From assembly GCA_017475485.1 (NCBI GenBank), contig JAFVFO010000026.1:1-43305 (forward strand): a stretch of 43,305 bases of DNA. Reading direction: 5' to 3'. Position numbers and translations under genes: made by a program. The notes below the pieces were generated by a model. The model was not told the origin of the DNA. It did no database searches and saw only the letters and a list, made by a program, of their open reading frames with translations. Shown here one piece after another: positions 1 through 43,305 of this stretch (positions within the stretch are counted from its first letter, which is position 1; each line of letters opens with the position of its first letter). The DNA comes from Candidatus Gastranaerophilales bacterium. Its GTDB lineage: Bacteria; Cyanobacteriota; Vampirovibrionia; Gastranaerophilales; Gastranaerophilaceae.

Positions 1-1
1 A

Positions 2-226
2 CCCGCAAAAATCGGAAATCAAGAGATTGCTTACATGTGGAACACACCAAATAATGTAACTACGTATCTAAGAGGTACTGCGCAAGGCACAAGTTGGTTT
101 AACACAGGCGGACTATTACCCGCAAATAATGGGCTACTAACTCCATTATATCAGCATATGTGTACCTCAACCACAACAAATGGCACTACCACTTGGACAT
201 GTCCTTTTGGCGGGCTTGGGCATTAA
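2..226 (+). CDS. C-terminal end of an unidentified protein (5' end outside window)
   Basis: The frame is open from the first bases of the window and ends with TAA at 224-226, so this is the last ~74 residues of a longer gene. The visible tail is rich in Thr, Asn and Gly and contains two cysteines about a dozen residues apart near the C-terminus (MC...TWTC). That composition suggests an exported or surface protein, and a C-terminal cysteine pair is seen in some pilin-like proteins, but there is no motif that names a family. An internal ATG at 35 exists but there is no reason to treat it as the start. A strong terminator follows directly. Function unknown. Confidence 0.6.
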   Translation, partial: PAKIGNQEIAYMWNTPNNVTTYLRGTAQGTSWFNTGGLLPANNGLLTPLYQHMCTSTTTNGTTTWTCPFGGLGH

Positions 227-250
227 TGTAATTTTATTTTGTGTATTGAT

Positions 251-276
251 ATGAGGGCTTTGGCCCTCATTTTTTT
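251..276 (+). terminator. Rho-independent terminator
   Basis: Perfect 8-bp stem (251-258 with 263-270), 4-base loop, then six T residues. It lies 24 bases after the stop of the truncated first gene and ends that transcription unit. Confidence 0.9.
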
Positions 277-303
277 AGTGCTATGATTTTGCAAAAATTT
301 TAT

Positions 304-333
304 TTGTCATTATAAAAAATATATGCGTATAAT
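304..333 (+). promoter_or_regulatory. Sigma-70-type promoter for the HExxH protein gene
   Basis: TTGTCA at 304-309 and TATAAT at 328-333 are separated by 18 bases. The box pair sits just after the preceding terminator and 25 bases before the start codon at 359, so transcription would begin around 340. Confidence 0.65.
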
Positions 334-358
334 ATTGTTATAAGTTTTGAGGGGTTTT

Positions 359-976
359 ATGAAAAAGAAATTATTATGCTGTTTATTTGGTTTATGTATT
401 TGCACAAGTTCCGCTTTTGCGCTTGATGAAGCGTTATATAAAAAGTACAAAAATGTGTCATCTGATGAAAATATTATAAAAGCAGTTGAATTATTGGAAA
501 ATACAACAGGGCGCTATTCAAAAGAGGCTATTTTAGGGAAAAATTTAACAGGTAAGCCGATGAAAATAGAATTTATTGATTTATCAACAATTAACCCAAT
601 GTATGCAAATTTTGACGCACTCGGTTGGAAAAAGAAAAAGATTTTGACAATATATATTAATGAAAAACATAAAGATGCGCCAATTGAGGCATTGGCTTCT
701 ATTTTATCACATGAAGCAATTCATCAGGATGAGCAGAATTCTTTGAATGAAGAAACTTATGCCTGGACACTTGAGGCTGCCGTTTGGACACAATTTACGG
801 AAGACAACCCGAGCCTTGAAGAAATTTCACACCCTTTAGTGGAGCGCGAAAATGTAATTAAAAAGTTATTTTTAAGGGGAAATTATTCAAGCAAATATAT
901 TCATAGCTTTGTTGTCGGGAATAAGGGGTATAAAAACCTTCCCGAACGTTCTTTTGGGTTTGAAGAATTGCTGTAA
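359..976 (+). CDS. Secreted protein with a zinc-protease HExxH motif
   Basis: The product is 205 residues with an N-terminal signal peptide (two or more Lys, a hydrophobic core containing four Cys, and a likely cleavage after the SAFA stretch near residue 21). Residues 118-122 read HEAIH, the zinc-binding HExxH signature, followed by a Glu-containing stretch (NEETYAW, 130-136) that could supply a third ligand as in gluzincins. I chose ATG 359 over an in-frame TTG at 347 because AGGGG lies 5-8 bases upstream of the ATG and the TTG would put four extra residues in front of the signal peptide. The gene has its own promoter and stands alone, convergent with the next gene (9-base gap). A small periplasmic or secreted metallopeptidase is the best guess; substrate unknown. 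Confidence 0.75.
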   Translation: MKKKLLCCLFGLCICTSSAFALDEALYKKYKNVSSDENIIKAVELLENTTGRYSKEAILGKNLTGKPMKIEFIDLSTINPMYANFDALGWKKKKILTIYINEKHKDAPIEALASILSHEAIHQDEQNSLNEETYAWTLEAAVWTQFTEDNPSLEEISHPLVERENVIKKLFLRGNYSSKYIHSFVVGNKGYKNLPERSFGFEELL

Positions 977-985
977 TATTTTGAT

Positions 986-2092
986 TTATATTATGAATTT
1001 TCCGTTTTCATAAACCAATTTATCATCAGCATAAATTTTTCCGCCGTTTTTCATGTTTTTAATCATATCCCAATGCAGGCCTGATTTATTCTTACCGCCT
1101 GCTTCGGGGTAGCTTGCGCCAAGTGCCATGTGGATTGAACCGCCGATTTTTTCATCAAAAAGTATATTTCCCGTTACTTCTTGAATTCTTTCGTTTGTAC
1201 CGATTGCGATTTCGCCCACAAACCTAGAGCCTTCATCCATATTCAACATATCTTGTAAGAAGTCATTGCCAATTTCAGCGCATGCTTCAACAACTTTACC
1301 TTCAACAAGGGTTAAATAAACTTCTTTAGCGGTTGAACCATGGTAATTTTGAGGAAAATCAAAATAGATTTTACCTGAAGCAGAATTTTCAACAGGAGAT
1401 GTGAAAATTTCACCGTCAGGAAAATTCAAGTTGCCTGAACATGGCAACCAAATTCTGCCTTCGGTTGAAAATGTTATATCTGTTTTATCACCGACATATC
1501 TAATGCGCGTTGTTTGATTTAAAATATCGGCTAAACGTTTTTGTTCTTTATCAATTTCAATCCATTTTTCAATCGGGTTATCTAAATCTAAATAACAAGA
1601 TTTCAAAAGAAAATCAGAATATTCTTCTAAGCTCATATTTGCTTCTTGGGCAAGAGCATTTGTAGGATAATCAGCAATTACCCAGCGCATATCGCCTTTT
1701 GCAGAGCGTTCTAATCTGCGTGACAAGATAGGATGTGTTGCTTTGGCGCGTTTTGCAACTTTTGCGCTGTCTGCTTTGGTCATGCTTTTTGTATTATTCG
1801 GTGCGCCGATAAATATCATAACATCGGCTTTTTCAACTTCTGTTTTAGACATTTCATCTATATATTCAAGCTGTTCATCTGTTGCATGTTTAATAAAAGT
1901 TTCGGCTATTTCATCCATTGAGGTTCTGACAACAGGATTTGCACCATTTATCAAACACAGTTTATATATTTCTTTAACTAAGGGCTGTGCTTCATAGCCT
2001 CTGGCATAAATTATGACCAAATCACCCTTTTTAACGGCTGTTGAATAATTTACCAATATATTTGCATATTTTTCTATTATCGGGTTGAACAT
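986..2092 (-). CDS. M29 family metallo-aminopeptidase (AmpS/PepS/aminopeptidase T type)
   Basis: The 368-residue product is collinear with thermophilic-type M29 aminopeptidases, cytoplasmic dimers that remove N-terminal residues using two metal ions. The metal and catalytic positions of the family are visible: E228 (in PDGEIFTSP), E294 (VGEIAIG), H321 and Y328 (SIHMALGASY), H340 and D342 (GLHWD). Its start codon overlaps the lpxA stop by one base (TAATG), so it is the last gene of the minus-strand envelope operon and probably translationally coupled. Its place next to lipid A genes is likely an operon passenger effect. Family certain, peptide preference unknown. Confidence 0.92.
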   Translation of the reverse strand: MFNPIIEKYANILVNYSTAVKKGDLVIIYARGYEAQPLVKEIYKLCLINGANPVVRTSMDEIAETFIKHATDEQLEYIDEMSKTEVEKADVMIFIGAPNNTKSMTKADSAKVAKRAKATHPILSRRLERSAKGDMRWVIADYPTNALAQEANMSLEEYSDFLLKSCYLDLDNPIEKWIEIDKEQKRLADILNQTTRIRYVGDKTDITFSTEGRIWLPCSGNLNFPDGEIFTSPVENSASGKIYFDFPQNYHGSTAKEVYLTLVEGKVVEACAEIGNDFLQDMLNMDEGSRFVGEIAIGTNERIQEVTGNILFDEKIGGSIHMALGASYPEAGGKNKSGLHWDMIKNMKNGGKIYADDKLVYENGKFII

Positions 2093-2907
2093 TAGTCTTC
2101 TGCGCTCCCATGGTATGCTTCTTTATCTCTTAGGGTACAGCCCCTTTTTGAAGTTCTGACGAATTCAACAAGTTTATCAACATAAACATTACCTTTGAAT
2201 TCTTTTTCAATAACTTCAAGAGCTTGTGTGGTGTTGTATTGTTCGCTTCTTAAAATTCTTATTGCTTTATGAATAGCATCGCGCGAATCTTTATCTACAC
2301 CTTTGCGCATTAAACCGATTGCATTTAAACCGACAGGTAGGCAGGGAATGCCTTCTGCTTTGCAATAAGGGATTATATCCAGCCTTGCTGCAGACGCACC
2401 TGAAATTATTGCCATATCGCCAATTCTTAGATTTTGATGAAATACGCTCATACCGCCTAAGAAAGCACCAAAACCGACATGGCAATGTCCGCCTAAGGTT
2501 GCAGCATTTGCCATTATGACATTATCACCAAGAATGCAATTGTGCGCAACATGGGTATATGCCATAAGCATACAATTATTTCCGATTATAGTATTGCCTT
2601 CGCCTGTTGCCCTGTTTACTGTGGCAAATTCTCTAATCCAGCAATTTTCGCCAATAATAACCCCCGTTAATTCGCCTTTATAACCAAGGTCTTGAGGTTC
2701 ACCGCCAATTGATGCGAATGGTGAAATGCGGGTATTTTTACCAATGTGTGCAAATTGGATATTTGCATTTTCTGCGATTTTACAGCCTTCTTCAATTACG
2801 ACGTTTTTGCCTATTATAGTATATGCGCCTATTTCAACGCTTTCATGGATTTTTGCAGACTCATCAATTATTGCTGTAGGATGAATTTTTGATATTGTTG
2901 TTGTCAT
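2092..2907 (-). CDS. lpxA: UDP-N-acetylglucosamine O-acyltransferase LpxA
   Basis: LpxA transfers a 3-hydroxyacyl chain from acyl-ACP to the 3-OH of UDP-GlcNAc, the first step of lipid A synthesis in the cytoplasm. The 271-residue protein has a left-handed beta-helix built from hexapeptide repeats (roughly residues 10-190) and a C-terminal helical domain. The catalytic histidine is seen at H122 in YTHVAHNC, matching His125 of the E. coli enzyme, and GGMSVFHQ is the following conserved block. Length is normal for the family (~262). It follows fabZ by 9 bases and overlaps the aminopeptidase start by one base. Confidence 0.96.
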   Translation of the reverse strand: MTTTISKIHPTAIIDESAKIHESVEIGAYTIIGKNVVIEEGCKIAENANIQFAHIGKNTRISPFASIGGEPQDLGYKGELTGVIIGENCWIREFATVNRATGEGNTIIGNNCMLMAYTHVAHNCILGDNVIMANAATLGGHCHVGFGAFLGGMSVFHQNLRIGDMAIISGASAARLDIIPYCKAEGIPCLPVGLNAIGLMRKGVDKDSRDAIHKAIRILRSEQYNTTQALEVIEKEFKGNVYVDKLVEFVRTSKRGCTLRDKEAYHGSAED

Positions 2908-2916
2908 ATTTTCTCC

Positions 2917-3363
2917 TTATTTCAATGCTACGGTAAGTATTGCTTCCGTACATAATTTACCATCAACAAATGAACGTCCTAAGCATTTTGCAATAGGCCC
3001 TTTTGCCTTAATTAATTCTGTTTCCATTTCAAGTTTGTCGCCGGGGCGAACAATATTTTTGAATTTAGCACTTTCAATTCCTGCAAAAAGTGTTAGTTTG
3101 CCTTTGTATTCATCCATGGTCATTAATATAGGAGCGGATGTTTGAGCTAATGCTTCAACTTGCAAAACCCCGGGCATAATAGGATTTTCAGGAAAATGCC
3201 CCTGGAAAAAAGGTTCGTTAAAGGAAACATTTTTGTATCCTTTTGAATATTTTCCGGGAATACATTCCGTAATTCTATCTATTAATAAAAACGGATATCT
3301 GTGTGGTAACATTTTTAAAATTTGTTCGTAATCCATTGTTATTGGAGTTATAACTGCATCCAT
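2917..3363 (-). CDS. fabZ: 3-hydroxyacyl-ACP dehydratase FabZ
   Basis: FabZ dehydrates 3-hydroxyacyl-ACP to trans-2-enoyl-ACP in fatty-acid elongation and competes with LpxA and LpxD for the same substrate. The 148-residue protein is a single hot-dog fold with the early [12 protein letters not shown] block and the active-site pair H56 ([11 protein letters not shown]) and E70 (QVEALAQ). It lies 10 bases after lpxC and 9 before lpxA, the lpxC-fabZ-lpxA order known in several Gram-negative lineages. Here lpxC and fabZ are separate, not fused as in Bacteroidetes. Confidence 0.97.
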
Positions 3364-3373
3364 ATTTGTCTCC

Positions 3374-4195
3374 TTAATTGTCTAATACTTCTTTTAGTTT
3401 GCGCGCAAGTTCAACATGATAACCATGGCCTGCTTCTTTAACTAATATATTTGCATTTAATTTCAAGGGATTATAACCTGTTAAATATAAATCCCCTATA
3501 ATATCAAGAATTTTATGTTTTATAGGTTCCGCTTCGCTTCTCAGGGTTGTTGTGTAGCCGTCATCTGTCAAACCTACGGTATTTTCAATTGTTACTCCTT
3601 TTGAATAACCTGCGGCCTGAAACTTTTCAAGGTCTTTTAAGTAGCCAAAAGTTCTTGCTTCTATTATTTCATTCAAATTCTTATCTAAATCCAAGTTAAC
3701 CCATGTGTGGGCTAGGTCTTTATGGTTAAAGTTGACAAGATATGTAATTTTAGTTTTATCGCTCGGAATTAAAGTAACAGAAGAATTATTTTTTTCAAAA
3801 TAAACAGGCTTTGTTAATGTTTTAGTGGGTTCGTTTTCACCCGTTAGGCCGATTTCTTGAAATTTTTCAACCCAAACGCGTGCACTTCCGTCAAAAATAG
3901 GCATTTCAAAACCTTGAGAAGAAAAATAAACATCCAACGCATCAATTCCTAAAATAGCGCATGATGCCATAAAATGTTCAACAAGTGCAATTTTATGTTG
4001 TGCACCGCGCAAAACATCCGCCAATATAACGCAATGTTCGGTTGAAACGACATTATTGACATCAGCTTCTACAATACCTTGCGCTATATGAAAGCGAATA
4101 CCCTTTTTATCGCTTGGTTTAATTTCAAGCTCAACAGGAGCGGCAAACATTAAGCCTGCTCCTTGCATTTTAAAACTAGATTTTACCGTCTTCAT
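3374..4195 (-). CDS. lpxC: UDP-3-O-acyl-N-acetylglucosamine deacetylase LpxC
   Basis: LpxC is the zinc deacetylase that commits UDP-3-acyl-GlcNAc to lipid A. Zinc-ligand blocks are present: the His of [17 protein letters not shown], and the His and Asp of [15 protein letters not shown], with a C-terminal His in [14 protein letters not shown] is the conserved DGS block. At 273 residues it is slightly shorter than E. coli LpxC (~305). The N-terminal block that normally reads GxGLHSG reads GAGLMFA here, so the His and Gly of that loop are missing. The start overlaps the end of lpxD by 20 bases. Confidence 0.94.
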
Positions 4196-5285
4196 TTAAA
4201 AATTTCTCATAATCTTCTAATAAATGTTGATATTTTTTATATTTTTGAACCATAATTTCAGCTTCATCAAGGTATTTTAATCTCTTAATGAAATCTTTTC
4301 TAAGTACTGCAGGAGCACCCATGATTACTGATTTTCTCGGGAATGATTTTGTAATACCTGCTTTAGCTAAGATTATTGAATCTTCACCGATTTCAACATG
4401 GTCTTTTAAGCCGGCTTGACCTGCAATTACAACCCTATCGCCAATTACACAGCTTCCTGCAATACCAACTTGGGAAACTATTGTGCAGGCTTTGCCGATT
4501 TTGCAATTATGACCGATTTGAACAAGGTTATCTATTTTTGTTTGAGAACCGATTGTTGTATTTTCGATTGTGCCTCTATCTATGCAAGTATTTGCGCCGA
4601 TTTCAACGTCATCACCAACTTCAACCGAGCCAAGGGATGGAATTTTGAATACTTTAACATCTTTATTTGTTTCTTTAACGGCACCTTCCGCGCGGGCTTG
4701 TTCAATGTTGCTGGGAGCTTCTGTTACAAAAGAGAAGCCGTCTGCGCCAAGGCTGACACCATGGTGCATAATACATCTATCCCCGACTATTACTCTGTCG
4801 CCTATATTTACATGCGGGTGGAATAAGCAATTTGAACCGATTTTAGCACCTTTGCCTATATAAACACCTGCCATTAATGCGGTATTATCGCCAATTTCAG
4901 CATTAGCACCGATTACAACATTAGCACCGATCGACACATTTTTCCCGATTTTAGCGGTTTTATCAATAACGGCGCTTGGGTGAATTTCTTGCGGTGTATC
5001 GGGCGCTTCATAAAATACATTTAACAGTTTCATGAAAGCTAATCTCGGCCTTTCAACTTCAATTGTTGACATATTTGGTATGCTGACACCTAATGGTACA
5101 AGTGCGCACGGTGCATTGCTTTGAGCAAGATTTTCAATCTCATCTTCATTCATGGCTAATGCTAATGTCGTTTTATCCGCTAATTTTGGCGGTGCAACTT
5201 TGTCAACAACAACGTCTTGAACTTTTGTTAAAATTCCGTTTGTGATAGCAGCTAATTCGTCAAGACTAAATTTTTTTTCACCCAT
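4176..5285 (-). CDS. lpxD: UDP-3-O-(3-hydroxyacyl)glucosamine N-acyltransferase LpxD
   Basis: LpxD adds the N-linked hydroxyacyl chain in the third lipid A step. The 369-residue protein has the N-terminal uridine-binding domain (about 1-100), a long left-handed beta-helix of hexapeptide repeats (about 100-320) and a C-terminal helix. The catalytic His lies in QIGHNCKIG, and [13 protein letters not shown] is the family block before it. I placed the start at ATG 5285 because GGAG sits 7 bases upstream; an in-frame TTG at 5306 would put that GGAG inside the coding region. It begins the lpxD-lpxC-fabZ-lpxA-aminopeptidase run, 60 bases after the heptose nucleotidyltransferase gene. lpxB and lpxK are not in the window. 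Confidence 0.95.
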
Positions 5286-5345
5286 TATTTTACTCCCATT
5301 AAACAAATCTAGTATGTCTATTTTATAACAATTTAAGTAAAAAAG

Positions 5346-5807
5346 CTATTTTTTTAATATATTTTTAACAACATTTGTGGTAGATTTACCTTCTACAAAT
5401 GTAATAAATTCAACCTTACCCCCATAAGCCTTAATTACAGGTGCTTCGGGCAGTGTTTCCAATGTGTAATCCGCACCTTTTGTATAAATATCGGGTTTTA
5501 TAATATTTAATAATTCAACCGGAGAATTTTCTTCAAAAATAACAACGTAATCTACGCTTTTAAGTTCGTCTAAAAGGCCGGCTCTATCTGCTTCGTTATT
5601 AATAGGCCTGTTTTCACCTTTTAAACGTTTAACGGAAGAATCGGAATTTAATCCTACAATTAAAATATCTCCGAATTTTTTAGATTCTTTTAAATATTTA
5701 GCATGCCCGATGTGCAAAATGTCAAAACAACCGTTGGTAAAAACAATTTTTTTGCCTTTCAAGGTTTTTAATAAATCATTTAATTCTTCTTTTTTTATAA
5801 TACTCAT
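5346..5807 (-). CDS. rfaE2: D-glycero-beta-D-manno-heptose-1-phosphate adenylyltransferase (HldE C-terminal-domain type)
   Basis: The 153-residue protein is a stand-alone cytidylyltransferase-like nucleotidyltransferase: FTNGCFDILHIGH (residues 23-35) carries the HxGH nucleotide-binding motif, and TKGADYTLETLPEA and VEGKSTTNVV are conserved in the C-terminal half of HldE. It would convert heptose-1-phosphate plus ATP to ADP-heptose for LPS core or S-layer-like glycans. In E. coli this activity is fused to a kinase; here only the transferase is present and the kinase must be elsewhere. The position directly upstream of lpxD fits LPS biosynthesis. Confidence 0.9.
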   Translation of the reverse strand: MSIIKKEELNDLLKTLKGKKIVFTNGCFDILHIGHAKYLKESKKFGDILIVGLNSDSSVKRLKGENRPINNEADRAGLLDELKSVDYVVIFEENSPVELLNIIKPDIYTKGADYTLETLPEAPVIKAYGGKVEFITFVEGKSTTNVVKNILKK

Positions 5808-5825
5808 ATAAACTTTCTGTTTAAA

Positions 5826-5852
5826 GATAACCGCCCATTAAGAGCGGTTATC
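5826..5852 (-). terminator. Hairpin after the peptidyl-prolyl isomerase gene, possible terminator
   Basis: Perfect 9-bp inverted repeat (5826-5834 with 5844-5852) with a 9-base loop, 10 bases beyond the isomerase stop. On the minus strand only TTTAAA follows, so the U-tract is poor. It may be a weak terminator or a processing and stability hairpin between isomerase and rfaE2. Confidence 0.55.
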
Positions 5853-5861
5853 GGTTAATAT

Positions 5862-7031
5862 TTATTTTTCCATTTTATTTAAAACTTTTTGTTTGGACTT
5901 TGGAGTTTTAGCTTTTTGTTGAAGTTCGATTTGTTCTTTAAGCGCGTCATCAAGCTGTTTTTTAATTGTTTTCGGATTCAGGCTTTCATCAACATATTCA
6001 ACTTTAGCATTGTTTTTTAAGTCTGTAATGTATTTTTGAACTATTTCCATTTTTTTCATTTGAGTTAAATACATTTTTAAGTCGTTTTTAACTTGTGCAA
6101 ATGATTGCATACCTTGCGGCGCTCTATCTTTTACAAGAATGATATGATAACCGAATTGAGTTTTAACTAAAGGGCCTACAACACCGATTTTTTGAGAAAA
6201 AGCAGCGTCTGCAAATTCTTTTACAACGGTTGTTCTTGTAACAAACCCAAGATCACCGCCGTTTTTAGCACTTGCTTCGTCATCTGAATATTCTTGAGCT
6301 AATTTAGCAAAATCTTTCGGGTTTTTCAATGCTTTTTGAGAAACTTCTTTTGCTAAGGCTTCTTTTCTTTCAACTTCTTCTTTAACTTTCTTTTCAATAT
6401 CAGTGGTTGATAATTTTGCTGATTTATCGGCATCTGCAATTTTTCTTTTAATTGCTTCCGGATTTGTTTCTATTAAAATATGAGAAACCATAGCTCTTTC
6501 AGGCATATTAAACTGTGCTTTATTTTTGTTATAGAAGGCTTGGGCTTCCGCGTCGGTTGCGTCGCTAATTCCTAAGGAATTAACAAGTTTATCCATTTTA
6601 ACTTCTTGCTCCATATCTTTATGAAGTCTTTCATTTGTAACGTTATTTTCTTTTAAGATGTTTTTGAATTGTTCTTCAGAGCCGATTTGGGCAATGATTT
6701 GTTTTTGTTTTGCCTGAATTTCGTCTTCCGTAGCTGTGATGTTTCTTTTATTAAATTCTTGAGATAGTATAGCTCTCATAACAACATCATTTGTGTATTT
6801 TTCTTTTAGAGATAATACAGCGTAGCTTGTGTCTTTTTTAAGTTCTTTCGGGGAATTTTTGAATTGAACGTTTTTAATTTTGTTAAAATCTTCAAAATAT
6901 TCACCTCTTGTGATATTTTGGTCATTAACTTTAATTACAACGTCACTATCTTTTGTACATCCGCAAAATAACATGGTTGAACACAAAAGTACAGCTGTAA
7001 TCTGTGCCAGTGTTGCCTTCGTAAACTTCAT
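5862..7031 (-). CDS. Lipoprotein-like parvulin peptidyl-prolyl isomerase (PrsA/SurA type)
   Basis: The 389-residue product starts with an export signal ending in FCGC, an imperfect lipobox with Cys25 as the likely lipidated residue. A SurA-N-like helical region (about 30-165) precedes a PpiC parvulin domain (about 178-305) with VSHILIE, AKNGGDLGFV and TQFGYHIILV, the standard parvulin blocks. A charged helical insertion (about residues 195-235) splits the first strand from the rest, and the tail is Lys-rich and coiled. It probably folds outer membrane or secreted proteins in the periplasm, which fits the neighbouring envelope genes. PrsA, SurA or PpiD-like naming cannot be decided from sequence alone. 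Confidence 0.88.
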   Translation of the reverse strand: MKFTKATLAQITAVLLCSTMLFCGCTKDSDVVIKVNDQNITRGEYFEDFNKIKNVQFKNSPKELKKDTSYAVLSLKEKYTNDVVMRAILSQEFNKRNITATEDEIQAKQKQIIAQIGSEEQFKNILKENNVTNERLHKDMEQEVKMDKLVNSLGISDATDAEAQAFYNKNKAQFNMPERAMVSHILIETNPEAIKRKIADADKSAKLSTTDIEKKVKEEVERKEALAKEVSQKALKNPKDFAKLAQEYSDDEASAKNGGDLGFVTRTTVVKEFADAAFSQKIGVVGPLVKTQFGYHIILVKDRAPQGMQSFAQVKNDLKMYLTQMKKMEIVQKYITDLKNNAKVEYVDESLNPKTIKKQLDDALKEQIELQQKAKTPKSKQKVLNKMEK

Positions 7032-7060
7032 TTTTCTCTCCTTATTTGTATTTGATATTG

Positions 7061-10000
7061 TTAATATTTAAAATTTAAAACTACCTCAGATATATAATAA
7101 AACAAATCCGCCAATTTGTTAAATATTTCATCAAAACTATCTTCATTTTTGTTAACAAGAATTATGCCTTTTGTTTTATTGAGGTTTTTTGGCGGAAGGG
7201 TGAATTTAAAATATTTGGTATATTTAAAGTCTATTTTAGATTTTAAAATGTTCCATTCCATTTGGGTATAAGGGGTATTAATTCTTATAACGTTTCCGCA
7301 ATCGCGCACTGCTTGAATATTGGCATTTGAAGCCAAAATTCTTAATTTTATTAATTTAATAAGATTTTCAACACATTCAGGAACAGAACCAAATCTATCT
7401 TTTAAATTAACCTTCATATCTTCAAGTTCCGAAAGGGTTTGAGCGTCTGATAACCTTTTATATTCTAAGATTTTTTGTTCATAAGTTTGCGCCCAATCAT
7501 CAGGTATATATGCGTCTATATGAATATCTATAATGGTGTTTTCATTTTTTGTTGAAGATTTAATTTCATAAGGGTTCTTGCTCCGGCGCGCTTTTATATC
7601 TTCAATACATTCTGCTAATAAATTGCAATATGTATCAAAACCGACAGAAGCCATTTGTCCGTGCTGGCGTGTGCCTAAAAGGCTTCCTACTCCTCTTATT
7701 TCAATATCGCGAAGCGCAATTTTATATCCCGAGCCAAGGTTTGTAAAACTTTTTATTGATTCTAAGCGCTTTTTAGCGTCATCTTGTAAAACCCCGTTTT
7801 TATAAAAACAAAAACAATATGCTTGTCTGTCTGACCTTCCGACACGTCCTCTTAATTGGTAAAGCTGTGCAAGGCCGAAATTTTGCGCGTCATGGATGAT
7901 TATTGTATTTGCATTTGGTATATCAAGACCCGATTCAATAATTGTTGAACAAAGCAAGATATCGTATTCTTTTTGTTCAAATTTGCACATTGCATTTTCA
8001 AGTTCATGTTCTGTCATTTGCCCGTGCGCTATACCTATTCTTGCTGAGGGAACAATATCTTGCAGAGTTTTTTTAAATCTTTCTATCGTTTCAACTTTGT
8101 TATAAAGGTAATATATTTGTCCTTCCCTTTGCATTTCTTGATTTATGGCATTTTTAACATAAGTTGCACTGAATTCCCCGACATAAGTTTTAATCGGAAG
8201 TCTGTTTTTTGGCGGGGTGTTAATTACAGACATATCTTTTAAACCCGACAGCGCCATATTCAAGGTTCTTGGAATAGGAGTTGCGGATAGCGATAATATA
8301 TCTATATTTTCTTTATATTGCTTAATTTTTTCTTTCTGGCGAACGCCGAATTTATGTTCCTCATCAATTACCAAAAGTCCTAATTTTTTGAACTTAATAT
8401 CGTCTGATAGAAGTCTGTGCGTTGCAACAACAACATCTATAGAGCCTTCGTTTATATTTTTAATTGTTTCTTTTTGTTCTTTTTTTGTACAAAATCTGTT
8501 TAAAATAGCCATTTTGATATCATAAGGTTCAAAACGTTCTTTAATTGTTTCAAAATGCTGCATAGTAAGGATTGTGGTAGGTGCAATTAAAGCTGTTTGA
8601 TAGCCTGACATTACGGCTTTAAACATGGCGCGAAGCGCAACTTCTGTTTTTCCGAAACCAACATCAGCGCAAATCAGCCTATCCATGGGCTTTGTATCTT
8701 CCATATCTTTCTTGGTTTCGTTTATGGCTTTCATTTGATCGGGAGTTTCGATATATTCAAAGTTATCTTCCATTTCAAACTGCCAGGTTGAATCAGGTTC
8801 AAATTGAATACCCTGCGCCATTTCCCTTTTTGCATACAAATCCAATAAATCATAAGCAATTAATTCAAGTTCTTTTTTAGCTTTTGCTTTTGTATTTTCC
8901 CAAGCGTTTCCGCCCATTTTGGAAAGTTTGGGTTTGGCATTTGTACCGCGATAGCGTGTTAAAAGGTTGATTTGTTCTGCCGGCATGAATAGCTTATCAC
9001 TGCCTTGGAACTGAATTTCAAGGTAATCTTTTTGGGTATCGTCTATAATTTGTTTTGAAATACCGTTATAAATGCCTATGCCATGGATTGCATGAACTAC
9101 ATATTCGCCGGCTTGAATATCATCAATAGATTCAATATATTCAACATTTTCTTTGTTTGAATAGTGGCGCTTTGCTGTAATATCCCGATTTCTTTTATTA
9201 AAAAGTTCTTTATCACCAATAAAAATTATACGCTCTTTATCCCAAACAGCACCTTTTGAGGATATATCGCTATGGTAAAAAATTGAAGGAGAAAATATTT
9301 CCAATTCATCAAAAATTTCTTTTAAACGTGTCGGAAAATTGGTGCAAATATGAATTTTATAATCCAGATTGAGATATTTTTTAATAAATTTAGAAGCATC
9401 CATGATGTCGGATGAAAAAAACGGCACTAAATTCATATCGAATTCAATTAATTTGTCATAATTATCATCTAAAAAATTATCTAATCCTATAGTATTGAAT
9501 TTTTTTACCGATAACAGAAATTCATCCGCTGCTGTATGGTTTAATTTTTCAAGGGGAAGTTTTAAATTGCTTGATATGGCTTCATTATAGGCATTTATAT
9601 CATTTTCATCATATAGTTTATATTTTGATAAAACGGCGCTTGTTTCATCAAATAAAATTATATAATCGTTGAAAAAATCCAAAAAAGACGCGCTGTTATT
9701 TGAAAAATAATTATAGTAATATTCAATTCCTTCAAAATAACCTGTTTCTTGCAGTTTTTCAATTAATTCTTCTTTGATTTTTGTTTGAAAATCGTTAAGT
9801 TTTAAACCGTTAATTTTTTTTATAAAATTATTTTTGTTATCATCATCTAAAATAAATTTATATAACGGCAGAATGTTTATTTCATCAATATGAGAGTAGC
9901 TTTTTTGGGTATTCGGGTTAAATTTTCTTATATCTTCTATGGTATCGGCAAAAAATTCAATTCTGACAGGGCAATCTGTTAAGGTGTAAATATCTAAAAT

Positions 10001-10513
10001 ATCGCCTCTAAGCGCAAATTCGCCTATATCTGATACTTGAGTTGTTCTTTTGTAGCCATATCGGGTTAATTTTTTTGCAATTTCCGAGTAATCTATGCTT
10101 AAATCTTTTTTAAGTTTAATAGAGTTATTTTTATAAAAATCAATTGTATTGAACCTTTCAAGTAATGATTTAGTGCTTGCAATAACAATATTAGGCCTGT
10201 TCAGTAAAATATTAACCTGTTCCTGATAAGTATAATAATTTTTATCCAAATCGCAATATCGGCTTATTTCCTGCATAGGAAAGATGTAAGAGTCTTCATT
10301 GAGAAGATTTTTTAAATCTTTTTGATATTTTAGCGCAGATTGTTCATCAGATGTTATATATAATACTTTTTTATTGTTTTTTACAAGGTTAGCCGCTAAA
10401 AACAAATTAAAAGGAGCTAAAAAGCCTGATAAACTAATATGTTTAGCGCTTTTTAAAGGAATAGAATTAAGGGCTTTAAAGATATCTTCAAACATCTTAT
10501 AGTTTGTTATCAC
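7061..10513 (-). CDS. mfd: Transcription-repair coupling factor Mfd
   Basis: Mfd is the ATP-driven translocase that removes stalled RNA polymerase and recruits UvrA. The 1150-residue protein has the N-terminal UvrB-like module (about 1-330), the RNA polymerase-interacting domain (around HAIHGIGIYNG), an SF2 helicase core with Walker A GFGKTEVALRA, the DEEH box (VIDEEHKFGV), QLRGRVGRSD as motif VI, and the C-terminal TRCF domain. Length agrees with the family. The GTG at 10513 has AGGA 7 bases upstream and overlaps the acyltransferase end by 17 bases; an ATG at 10495, one base past that stop, is an alternative start. Confidence 0.97.
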   Translation of the reverse strand: MITNYKMFEDIFKALNSIPLKSAKHISLSGFLAPFNLFLAANLVKNNKKVLYITSDEQSALKYQKDLKNLLNEDSYIFPMQEISRYCDLDKNYYTYQEQVNILLNRPNIVIASTKSLLERFNTIDFYKNNSIKLKKDLSIDYSEIAKKLTRYGYKRTTQVSDIGEFALRGDILDIYTLTDCPVRIEFFADTIEDIRKFNPNTQKSYSHIDEINILPLYKFILDDDNKNNFIKKINGLKLNDFQTKIKEELIEKLQETGYFEGIEYYYNYFSNNSASFLDFFNDYIILFDETSAVLSKYKLYDENDINAYNEAISSNLKLPLEKLNHTAADEFLLSVKKFNTIGLDNFLDDNYDKLIEFDMNLVPFFSSDIMDASKFIKKYLNLDYKIHICTNFPTRLKEIFDELEIFSPSIFYHSDISSKGAVWDKERIIFIGDKELFNKRNRDITAKRHYSNKENVEYIESIDDIQAGEYVVHAIHGIGIYNGISKQIIDDTQKDYLEIQFQGSDKLFMPAEQINLLTRYRGTNAKPKLSKMGGNAWENTKAKAKKELELIAYDLLDLYAKREMAQGIQFEPDSTWQFEMEDNFEYIETPDQMKAINETKKDMEDTKPMDRLICADVGFGKTEVALRAMFKAVMSGYQTALIAPTTILTMQHFETIKERFEPYDIKMAILNRFCTKKEQKETIKNINEGSIDVVVATHRLLSDDIKFKKLGLLVIDEEHKFGVRQKEKIKQYKENIDILSLSATPIPRTLNMALSGLKDMSVINTPPKNRLPIKTYVGEFSATYVKNAINQEMQREGQIYYLYNKVETIERFKKTLQDIVPSARIGIAHGQMTEHELENAMCKFEQKEYDILLCSTIIESGLDIPNANTIIIHDAQNFGLAQLYQLRGRVGRSDRQAYCFCFYKNGVLQDDAKKRLESIKSFTNLGSGYKIALRDIEIRGVGSLLGTRQHGQMASVGFDTYCNLLAECIEDIKARRSKNPYEIKSSTKNENTIIDIHIDAYIPDDWAQTYEQKILEYKRLSDAQTLSELEDMKVNLKDRFGSVPECVENLIKLIKLRILASNANIQAVRDCGNVIRINTPYTQMEWNILKSKIDFKYTKYFKFTLPPKNLNKTKGIILVNKNEDSFDEIFNKLADLFYYISEVVLNFKY

Positions 10514-11327
10514 CCTTCATTCCTACGTTTCTTAGTCTGCGTTCAATGTCGCGCCACCAGCTTAATTTGTCTTTGTACAGATATCTGTATCCTTCAAAAT
10601 TACCGCTTGAAACCTGTAATCTGTGATTATCACAGAATATTTCAAAATCATGTGCTAAATTATGGCAAAATTCTTTCCTATCCTGATTAAATTCGTAATA
10701 AGGGGTAACTTTGCCAAATTCCACAATAATTTCAGGTTTATCCTGTCTTAAGAATGTATATATTTGACTAACAGGGCAAAGATTGACACCGCCATAATTT
10801 TTAACTGCCTGTTCAATTAAATAAGCAATGCCCGATTGAAAAACCTCGGGGCGGTAATGAGGCGGTCTTACTATTCCTTGGGGAAAAAGCCAAAAATTAA
10901 TATCGGGAGCATTAAGGGTAGTTGCCGCATATTTAAGGGATTTAATTGCATCTTGTGCGGTTTTTTTATTTATCGGAAAACAACCTATATATTGAAAAAG
11001 AGGAAATCTGTTCATATCCTCAATCATAAGACGCATACGCCCGCGGAATAATCTTCTTATTATATTGTAGCCTATTATACCGTCCCACCAATTGTTATGA
11101 TTGGTATAGAAGATTGTGGCATAATTTTTATCACGTTGTTCAACATTTTCTACACCCTTATACATTAAGGAGTAAAACCTGTTTGCAACCATTCTTTTAA
11201 ACACAAAATCCGCAACAAACATCCAAAAAGGGTTATCTTTCGCTGTTCTGAATTTTTCAACTCTGTTTCTTAATATCGTAGGTGGTGTATCTGAATACAA
11301 GTGTTTTGAAACTTCAATTGTTTTCAT
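10497..11327 (-). CDS. PlsC-like membrane-associated acyltransferase
   Basis: This 276-residue protein carries the glycerolipid acyltransferase motif Hx4D as NHNNWWDG (H77, D82) and the later block FPQGIVRPPHYRPEVFQSG, the equivalent of the FPEGTR motif with E replaced by Q. Such enzymes acylate lysophosphatidate or other hydroxyl acceptors at the inner membrane. No strong transmembrane helix is seen. The gene sits between the TPR ATPase (1-base overlap) and mfd (17-base overlap), so it is co-transcribed with them. The acceptor is unknown; it could be a lipid A, phospholipid or carotenoid-type acyltransferase. Confidence 0.8.
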   Translation of the reverse strand: MKTIEVSKHLYSDTPPTILRNRVEKFRTAKDNPFWMFVADFVFKRMVANRFYSLMYKGVENVEQRDKNYATIFYTNHNNWWDGIIGYNIIRRLFRGRMRLMIEDMNRFPLFQYIGCFPINKKTAQDAIKSLKYAATTLNAPDINFWLFPQGIVRPPHYRPEVFQSGIAYLIEQAVKNYGGVNLCPVSQIYTFLRQDKPEIIVEFGKVTPYYEFNQDRKEFCHNLAHDFEIFCDNHRLQVSSGNFEGYRYLYKDKLSWWRDIERRLRNVGMKGDNKL

Positions 11328-14300
11328 TATTTATCCTCTATGATTCTGTTTAATTGACAGTGCGCCCTGAATGAAGTCAGTTCTTTTTCTATCTTTTTCG
11401 TCATATTATTAAGGTTTAACAATTTTGCCATTTCTATAGTTCTATTATACATCTTTATAGTATTTTGGGCGAATTCAAATTTCTTGTTATCTGCCTGTGA
11501 AGATAATTTTTCGCGCGCGATATTTGATTTTAAGCGGTTTAACCTTACCTGCAAATACAGCAATTCATTTGCATTGGCGCTCTGTAAAGCTAAATCGCAA
11601 TACATTTGAGCATTTTCTTTATCGTTTAATTTTAAATAAGATTTTGCAAGAAGCTCTTGGAACATGATTTTAAAATAGAAGTTGTTGTTTTGTGCATTTT
11701 CACATATTTTAACAGCTTTCTCGCATATTTCAATGCAATACATATCCGCTTTGTTGTTCGCTGTTGCGGCAGCGGAAATATACCATGCCAAAAGTGCGCC
11801 GAAGGCAATTTTTTTGCTTGAAAAATATTGCATTTCTTCTGTTGCAATTTCAATTGCTTTTAAATATGCTTTTTCTTCCAAAAATACATATCCTAAAAGT
11901 GTTTTTAGAAGATTTTTGGATAATTCGTCCCCTGCATTGTTTGCGTAAGCTGTTGCTTCAAATAAATCATCTTTTATGGAATCTATATCAAGACGCAGTA
12001 TTTTATTGATGATACTTATGATATTCCATTTGCAAACCAAAGTAGGATTATCTATAACATAAGAATAATCTTTTATGATTTCCTGTAAAATGTTGTCCGA
12101 TTCAACAAAATACCCCCTTGAAGTGTTTGCAATAGCGCTTGCGTACGCAAGACGAACTTTAAGAGAATCAATTTTTGCGCCTTTTTCGCGTGATAATACT
12201 TTATTGATTTCGTTTATTAATTCAAATGCCAAAGGAGAACCTTGTTCACAGTAGCTTTGGGCTAAAATTATATTCACTTCTATCCAGGTGTAAAAAATTT
12301 CAGATTGCTTAATCCATTTGTGCTTTACGAAAATATTTAAGTGTTTTTGTAAAGCAGGATTGATTTCGGTATTAACAATGCTTGAAATTGCTTCCCAAGA
12401 ACCCAATTGCAACAGGGCTTCCAGCTTTCTTGCTTTGATTAATGCGATTTGTAATTCAATAGTAGAACGTTTTTCGGATTTATCTTTTATATCAAAATAT
12501 TTTAAAACATTATCCACAACTTCAACAACACCTGTGAAATCCTGTGTTAAATAAAGACTTTTTACCAAATATCCGGATAAATCTATTATTTTATTAACAT
12601 CTTCATTTTTCTGTGCGGAAACAATTGCGTTTGTAAGGTAATCTTTCGCTTCTGAAGGACTTTTTATGTAGATTAATTTTCCCAATCTTTCACAAATGTT
12701 GTTTTTTGTATAATCAAAATTTTCAAGCTGTACATTTTCAAGCAAAATAAGACTTTGTTTTTGCGCCATTGCATAGATATTCAAATCGCCAATATAATTT
12801 GCATATTGAAGATTTTTAGTCCAAAGGCTGAAGGCAAGCTCTTTGTTGTCGATAATTTGTGCTAAAATAGGGCAGATTAAAGGGGTTGAAGTTATTTTAT
12901 TATTTAATTCAACAAGCATTTTTTTAGCGTCAAGTTTTATTAATTCTTCTTCTTTTGCCCTAATATAGCAATATGACCAAGTCAGCGAATTTTTGAAACC
13001 ATAGATATCGTCAACTTTTCTTTTTAAATAGCCTTTCTTATCAAGGCTTTTTACGATATCAAAGAATTCATTTTCGCTAAGGTTGAAAACACTTGTTAAT
13101 ACATTGTAGTCAATTCTGTTGCCTAATAAAGATGAAGCCATTAGGAATACATATTCTTTTTGATTTTGTTCTTTAAGGAAATCCAGCCTTAAATAAAAAC
13201 ATTCTTCCAAGGTTGCGGGCAGTTCAATATCTACATTATCTTTTTTGAATGTAACGGTTTTATCTTTGATATACAGGATTTTTCTTTCATATAAATATTG
13301 AAGAATTTGTTCTATGTATGCGATATTTCCCTGCGCATTGTATGCAATTTGAGATAATATTTCATCGGGAACATCTGCATCTAATCCGAGAGAATTTCTT
13401 GTAAAAGATTTACATTCCGAGCCGTTTAATGAGCGAAGCGAAATATTCAGGCAGTTTGCACTTGTTAATTTGCTGGATTGGAAATAAATTGCAACGGAGT
13501 GCCTGTTTTTGTAGCCTAAAATCATTTTTGCATTGTGCTCAAAATAATTTTCGTCAACAAGATATTTTAAAAATCCGAAAGATGATTCATCAATTAAATC
13601 AAAATCGTCAATCATAAAAATTACGTTTTTATGCTGTTTTATGTAGTTGAATACTTCGCTTAAATATCTGTATGTAATTTCTTTATTAATTAAAATATTT
13701 TCAAAATAATCGCGCTTAATGGGATAGATTAAATTCGCAAGAGTTTCTAAATTATCTTCATCAATGCGTTCGAGATTAAGTTTTTCCAAAACCTTTTTTT
13801 CAAAATTTTTAATATTAAATTCTTCCTTCAAAATAACAGGACAATCAAAAAGACTTATAAAAAAGCTCTGTATTAAGCCGTAAGGGCTTACTTGGGTAAG
13901 TGCGGAACAGCATGCGTAAAATACAATTGTATTATCTGTTTTCATGCGGTTTATTTTGTAATAAAGATCATTCAATAGATGAGTTTTTCCCGCACCGCGC
14001 GGAGCATTAATCGAAATTGCTCTTATTTGCGAATTGTTATCGGCAAGGTTTTCTAAAATAATTTGAGAGGCTTTTTCGTATTTAACGTCTTGCGTTTCTT
14101 CAAAAACGGGTTTTTGATCTAAAAATATCATTTTGTATGAATCGGGGGCAATTTTAATTAAAGATAATTCATTATTCAAAATTAAATATGCACCATTTGA
14201 CACAACAACGTCTTTGTCAGAGCCCAGTTTTAATTGCGGAACTTCCTTTAATTTGTCAAATTCTTCTTTCGTTGAAATAACAAACTTATATAAAACACCG

Positions 14301-14911
14301 CAGTTAAGAGTTTTTTCAAGAATTTGGTTGAACTTATCACATTCTTGTTCAAATTTATTTAATTTATCAAGAATTTTAACGGGTTTCTTATAATTAAAAG
14401 GAAACATCACAAGGCGCGGAGTAATAAATTCGCATACTGCGCCAAAAGCAATTTTGATTGTGGTTTTAATATTTTGAACAACTTTTTGCTTGAATTCTTC
14501 CGTATTATATTTTTCAAAAATATCTTCTATATTGGTAAAATCAACATAAATTAAAAGATTTGATTCCTGTTTTTTTGTTTTTACGTTGTGCCGGGTGGGT
14601 TGAGTTTCTTCTATGTTGATTTTTTTAATGGGGGGAGTATTCCTGTTGATTGCTTGATTTTCAAGTGCTTCAATATCCGTACTGTTTTCAAATTGATATC
14701 CGCACTTTCTGCACAAAGAGCTTGTGGCATAATTTGCACTATGACACTGCGGGCAGAATTTTACAAAAGTAAAGCCGCATTTTTTGCAAGACGTAGAACC
14801 CAGACGCGAAGGAGAACCGCACCGCGGGCACTTGAAAATAAGTTTTAAATTACAGTTGGGACAATTTGTATCATTCGGGGATACTTTTGCCTTGCATTTA
14901 GGACAAATCAA
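11327..14911 (-). CDS. Zinc-ribbon / AAA-type (STAND-like) ATPase / TPR regulatory protein
   Basis: The 1194-residue protein begins with six CxxC pairs forming three zinc ribbons (Cys 3,6,17,20; 28,31,42,45; 53,56,67,70). A region at about 118-250 (starting LLIYVDFTNIEDIFEKY, ending VVVSNGAYLIL) resembles a degenerate class III nucleotide cyclase domain as found before such ATPases. Then comes an ATPase with Walker A APRGAGKT (303-310) and Walker B VIFMIDDFD (430-438), and a long alpha-helical C-terminus (about 650-1190) with TPR-like repeats. This order is typical of signal-sensing STAND proteins related to adenylate cyclase/MalT-type regulators. The start codon is TTG at 14911. It heads the minus-strand block. 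Confidence 0.75.
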   Translation of the reverse strand: MICPKCKAKVSPNDTNCPNCNLKLIFKCPRCGSPSRLGSTSCKKCGFTFVKFCPQCHSANYATSSLCRKCGYQFENSTDIEALENQAINRNTPPIKKINIEETQPTRHNVKTKKQESNLLIYVDFTNIEDIFEKYNTEEFKQKVVQNIKTTIKIAFGAVCEFITPRLVMFPFNYKKPVKILDKLNKFEQECDKFNQILEKTLNCGVLYKFVISTKEEFDKLKEVPQLKLGSDKDVVVSNGAYLILNNELSLIKIAPDSYKMIFLDQKPVFEETQDVKYEKASQIILENLADNNSQIRAISINAPRGAGKTHLLNDLYYKINRMKTDNTIVFYACCSALTQVSPYGLIQSFFISLFDCPVILKEEFNIKNFEKKVLEKLNLERIDEDNLETLANLIYPIKRDYFENILINKEITYRYLSEVFNYIKQHKNVIFMIDDFDLIDESSFGFLKYLVDENYFEHNAKMILGYKNRHSVAIYFQSSKLTSANCLNISLRSLNGSECKSFTRNSLGLDADVPDEILSQIAYNAQGNIAYIEQILQYLYERKILYIKDKTVTFKKDNVDIELPATLEECFYLRLDFLKEQNQKEYVFLMASSLLGNRIDYNVLTSVFNLSENEFFDIVKSLDKKGYLKRKVDDIYGFKNSLTWSYCYIRAKEEELIKLDAKKMLVELNNKITSTPLICPILAQIIDNKELAFSLWTKNLQYANYIGDLNIYAMAQKQSLILLENVQLENFDYTKNNICERLGKLIYIKSPSEAKDYLTNAIVSAQKNEDVNKIIDLSGYLVKSLYLTQDFTGVVEVVDNVLKYFDIKDKSEKRSTIELQIALIKARKLEALLQLGSWEAISSIVNTEINPALQKHLNIFVKHKWIKQSEIFYTWIEVNIILAQSYCEQGSPLAFELINEINKVLSREKGAKIDSLKVRLAYASAIANTSRGYFVESDNILQEIIKDYSYVIDNPTLVCKWNIISIINKILRLDIDSIKDDLFEATAYANNAGDELSKNLLKTLLGYVFLEEKAYLKAIEIATEEMQYFSSKKIAFGALLAWYISAAATANNKADMYCIEICEKAVKICENAQNNNFYFKIMFQELLAKSYLKLNDKENAQMYCDLALQSANANELLYLQVRLNRLKSNIAREKLSSQADNKKFEFAQNTIKMYNRTIEMAKLLNLNNMTKKIEKELTSFRAHCQLNRIIEDK

Positions 14912-14923
14912 ACCAATACCCTA

Positions 14924-14937
14924 TATAGTTAACTATA
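14924..14937. promoter_or_regulatory. Palindrome in the divergent ATPase/pdxJ intergenic region
   Basis: A perfect 14-base palindrome, TATAGTTAACTATA, 12 bases upstream of the ATPase gene. It could be an operator for that gene. AT-rich sequence makes such palindromes fairly likely by chance. Confidence 0.35.
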
Positions 14938-15033
14938 CTGTAGATTATAATACAAAATATTTAATTTGATATTTTATTGTAAACTTTGTAAATTTTTTAT
15001 TCATTTATTTTTGTCTGATGTAATATTTTAATT

Positions 15034-15741
15034 ATGAAATTAGGAGTTAATATACACCATATTGCTACTTTAAGAAATGCAAGAGGCGGTGTAGAACCAA
15101 GCATAATTGAAGCGGCTAAAACAGCGCTTAGGGAAGATATCCTAGCGCTTACTATGCACCTGAGGGAAGATAGAAGACACATTCAAGATAAAGATTTGTA
15201 TGATGTCAAAAAACTTGGTGCAAAAATCAACCTTGAAATGGCGGCAACAAAAGAAATTCATGATATCGCTCTTAATCTTGTTCCGTATAGCGTTTGTCTT
15301 GTGCCTGAAAGAAGGCAGGAAGTTACAACAGAAGGCGGGTTGAATGTTTTTGCGCAAAAAGATTACTTAAAAGAATACATTAAACCTCTCCAAGATAAAG
15401 GAATATTGGTCAGTCTTTTTATAGACCCTGATGAAGAACAAATTAAATCCGCATCATACATTGGTGCAGATTATATTGAAATGCACACAGGGGCGTTTTC
15501 TTTAGCTTTTCAGGAAGGAAATTATAAAGAAGAATTTGAAAAGCTGAAAAAAGGTGCAAAACTTGCTCAAACTTTGGGTTTAAAAGTAAATGCAGGGCAT
15601 GGCTTGAATTATGAAAATGTGTATCTCATGAAAGAAATTCCTGATTTATGCGAACTTAATATCGGGCACAGCATAATTTCAAGAGCAATTTTTGTAGGGT
15701 TAAGTCAAGCGGTTAAAGAAATGCTCAGCTTAATAAAATAA
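15034..15741 (+). CDS. pdxJ: Pyridoxine 5'-phosphate synthase PdxJ
   Basis: PdxJ condenses 1-deoxyxylulose-5-phosphate with 3-amino-2-oxopropyl phosphate to pyridoxine 5'-phosphate, the closing step of the DXP-dependent B6 route. The 235-residue TIM barrel shows NIHHIATLRNARGG at the N-terminus, the active-site block HLREDRRHIQDKD, LVPERRQEVTTEGG, and NAGHGLNYEN with ELNIGHSIISRA at the phosphate-binding end. Length is typical (~240). No clear Shine-Dalgarno precedes the ATG. It is divergent from the ATPase gene and stands alone; PdxA is not in the window. Confidence 0.97.
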   Translation: MKLGVNIHHIATLRNARGGVEPSIIEAAKTALREDILALTMHLREDRRHIQDKDLYDVKKLGAKINLEMAATKEIHDIALNLVPYSVCLVPERRQEVTTEGGLNVFAQKDYLKEYIKPLQDKGILVSLFIDPDEEQIKSASYIGADYIEMHTGAFSLAFQEGNYKEEFEKLKKGAKLAQTLGLKVNAGHGLNYENVYLMKEIPDLCELNIGHSIISRAIFVGLSQAVKEMLSLIK

Positions 15742-15760
15742 AAAGTTTTGTTAATTTATA

Positions 15761-15789
15761 TTGACATTAAATTATGTCTTTAATATATT
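15761..15789 (+). promoter_or_regulatory. Promoter of rplU-rpmA-tRNA-Asp
   Basis: TTGACA (15761-15766) and TATATT (15784-15789) with exactly 17 bases between them, near-consensus sigma-70. Transcription would start about 15796, giving a ~75-base leader before rplU. Confidence 0.8.
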
Positions 15790-15795
15790 AGTATA

Positions 15796-15871
15796 GCAGA
15801 TAGGTTGATCGCGCCTAAATGTTTTGAAGTCAACATTCAAAACTGCGATTCCTCAAAAGAAAGGATACACA
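15796..15871 (+). promoter_or_regulatory. Structured 5' leader of rplU, possible ribosomal-protein autoregulation site
   Basis: Within the leader, 15822-15828 pairs perfectly with 15836-15842 (7 bp, 7-base loop). Around it, 15807-15813 can pair with 15844-15850 (7 bp with two wobbles), giving a two-tier stem that ends 9 bases before the AAAGGA ribosome binding site. Leaders of r-protein operons often bind the encoded protein, but no known L21 leader consensus is recognised here. Confidence 0.35.
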
Positions 15872-16225
15872 ATGTACGCAATAGTTGAAACCGGCGGAAA
15901 GCAATATAAATTTGAAGAAGGCAAATATGTCGATATCGAATTGTTAGAAGCTAACGCTGATGAAAAAATAACTTTTGATAAAATCGTTATGCTCGTTAAC
16001 GGTAAAAAATCAAAAGTCGGAAGACCCTATGTAGCTTCTGCTACGGTTGACGGTACCGTTGTTAAAAATGACAAAGCTAAAAAAGTAATTGTTTACAAAC
16101 AACGTCCTAAAAAGGGCACAAGAGTTAAACAAGGTCACAGACAACAGTTCACTCGCGTAATGATTAACAAAATCAATACAAAATCAAAATCGGCAAAGAG
16201 TGAAGAAACAACAGGAGAAGAATAA
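15872..16225 (+). CDS. rplU: 50S ribosomal protein L21
   Basis: L21 binds 23S rRNA in the large subunit. [19 protein letters not shown] is the invariant N-terminus and [15 protein letters not shown] the C-terminal rRNA-binding block. I chose ATG 15872, which has AAAGGA 6 bases upstream; a TTG at 15824 would add 16 unlikely residues. At 117 residues it is a little longer than most L21 (~103) because of a Ser/Lys/Glu tail. rpmA follows after 2 bases. Confidence 0.97.
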
Positions 16226-16227
16226 CA

Positions 16228-16488
16228 ATGGCACATAAGAAGGGTGTAGGTTCATCAAAGAACGGACGCGACAGCGAAAGTAAGAGATTAGGCGTTAAAA
16301 AATACGCTAATGAAACAGTTGTTGCAGGAAATATAATTGTAAGACAACGCGGAACAAAAATTCATCCGGGTGTTAATGTTGGTATAGGTAAAGATGATAC
16401 TTTGTTTGCTACTGCAGACGGTATAGTAAAATTTGAGCCTTACAGAAGAACACGCAAACAGGTAAGCGTTTATCCTGTTCAAGCGTAA
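16228..16488 (+). CDS. rpmA: 50S ribosomal protein L27
   Basis: L27 reaches the peptidyl-transferase centre with its N-terminus. The 86-residue product starts [20 protein letters not shown] and includes [11 protein letters not shown] and [10 protein letters not shown], all diagnostic. It has no extra N-terminal residues of the kind that is cleaved off in Firmicutes. It is the second gene of the rplU operon, with the stop-to-start gap of only 2 bases and tRNA-Asp 18 bases downstream. Confidence 0.98.
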
Positions 16489-16506
16489 TAAAAATTTAAT
16501 ATGGAT

Positions 16507-16584
16507 GGGAGCGTAGCTCAGTTTGGTTAGAGCGCTTGCCTGTCACGCAAGAGGTCGCGGGTTCGAGCCCCGTCGTTCCCGCCA
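16507..16584 (+). tRNA. tRNA-Asp (anticodon GTC), CCA encoded
   Basis: Complete cloverleaf: acceptor 16507-16513 with 16574-16580 (one G-U pair), D arm GCTC/GAGC, anticodon stem CTTGC/GCAAG with loop CTGTCAC, T arm with GTTCGAG loop. Discriminator base G73 (16581) agrees with Asp identity, and the CCA end is in the DNA (16582-16584). It lies in the rplU-rpmA transcription unit and ends at a terminator 7 bases later. Confidence 0.97.
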
Positions 16585-16590
16585 TTTATA

Positions 16591-16617
16591 AAAAGCCCGC
16601 TAGTCGGGCTTTTTTTT
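16591..16617 (+). terminator. Rho-independent terminator of the rplU-rpmA-tRNA-Asp unit
   Basis: Nine-bp stem (16591-16599 with 16605-16613), 5-base loop and a run of eight T (16610-16617). It separates the ribosomal unit from the Fic gene. Confidence 0.93.
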
Positions 16618-16647
16618 GTAGGTGCAAATTAACTATAAGAGGTTTTT

Positions 16648-17256
16648 ATGGTTTTAGGAAATAAGTTAGGTTTGACAAATTCAGCAGATTTAGCGAGAGA
16701 AGAAGAGCGTATTAGTAAAACTAAAGCTATAAAAATGTTTGAAACAGGCTTTTTAGATAATTTAGAAGCCGGGAAATTTAATACTCTTGCTAAAATTCAT
16801 AAATTTTTATTTGAAGATATATACCCTTTTGCAGGTGAAATCCGTACCGAAAATATTGCAAAAGGAAGTTTTCGCTTTGCTCCTGTAATGTATTTAAAGG
16901 TATCATTAGAACATATTGATTCTATGCCGCAATCAAATTTTGATGAGATAGTAGAAAAATATGTAGAAATGAATGTAGCACATCCTTTTAGAGAGGGAAA
17001 CGGAAGAAGTACAAGAATTTGGCTTGACTTAATTCTAAAAAAAGAAATCGGCAAAGTTGTTGATTGGAGTAAACTCGATAAAGAAGATTATTTGCTTGCA
17101 ATGGAAAGAAGTCCTATTAAAGCGGTTGAGATAAAAGAACTTTTAAGGAATGCCTTAATTTCAGATGTGTACAATAAAGAAGTGTACATGAAAGGAATTG
17201 ATGCAAGCTATCATTACGAAGGTTACAATATATTTAAATCTGAAGATTTAAAATAA
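16648..17256 (+). CDS. Fic-domain adenylyltransferase with C-terminal autoinhibitory motif (class III-like)
   Basis: Fic enzymes transfer AMP from ATP to a hydroxyl of a target protein. The 202-residue protein has the full catalytic motif HPFREGNGR at 112-120 (H112 catalytic; Arg120 for the gamma phosphate), the upstream flap region near FAGEIRTENIAKGSFRFAP, and typical helices. Near the C-terminus, residues 187-192 read SYHYEG, which fits the inhibitory (S/T)xxxE(G/N) motif; in class III Fic proteins this sits C-terminally and E blocks ATP binding in cis. No separate small antitoxin gene precedes it, which agrees with self-inhibition. AGAGG lies just upstream of the ATG. Target unknown; it lies alone behind the tRNA terminator. 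Confidence 0.9.
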   Translation: MVLGNKLGLTNSADLAREEERISKTKAIKMFETGFLDNLEAGKFNTLAKIHKFLFEDIYPFAGEIRTENIAKGSFRFAPVMYLKVSLEHIDSMPQSNFDEIVEKYVEMNVAHPFREGNGRSTRIWLDLILKKEIGKVVDWSKLDKEDYLLAMERSPIKAVEIKELLRNALISDVYNKEVYMKGIDASYHYEGYNIFKSEDLK

Positions 17257-17260
17257 TATT

Positions 17261-17303
17261 TATGCTGTCATACCAAGTAAAGATATAAGTTAGCATATTT
17301 TTT
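17261..17303 (+). terminator. Weak terminator-like hairpin after the Fic gene
   Basis: TATGCT (17261-17266) pairs with AGCATA (17292-17297) across a 25-base loop and is followed by six T. It lies between the convergent Fic and reductase genes. The long loop makes it doubtful. Confidence 0.3.
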
Positions 17304-17320
17304 GAAAGTTTGAATTTTGG

Positions 17321-17986
17321 CTATTTAAAATTTACCAACTTTTTACCAAATTCAAATGCTTTTTCAAGGTCTTTTGGAAAATGTTCATCTCTATATTTTG
17401 CTTTTTCTTTTTCGTCAAATAAATCTATATCATATTTTGAATAATCTATAAATTGATATGTATTATAAGCGTATAGAGCTTCTGAATAGCCAAAAACAAC
17501 TTTGCAGTTATCAACACTGACATCTAAAATTCTTGGGTAATCGTATTTTTCAACCATTTCCTTCGGGCAATTCATTGTGTAAATTATCCCGACAGGAATG
17601 ACGCGCGGTCTTAAACTTTTTAGTCCGCCTGTTTTTTTATCAACTAAATATGTATGAACAGGGAATAAAAGTCTTTCTAAAAAACTTCTGAATTCACCGG
17701 TCGGCATTGAAAAGTAAACGGGTGAACCGATAATAACAGAATCTGCCTGAATACATTTTTCAAGTACCGGTCTTAAATCATCTTTGATTGCGCAAACGCA
17801 GTTTGTGTTATTACCCTTTCTTTTACAGGCAAAACAACTTAAACAACCTTTGTAATTCAAATCGTATAAATTAAAATATTCAACTTCTGCTCCTGCAGCT
17901 TCGCACCCTTTTTGTGCTTCTTTTAATAATTTTGCCGTATTAAAATTTTTTCTCGGACTTCCGTTTAAAATTACAACTTTTTTCAC
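17321..17986 (-). CDS. Flavodoxin-fold NAD(P)H-dependent FMN reductase, iron-sulfur flavoprotein-like
   Basis: The N-terminus VVILNGSPRKNFNTAKLL is the FMN-phosphate loop of the NADPH-dependent FMN reductase/WrbA-like group and IIGSPVYFSMPTGEFRSFLER is the second flavin-binding block. Between them a cysteine cluster, C48, C51, C54, then C63 and C65, resembles the Cx2Cx2CxnC motif of iron-sulfur flavoproteins, so a [4Fe-4S] cluster is possible. The 221-residue protein probably moves electrons between ferredoxin or NAD(P)H and unknown acceptors, fitting an anaerobe. GGAG lies before the ATG. A possible 41-codon frame lies just upstream. Confidence 0.85.
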   Translation of the reverse strand: MKKVVILNGSPRKNFNTAKLLKEAQKGCEAAGAEVEYFNLYDLNYKGCLSCFACKRKGNNTNCVCAIKDDLRPVLEKCIQADSVIIGSPVYFSMPTGEFRSFLERLLFPVHTYLVDKKTGGLKSLRPRVIPVGIIYTMNCPKEMVEKYDYPRILDVSVDNCKVVFGYSEALYAYNTYQFIDYSKYDIDLFDEKEKAKYRDEHFPKDLEKAFEFGKKLVNFK

Positions 17987-17998
17987 TATTCACTCCTT

Positions 17999-18124
17999 TT
18001 ATTTATATATTCTTACATTTATCAGACAGTTTTTATAAACGGGTGCAAAAGTATATGAAATAAGTAAATGCAATAAAACCGTTAAACCGCCTAATAAAAT
18101 ATTTTTTAATCTTGCGAAACTCAT
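17999..18124 (-). CDS. Possible 41-residue single-span membrane peptide
   Basis: A short frame beginning ATG at 18124 encodes a basic N-terminus, a hydrophobic segment (ILLGGLTVLLHLLISYTFA) and a basic tail, ending with TAA 12 bases before the reductase start. The predicted topology is a membrane anchor or small toxin-like peptide. Its position in front of the reductase ribosome binding site suggests co-transcription. No clear Shine-Dalgarno is seen and the length is short, so it may be chance or the remains of a longer gene. Confidence 0.35.
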   Translation of the reverse strand: MSFARLKNILLGGLTVLLHLLISYTFAPVYKNCLINVRIYK

Positions 18125-18306
18125 CTAAATTAATATCACTCATAGTTTAATAATATCATAAATTCAGCTGAAAAGTTTTTGCAATAGAAGTTTACAAACT
18201 AACAAATACTTTATATTCATTATATAGTATATAAAATACTGTCTTTTCGATAGAATTTAAGGTTGGAAGCCTTTAAAACGCTATAAAAGAATTTGGGGTA
18301 AAAATA

Positions 18307-18855
18307 ATGAATAATAACAGCAGGTTAAAATAAATCTTGGACAAATGAAAATAGCAGGCAAATACCCGTAACAATTAACGAAAAAGCATACTATACAAAT
18401 ATAAAACAATCCCCTTCAGGCGAAGAAGTACTAAATTACTCATATTCAGATAATAAAATTAACGTTAAAAATGCAAAAGGAACAAATATCGCCTCGATAA
18501 AACCAACTTTAATTGACGGCAAATACCAAGTGATTTTATAGTTAACACCGCTATATCAACAAATGCTGAATCGCGGGTAATTTTATAAACAATACTTCTG
18601 CAGCAATCGCGGTGTTATATATAATACAGGAGCTATTACAAATATGCAAATTGTGACCTGTAAGGTATAGGTATATACATTACGGCATAGACATTATGAA
18701 CAAAACCGATTTTACGGCTAATGATGTATCTTTACCGGAACTTTCCGTTAAACTATTTATCTGTTAAAGATTTAAAAACTTGGGTTCGCCCTAAGTCGAT
18801 GTGAAATGAAATTGTTGACAATAATAATACATTGAGGTTTACTTTAATAGAATAG
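18307..18855 (+). pseudogene. Decayed surface/adhesin-like protein gene
   Basis: No intact frame exists, but joined pieces read as one protein. ATG 18307 opens a frame that hits a stop after 8 codons; skipping one base (18331) gives 69 more codons (18332-18541, with VTINEKAYYTNIKQS and GTNIASIKPTLIDGKYQ). Further pieces read GNFINNTSAA, VIYNTGAITNM, then DLKTWVRPKS and NNNTLRFTLIE up to TAG 18855. Asn/Thr-rich 'FINNT...YNTGAI' repeats resemble autotransporter-type or other large surface adhesins. At least four frameshifts or stops are needed, so it is non-functional. The bases 18125-18306 before it hold no gene I can support. Confidence 0.6.
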
Positions 18856-18866
18856 TCTGTTACAAT
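18838..18866 (+). promoter_or_regulatory. Candidate promoter of the 606-residue protein gene
   Basis: TTTACT (18838-18843) and TACAAT (18861-18866) with a 17-base spacer. It overlaps the end of the decayed gene and would give a leader of about 70 bases before ATG 18942, which has AAGGATAG upstream. Confidence 0.5.
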
Positions 18867-18941
18867 TGTTTACTTTTTATCAATTTTTATTTTCAGGTGC
18901 TTTATTCAAGGTACTGACGATAAAAATATAAGGATAGTGTA

Positions 18942-20762
18942 ATGAAAATTTCTAATATTTCCCCTAAAAATTCCACATTTTATACTAAAAAGAATATTGC
19001 TTCAACAAAAGCATTGATTAATAATAATAAATACGAACTATCGAACAACACGCTATCAGAAGCAATCGGCAGGTCGCAAGTTTCATTTAACGGCAAATTC
19101 GGTAAAAATTCTTTAACATATACATACGATTCTCAAGAACCTTTCGGAAATAAAGACCATATAATATATAACAAAGAAGACGGCAGTTTTACAATTGAAA
19201 CTATCACAAAACAAGCTACTATTGTAAGGCATTATGACCCTAAAAATTCAGAGGAAACAATTACAAAAACTACAAAAGATTATGTATCCTTCAAACAAAA
19301 TTCTCCCCAATATTTTTCACACAGAAAAACAGCAACAGACGGAACTGTTTTGTATTCTTATGTCCTTGAAAAAAGTACAAATAATTCACTTGAATTCATA
19401 AATGACGAAGATTTAAAAAGACAAATTATAATCAGAACGGAAAATGGCAGAAAAGATGTCAGAATTCGTGATTTAGAAACAAATAGCTATGTATATAGCG
19501 GTGAAAAAGCATGGATTAAAGAAACTGATGAAGAAGCGGCTTGTGAAATTACAAAAAATGCCATAACGGATGTTATTGTAAGAAAAGAATCGTTAAGCAA
19601 CGGAACCGACTATTTCTTGGAAGAATATTATGAAGATACAGGATATCTTGCAAGGGAAGTTTATTATGATAAAGCGGGAGAATTATTCTGTGATGTTAAT
19701 TATGACAGATATGGAAATATTCTTTCAAGAAAAATGAGAACCAGAAATAAAAAAATAGAAGAATATATTCAATATGCGCAAAATGGTTCTGAAGAAATCC
19801 ACACAAAAAAATATTTTGACAGACGCGGAAATATTGCAAGAAATACTACATTCTACCCGAATACCGATAAAATTCAAAAAGATTTACTTTATAATCAAGA
19901 TACAATAGAAGAAATTAACTATAACAGATATCCAAACAGAGCCTTGTCTTCGCATATTTACGATAAAGCAGAGGGTACTCTTTTAGAAGAAACAAATTTC
20001 TATGAAGACGGTACAACTCCAAAAACAACTATAACATATAGAAACAGCGGTTTTAAGGTAAAAACAAGCTACAGCAGAAACGGTTTTCCAAAAATACTTG
20101 AAAAATATACTTCAACAGACTTTTTGGTATATGTTGAAGAATATCGTGAAAATTCTGCAATTCGCGCAAAAACAACAAGGATTAACCCCTTATCTCAAAC
20201 CGTTACATCTTACGAATATGATAATACGGGCGAATTTCCTGTTTATAAATTTGTATATGATAAAGACGGAAATATAATCGAAAGTGCATATTATTATCCT
20301 CATTCGGATAATGTTAATGTAAAATACGAATTTAAAGACGGCTATAAAACAGAATATGTTTATAGCAGGGACGGACATTTCCAAGGCAGCAAAAAAGAAA
20401 AATACCGCATTGAAAAACAGTATGACAGCGAAACGGATTTTAAAATATTTACCGGCAATAATCTGTTAAATGAACCGGGTATTTCTAAAGAAGAAAGAAA
20501 AGAAATTCTAGAGAAAATATCAAGCGTTTTAGGTTCTGCAGTGGGTGATTATTCTTCAATTACAAAAAAAGAATGGCAGGTTGTATTAGAAGCGCTTGAG
20601 CTTGATGAACTGGCCGAACTTGAAAAAATGGATAAAAGTTTATATAGAAAATTAGCTAAAAAATGCCATAATGACTTACATCAGGATGACCCCAGTAAAG
20701 AAAATGATTGTTTATTCAATATCATAAGTTATTTTCATGATAAAAATTCAAAAATCGCATAA
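18942..20762 (+). CDS. Repeat protein with 'SFNG' N-terminus and degenerate C-terminal J-domain
   Basis: The 606-residue product has no signal peptide. Its first ~55 residues are Asn/Ser-rich and end with VSFNGKFGK, a tract I associate with a group of Melainabacterial proteins (recollection, not a search). Residues about 60-500 are strand-rich with loose repeats like YDRYGNILSRK, FDRRGNIARN, YDKDGNIIES and YSRDGHFQGS, resembling RHS/YD or MORN-like repeats. Residues ~542-606 look like a J-domain (YRKLAKKCHNDLHQDDP, then FNIISYFHD) but the essential HPD is HND at 576-578. No toxin domain is seen. It stands between the decayed surface gene and the glycan operon. Function unknown. Confidence 0.75.
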   Translation: MKISNISPKNSTFYTKKNIASTKALINNNKYELSNNTLSEAIGRSQVSFNGKFGKNSLTYTYDSQEPFGNKDHIIYNKEDGSFTIETITKQATIVRHYDPKNSEETITKTTKDYVSFKQNSPQYFSHRKTATDGTVLYSYVLEKSTNNSLEFINDEDLKRQIIIRTENGRKDVRIRDLETNSYVYSGEKAWIKETDEEAACEITKNAITDVIVRKESLSNGTDYFLEEYYEDTGYLAREVYYDKAGELFCDVNYDRYGNILSRKMRTRNKKIEEYIQYAQNGSEEIHTKKYFDRRGNIARNTTFYPNTDKIQKDLLYNQDTIEEINYNRYPNRALSSHIYDKAEGTLLEETNFYEDGTTPKTTITYRNSGFKVKTSYSRNGFPKILEKYTSTDFLVYVEEYRENSAIRAKTTRINPLSQTVTSYEYDNTGEFPVYKFVYDKDGNIIESAYYYPHSDNVNVKYEFKDGYKTEYVYSRDGHFQGSKKEKYRIEKQYDSETDFKIFTGNNLLNEPGISKEERKEILEKISSVLGSAVGDYSSITKKEWQVVLEALELDELAELEKMDKSLYRKLAKKCHNDLHQDDPSKENDCLFNIISYFHDKNSKIA

Positions 20763-20789
20763 AATAAAACTTTATGATACAATATAGGC

Positions 20790-21647
20790 ATGTATAAAGT
20801 CAGTGTTTTAATGCCTGTTTATAATGTTAAGGAAGAATACCTGAAAGAATCAATTGAAAGTATTCTTAATCAAACATTTTCCGATTTTGAATTAATTATT
20901 TTGGATGACGGTTCAACAAACGATATTGAAACTGTTGTAAAATCGTATAATGATGACAGAATAGCTTTTTATAAAAATGAAGAAAACCTTGGTGTTTCAA
21001 AAACAAGAAACAAATTGCTTGACTTAGCCAAGGGCGAATATGTTGCATTTCAAGATTCAGACGATATTTCATATCCTGCAAGATTGGAAAAAGAAGTCAA
21101 ATTCTTAGATGAAAATCCTGAAATTTCAGGGGTGAGTTCTTGGCTTGAAACTTTTCCTAATAACAAATTTATCCCTATGCCAAAAAACATTAAAGCAATT
21201 GATTTTCTTGGCGGGTGTTTGTTTTCACAACCTGCCTCAATGCTTAGGATAGAAGATTTCAGAAAAAATAATTTTTATTATAATGCCGATTTAACAACGT
21301 CTGAAGATTACGACTTATGGGCCAGAGCGGTTAAGGTTTTAAACTTTGCAAATCTGCAAGAACCGCTTATAAAATACAGGAAAAATCCGAATTCTTTGTA
21401 TCACCGCTCAAATAAAAAAGCTGTTGAAATAGATAAAAATATTAAAAACGAGTTGTTGCAATATCTTGTGGGTTCGGAAAAACTGCAAAAGGAAGTTTTG
21501 GAAACCGTAACAAATTATTATCAGAAAAAAACAAGCATTTTTGAAAAAATAATTTCTGTCAGAAATGAATGGTATGGATATGAAAAGCACAAAATGCTTG
21601 TCATTTTAGGTTTAAAAATTAAATTATTCAAATATTCGGTTAAATAA
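20790..21647 (+). CDS. GT2 family glycosyltransferase (GT-A fold)
   Basis: The 285-residue protein begins VSVLMPVYNVKEEYLKESI, continues with FELIILDDGSTND and GEYVAFQDSDD, whose Asp residues form the nucleotide-sugar and metal (DXD-like) site of GT2 enzymes. EDYDLWARA near residue 170 carries the ED block that provides the catalytic base in related proteins. It probably adds one sugar to a lipid-linked or LPS-bound glycan at the cytoplasmic face of the membrane. It opens the plus-strand glycan run; the next gene follows after 15 bases. Donor and acceptor unknown. Confidence 0.9.
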   Translation: MYKVSVLMPVYNVKEEYLKESIESILNQTFSDFELIILDDGSTNDIETVVKSYNDDRIAFYKNEENLGVSKTRNKLLDLAKGEYVAFQDSDDISYPARLEKEVKFLDENPEISGVSSWLETFPNNKFIPMPKNIKAIDFLGGCLFSQPASMLRIEDFRKNNFYYNADLTTSEDYDLWARAVKVLNFANLQEPLIKYRKNPNSLYHRSNKKAVEIDKNIKNELLQYLVGSEKLQKEVLETVTNYYQKKTSIFEKIISVRNEWYGYEKHKMLVILGLKIKLFKYSVK

Positions 21648-21662
21648 TCAGGGTGCATAGGG

Positions 21663-22526
21663 GTGAAAAAACAGAAAATCATCAAATTTCAAGGCGGACT
21701 TGGCAATCAAATGTTTCAGTATGCACTTGGCGAAGCTCTTAAAAAAGTTGGCAATACAGAGGTTCTTTTTGATGTTTCATGGTTTAAAAAATCTCAAAAA
21801 AAAGCACATAAAAAAGGACTTGGTATCAGATATTATGAAATGAATATTTTTAATAATATAAATATAAAATTTGCAAATAAATGGCAGATTTTATGTGCAA
21901 AAGCTCTTGATTTATTGGGATTTTGCAAAAAATATAAAGAAAAAGACCCGTTTTATTATGATGAAGATATTTTTTCGGATAAATATAATTACTATAGCGG
22001 ATATTTTCAAAATGAAAATTACTTCAAAGATATAAAAGAAAAACTTATTAACGATTTTGAACTTCCTATGGTTCGATCAGAGGATGAATACAATAAAAAT
22101 TTAATAAATAAAATTAATTCCTATAAAAATCCCGTATTTATCCATGTTAGGCGCGAAGATTATGTTAATTTGGGCTACACTATATCTTTAGAATATTATA
22201 AAAAAGCTGTTAAATATATAAAAAAACATGTTGAAAATCCTAAGTTTTTTGTATTTTGTGCTGAAGATACAACCTATATTCAAAATAATTTTAATATAGA
22301 TTGTGATTTTGAACTTATAGGAGAAAAAAATAAAACCCGCGACAGCTTCTATGAAAATATGCGCCTAATGCTTATGTGCAGGCATGGAATTCTTGCAAAC
22401 AGTTCTTATTCATGGTGGGGTGCTTGGCTTAATCAAAATGAAAATAAGATTATAGTTGCACCGAGTCCATGGCTCAATGGTGATGATAAAATAATTCCTG
22501 AAACTTGGGTTAAAATAAAGGTTTAA
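21663..22526 (+). CDS. GT11 family alpha-1,2-fucosyltransferase-like enzyme
   Basis: The 287-residue protein has the three signature blocks of GT11: [15 protein letters not shown] at 9-23, HVRREDY at 161-167 (the HxRRxD GDP-fucose binding site) and [11 protein letters not shown] toward the C-terminus. Enzymes of this family transfer fucose from GDP-fucose, usually to the 2-OH of galactose. The start is a GTG at 21663; AGGG lies 12 bases upstream. It lies within a tightly packed operon; the next gene starts one base after its stop. A GT10-like gene lies three genes on. Confidence 0.9.
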
Positions 22527-22527
22527 T

Positions 22528-23205
22528 ATGAAAATAAAATATATTATAGAAGATATTATTGATTTTAAATATAATTTTAAATCTGTCTTGGCAGATTTAA
22601 TTCCTTTTAAAACTTTAAGAAAAAAAATTAAAGCAGATATTCAAAGGAAAAAAGCAAAAAATTCGCTTGAAAAAATAAGAAAAAGATTAAACTGCAAAAT
22701 GGATAAATATTCTTATTGCGATAAATCTTTATATGTGGGATGTGCTAAAACAACCATAGGAAAATTTTGCTCAATCGGCAGAAATGTTGCAATAGCACCG
22801 GGTATGCACCCTTTAAATTATCTTTCAACATCTAATTATTTTTATGTTGATTATATGGGCTGGAGAAATGAAACAGAATATGATGATATGCTAAAACCCT
22901 GCCATATAGGAAATGATGTTTGGATTGGGCATGGGGTATTTATTAAAGACGGTATAAATATTGCAGACGGTGCGGTTATTGCAGCAGGTGCCGTTGTTGT
23001 TAAAGATGTTCCCCCTTATGCAATAGTCGGCGGAGTTCCCGCTAAAATAATTAGGTATAGATTTGATGAAAAAACTATTGAAAAATTGCTTAACTTAAAA
23101 TGGTGGGATATGGATGAAGAAATTCTTAAAAAATGCCCTTATAAAGACATAAATAAGGCAATTAAGTATTTGGAAGAAATAAAAAAGGGTAAAAATGAAA
23201 TTTAA
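22528..23205 (+). CDS. Left-handed beta-helix O-acetyltransferase (CatB/xenobiotic type)
   Basis: A basic, coiled N-terminus (about 1-70) leads into hexapeptide repeats: [18 protein letters not shown], a loop with [12 protein letters not shown] carrying the likely catalytic His, then [16 protein letters not shown] and [20 protein letters not shown], the hallmark of CatB-like and Maa/NodL-like acetyltransferases. At 225 residues it matches such sugar acetyltransferases. It would transfer acetyl from acetyl-CoA to a sugar in the glycan made by the neighbours. Its end overlaps the next start by 11 bases. Confidence 0.88.
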
Positions 23206-23833
23206 AAATAATAAAATATATAAAATAGATAAAAACGGCAAAAAACACAGAATTTTTTGGATTTGGGGACTGAATTTAATTTGGCAGGGAAGTAATTCAA
23301 CGGTATATCTGTATGAACCTTGCGTAAGATTTAGAAATTCAAGGCTTGTAATGGGTGAAAATGCAACAGCGACATTCAAATCTTCAAAAACAAAATTAAG
23401 AAAAATGGATATCCATGTGTGGTCTGAAAACGGTTCTCTTGAAATAGGACACGACTTGCTTCCGAACTTAAATTGCAGAATAAATGTTTATAGAGAACCG
23501 AACCTGCATGTTAAAATAGGCGATAATTGTATGATGGGGCCAAATGTTACGGTGTCTGCATCAGATGCCCATTGTATTTATCAAACAACAGACGGCAAAG
23601 TATTAAACAGGGGCAGGGATGTTGTAATAGGTAATCATTGCTGGTTTACATCAAATGTATCTGTTTTTAAGGGTGTAACAATAGCGGATAATTGTATTTT
23701 CGGTGCAGGGTGTAATGTTACTAAAGATTGTTTAACAGCAAATGCTCTATATGTAGGCACTCCTGCAAAAGTAATAAAGGAAAATGTTAACTGGAGCTAT
23801 GATTTTCCGGAAGGTGATTATTATGTTCAATAA
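23195..23833 (+). CDS. Hexapeptide-repeat acyltransferase
   Basis: This 212-residue protein has hexapeptide repeats in its C-terminal two thirds: [54 protein letters not shown] and [15 protein letters not shown]. The His in SDAHCIY sits where the catalytic His of this group is found. It differs from the preceding acyltransferase, so the pair could place two different acyl groups or act on two sugars. It overlaps both neighbours by 11 bases. Confidence 0.85.
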
Positions 23834-24791
23834 AATTTATGAATATTTATACAGACGCATAAGAAGGGTTAAAAATAAAGCCTACGGCTATGTTTATCTT
23901 CCGAATTATAATAATAAAGTTAAAATCATGGAAGGCGATTCTAATTTATATAATGAATTTGGCGAAAAACTTGAAGTGTTTTTTATTAGAGATAAGCACT
24001 ACAGAAATCATCCTTACAGGGATTCAAGATATTTCATGTGGGATAGGTATAATATCGGTCTTGATACACATTTTTATTCCCATGAATCCATGCTTGAAAC
24101 TATGGGTAATCCTAAAAGAAGATATGGCTTTTTAACAGAATCTCCCGCAATTGTTCCTAAATCATACAAACTTTTCGATAAATTTAAAGGACTAAACAAA
24201 GATTTTGACTTAATTTTTACATATTCTGAAAAAATTCTAAATGAAATTGACAATGCGCGCTATGTGCCTTTTGGCGCTACATTGTTTAACGGGTCATTTG
24301 CACCTTGCGATATTTATCAAAAAAAAGATAAAAATATTTCAATAATTTCATCAAATAAAATAATGTGCGAGCTTCATAAATTCAGGTTTCAATTGGCGCT
24401 GGATTGCAAAAATAAACATCTTGCAGACACTTTTGGTACATTTGACGGCGGGTCTTGGGTTTCGTTAGATGATACATTAAGAAATTATCGTTATACCATA
24501 GCAATTGAAAATATAATTGAACCTTATTTTTTTACGGAACGTTTAATATGCGCCCTTGCAAATCAAACAATACCAATATATTTGGGTGCAACAAAAATAG
24601 ATAAATTTTTTAATCCGGATGGAATTATTCAAATAACAACAAAAGATGATATTGAACATATTTTAAAACATTGTACAAAGGAAGAATACGAAATAAGATT
24701 GCCTGCGATTTTAGATAATTACAAAAGAGTTAAGAAATATATAAAACCTTTTGATTATTTGTATGAAAATTATTTGAGGGAAAATAAATGA
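23823..24791 (+). CDS. GT10-like alpha-1,3-fucosyltransferase
   Basis: The 322-residue product carries the GT10 signature region YRYTIAIENIIEPYFFTERL followed by ALANQTIPIYLGATKIDKFF, corresponding to the FxxxFENS...TEK...A...P(I/V)YxG block of bacterial and animal alpha-1,3/4-fucosyltransferases. The N-terminal half (FTYSEKIL and a Gly/Asp-rich stretch) fits the acceptor-side Rossmann domain. ATG 23823 is preferred over an in-frame ATG at 23784 since GGAAGG lies 8 bases upstream, leaving an 11-base overlap with the previous gene like the pair before. The IEN motif is diverged from FENS, so donor specificity is not certain. Confidence 0.78.
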   Translation: MFNKIYEYLYRRIRRVKNKAYGYVYLPNYNNKVKIMEGDSNLYNEFGEKLEVFFIRDKHYRNHPYRDSRYFMWDRYNIGLDTHFYSHESMLETMGNPKRRYGFLTESPAIVPKSYKLFDKFKGLNKDFDLIFTYSEKILNEIDNARYVPFGATLFNGSFAPCDIYQKKDKNISIISSNKIMCELHKFRFQLALDCKNKHLADTFGTFDGGSWVSLDDTLRNYRYTIAIENIIEPYFFTERLICALANQTIPIYLGATKIDKFFNPDGIIQITTKDDIEHILKHCTKEEYEIRLPAILDNYKRVKKYIKPFDYLYENYLRENK

Positions 24792-25525
24792 TATCAATAG
24801 TTATACCCACTTTGCAAAAAAGAATTGATGTATTAGAAAAGTTAATTCAAAATCTTAATGAAGATTCATCTGTTGGTGAAATCATTATTATAGATAATTC
24901 AACTAAAGGTATTGATTTTGAATATAAAAAATTAAGAGTGATTACCCCTAAGGAAAATCTTTTCGTTAACCCCAGCTGGAACTTAGGCGCAAAAGAAGCA
25001 AAATATGATATTGTAGGGCTTTTAAATGATGATATTATTATTCCGTTAAACACCTGTAAAAAAATTCAGGAAAAATTCAATGAAAACCCTAAAATCGGAG
25101 CTATGGGTTTTCACATGGATATGGTAGAAGCAATTGATGATATCAAGGAAGCACCTAAAGAAGGTGAACTTATTTTATCTAAAGCTGATTTTGTTGCAGG
25201 CGGATATGGTATAGCTTTATTTTTCAAAAAAGAACTCTATAAGGAAATCCCTGAGGGCATGAAAATTTGGTTTGGGGATAATTTTATATTCTCTCAAATT
25301 AAAAAATCAAACTTTGATAACTATTGGATAAGAGGGCAAAAAGTTTATCATCTTGGTTCATTATCAAGTGAAGGCTATAAAAAAAGCCCGATTTATAAAC
25401 AGGATAAAAAAGCATGGGCCAAAGTAAAATATAAATGGTATCATTATATTTTTTCTGTAGAAGAATATTCCGATTGTATTAAAATGAGATTATTAGGCTT
25501 GAATATTCGTTTAAAAAGTAAATAA
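24788..25525 (+). CDS. GT2 family glycosyltransferase
   Basis: The 245-residue protein starts ISIVIPTLQKRIDVLEKLI and shows EIIIIDNSTKG, NPSWNLGAKEAKYDIVGLL and NDD (DXD-type) as in rhamnosyl- or galactosyl-type GT2 enzymes. VAGGYGIALFFKK lies in the acceptor half. The ATG shares bases with the previous TGA (ATGA overlap), so translation is coupled. It ends the sugar-transfer part of the run; ung starts 2 bases later. The transferred sugar is unknown. Confidence 0.88.
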   Translation: MISIVIPTLQKRIDVLEKLIQNLNEDSSVGEIIIIDNSTKGIDFEYKKLRVITPKENLFVNPSWNLGAKEAKYDIVGLLNDDIIIPLNTCKKIQEKFNENPKIGAMGFHMDMVEAIDDIKEAPKEGELILSKADFVAGGYGIALFFKKELYKEIPEGMKIWFGDNFIFSQIKKSNFDNYWIRGQKVYHLGSLSSEGYKKSPIYKQDKKAWAKVKYKWYHYIFSVEEYSDCIKMRLLGLNIRLKSK

Positions 25526-25527
25526 TT

Positions 25528-26283
25528 ATGGAAAGTATAAAAAAAGATTTTGATATATTAATAAAAAACGGCTGGCTCGATAAAGAAGGTGCTAAAAAAT
25601 ATCTTCAAAATAAAGATATAATAAATGCCGTAAATTCATCAACAAGCCCAAAGCGTGAAGATATATTCTGTGCGCTAAAATCTGTTTCAAAGGAAAATTC
25701 GCGCTGTGTAATTTTAGGAAAAGACCCTTATCCAAACCCGCTCCACGCCCATGGGGTTGCTTTTTCAAGCAAGAATTCCGCAACACCTGATTCTTTAAAA
25801 AATATTTTTAAAGCTATAGATAGTGCATATAATTCTAACCTTTTTCAAAGGGCGAATAACGATTTAACCGCATGGCTAAAACAAGGGGTTTTATTATTGA
25901 ATACATCTTTGACTTTTGAAAAAAACGACGATAAAAAAGTCCAAGCCCAATTGCAAAAGCTCCATGCAAAAATTTGGCAGGGTTTTATACAAGAAATTAT
26001 TGATAAAATTTTAACTGTAAAACATCCTTTAGTTATGTTTTTATGGGGTAATGACGCCCATAATTTGGTTTATAAATCAATTAAAAATAAAGAATTTAAA
26101 ACCACAATTCATTCGCGCACCCCGCAAATTGTACCAAACAGCAGTATTATGCTTTTGATGACATCTCATCCTTCGCCGTTATCTGTCAACAGGGGCGGAG
26201 ATTTCTTAAAAACCGCGCCAAATCATTTTTTGGAATGTGATAAGTTTTTATCAAAAAATAAGATAAACTGGACTATTCTATAG
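25528..26283 (+). CDS. ung: Family 1-like uracil-DNA glycosylase
   Basis: Ung removes uracil from DNA for base excision repair. The 251-residue protein has the water-activating block GKDPYPNPLHAHGVAFSS (catalytic Asp66), the uracil-contact block LLLNTSLTFE and the leucine-loop block SHPSPLSVNRGGDF with His214. The first motif departs from canonical GQDPYH: Gln is Lys65 and the His after Tyr is Pro69. The core Asp and Tyr are kept, so activity is likely. It follows the glycosyltransferase gene by 2 bases, apparently as a passenger of the glycan operon. Confidence 0.9.
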   Translation: MESIKKDFDILIKNGWLDKEGAKKYLQNKDIINAVNSSTSPKREDIFCALKSVSKENSRCVILGKDPYPNPLHAHGVAFSSKNSATPDSLKNIFKAIDSAYNSNLFQRANNDLTAWLKQGVLLLNTSLTFEKNDDKKVQAQLQKLHAKIWQGFIQEIIDKILTVKHPLVMFLWGNDAHNLVYKSIKNKEFKTTIHSRTPQIVPNSSIMLLMTSHPSPLSVNRGGDFLKTAPNHFLECDKFLSKNKINWTIL

Positions 26284-26322
26284 GATAATTATTTTTTTAA
26301 AATTAATATTTAAACTTTATTG

Positions 26323-26580
26323 ATGAAAAAAATAATAATCTTTATTCTGTTTTTTAATTTAACAGCAAATGCAAGCACCTACTGGGGTGATGATGTAAAA
26401 CCAAATAATTCCGATTTTATATTTAATTGTATTTATCAAGCATACAGAAATCTTGAGTATCCAAAAAGAATAATAAGCTGTTTTTTGCAAAATGACAAAG
26501 ACGCAATGATTTTTGAAACAAAACGTTTTTTAATTAATTCTACCTTCGGACTTTATGAATTGGTAAAAATAATATTGTAA
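26323..26580 (+). CDS. Truncated MlaA/VacJ-like protein (N-terminal part only)
   Basis: The 85-residue product starts with a signal peptide (MKKIIIFILFFNLTANA) and continues with YRNLEYPKRIISCFLQN and ETKRFLINSTFGLYEL. The latter matches the MlaA block 'xRFLxNSTLGxGGL' and the former its 'PxPVRxxISNFFxN' block. MlaA proteins are 200 residues or more, with a hydrophobic channel region and C-terminal part that are absent here; the frame stops at 26580 and the next bases are a terminator. No ribosome binding site is visible before ATG 26323. It is either a remnant or a reduced MlaA; the full protein works in retrograde phospholipid transport at the outer membrane. Confidence 0.6.
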   Translation: MKKIIIFILFFNLTANASTYWGDDVKPNNSDFIFNCIYQAYRNLEYPKRIISCFLQNDKDAMIFETKRFLINSTFGLYELVKIIL

Positions 26581-26585
26581 AAATA

Positions 26586-26612
26586 AAAAGCACCGTAAAA
26601 AACAGTGCTTTT
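26586..26612. terminator. Bidirectional terminator between the MlaA-like gene and flgE
   Basis: Perfect 8-bp stem (AAAAGCAC 26586-26593 with GTGCTTTT 26605-26612). T-rich sequence leaves it in both directions, and the two genes converge on it. Confidence 0.8.
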
Positions 26613-26646
26613 ATGATAAAGACAATAAAGAGAAAAGAATTAAATG

Positions 26647-28278
26647 TTATTGAGCCAAGTATGTCAGGGTTTGAAGCATTTGGTTAGCACCTGAGAATAC
26701 CTGTGAATTTGCTTGTACAAGCCTTTGAGCTAAAATCATATTTGCAAATTGCTGTGCAAGGTCAACGTTTGACGCTTCAAGCGCGCCGGTTGTAACTGCA
26801 CCTACACCGTTGATGTTTGAAGCAGTGAATACAACATCACCGCAATCTACACCTATTGAATATTGGTTGTTGCCTTGTGCTACAAGACCGTAGTCATTTG
26901 TAACTTTTGCAAGCTGCATTTGCATATTGGCCAAAACTAATACGTTAGGGTCAACATATAAAGGCTGTGCACCTGTGTTACCGTGGTTATCGTTTATGAT
27001 ATAACCGTTAGGGTCAGTGTATGAGAAGAATAAATCTCCGCCTTCATCCCCTTGTGCAACAGTAAGAACAGAACCGTCAGAATATGTTACTGTTATAACG
27101 CCGTCTAAACCTACCGAAAAACTTTCATACATTTTTGTTGTATCTGATGTTATATCATCCATTTGAGAAATGGTTGCAGTGTAGTTAAGAACTTTTGTAT
27201 AGTATGTGCCGTCTGTATTTTGGTCTGCCGCTGCAATACTTGTTGCCGCAACAAGGTTTGATGTGCCTGATTCAAATTTCATACCGGGCTGACTTGTTGT
27301 AGTTGTACTTCCGTCAGGGTCTGTTGTAGCGGCTGTAGTTGTAGATGTTGAAATTGTAGCGCCGTCAGCATTTTTTGCGGTTACTGTTGTTGTAGCAGTA
27401 CCGCTTGATACTGTTCTTGTTGTTTCAACAGTAGGGCCTGTAAAGATAATACGGCCGTTTGTAGCTTCATCATCAGTTGTAGCCACAGAAGCCTTAACTA
27501 CAAGGGCGGGAGCGGCATCCCATGTGCCCGTTGTTGAATTCCAAATTTTTTGATTTGTTTGAGTATTGATTGCATCACGAAGGTCTGAAACTTTTGAACC
27601 GGCCATTACAGCGTTTTCCGGTAATGTAATTTGAACTTTGCCCACACCTGTTACTTCAACATAGAATGTTCCTGCAGAAATACCGTTGTGTGTTGTTCCG
27701 AGGCCGTTTAAATCTTCAAGAGCCAAGTCTTCAAATTTAATACTTTGAGCATTGGATTGGTCTGAGCGAGTTTCAGCAATATTTTTTGTAGCATATTCTT
27801 CAACTTTGAGTGCAGTCGGCAGTTTAATCGGAATATCGCAGTTAGACATTGAAACATTTGTATCCGTACCTAAAACCTTAAAGCCGTTTGCAGTACAAAG
27901 ATATCCGTTTTCATCCAGTGCAAATGTGCCGTCACGAGTCAAAAGCATTCTGCCGTCTGAATTTAAAATAGTAAACCAGCCGTTACCCGTAATTGCCATA
28001 TCTGTAGCACGGCCTGTGGTGTTAACGGTTGAAGGTGCGAAATCTTTTGAAATAGAAGCACATCTTACACCTACGCCGACTTGGTAAGGATTTGTACCGC
28101 CCATTGTTTGGGTTGAATTTGTACCTGTGGTTCTTGTTTTGTACCAGATATCTTGAAAGTCAACACGAGATGTTTTGTAAGCAGTTGTGTTCATGTTTGC
28201 AACATTATCTGAAACAACTGTTAATTGCTCTGTGCCAGCATTCAATCCGGTCATTGAAGTGAATAATGCTTGCGTCAT
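26647..28278 (-). CDS. flgE: Flagellar hook protein FlgE
   Basis: FlgE polymerises into the hook that joins the rod to the filament. The 543-residue protein has the N-terminal rod/hook motif (SMTGLNAGTEQLTVVSDNVAN, with NTTAYK), the FlgE/F/G block AITGNGWFTI and ENGYLCTANGFKVLG, and the C-terminal segment NVDLAQQFANMILAQR. The middle (about 255-340) is Thr/Ser/Ala-rich and hypervariable, as expected for surface-exposed hook domains. It is the last gene of the fliJ-fliK-flgD-flgE run. FlgF or FlgG are excluded by size and by the flgD neighbour. Confidence 0.93.
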   Translation of the reverse strand: MTQALFTSMTGLNAGTEQLTVVSDNVANMNTTAYKTSRVDFQDIWYKTRTTGTNSTQTMGGTNPYQVGVGVRCASISKDFAPSTVNTTGRATDMAITGNGWFTILNSDGRMLLTRDGTFALDENGYLCTANGFKVLGTDTNVSMSNCDIPIKLPTALKVEEYATKNIAETRSDQSNAQSIKFEDLALEDLNGLGTTHNGISAGTFYVEVTGVGKVQITLPENAVMAGSKVSDLRDAINTQTNQKIWNSTTGTWDAAPALVVKASVATTDDEATNGRIIFTGPTVETTRTVSSGTATTTVTAKNADGATISTSTTTAATTDPDGSTTTTSQPGMKFESGTSNLVAATSIAAADQNTDGTYYTKVLNYTATISQMDDITSDTTKMYESFSVGLDGVITVTYSDGSVLTVAQGDEGGDLFFSYTDPNGYIINDNHGNTGAQPLYVDPNVLVLANMQMQLAKVTNDYGLVAQGNNQYSIGVDCGDVVFTASNINGVGAVTTGALEASNVDLAQQFANMILAQRLVQANSQVFSGANQMLQTLTYLAQ

Positions 28279-28295
28279 TTAATAACGTCCTTTCT

Positions 28296-28898
28296 TTATT
28301 GTCCTGTGGATTCGGTGGAATCCGTATTAGTTGTGTTTTCTGTGATACTTGTATCATTATTATTTAAAAAAGCATTTGTAAGAGCGCCAATATTGCCCCC
28401 AATGTATGACAGCGCTTCTTTAACAAAGTTTTTATCTTCCGTATCGGAACTTGTATCTTCCGGATAAACTTTTGTAACAGATGAAATCGGGAAGTTTTTG
28501 CCGTCTATATTAAGGCTTGCGCCTGACGTATCCGAAAAATCGACATATTGAACCTTTCCTTTTGTTGTTTTGCCGTCAACTTCAACTTCAACTGTTTGAC
28601 CAAGAAAAGAATTTGCCTGATATGCTGTTGAAAATTTTGCAAAACTGCTTGATAAATTTTCCATTTGCTCCAATGTTGTAAACTGTGCTTCTTGAGCCAG
28701 CATTTCAGAGTTATCCATGGGGTTTGTCGGGTCTTGATATTGCAACTGCATTGTTAACAGATATAAGAAATCTTGCGATTGTACACTTGATGAATTAGTA
28801 TCAGCGCCTTGTGCTTGTTTTTGCTGCTGGCGCGCTATGGTTGAATAATTTGTTTCACTAACAACCTGTGAGTGAACTGAATTAGTCATAATTGTCAT
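28296..28898 (-). CDS. flgD: Flagellar hook assembly (capping) protein FlgD
   Basis: FlgD caps the growing hook and is removed on completion. The diagnostic N-terminal block FLYLLTMQLQYQDPTNPMDN and AQFTTLEQMENL are present at about 45-85. The C-terminal half (about 95-150) fits the FlgD Tudor-like domain, and the tail after 160 is a Ser/Thr/Asp-rich flexible extension. At 200 residues it is near the family norm. It lies 13 bases after fliK and 17 before flgE. Confidence 0.93.
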   Translation of the reverse strand: MTIMTNSVHSQVVSETNYSTIARQQQKQAQGADTNSSSVQSQDFLYLLTMQLQYQDPTNPMDNSEMLAQEAQFTTLEQMENLSSSFAKFSTAYQANSFLGQTVEVEVDGKTTKGKVQYVDFSDTSGASLNIDGKNFPISSVTKVYPEDTSSDTEDKNFVKEALSYIGGNIGALTNAFLNNNDTSITENTTNTDSTESTGQ

Positions 28899-28911
28899 CC
28901 TTATTTAATTT

Positions 28912-31692
28912 TTAATTTATATAACTTAATGTCTTGTTTAATACGCTTGTGAAATCTTTTGCAAAATTCATGTCATAATTTCTCATTTGCGCAAGATTAT
29001 CTTTTTGGCGCTGTTGTCTTTGTTGATTTTGATTTTTTTGCTGTTGAGCTTCTTGTTGAAATTCCTTATTATGATTACCTTCGTAGGTAGAAGAATTATC
29101 CTGCCCCGCAGTTTTGATTTGTATTGAATTTACATTTACTCCTGCTTCTGTTAACTGCGAACGCAGTGTATGTATATTTTTTTCAATATAATTTCTGACA
29201 TGTTCGTTTTGTGCGATAATCTGCGTTGTCAGACCGTTTTTATCCGTAGTAAGCTCTATAGACAGCCTGCCAAGGTCATTTGGGCGCAAAACCAGTGTCA
29301 GTTTTTGAGAATCTTTTAATTGATAAAGTTTATCGCCTATTTGATTTAGAATATTTGTTTCGGGTGTTTCCTTAGTCGGATTTTGTGCAATATTTTGAAC
29401 ATTTTTTATGGTTATTGCACTGTTTGCAGGGTCATAAGTTACCTGACCGATTGGTGTTTGAGATGAAAGTGTTGAATTTTGGTTAAGTGCAATTTTTGCA
29501 ACTTCATCTGCAACCGTTAAAGCTATAGGAGTTTCATTTGCGTATGAAATATCTTCTAAAATATCTTCTTGAATTGTGGCAATATTGATATTCAACCCTT
29601 GTTTTTGAGGGGTATTTTCCGAACTTTCAATATCAACATCCGAATTATCAATATCCGTATTTAATTCGATATCCTCATCTTTAGTATCTTTAGAATAATC
29701 AATTTTTATATCCGTTTCGGGTTTTGTTTCTTTGCCTACAGCTTTAATGGTGCGTTCAGGCTTTATATCTTTGTTCCTTTCAGCATTTCTTAAAGTATCT
29801 TCGGATTGATTATTTTTACTATTTGAATTATTTTGATTATTCAAATCCGCAACATCTGTACTTTGTACTTGAATCGTACTATCTTCCTCGGTACTTGTTT
29901 CTTGGGTAGTGTTTGCTATTTTTATATCTTCTTTTTTTATATTGTCGAACGGAATTATTTTTTCTACTTCTTTTTCAATTTCTCTGACAAATTCTTTTGG
30001 AGTTTTTTCCTGTGTTTGAGTATTGTTTTTTGAAGCGGAAATTTTATTTATTAAATCATCAATTTTTGTTTTATCTTCTTTATCAAGTGATTGATATTCT
30101 TGTGTTTTTTCAAATTCTTTTAACTTTGAAACGATTTCTGATACACTGTCGTCATCTTCTATTTTGAATTTATCAAGATTATTTGTATCTTCATTTTTTG
30201 TTTCAGTTTCTAAATTATCTTGTTTTGTAATTTCTTTTTTTGCCGTAGTGCTTTCTTTATTTATTTTTGGTTCGTTATTATTAGTTTCCTGAGTTGAGGT
30301 TTTTAGAATTTCGTTATTTGATAATTCAATTTTATTATCAGATGATTTTAGTTCTTTTGCATTATCTCTATTTTCAATTAAATCGGATATTTTTTTAATA
30401 TCAGTTTCAATTGCTTTAATATCTTCTTTTTTGATATCATCTTTTAAAACTTTAACAGCTTCAATTAATTGATTATCTTGCTGTTCAATAGTTTCGCTAT
30501 CTTCTTTTTTAAGTGTTTCTTCAAGTTTATATAGAACTTTTTTAATATCTTCTGTACTTTCAGAACTTTTGCTATCCTGAGAATTTTTATTAATTAATTC
30601 CTTAAGTTCATCTAAACTGTTTTTTAAATCTTTAGTGTCAATTTTTATGGTGTCATCGGGCTTTTTGGCATCTGAAACTTCAGGTTTTAGTTCTGTTTCA
30701 CCCGTTTTATCTTCTTTATTAATATTTATTTTTGAAATTATTTCATTAAATACATTTTTTGTATCTTTAACAATATCATTTAACTCTATACTATCTTTAT
30801 TATCTTGAACTAAAGATTTTATTTTATTAAGAGCCTGCATAATACTATCTTTATCATCTTGAGATAAATCCATATTATCTATTTGAGATGAAATTTCATC
30901 AACAGATTTTATTATGTAATCAAGATTTTTAGAATTGTCTGTATCAATATCCGAAAATGCGCTTTCTATATCAATATATTCTTCATTATCAGATGTTATC
31001 GGTATATCAAATGTAACCAAAATGTTTTCAACAATTGTTTTGATTTCATTTTGAATATCATCCGAAACATTTTCCGTATCTACGGTTACTTGTGCTTTTA
31101 GTTCGGTAGTTTGTGCACCTTCTAAAGAAAAGGGTGATGACTCAAGTGTGTCTTTATTTATATTTTGAGGACTTGTATCTGATTTTTCAGATGTTTTTGT
31201 TTGTGTTTGATTAGCATTGATAGGTGTTTGACTAAAAGTAGTATCTTTTTTTTGAGTTGTTTGACTGTTATTAATATTTGTTGTTTTTGTATTTGTATCT
31301 GTAGAGCTATTTTTTGCTGTTTTTGTTGTTTGGTTATTTTGAACATTTTTTGAATTATTTTGTGTTGTTTGTATTGTTTGGTTGTTTTGAGCTTGGGTTT
31401 GGGCTTTGGCTTTATTGCTTTGACTTTGATTTTGATTTTGAGTTTGAGTTTTATTTTGGGTTTGAGCTTGTGTTGTTTGAGAATTGTTTATAGCATATTG
31501 ATTAATTGAGCTGGTATTTGATTTAACAGCTTTATCAATAAAGTTACTTTGCGTTTCTTCGACTTTATTTACGGCATTAGTCATTAAAGTTGAAAATTTG
31601 CCGTCATTATCTGTCTTAGCAATATTTGAAAAAGGTACAACATTTGTTGTTGTATCAAGCAATTCAATATTTTGTACTATAGCGTCTGCCAT
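28912..31692 (-). CDS. fliK: Flagellar hook-length control protein FliK, unusually long
   Basis: FliK is the secreted molecular ruler that sets hook length and switches export specificity. The conserved C-terminal Flg_hook domain is clear at about residues 795-885 (LTLVLRPNDLGRLSIELTTD, then NYIEKNIHTLRSQLTEAG and NVNSIQI). The first ~700 residues are low-complexity: an Asn/Gln/Thr-rich tract (about 65-170) followed by long Lys/Glu/Asp/Ser-rich helical stretches. At 926 residues it is about twice the usual 350-500. It follows fliJ by 12 bases; flgD follows, the usual order. Confidence 0.9.
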   Translation of the reverse strand: MADAIVQNIELLDTTTNVVPFSNIAKTDNDGKFSTLMTNAVNKVEETQSNFIDKAVKSNTSSINQYAINNSQTTQAQTQNKTQTQNQNQSQSNKAKAQTQAQNNQTIQTTQNNSKNVQNNQTTKTAKNSSTDTNTKTTNINNSQTTQKKDTTFSQTPINANQTQTKTSEKSDTSPQNINKDTLESSPFSLEGAQTTELKAQVTVDTENVSDDIQNEIKTIVENILVTFDIPITSDNEEYIDIESAFSDIDTDNSKNLDYIIKSVDEISSQIDNMDLSQDDKDSIMQALNKIKSLVQDNKDSIELNDIVKDTKNVFNEIISKININKEDKTGETELKPEVSDAKKPDDTIKIDTKDLKNSLDELKELINKNSQDSKSSESTEDIKKVLYKLEETLKKEDSETIEQQDNQLIEAVKVLKDDIKKEDIKAIETDIKKISDLIENRDNAKELKSSDNKIELSNNEILKTSTQETNNNEPKINKESTTAKKEITKQDNLETETKNEDTNNLDKFKIEDDDSVSEIVSKLKEFEKTQEYQSLDKEDKTKIDDLINKISASKNNTQTQEKTPKEFVREIEKEVEKIIPFDNIKKEDIKIANTTQETSTEEDSTIQVQSTDVADLNNQNNSNSKNNQSEDTLRNAERNKDIKPERTIKAVGKETKPETDIKIDYSKDTKDEDIELNTDIDNSDVDIESSENTPQKQGLNINIATIQEDILEDISYANETPIALTVADEVAKIALNQNSTLSSQTPIGQVTYDPANSAITIKNVQNIAQNPTKETPETNILNQIGDKLYQLKDSQKLTLVLRPNDLGRLSIELTTDKNGLTTQIIAQNEHVRNYIEKNIHTLRSQLTEAGVNVNSIQIKTAGQDNSSTYEGNHNKEFQQEAQQQKNQNQQRQQRQKDNLAQMRNYDMNFAKDFTSVLNKTLSYIN

Positions 31693-31704
31693 TTTTATCC
31701 CATA

Positions 31705-32148
31705 TTATGCAATATTTCTTCTGGAATTAACAATGTCATCAATTTCTTTAATTTCTTCCAATTGTAATTCTTTTAAATATCGCTCTTTCTGTTTTTCTTC
31801 TAGATTTTCAAGGGATTTTACTTTAATATAGGCCTCTTTAACCCTTTGTTGCTGGTTTTCAACGCTAAATTGCATTTTTTTAATCAATTCTTTTTGAACA
31901 TTGATTTCTTTTTGCAATTTTGCACCATACATTGCGTAATTTGAAATTGTCATCGGGTCAAAATTGTTGCCTTGCAAGTATTCTTCGCTTTTTATTTTGA
32001 ATAAATTAAGTGTATTAATATTCTCGTTTAATTTATCCTGCTGTTTATTAACGGCACTTAGCAATGTAGCGAGTTTTGTTTGTTCGTCAACTAAGGTTTT
32101 TTCGCGTACTTTAAGTACACTCTCAAGGCTGAATTTAAACCTCTTCAA
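31705..32148 (-). CDS. fliJ: Flagellar export chaperone/stalk protein FliJ
   Basis: FliJ helps the FliI ATPase couple to the export gate. The 147-residue protein is almost wholly coiled-coil, with the N-terminal FKFSLESVLKVRE motif that marks FliJ. The start is a TTG at 32148; GGGG lies ~11 bases upstream. It is the first visible gene of the flagellar run, and fliI is not adjacent, unlike in many genomes. Confidence 0.88.
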   Translation of the reverse strand: MKRFKFSLESVLKVREKTLVDEQTKLATLLSAVNKQQDKLNENINTLNLFKIKSEEYLQGNNFDPMTISNYAMYGAKLQKEINVQKELIKKMQFSVENQQQRVKEAYIKVKSLENLEEKQKERYLKELQLEEIKEIDDIVNSRRNIA

Positions 32149-32184
32149 CTAAATTCTATCCCCATATAAGTCTATTATCTTATT

Positions 32185-32200
32185 AATAGGTTAACCTATT
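32185..32200. promoter_or_regulatory. 16-base palindrome upstream of the flagellar run
   Basis: AATAGGTTAACCTATT is a perfect palindrome 37 bases upstream of fliJ. On the minus strand GATAAT (complement of 32174-32179) follows it at about -10 distance, so the site could be an operator within the promoter. No sigma-28 consensus was found. Confidence 0.4.
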
Positions 32201-32323
32201 TATTTTTAATTTTAATCGTATAATTTTAGGATATTTTCAAAAAAAGCTAATATGTTTATATGAAAATTAAATTTTTTCATAAAAATTTTTGGCAATCCAA
32301 AATTATTCACTTATAAAGTCAAT

Positions 32324-32358
32324 AAAAAGCACCCCTGAATAAATCAGAAGTGCTTTTT
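32324..32358 (-). terminator. Terminator of the pyruvate:ferredoxin oxidoreductase gene
   Basis: A 9-bp stem (32324-32332 with 32350-32358) with an inner 4-bp stem (CTGA/TCAG) and, on the minus strand, five T. It lies 16 bases beyond the stop of nifJ. The plus strand also has a T run. Confidence 0.8.
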
Positions 32359-32374
32359 GATAATTAGCATAAAG

Positions 32375-35300
32375 CTATTTCATTAATTCGCCGACTGCCT
32401 TATAAACAGACATTCTTTGAGCTGCGTCTTTTTCAGCTTGAGAATATAAGTTTTCAGCAGCTTGCGGGTTTGTCTTAAGAAGTGATTTATATCTTCCTTC
32501 AGATCTGATGAAGTCTTGGTAGCTTCCTTTAGGATCTTTTGCATCCCAGCTAAACGGTTGTTCGTTACTTGGGTTGTATCTGTATAGCGGGAAGTAACCT
32601 GCTTCAACGGCACGTTTTTGTTCTGTCTGAGTTTTAGACATATCAATACCATGCGCAATACATGGAGCATAAGCAAATATGATAGATGGGCCGTCATAGG
32701 CTTCTGCTTCTTGGAATGCTTTTAATGTTTGCATTCTATCAGCACCTAGAGCAACGGAAGCAACATATACATAACCATAAGACATACTCATTAAGCCCAT
32801 ATTTTTCTTATATGTTGGTTTACCGCCTGTAGCAAACTTGGCAACAGCGGCTGTCGGTGTTGATTTAGAAGCCTGACCGCCTGTATTAGAATATACTTCG
32901 GTATCAAGAACCAAAATATTAACGTTTTTATTTTGAGCTAATACATGGTCGATACCGCCGTAGCCGATATCATTTGCCCAGCCGTCACCACCTATAATCC
33001 AGATTGATTTATCGCAGAAGTAATCTTCTAATTCTTTGATTTTCTTCATGGTTTCGCAACCGCATTCAGCTGCATATTTATCAATAAGGACTTTAGCTTT
33101 GGCTTGCGCCTTTATTGCTTCATCAGTTTTAGAATTATCCCAGTGGCTCATAGCTTCGCTTAATGCTTCTTTGATGTCAGCAGGTGCTTCTTTTTTTGCT
33201 AAAACTTCTTCAACATATTGTTTTAACATTGCACGATTAGAATCTACAGCCATTCTCATACCGAAACCAAATTCAGCGTTATCTTCAAATAATGAATTAG
33301 CCCAAGCAGGACCACGGCCTTCTTTATTTTTAGTATAAGGAATTGTAGGGAATGTACCTGAATAAATTGATGAGCAGCCTGTAGCGTTTGCAACAATTGC
33401 GTTTTCACCGAATAATTGTGAAACCAGTTTAACATAAGGTGTTTCACCGCAACCGGCACATGCGCCACTGAATTCAAATAACGGTTTTCTTAACATTGCA
33501 CCCTTGATTGATTTAATGTTATTTTTACCCATTACGTTATCAGGTAATTCATCAAAGAATTTTTCATTTTCAAGTTCACATGCTTCAACTTCTTTTTCAA
33601 TTGTTGACCAAGTGAATGCTCTTTTTTCTTCGGGCATTTTCATTGTAGGACATTGATCGGCGCAAACTCCGCAGCCTGTACAATCCATGCAATATACTTG
33701 AACTTTGAATTGTTCGCCGTTTGCATTCGGTTTAGCGTCAACTGTCTTAAATGATTTAGGTGCATTAACCATATTTTCTTTTTCAATTAATTTTGTACGA
33801 ACTGCCGCATGAGGACAAGCAGAAGCGCAAACACCGCATTGTAGGCAGTTTTCAGCAACCCAGTGAGGAACTTTTGGTGCAATTCCGCGTTTTTCAAGGC
33901 AAGCTGTTCCTGTTGGTATAACGCCATCAACCGACATTGCGCTAACAGGAATATCGTCACCTTTTTGCCTCATACAAGGTTCAATAATGCTGCGCGCAAA
34001 TTTATCTGCATCTTTTGATATCATTTCAACATCATCAACGCAGCCTGCACCTTCAACGCTTGAAGGTATTGTCACTTCTTCTGTTGCGTTAACTGCAGCG
34101 TCAATTAAAGCAAGGTTCATATTAACAACGTCATCACCTTTTTTCTTAAAGGTTTTAATTGTCATTTCTTTCATACCTTCTAAAGCCTGTTCAAAAGGAA
34201 TGATTCCGGAAACTTTGAAGTATGCTACCATCATAACTGTGTTAGCACCTTTACCGCGAAGTCCGGGTTGTTCTTTAATTAATTTTTCAGCGTCAACATT
34301 ATAGAATTTTATCTTTTTATCAATAATAGTTTTTTGCATATCTCTTGTTAAGTGATTAAATGCTTCATCCTTTGTATAAGGAGAATTTAACAAGAATACA
34401 CCGCCTTCTTTAATACCTTTTAATAAGTCGTATCTTCCGATATAAGAATGAGCGGAGCATGATACAAAATCGGGTGCAGTAATTAAATATGTTGATTTAA
34501 TCGGTTTATCGCCAAATCTTAAGTGTGATACCGTAACGCCGAATGATTTTTTGGAATCATAAGCAAAATATGCTTGAGCGTCTTTATTTGTATATTTACC
34601 GATAATTTTAATTGAATTTTTATTAGCACCAACTGTACCGTCTGAACCTAAGCCCCAGAACATGCAGTTTGTTGTGCCTGCGGGTTCTGTTACAATGTGT
34701 TCATCTATTTTTAAAGATTTATTTGTAACATCATCTTCGATACCGACTGTGAAGCCATGGAAACCATTGTTTTCAAGGTGTTTATAAATAGCAAGTACCA
34801 TAGAAGGTGTGAATTCTTTAGATGATAAACCGTAGCGGCCGCCTATGATTCTATAGTCTTTGCCTGCTGTTGCAGCTACAACATCTAAGAATAACGGTTC
34901 ACCGATTGAACCCGGTTCTTTTGTTCTGTCTAATACTGCAATACGTTTTGTAGTTGCAGGTAATGCTTCGTTAAAGCGTTTAACATCAAATGGTCTATAC
35001 AGTCTTACTTTAACTAAACCATATTTAGTACCGCGATTAGCATTTAAGTATTCAATTGTTTCTTCAATTGTTTCGCAGCCTGAACCGATTGCAACAATGA
35101 TATCTGTAGCATTCGGATCACCAACATAATCAAACGGATGATATTGCCTGCCTGTAACTTTTGCAACTTTATCCATATATTCTTGAACGATATCGGGAAC
35201 TGCGTCATAATATTTATTAACAGTTTCACGACCTTGGAAATATACATCCGTATTTTGTGCGCCGACTTTACATACAGGATTTTCAGGTTTCAAGGCGCGT

Positions 35301-35914
35301 GCTTTAAATTCTTCAATATATTGCGGTTCTACAAGTGATTTAATTTCGTCATAAGTTATTTCTTCAATTTTATGAACTTCATGTGATGTTCTAAAGCCGT
35401 CGAAGAATTGCAAGAAAGGAACTTTTGCTTTGTATGTTGAAAGGTGAGCAACTAAAGCCATATCCATTTCTTCTTGAACACTATTTGCTGCAAGCATTGC
35501 ATAACCTGTGTTACGACATCCCATAACGTCTGTATGGTCGCCAAAAATTGCTAATGATTGAGCAGCTAATGCACGAGCTGAAACATGGATAACATGCGGA
35601 AGCATTTCACCTGCAGCTTTATGCATAACAGGAATCATTAATAACAAGCCTTGAGAAGCAGTATAAGTTGAAGTTAGCGCACCTGCGACAAGTGAACCAT
35701 GGACAGCACCTGCAGCCCCTGCTTCAGATTGCATTTCTGCAACTTTAACTTCTGTTCCCCAGATATTTTTCTTATGTTGAGAAGCCCATTCATCAACCCA
35801 TTCTCCCATGGTAGAAGAAGGTGTGATAGGGTAAATGGCGGAAACTTCACTTAGTGCATACGCAACATGCGCTGCAGCATAGTTACCGTCAACAGTGATT
35901 GTGTTTTTTGACAT
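32375..35914 (-). CDS. nifJ: Pyruvate:ferredoxin (flavodoxin) oxidoreductase
   Basis: PFOR oxidises pyruvate with CoA to acetyl-CoA and CO2 and reduces ferredoxin. All domains are fused in the 1179-residue chain: domain I (YALSEVSAIYPITPSSTMGEW), the gamma domain (about 420-630), a 2x[4Fe-4S] ferredoxin insert (CLQCGVCASACPHAAVR and CTGCGVCADQCP), a further CAGCGETPY cysteine pair, and the thiamine-diphosphate domain with GGDGWANDIGYGG and NTGGQASKSTP. Length matches the ~1170-residue NifJ/PorA family. It is a single-gene unit behind a TATAAT element (35956-35961) and ahead of a strong terminator. It is divergent from the hydrogenase-linked genes. Confidence 0.98.
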   Translation of the reverse strand: MSKNTITVDGNYAAAHVAYALSEVSAIYPITPSSTMGEWVDEWASQHKKNIWGTEVKVAEMQSEAGAAGAVHGSLVAGALTSTYTASQGLLLMIPVMHKAAGEMLPHVIHVSARALAAQSLAIFGDHTDVMGCRNTGYAMLAANSVQEEMDMALVAHLSTYKAKVPFLQFFDGFRTSHEVHKIEEITYDEIKSLVEPQYIEEFKARALKPENPVCKVGAQNTDVYFQGRETVNKYYDAVPDIVQEYMDKVAKVTGRQYHPFDYVGDPNATDIIVAIGSGCETIEETIEYLNANRGTKYGLVKVRLYRPFDVKRFNEALPATTKRIAVLDRTKEPGSIGEPLFLDVVAATAGKDYRIIGGRYGLSSKEFTPSMVLAIYKHLENNGFHGFTVGIEDDVTNKSLKIDEHIVTEPAGTTNCMFWGLGSDGTVGANKNSIKIIGKYTNKDAQAYFAYDSKKSFGVTVSHLRFGDKPIKSTYLITAPDFVSCSAHSYIGRYDLLKGIKEGGVFLLNSPYTKDEAFNHLTRDMQKTIIDKKIKFYNVDAEKLIKEQPGLRGKGANTVMMVAYFKVSGIIPFEQALEGMKEMTIKTFKKKGDDVVNMNLALIDAAVNATEEVTIPSSVEGAGCVDDVEMISKDADKFARSIIEPCMRQKGDDIPVSAMSVDGVIPTGTACLEKRGIAPKVPHWVAENCLQCGVCASACPHAAVRTKLIEKENMVNAPKSFKTVDAKPNANGEQFKVQVYCMDCTGCGVCADQCPTMKMPEEKRAFTWSTIEKEVEACELENEKFFDELPDNVMGKNNIKSIKGAMLRKPLFEFSGACAGCGETPYVKLVSQLFGENAIVANATGCSSIYSGTFPTIPYTKNKEGRGPAWANSLFEDNAEFGFGMRMAVDSNRAMLKQYVEEVLAKKEAPADIKEALSEAMSHWDNSKTDEAIKAQAKAKVLIDKYAAECGCETMKKIKELEDYFCDKSIWIIGGDGWANDIGYGGIDHVLAQNKNVNILVLDTEVYSNTGGQASKSTPTAAVAKFATGGKPTYKKNMGLMSMSYGYVYVASVALGADRMQTLKAFQEAEAYDGPSIIFAYAPCIAHGIDMSKTQTEQKRAVEAGYFPLYRYNPSNEQPFSWDAKDPKGSYQDFIRSEGRYKSLLKTNPQAAENLYSQAEKDAAQRMSVYKAVGELMK

Positions 35915-35955
35915 TTCATTCTCCCTTTAAACTTCTAAAATGTTTATATAACAAC

Positions 35956-35961
35956 ATTATA
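35956..35961 (-). promoter_or_regulatory. -10 element of the nifJ promoter
   Basis: On the minus strand the bases read GGGTATAAT, 41 bases upstream of the nifJ ATG. The matching -35 box is weak (TTTGCG-like at 35979-35984). It overlaps a plausible divergent promoter for the hydG side (TTGAAG 35973-35978, 16 bases, TATGTT 35995-36000). Confidence 0.45.
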
Positions 35962-36047
35962 CCCCCTGAAAATTGAAGCGCAAATGAAAAATAATATGTT
36001 ATAAACCAAGGCAGGCAATTGTATTTTTTTCTTTTTGTTTAATAATA

Positions 36048-36131
36048 ATGTTGTGCCTGACCCTTGAGAAGTTCTTTAGGGAAAGATACAGATTGTATCC
36101 GTATCTTTATAGGTACGGTTTTTTGTTATAA
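36048..36131 (+). CDS. Possible tyrosine-rich leader peptide (27 codons)
   Basis: A short frame opens with ATG 36048 and ends with TAA 36129-36131. Codons 14-23 read YRLYPYLYRY: five tyrosine codons in ten. The frame runs straight through the leader terminator and its alternative hairpins, and its stop overlaps the AAGGAG ribosome binding site (36130-36135) of the next gene. This is the layout of an attenuator leader peptide, and the downstream hydG encodes a tyrosine lyase. Against it: no Shine-Dalgarno precedes the ATG, and the TAT/TAC codons partly follow from the repeated GATAC/GTATC palindromes. Confidence 0.35.
   Translation: MLCLTLEKFFRERYRLYPYLYRYGFLL
36061..36124 (+). promoter_or_regulatory. 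Attenuator-like leader with intrinsic terminator and alternative hairpins
   Basis: Hairpin 1 joins 36061-36068 with 36074-36081 (one mismatch). The terminator pairs CCGTATCT (36099-36106) with AGGTACGG (36111-36118), a 4-base loop and six T (36119-36124), 18 bases before the next start codon. Two competing structures overlap it: AAAGATAC (36082-36089) with GTATCTTT (36101-36108), which would destroy the terminator, and GATAC (36085-36089) with the earlier GTATC (36095-36099), which would leave it largely free. This is the form of a transcription attenuator; no known riboswitch or T-box consensus is seen. Confidence 0.6.
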
Positions 36132-36142
36132 GGAGAAAAATT

Positions 36143-36400
36143 ATGGAAAATTCTGCGGAAACTCGCGTAGCTATTGTCGGCATTATTGTTGAAGATTGCG
36201 CTTTAACAAAAGATGTTCAGGAATTACTGACACAATATAGCGACTATATTGTCGGCAGAATGGGAATTCCATATAAGCAAAAAAATATCAGAATCATAAG
36301 CGTTGTATTAGATGCACCTGTTGATACAATTAATGCTTTAACGGGTAAACTCGGAAAAATTCCTTGTGTATCATCTAAGGTAGTTTATTCAAATGTTTAA
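36143..36400 (+). CDS. ACT-domain protein of the TM1266 [FeFe]-hydrogenase-system regulator family
   Basis: The 85-residue protein is a single ACT-like ferredoxin fold: RVAIVGIIVED, then YSDYIVGRMGIPYKQKNIRIISVVLDAP and INALTGKLGKIPCVSSKVVYS. The GRMGIPY and ALTGKLG blocks match the small TM1266-type proteins found beside hydrogenase maturation genes. The role is presumed regulatory and is not proven biochemically. AAGGAG precedes the ATG at good spacing. The leader contains a terminator/attenuator, and hydG follows after 140-150 bases of structured spacer. Confidence 0.85.
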   Translation: MENSAETRVAIVGIIVEDCALTKDVQELLTQYSDYIVGRMGIPYKQKNIRIISVVLDAPVDTINALTGKLGKIPCVSSKVVYSNV

Positions 36401-36411
36401 AACGGTGTGCA

Positions 36412-36524
36412 AACGGCCAAACGTTAGTTTTGCCGTTGAATATTACGATGCCTCCGTAGGATAATCGAGTAAAATTTGCAGCAACGACACTGAAAGCAAA
36501 TTTTTACGAGATACCCACGGGCGG
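36412..36524 (+). ncRNA. Candidate structured RNA element between the ACT gene and hydG
   Basis: Hairpin A: 36412-36422 pairs with 36427-36437 (11 bp, one mismatch, GTTA loop). Hairpin B: 36451-36460 pairs with 36514-36524, then after an internal loop 36465-36470 with 36506-36511 around tandem G-A/A-G mismatches, then 36471-36479 with 36496-36504 (9 bp, AAAATTTGC/GCAAATTTT) with a 16-base loop. Tandem G-A pairs and a long layered stem are typical of folded regulatory RNA. No T run follows. No Rfam class is recognised; TPP, SAM and glycine consensus strings are absent. Confidence 0.4.
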
Positions 36525-36552
36525 AAGTTAATAGTATAGAATGGAAGTTAAC

Positions 36553-37992
36553 ATGTACAATCCAAAATCATTAAAAGCAGATGAATTTATAAATCATGAA
36601 GAAATATTAGAAACTCTTGATTATGCGCAAAAAAATAAAGATAATCTTGAATTAATAAATAAAATTTTAGATAAAGCGCGCCCGAGAATATTGGGCAGTG
36701 AAACACATTGCGAGGGCTTAACTCATAGAGAAGCAAGCGTGTTGTTAGCGTGCGAAGATGAAGAAATAAATCAAAAAATTTATTCGCTTGCGCAGGAAAT
36801 TAAAGAAGCATTTTATGGCGACAGAATTGTTATTTTTGCGCCTTTATATTTATCAAATTATTGCGTAAACGGATGTGTTTATTGCCCGTATCATAATCAA
36901 AATAAACATATTCCAAGAAAAAAGCTCTCTCAAGAAGAAGTTAAAGCAGAAGTTATAGCTCTTCAGGATATGGGTCATAAACGCCTTGCAATTGAAGCAG
37001 GGGAAGATTCTCGGCATAATCCTATTGAATATATTTTAGATTGTATTAAAACAATTTATTCTATTAAACATAAAAACGGCGCAATTCGCAGGGTGAATGT
37101 TAATATTGCGGCAACTACGGTTGAAAATTACCGCAAATTAAAAGAAGCGGGAATTGGTACATATATTTTATTCCAAGAAACATATCACAAAGAATCTTAT
37201 GAAAAATTACATCCGACAGGCCCTAAGCATAATTATGCTTATCACACTGAAGCTATGGACAGAGCAATGGAAGCAGGGATTGATGACGTGGGTTTGGGCG
37301 TTCTGTTTGGTTTAGAAAGATACAAATATGAATTTGCCGCTCTTTTAATGCACGCTGAGCACCTTGAAGCAGTACATGGGGTTGGGCCTCATACAATTTC
37401 CGTTCCGAGGGTTAAAAAAGCGGATGATATTGACCCAAGTAAATTTGATAACGGAATAGATGATGAAACATTTGCTAAAATTACAGCGTTGATTAGAATT
37501 TCAGTACCATATACGGGTATGATTGTATCAACAAGAGAATCGCAGACGGTTCGCGAAAAACTTTTAAAATTAGGCATTTCACAGGTTTCCGGTGCTTCAA
37601 GAACATCAGTGGGCGGATATACGGAAGCCAAGCGCCCGCATGATACAGAACAATTTGATGTTTCGGATAATCGCTCGTTAGATGAAGTAATTAACTGGTT
37701 AATGCGCTTGGGCTACATTCCTTCTTTCTGTACGGCATGCTATAGAGAAGGCAGAACGGGCGACAGATTTATGTCTTTATGTAAAACAGGGGCTATTCAA
37801 AACTGTTGTCAGCCAAATGCGCTAATTACTTTAAAAGAATTTTTAGTTGATTATGCAACGCCTGAAACCAAGGCGATAGGTGAAGAATTGATTAAGAAAG
37901 AATTAAATAAAATTCAAAATCAAAAGGTTAAAGAACTTTTAGAAAAAAACCTTTCTCAAATCGAGCAAGGCGAAAGAGATTTCAGATTTTAA
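36553..37992 (+). CDS. hydG: [FeFe]-hydrogenase maturase HydG (tyrosine lyase)
   Basis: HydG is a radical SAM enzyme that cleaves tyrosine to p-cresol and dehydroglycine, yielding the CO and CN ligands of the H-cluster. The 479-residue protein has the radical SAM CX3CX2C cluster at C104, C108, C111 (YCVNGCVYC) and the HydG-specific C-terminal CX2CX22C at C393, C396, C419, which holds the auxiliary cluster and separates HydG from ThiH. ATG 36553 is preferred to ATG 36541 because GGAAG lies 5 bases upstream. hydE, hydF and hydA are outside the window. cysS follows after 43 bases. Confidence 0.95.
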   Translation: MYNPKSLKADEFINHEEILETLDYAQKNKDNLELINKILDKARPRILGSETHCEGLTHREASVLLACEDEEINQKIYSLAQEIKEAFYGDRIVIFAPLYLSNYCVNGCVYCPYHNQNKHIPRKKLSQEEVKAEVIALQDMGHKRLAIEAGEDSRHNPIEYILDCIKTIYSIKHKNGAIRRVNVNIAATTVENYRKLKEAGIGTYILFQETYHKESYEKLHPTGPKHNYAYHTEAMDRAMEAGIDDVGLGVLFGLERYKYEFAALLMHAEHLEAVHGVGPHTISVPRVKKADDIDPSKFDNGIDDETFAKITALIRISVPYTGMIVSTRESQTVREKLLKLGISQVSGASRTSVGGYTEAKRPHDTEQFDVSDNRSLDEVINWLMRLGYIPSFCTACYREGRTGDRFMSLCKTGAIQNCCQPNALITLKEFLVDYATPETKAIGEELIKKELNKIQNQKVKELLEKNLSQIEQGERDFRF

Positions 37993-38035
37993 ACGGACAA
38001 TTTGAAAATAAAAGAATTTATAGTAAAATCAAAAT

Positions 38036-39421
38036 ATGTTAAAAATTTATAATACTTTATCAAATAGAATTGAAGATTTTAAACCTATTGAAGATAACAA
38101 GGTTAAAATGTATGTATGCGGGCCGACGGTTTACGATAATGCTCATTTGGGTCATGCAAGATGTTATATAACTTGGGATGTTTTATATCGTTATTTAAAA
38201 TTCAAAGGCTATGATGTTACATATTGCAGAAATGTAACGGATGTTGATGATAAAATCCTTAAAAAATCCGATGAACAGGGGGTTGAGCCGTCTGTAATAA
38301 CTGAAAAATATTATAAATCTTTTATTGATTCGCTTAATAACTTAAATGTTTTAAGACCCGATATTGAACCAAGGGCAACCAAAACTTTAGGCGAAATGAT
38401 ATCCATGGTTAAAATGCTTATTGATAAAGGTTTTGCCTATGAAAGTGACGGAGATGTATATTTTAGGGTTGAAAAATATAAAAAATACGGCGAATTATCA
38501 TCTCAACCTATTAATGACTTATTAAAAGGTGCAAGAGTTGATGTTAATGATAAAAAAGAATCACCTCTTGATTTTGCACTTTGGAAAAAAGATGAATTGC
38601 ACGGCTATAATTCCCCATGGGGTAAAGGCAGGCCGGGGTGGCACATTGAATGCTCTGCAATGAACAGAAAACATTTAGGCAACACGATAGATATCCATGC
38701 GGGCGGGGCTGATTTAATGTTTCCGCACCATGAAAATGAAAGAGCCCAATCGGAATGTGCTAACGATTGCACTTTTTCAAAATATTGGATGCACAATGGT
38801 TTTGTTACTATAAATAAGGAAAAAATGTCTAAATCATTGGGCAATTTCTTAACTATTGATGATGTATTAAAAAATTATGATTGCAATGCAATCAGGCTTT
38901 TTATTTTAACAAATCATTACAGAATGCCTGTCGAATTTAATGATATAGCGCTAACAAGTGCTAAAAACGGAGCTAAGCGTTTGATAAATTCTGTTGCGGG
39001 TATGGAAATCGGTAATACTTATAATGAAGAAGTTATAAAAGAATTTGAAGAAGCCATGGATGAAGACTTGAACACTTCAAAGGCTTTAGCTGTTTTATTT
39101 TCCTTGGTTGATAAAGTTAAGCATGGAGATAAGATTTCAGCCAATACTTTGGTTTATCTTGGCAGTGTTCTCGGGTTTGACTTTACGCGCGCAAATAAAG
39201 AATATTCAAAAGAAGAATTAGAAGTAATCTTTAAACCTTTATATGAAGAATTTTCAATTTCTTCCGATGTTGAAAATCCGCTGGATGTAATAATTGCCCA
39301 AAGAAAAGAAGCAAGAGATAATAAAAACTGGGCAAAGTCTGACGAAATTCGAGATAAACTTTTAAAATATAATATTCAGCTAAAAGATTCAAAAGACGGT
39401 ACAACATGGATAATCCGGTAG
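38036..39421 (+). CDS. cysS: Cysteinyl-tRNA synthetase
   Basis: CysS charges tRNA-Cys. The class I signatures are present: HLGH (37-40, HIGH motif) and KMSKS (263-267). The zinc ligands C28, C206, H231 and E235 can be placed (CGPTVYD, HIECSAMN, FPHHENERAQ). The C-terminal anticodon-binding DALR domain ends the 461-residue chain, near the family length. The end overlaps rsmI by 16 bases. Confidence 0.98.
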   Translation: MLKIYNTLSNRIEDFKPIEDNKVKMYVCGPTVYDNAHLGHARCYITWDVLYRYLKFKGYDVTYCRNVTDVDDKILKKSDEQGVEPSVITEKYYKSFIDSLNNLNVLRPDIEPRATKTLGEMISMVKMLIDKGFAYESDGDVYFRVEKYKKYGELSSQPINDLLKGARVDVNDKKESPLDFALWKKDELHGYNSPWGKGRPGWHIECSAMNRKHLGNTIDIHAGGADLMFPHHENERAQSECANDCTFSKYWMHNGFVTINKEKMSKSLGNFLTIDDVLKNYDCNAIRLFILTNHYRMPVEFNDIALTSAKNGAKRLINSVAGMEIGNTYNEEVIKEFEEAMDEDLNTSKALAVLFSLVDKVKHGDKISANTLVYLGSVLGFDFTRANKEYSKEELEVIFKPLYEEFSISSDVENPLDVIIAQRKEARDNKNWAKSDEIRDKLLKYNIQLKDSKDGTTWIIR

Positions 39422-40227
39422 CTTTATATGTTGTTGCAACGCCAATCGGAAACTTAAGTGATATTACACTAAGGGCGCTTGAAGTTTTGAAATCAGTTGA
39501 TATTGTAGCTTGCGAAGATACAAGAAATACAAGCGTTTTGATGGAAAAATATGATATCAAAACGCGTTTAATAAGCTATCATAAATATAGTGAAAATCAG
39601 CGTCTTGAGCTTTTTTTGAATTATCTTAAAGAAAACAGGTCAATCGCTCTTGTATCAGATGCAGGAACGCCGTTGATATCTGACCCCGGAAATATTTTGG
39701 TGAAAGCTGTTTTAAAAGAGGGATATAAAGTAATTCCCGTAGGCGGAATTAGTGCCGTTGTAACTTTATTATCCGCCATAAGCCGTCAGGGAGAAGATTT
39801 TAAGTTTATTGGTTTTTTGCCAAAAGGTGAAAAACAAATCCAAGAAACTATTTCAAAGAATGTATCCGAAAATCTTATTTTCTATGAAAGCCCGAACAGA
39901 CTGCTGCAAACGCTTATTGTAATTAATAAAAATTATCCTGAAAAAAAAATTACTGTGGGCAGAGAATTAACGAAAAAATTTGAAGAAATTAAAACAGGCA
40001 AGTTAGCTGAAATAATTGAATATTATAAAAATAACATTCTAAAAGGTGAAATTGCTTGTTTATTACATAAAACTACCGCGCAAAATATCGAAACAGAATC
40101 TAAAATTAGGAAATTAAAATCTTTAGGTTATAAAGATAAAGATATTTCAATTATTTTGTCTAATTTATTTGATGTTAATAAAAATGAAATTTATAAAAGA
40201 AGTCTGGATATTATAATTACTCAATAA
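39406..40227 (+). CDS. rsmI: 16S rRNA (cytidine1402-2'-O)-methyltransferase RsmI
   Basis: RsmI 2'-O-methylates C1402 at the ribosomal P site with SAM. The 273-residue protein begins LYVVATPIGNLSDITLRAL and has VDIVACEDTRNTSVLM, LVSDAGTPLISDPG and FIGFLPKG, all signature blocks of this TP-methylase family. It is translationally overlapped with cysS upstream. At its 3' end it overlaps convergent dnaX by 11 bases, with no terminator between them. Confidence 0.97.
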   Translation: MDNPVALYVVATPIGNLSDITLRALEVLKSVDIVACEDTRNTSVLMEKYDIKTRLISYHKYSENQRLELFLNYLKENRSIALVSDAGTPLISDPGNILVKAVLKEGYKVIPVGGISAVVTLLSAISRQGEDFKFIGFLPKGEKQIQETISKNVSENLIFYESPNRLLQTLIVINKNYPEKKITVGRELTKKFEEIKTGKLAEIIEYYKNNILKGEIACLLHKTTAQNIETESKIRKLKSLGYKDKDISIILSNLFDVNKNEIYKRSLDIIITQ

Positions 40228-41959
40228 TTCTTCCGTTGAATTGTTCAATCATTTCTTGTACTTTTGGGCTATATTGCTTAGTTTCAAGTGCTTGTTCTTC
40301 ATCATTATCTTCTTCTTGTTCCGCTGGTTTTATTGGTGAAACATTAGATATAGGTTGAGTTTGCGAATTATTTTGTACCGCCTGAGGGGTGGGGCGAGCA
40401 GATGAAAGCCTTGGTTTTACATCAATTGTTTTTGTACTTGAATCAATTTTTATAAATTCAACACTATACCCGTCACATACTGTGTTGACCGCTGTTTGAA
40501 GCTGGGGTAATTTTGTTTTGGCTTGCAATAATGTGTTTTCATTTAAAAATCTAAGTGTAATTTTTAAATCTTTAATATCAACGAGCTTTGCAACCCCTGT
40601 AAAAAATGCTTTTGTGGGTAAAGATTGAATTGTGTTAATTATATTTGTCCAAAGTGCCCCAATATCAGAAGTATCTGCTTGAATAGCAGGTGCAGCCGGT
40701 ATTATAGCAGGTTGAATTTTTTTATTTTCTTGTTCGGCCTCGTTTTTAACGGGCTGAATTGGCGCTTGCATATTTAAAGCTGTGATTTGAGGTTTTGTTG
40801 CAGGTTGAGGCCTTTGAGGAATTGCTTGCGGTATTTGGACTTTGGAATTTGTTTGCGTTTTTTGCGCATTGCAAGAAGCAATCCCTGCTAATTCCATCCA
40901 AAGGTAAGGATTTGTTGAGATTTTTATTTCTTTATAGTATTCAATTACGGTATTTAAAATGCTTAGAATTTTATCTTTATCAAAATTATTTGCTTTAATT
41001 TTTTCAATATCATCACTGATTAAATTGGTAAAGCCTGTAATATTTTCAATACTTTGAGAATTTAAAACGAGTAAAACATTTCTTAAAAATTCAATAAAAT
41101 TCTCAGCTAAATTCCTTGGTTCATTACCTTTTGTATAGATATTATCAATTGCAAGAAGGGTGCTTTCAATATCTTGTGAATTAATTTTTTCTAAAAGATT
41201 TAATAAAGTGTCGAAATTAATTTTCCCTAATAATTCTTCAATTAAATCTTTATCTATTTCTTCTTTGACACCTAAAATGCTGACCTGATCTAATAATGCA
41301 AGAGAATCTCTTAAACCGCCAGATACATTTTTTGCAATTGTATATAGAGCGGAATCGGTTATTTTAATATTCTCAAGGTCGGAAATTTCGCGCAGTCTTT
41401 TTGCAATATCTTCAACGGTTATTCTTCTTAAATCAAACCTTTGACACCTTGAAACAATTGTTTCCAGAACCTTATGGGGTTCGGTTGTGGCTAAAATAAA
41501 AATAACATTTTTAGGCGGTTCTTCAAAAGTTTTTAATAATGCGTTAAAAGCGTCATTAGATAGCATGTGAACTTCATCTATAATAAAAATTTTATATTTT
41601 CCGTTGATAGGCGCATATTGTGCCTGTGCAATAAGCTCTTTGGCATCTTGAATACCGCGGTTTGAGGCTGCGTCAATTTCAATAACATCAAGGCCTGTAG
41701 CATTTGTGATATCAATACAGCTTGCACATTTTTGGCAGGGTTCAAGCGTCGGCCCATGTTCGCAATTCAATGATTTAGCTAAAATTCTGGCGCTTGATGT
41801 TTTCCCTGTACCTCTCGGCCCGCAAAAAAGGTAGGCATTTGCAATTCTGTTTAATTCAATTGCATTGGATAATGCCTTAACAAGGCTTTCTTGACCTACT
41901 ATATCTTTAAAAGATTGCGGGCGGTATTTTCTAAATAACGGCAAATAATTTTGTTCCAT
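40217..41959 (-). CDS. dnaX: DNA polymerase III subunit gamma/tau
   Basis: DnaX is the motor of the clamp loader. The 580-residue protein has Walker A GPRGTGKT (47-54), the zinc-binding Cys C66, C75, C78, C81, the IFIIDEVHMLS Walker B and ATTEPHKV sensor 1 block, then domain III. After residue ~370 comes a Pro/Gln/Ala-rich linker and a tau-like C-terminus. A run of seven A (complement of 40717-40723) lies in the linker. It is convergent with rsmI and divergent from the response regulator. Confidence 0.96.
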   Translation of the reverse strand: MEQNYLPLFRKYRPQSFKDIVGQESLVKALSNAIELNRIANAYLFCGPRGTGKTSSARILAKSLNCEHGPTLEPCQKCASCIDITNATGLDVIEIDAASNRGIQDAKELIAQAQYAPINGKYKIFIIDEVHMLSNDAFNALLKTFEEPPKNVIFILATTEPHKVLETIVSRCQRFDLRRITVEDIAKRLREISDLENIKITDSALYTIAKNVSGGLRDSLALLDQVSILGVKEEIDKDLIEELLGKINFDTLLNLLEKINSQDIESTLLAIDNIYTKGNEPRNLAENFIEFLRNVLLVLNSQSIENITGFTNLISDDIEKIKANNFDKDKILSILNTVIEYYKEIKISTNPYLWMELAGIASCNAQKTQTNSKVQIPQAIPQRPQPATKPQITALNMQAPIQPVKNEAEQENKKIQPAIIPAAPAIQADTSDIGALWTNIINTIQSLPTKAFFTGVAKLVDIKDLKITLRFLNENTLLQAKTKLPQLQTAVNTVCDGYSVEFIKIDSSTKTIDVKPRLSSARPTPQAVQNNSQTQPISNVSPIKPAEQEEDNDEEQALETKQYSPKVQEMIEQFNGRIIE

Positions 41960-41999
41960 AGAATAATTATAATATAAAATTCATTTTTACGCATGTTTA

Positions 42000-42019
42000 T
42001 ATTACCCGGTTGGGTAATA
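42000..42019. promoter_or_regulatory. Inverted repeat between dnaX and the response regulator
   Basis: TATTACCC (42000-42007), a 4-base spacer, then GGGTAATA (42012-42019), a perfect 8-bp inverted repeat. It is about 40 bases upstream of dnaX and 85 upstream of the regulator, with no T run, so an operator site is more likely than a terminator. Confidence 0.45.
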
Positions 42020-42103
42020 CAGGAATTGTATAGTAGGCTAATTGGAAAAAATCCCTCTAAACGCTAGTATTAATCCATAAGATATTACAAGAAAGGATAC
42101 AAT

Positions 42104-42799
42104 ATGACACAGCAGATTGCCAAACAGTTAACAAAAGATGTTAGAGTGATTATAGTAGAGGATTATAAATTAACCCGTGTAGGTCTAAGATATGCTTTAA
42201 ATGAAATTGAAAATATTAATGTCATTGCAGAAGCGCAAAATGCGGAAATCGGTTTGGAAATAATCAAAAAAGAACAGCCCGATGTAGTTTTAATGGATTT
42301 AGGTCTGCCGGGGATAAATGGACTTGAAGCAACAATGCGTGTCAAAGAAATTTCGCCTCATACAAATGTAATTATTTTAACTTCTCATGATAGGGAAGAA
42401 GAAGTTATTGCTTCCTTAGGTTCGGGCGCAAGCGGGTATTGTTTAAAAGATATTGACCCTACAACGTTATCAAATGTAATTAAAAATGTCGCAAAAGGTG
42501 CTTGCTGGATTGATTCAAATGTTGCACATCTTGCTCTTAAAATGTTTCCAAGACCTGAAAATACCGAAATCATGCCTTCAAGCCATAATACGGATGTTAA
42601 GGCAAAACTTACAGAACGTGAAAATGAAGTTCTGAAACTGCTTGTGCAAGGTAAATCGAATACACAAATTGCGCAAGAATTAATAGTTTCGGTGCATACG
42701 GCAAAAGCCCATGTTTGTTCGATTTTGCAAAAATTATGTGTGGATGACAGAGTTCAGGCTGCAGTCAAAGCAATAAAAGAAGGAATTGTCAGTGTATAA
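42104..42799 (+). CDS. NarL/FixJ-family response regulator
   Basis: The 231-residue protein has a receiver domain (about 13-130) with acidic residues near E19/D20, the phosphoacceptor D65 (VVLMDLGLPG), the Thr of IILTSHD and the Lys of GYCLKD, and a C-terminal LuxR-type HTH (about 165-225: LTERENEVLKLLVQGKSNTQ and VSVHTAKAHVCSILQKL). It is a DNA-binding regulator of unknown signal; the close match in style is to cyanobacterial NarL-type regulators. No sensor kinase is adjacent. A good ribosome binding site (AAAGGA) precedes the ATG. Confidence 0.94.
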   Translation: MTQQIAKQLTKDVRVIIVEDYKLTRVGLRYALNEIENINVIAEAQNAEIGLEIIKKEQPDVVLMDLGLPGINGLEATMRVKEISPHTNVIILTSHDREEEVIASLGSGASGYCLKDIDPTTLSNVIKNVAKGACWIDSNVAHLALKMFPRPENTEIMPSSHNTDVKAKLTERENEVLKLLVQGKSNTQIAQELIVSVHTAKAHVCSILQKLCVDDRVQAAVKAIKEGIVSV

Positions 42800-42807
42800 T
42801 TAATGTA

Positions 42808-42825
42808 AATAATTGTTAACTATTA
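42808..42825. promoter_or_regulatory. Near-palindrome downstream of the response regulator gene
   Basis: ATAAT-T-GTTAAC-T-ATTAT is an 18-base palindrome with one mismatched pair, centred on GTTAAC like the sites at 14924 and 32185. It lies in the presumed promoter region of the 51-residue peptide. It could be an operator for the adjacent regulator or a chance AT-rich palindrome. Confidence 0.3.
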
Positions 42826-42841
42826 TAGTGAATATCTAAAG

Positions 42842-42901
42842 TTATAACCTCTGTTTTCCGTCTTTTAATATGTAAGGATGAAAAGAAAAGCGAGGTTATA
42901 A
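42842..42901 (+). promoter_or_regulatory. Inverted repeat that covers the ribosome binding site of the 51-residue peptide
   Basis: TTATAACCTC (42842-42851) is perfectly complementary to GAGGTTATAA (42892-42901). The right arm contains the GAGG Shine-Dalgarno sequence and the first base of the start codon. A further 5-bp pairing (42854-42858 with 42885-42889) supports the hairpin. In the folded state the ribosome binding site would be masked. Confidence 0.55.
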
Positions 42902-43056
42902 TGTTAGAAATGCTTAGTCTTGTGTTTTTCGGGTTAATTGTATATACCTTTTTGGTTATTGTACCGACAGTTGTGGAACGTGTGGGTTCGGAAGAATTTC
43001 GTGAAGCATATTTTTCGCACTTAGCATCAAGATTTATTAACTCCTACGGGAAATAA
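42901..43056 (+). CDS. Small single-span membrane protein (51 residues)
   Basis: The frame ATG 42901 to TAA 43054-43056 encodes a hydrophobic segment (LVFFGLIVYTFLVIVPTVV, about 7-25) followed by a hydrophilic tail with charged residues (ERVGSEEFREAYFS). GAGG lies 6 bases upstream of the ATG. It has the topology of a small regulatory or stress-response membrane peptide; no family recognised. The stop codon touches the first base of the GC-rich repeat. Confidence 0.6.
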   Translation: MLEMLSLVFFGLIVYTFLVIVPTVVERVGSEEFREAYFSHLASRFINSYGK

Positions 43057-43161
43057 ACCCGAGCCGAGCGCGCTTAGCGACAGCTTAGCAAGCGAAGGGC
43101 TCGGGCAAAAGGATGTGGAGCACGCACGCGGTTGCGATGAGCAAGCGCGAAGTGCGAAACT
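43055..43161. repeat. GC-rich direct repeat, copy 1
   Basis: This 107-base stretch is identical to 43199-43305 with an offset of 144 bases. It is about 61% G+C against an AT-rich surrounding. It contains two hairpins: CCCGAGCC (43058-43065) with GGCTCGGG (43098-43105), and a layered stem 43120-43155 (GCAC/GTGC, CGCG/CGCG, TTGC/GCAA). Origin unknown; a small interspersed element is likely. Confidence 0.9.
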
Positions 43162-43198
43162 GGACTCAGGCGACGTGGGCGCTTGCGCCCTCAGGAGC

Positions 43199-43305
43199 AA
43201 ACCCGAGCCGAGCGCGCTTAGCGACAGCTTAGCAAGCGAAGGGCTCGGGCAAAAGGATGTGGAGCACGCACGCGGTTGCGATGAGCAAGCGCGAAGTGCG
43301 AAACT
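43199..43305. repeat. GC-rich direct repeat, copy 2 (runs into the window end)
   Basis: Identical to copy 1 over all visible bases; the window ends inside or at the end of the copy. The 37 bases between the copies (43162-43198) include a GGGCGC-TT-GCGCCC hairpin (43177-43190), so the full unit may be 144 bases repeated in tandem. Confidence 0.9.

Follow-up and report, generated by a model that had tools for sequence, protein, structure and literature searches.

A conserved leader RNA with four exchanging strands, probably a transcriptional switch, upstream of TM1266-hydG in Gastranaerophilales

What decides whether transcription passes from a short leader into the hydrogenase-maturation genes behind it? 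This question is raised by a 43,305-nucleotide stretch of DNA from a Candidatus Gastranaerophilales bacterium (the window), in which a leader crossed by an open frame rich in Tyr codons is located upstream of a TM1266 family gene and hydG. HydG consumes tyrosine. The original prediction was an attenuator whose mutually exclusive hairpins respond to a ribosome translating this frame. The attenuator with exclusive hairpins before TM1266 and hydG was retained in our analysis, while the tyrosine leader peptide had to be given up. We propose that the leader is quite probably a conserved and new cis-acting RNA switch, riboswitch-like in type, which would attenuate transcription into TM1266-hydG.

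The product of the first gene behind the leader scored 105.6 bits against TIGR03959, for which the cut-off is 60.8, and it is therefore counted as a member of the TM1266 family, with 2nzc as its relative in the PDB. PF21699 spans residues 8–79 of its 85 residues. Because this single Pfam domain covers nearly the whole protein, there is no room for a DNA-binding domain. For hydG, a start at 36553 was suggested by the homologues. On other contigs of the same genome, which is 90% complete, the [FeFe]-hydrogenase large-subunit domain was matched three times. The gap between the two genes (36401–36543, about 140 nt) contains a dispersed repeat, of which two more genomic copies with 82–84% identity were observed (C62 and C18). 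In six homologous loci, this gap was 27–51 nt long in all but one, L036, where it measured about 120 nt.

Table 1. Positions of the leader elements, the predicted promoter and the first genes, in window coordinates
Feature	Position	Strand	Remarks
Predicted −35 hexamer TTGTAT	36019..36024	+	weak, 3/6; 16-nt spacer to −10
Predicted −10 hexamer AATAAT	36041..36046	+	6 nt before strand 1
Five-Tyr open frame	36048..36131	+	judged not a gene: start predicted 5′ of the RNA, unconserved
Strand 1 (GTGCCT)	36053..36058	+	pairs with strand 2 (OFF) or with strand 4, forming helix P1 (ON)
Hairpin P2	36061..36081	+	compatible with OFF and ON folds alike
Strand 2 (AAGATAC)	36083..36089	+	pairs with strand 1 (OFF) or with strand 3, forming helix P3 (ON)
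Intrinsic terminator	36099..36124	+	stem 36099–36106 (CCGTATCT)/36111–36118 (AGGTACGG), six T (36119–36124); terminator-site scan
Strand 3 (GTATCTT)	36101..36107	+	terminator 5′ arm (OFF) or 3′ arm of P3 (ON)
Strand 4 (AGGTAC)	36111..36116	+	terminator 3′ arm (OFF) or 3′ arm of P1 (ON)
TM1266 family gene (ACT-like putative regulator)	36143..36400	+	first gene 3′ of the leader; TIGR03959, PF21699
hydG, H-cluster radical-SAM maturase	36541..37992	+	TIGR03955, 912 bits

The intrinsic terminator that had been claimed for the leader is present, and it was the only terminator-like site (36099–36118 plus six T) in a scan of 35850–36600, where shuffled sequences gave a mean of 0.3. The duplicated GTATC, on which the two upstream hairpins had been based, is also real (36095–36099 and 36101–36105), but other competing helices matter more. 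As listed in Table 1, strand 2 can pair with strand 3 and strand 1 with strand 4, each at the expense of a terminator arm. For 36052–36126, a three-way junction was predicted as the best fold, in preference to the terminator; it contains both competing helices and hairpin P2 and has an energy of −23.4 kcal/mol (z −3.7), a stability that none of 200 shuffles reached. P2 is formed by CCCT 36061–36064 with AGGG 36078–36081 and, beyond a mismatch, GAGA 36066–36069 with TCTT 36073–36076.

A promoter was predicted immediately upstream of these strands, using a scan with spacers of 16–18 nt only, in which the −10 end was searched 3–12 nt before the conserved RNA. Among 30 leaders, the best −10 ended 5–7 nt 5′ of the conserved RNA in 29 and 10 nt in L066. 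Furthermore, a −10 score of at least 5 at the conserved place was obtained in 26/30 leaders, compared to 90 of 1500 shuffled upstream stretches. The RNA start of the window leader is predicted near 36053. In the window, the predicted promoter lies between the inverted copies of a hexamer (CAGGCA/TGCCTG).

The open frame exists as described, with Tyr codons at 14, 17, 19, 21 and 23. As many as five in a frame free of stops is unusual for its base composition, being reached by 32 of 20,000 shuffles of the frame. No Shine-Dalgarno was seen before ATG 36048, and the Tyr codons sit in the GATAC, GTATC and GGTAC arms of the helices; both had been named as doubts in the original prediction. The ATG is located one base 3′ of the predicted −10. 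Because the −10 at this conserved place ends one base earlier, the ATG is likely untranscribed, and it probably lies outside the transcript, upstream of the predicted RNA start. At the homologous place, an ATG was found in 2/30 leaders, namely in the window and in L058, where the frame contained zero Tyr codons within the leader. At least four Tyr codons in a frame that spans the leader without a stop were observed in 1/30, the window itself, and at least three in 4/30. Similarly, when frames starting inside the leader were considered, the window had four Tyr codons, five others had three and the remaining 24 had two or fewer. A shorter frame of the window, from TTG 36093 behind AGGGA, carries four.

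These results bear on the idea that a ribosome stalled at Tyr codons alters the folding, such that transcription continues. The idea draws on the five Tyr codons in ten within a 27-codon frame, which exceed what composition gives, on the consumption of tyrosine by HydG and on the four-Tyr frame from TTG 36093. It conflicts with the position of the ATG, one base past the −10, lacking a Shine-Dalgarno and shared by two leaders, with the restriction of a four-Tyr frame, through the leader or starting within it, to the window, and with covariation that was found in the helices instead. We consider this reading highly improbable. The original prediction had named, as the outcome that would speak against it, homologous leaders that keep the hairpins and lose the frame or its Tyr codons, and the homologous leaders indeed keep covarying helices, the ATG recurring in one of them and the four-Tyr frame in none. 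Of its two alignment checks, the one on Tyr codons recovered a four-Tyr frame in the window alone (1/30), and the one on the terminator recovered several pairs that change on both sides across the leaders. Thus, of what characterizes a leader-peptide attenuator, mutually exclusive helices for termination and antitermination are present by sequence and calculation. A transcribed, translatable frame is lacking, as judged from the predicted promoter with the start unmapped, and a conserved run of regulatory codons is lacking in all leaders but one of 30.

The conservation of the RNA was analyzed with an alignment of the 30 distinct leaders, whose median pairwise identity was 62%. Two circumstances bias this alignment (A4) towards the structure: it was fitted to that of the covariance model R1, and it consists of related leaders, so that the shuffle tests below overstate significance. 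R1 was built from 13 leaders. Of the 31 leader loci searched with it (137,838 bases), 30 were matched at E 2e-7 or better, 17 of them outside the model. Outside the T run, 18 alignment columns were alike in at least 28/30 leaders, 12 of these in the 5′ part. C36057 and T36058 of strand 1 and A36083, A36084 and G36085 of strand 2 were identical in all 30. In P2, 95% of the cells were paired and five of the eight pairs changed on both sides. When P2 was combined with the lower stem formed by strands 1 and 2, 86.9% of the cells were paired, compared to 75.4% in shuffles, and the covariation score was 0.418, compared to 0.201 in shuffles, with none of 500 reaching it. Pairs changed on both sides numbered seven versus 5.0, and 36/500 shuffles reached this count. 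In the lower stem, the three outermost pairs were not formed in 11, 16 and 12 of the 30 leaders, respectively. In the terminator, at least seven of the eight inner pairs were formed in 28/30 leaders by an ungapped count; L074 and L067, which failed it, are apparently off register through insertions.

The three-way junction also covaried as a whole (0.361 versus 0.195 in shuffles; 0/500). Its helix P3 scored 0.277 versus 0.180 (0/500), with changes on both sides reached by 301/500 shuffles and the number of pair types by 288/500. P3 slid by +3 scored 0.308, higher than the 0.277 in register, because the pairing register is shifted in leaders whose strand 2 is G-rich. P1 is a short helix, of which the outer pairs are not formed in roughly half of the leaders. 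Its score of 0.174 versus 0.132 was reached by 3/500 shuffles, its pairs changed on both sides by 99/500 and its pair types by 448/500; the key pair of P1 is G-C in 13 leaders, A-U in eight, G-U in six and another combination in three. As judged from this alignment, what evolution keeps in the leader is the RNA structure, not the Tyr frame.

The four strands can thus be paired as 1:2 plus 3:4, which includes the terminator, or as 2:3 plus 1:4, which gives the three-way junction with the terminator absent. At the quartet of C36057, G36085 and C36105 (30/30 each) and G36112 (29/30), all four pairings are possible in 29/30 leaders. At the variable quartet 36055/36087/36103/36114, with variants such as G-T-G-C and A-T-A-T, all four pairings were retained in 17/30 leaders, compared to 10.2 when columns were permuted (0/2000). 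The outermost quartet gave 11 versus 6.0 (1/2000), and the excess at the other two of the four variable quartets was not significant (819/2000 and 225/2000). Sequence comparison establishes the RNA, its helices, its two exclusive pairings and its genomic place.

Folding calculations were performed on the same leaders. Before strand 4 is included, the best fold had P3 with at least six pairs in 30/30 leaders, compared to 366 of 1200 shuffled 5′ parts. With the full-length RNA, the terminator fold was more stable in 21/30, with a median of 4.1 kcal/mol in its favour, and the antiterminator fold was favoured in 9/30, the window among them, with P1 present in eight of these nine. When the ON fold was forced, fewer than three P1 pairs were kept in 5/30 leaders. 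The outer P2 stem was absent from the predicted fold in 3/30 full-length leaders and 6/30 leaders before strand 4. By these calculations, the RNA would be poised between two folds of close energy.

Another reading is a constitutive, promoter-proximal terminator and pause element of conserved structure that senses nothing and holds TM1266-hydG at a fixed low level. The greater stability of the terminator fold in 21/30 leaders would suit it, as would the existence of one TM1266 locus, L071, that lives without the terminator. A constitutive element of this kind does not account for the invariant unpaired adenines or for the quartet network, which keeps both pairings, and P2 covaries though it is no part of the terminator. 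We therefore regard a constitutive terminator as improbable and continue with the switch as the preferred reading.

The distribution of the leader was analyzed in genomes with TM1266 matches, which were found in 5/146 genomes of the family, 9/241 of the order and 27/65 of the genus g24 (overlapping sets), corresponding to 33 distinct genomes including the window. L078, cut at a contig start, was left out of the leader test, and 32 testable genomes remain. The full leader was present in 30 of these 32 TM1266-bearing genomes of the order, and TM1266 and hydG were located downstream in 30/30 leader loci. Among 16 further loci, 15 had leaders identical to ones already counted, which were counted once, and L028 was cut before the leader. 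L071 (1–348; genome G309) retains the 5′ hairpin, with CTAAC...GAAAG, and lacks a terminator; judged from this sequence, the TM1266 gene there would be free of attenuation or under other control. L012 (G247) has a divergent TM1266 (49% identity), with neither the leader nor an adjoining hydG in the available stretch. In the window's own genus, none of the 17 other genomes listed had a TM1266 match, and the operon is therefore patchy there. In the wider phylum, TIGR03959 matches were obtained in 30/386 genomes, five above the cut-off; the leader counts exclude the 25 below it and an unannotated hydG locus, L114.

Genome scans that were not conditioned on TM1266 gave the same picture at strict thresholds. 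These scans scored 11–15 candidates per genome under strict filters, and copies were possibly missed. In 287 genomes of the order, 15/15 matches of R1 at E 3e-6 or better preceded TM1266. In 386 genomes of the phylum, the same was true of 4/4 matches at E 0.01 or better of a second model, R2, which was built from Gastranaerophilales only. In the window's own genome, R1 returned one strong leader copy and one chance-level match (E 0.055; 150 of 1898 candidates scored). Twelve weak R1 matches (E 0.0095–0.096) were treated as chance, the inspected ones lacking the core or preceding unrelated genes. Of three cut loci outside this inspection, L050 and L054 are weak matches and L042 is a strong one (G279, the same gene as L076). 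The viral contigs searched gave no match.

Beyond the order, similar leaders were found in two Clostridia records of a plasmid collection, before TM1266-hydG in Monoglobus pectinilyticus (L109) and, in Vescimonas fastidiosa (L115), before a TM1266 gene with an NMT1-like ABC transporter behind it. On the latter plasmid (pMM35_01, 3007–5594), genes for an NMT1/SsuA-like substrate-binding protein, a permease and an ATPase directly follow TM1266, in the place of hydG, for which the 6.2 kb viewed carry no annotation. In targeted scans with filters off, for which E-values are rough, R2 aligned at the CTGAC...AAG core of both (L109, E 0.0038 in 226 bases; L115, E 0.061 in 181 bases), the 3′ half of the L115 alignment lying off the visible terminator. 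Whole-locus scans with R1 and R2 missed both leaders. A core descriptor, written after L115 had been seen, fitted 30/36 leaders and failed on L012, L060, L076, L079, L109 and L116, with a background of 3/620 windows. It fitted L115 (2/500 shuffles), but not L109. On these sequence matches, the Clostridia link of the leader through L109 and L115 is likely. In L079, from another lineage of the phylum, CCTGAC...GAAAG occurs 7 nt after TATAAT; R1 placed its match where a leader would be expected (E 0.84) and R2 elsewhere (E 2.5), which is poor model support. L079 and Acetoanaerobium L116 are possible further carriers of the leader.

The leader was also compared with known RNA families. In Rfam 15 scans at gathering thresholds, covering the window and four homologous loci, the leader was unmatched, and the window gave one tRNA elsewhere. 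Lax scans returned chance-level matches only, and neither the T-box nor other known riboswitch families were recovered. A known RNA family as the identity of the leader was therefore rejected, as no Rfam 15 covariance model matched it above chance level in the loci scanned. Riboswitches with intrinsic-terminator platforms are RNAs at the transcript start, before metabolic operons, with conserved junction or loop residues and exclusive folds. The leader resembles them in its predicted place at the transcript start, its conserved core and its terminator in one of two folds; it differs in that its core junction would block the terminator, not make it, and in having no Rfam match. Of the properties that define a riboswitch, it shows a covarying, structured RNA upstream of related genes and, by sequence, an expression platform linked to the core, because the strands on either side of P2, 1 and 2, are able to pair with the arms of the terminator.

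Attenuators of the trp/his/phe type also choose between terminator and antiterminator through exclusive strands 1-2-3-4, as the leader does. Unlike them, the leader has no conserved leader frame and its start codon is predicted outside the RNA; moreover, it keeps both 1:2 plus 3:4 and 2:3 plus 1:4, with a conserved hairpin between strands 1 and 2. RAT-type protein-dependent antiterminators form a further comparison class. Like PyrR-binding leaders (RF00515) and RAT, the leader combines a hairpin that has internal loops with a terminator/antiterminator arrangement. Weak matches to RF00515 were seen in L018, L079 and L109 (17–19 bits against a gathering threshold of 54; E 1.4–2.2). In contrast to PyrR and RAT leaders, its hairpin is apart from the terminator, and the downstream genes are unrelated to pyrimidines. 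Among the matches listed in open-licence literature, neither RNA-level control of [FeFe]-hydrogenase maturation nor such a leader of TM1266 or hydG was found, and the leader RNA is apparently undescribed so far. The excerpts of two papers concern Moco riboswitches at genes other than hydG (PMC3543383) and a Rex site at hydG (PMC8457756).

As for the start site, the folding order, the direction of switching and the existence of a ligand, we infer the following scheme. RNA synthesis would begin at about 36053, and P2 would form early, fitting either fold. Strand 3, once made, would pair with strand 2 as P3, thereby blocking the 5′ arm of the terminator. In the OFF state, the emerging strand 4 would capture strand 3 to form the terminator, and strand 1 would close on strand 2 below P2. 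In the ON state, strand 4 would instead pair with strand 1, giving the P1-P2-P3 three-way junction without a terminator. A binder, either a small molecule or a protein, may recognize conserved residues in and around P2 and thereby bias the choice of fold; candidate residues are A36060, A36082–A36083 and the pairs A36067–T36075 and G36068–C36074.

Two candidates stand out for the signal, a small ligand and TM1266 itself. In the latter case, the one-domain ACT-like protein would act in trans on its own leader, binding around P2, and would tune the operon by feedback or antitermination. The leader goes with TM1266, including in Vescimonas, next to the ABC transporter genes and without annotated hydG, a single instance for which model support is borderline. 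The models also found nothing at L110, L112 and L113, hydG loci where TM1266 is unannotated alongside, although this silence is weak because the same whole-locus scans missed L109 and L115. The span of PF21699, leaving no DNA-binding domain, would suit a regulator of RNA, but the pI was 4.9–6.6 in six of eight TM1266 proteins and 8.9–9.1 in two, so there is no general basic character. Taken as the specific answer, TM1266 as the factor is a tentative and rather unlikely option. The transporter neighbour in Vescimonas may give a clue to the metabolite with which TM1266 is connected.

A broader formulation, on which we are evenly divided, is that the switch represents a new sensor class for H-cluster maturation. 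An old and widespread leader of Gastranaerophilales and Clostridia would read a metabolite of HydG chemistry, or TM1266 as an RNA regulator free of DNA binding, and a four-strand exchange would open transcription. The TM1266 family is named a putative regulator without room for a DNA-binding domain, and a leader that seems to travel with it, in one case without hydG as a neighbour, offers a direct test of the family's role. Should a metabolite be what the leader senses, the identity of this ligand would reveal what the cells monitor in deciding whether to build the H-cluster.

Two further observations were made in the window. A pyruvate:ferredoxin oxidoreductase gene diverges from TM1266-hydG, with an upstream region common to both (32375–36142 of the window). 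At the contig end (43027–43305), both strands are open and encode a repeated peptide, and this segment looks like a tandem repeat truncated where the contig stops.
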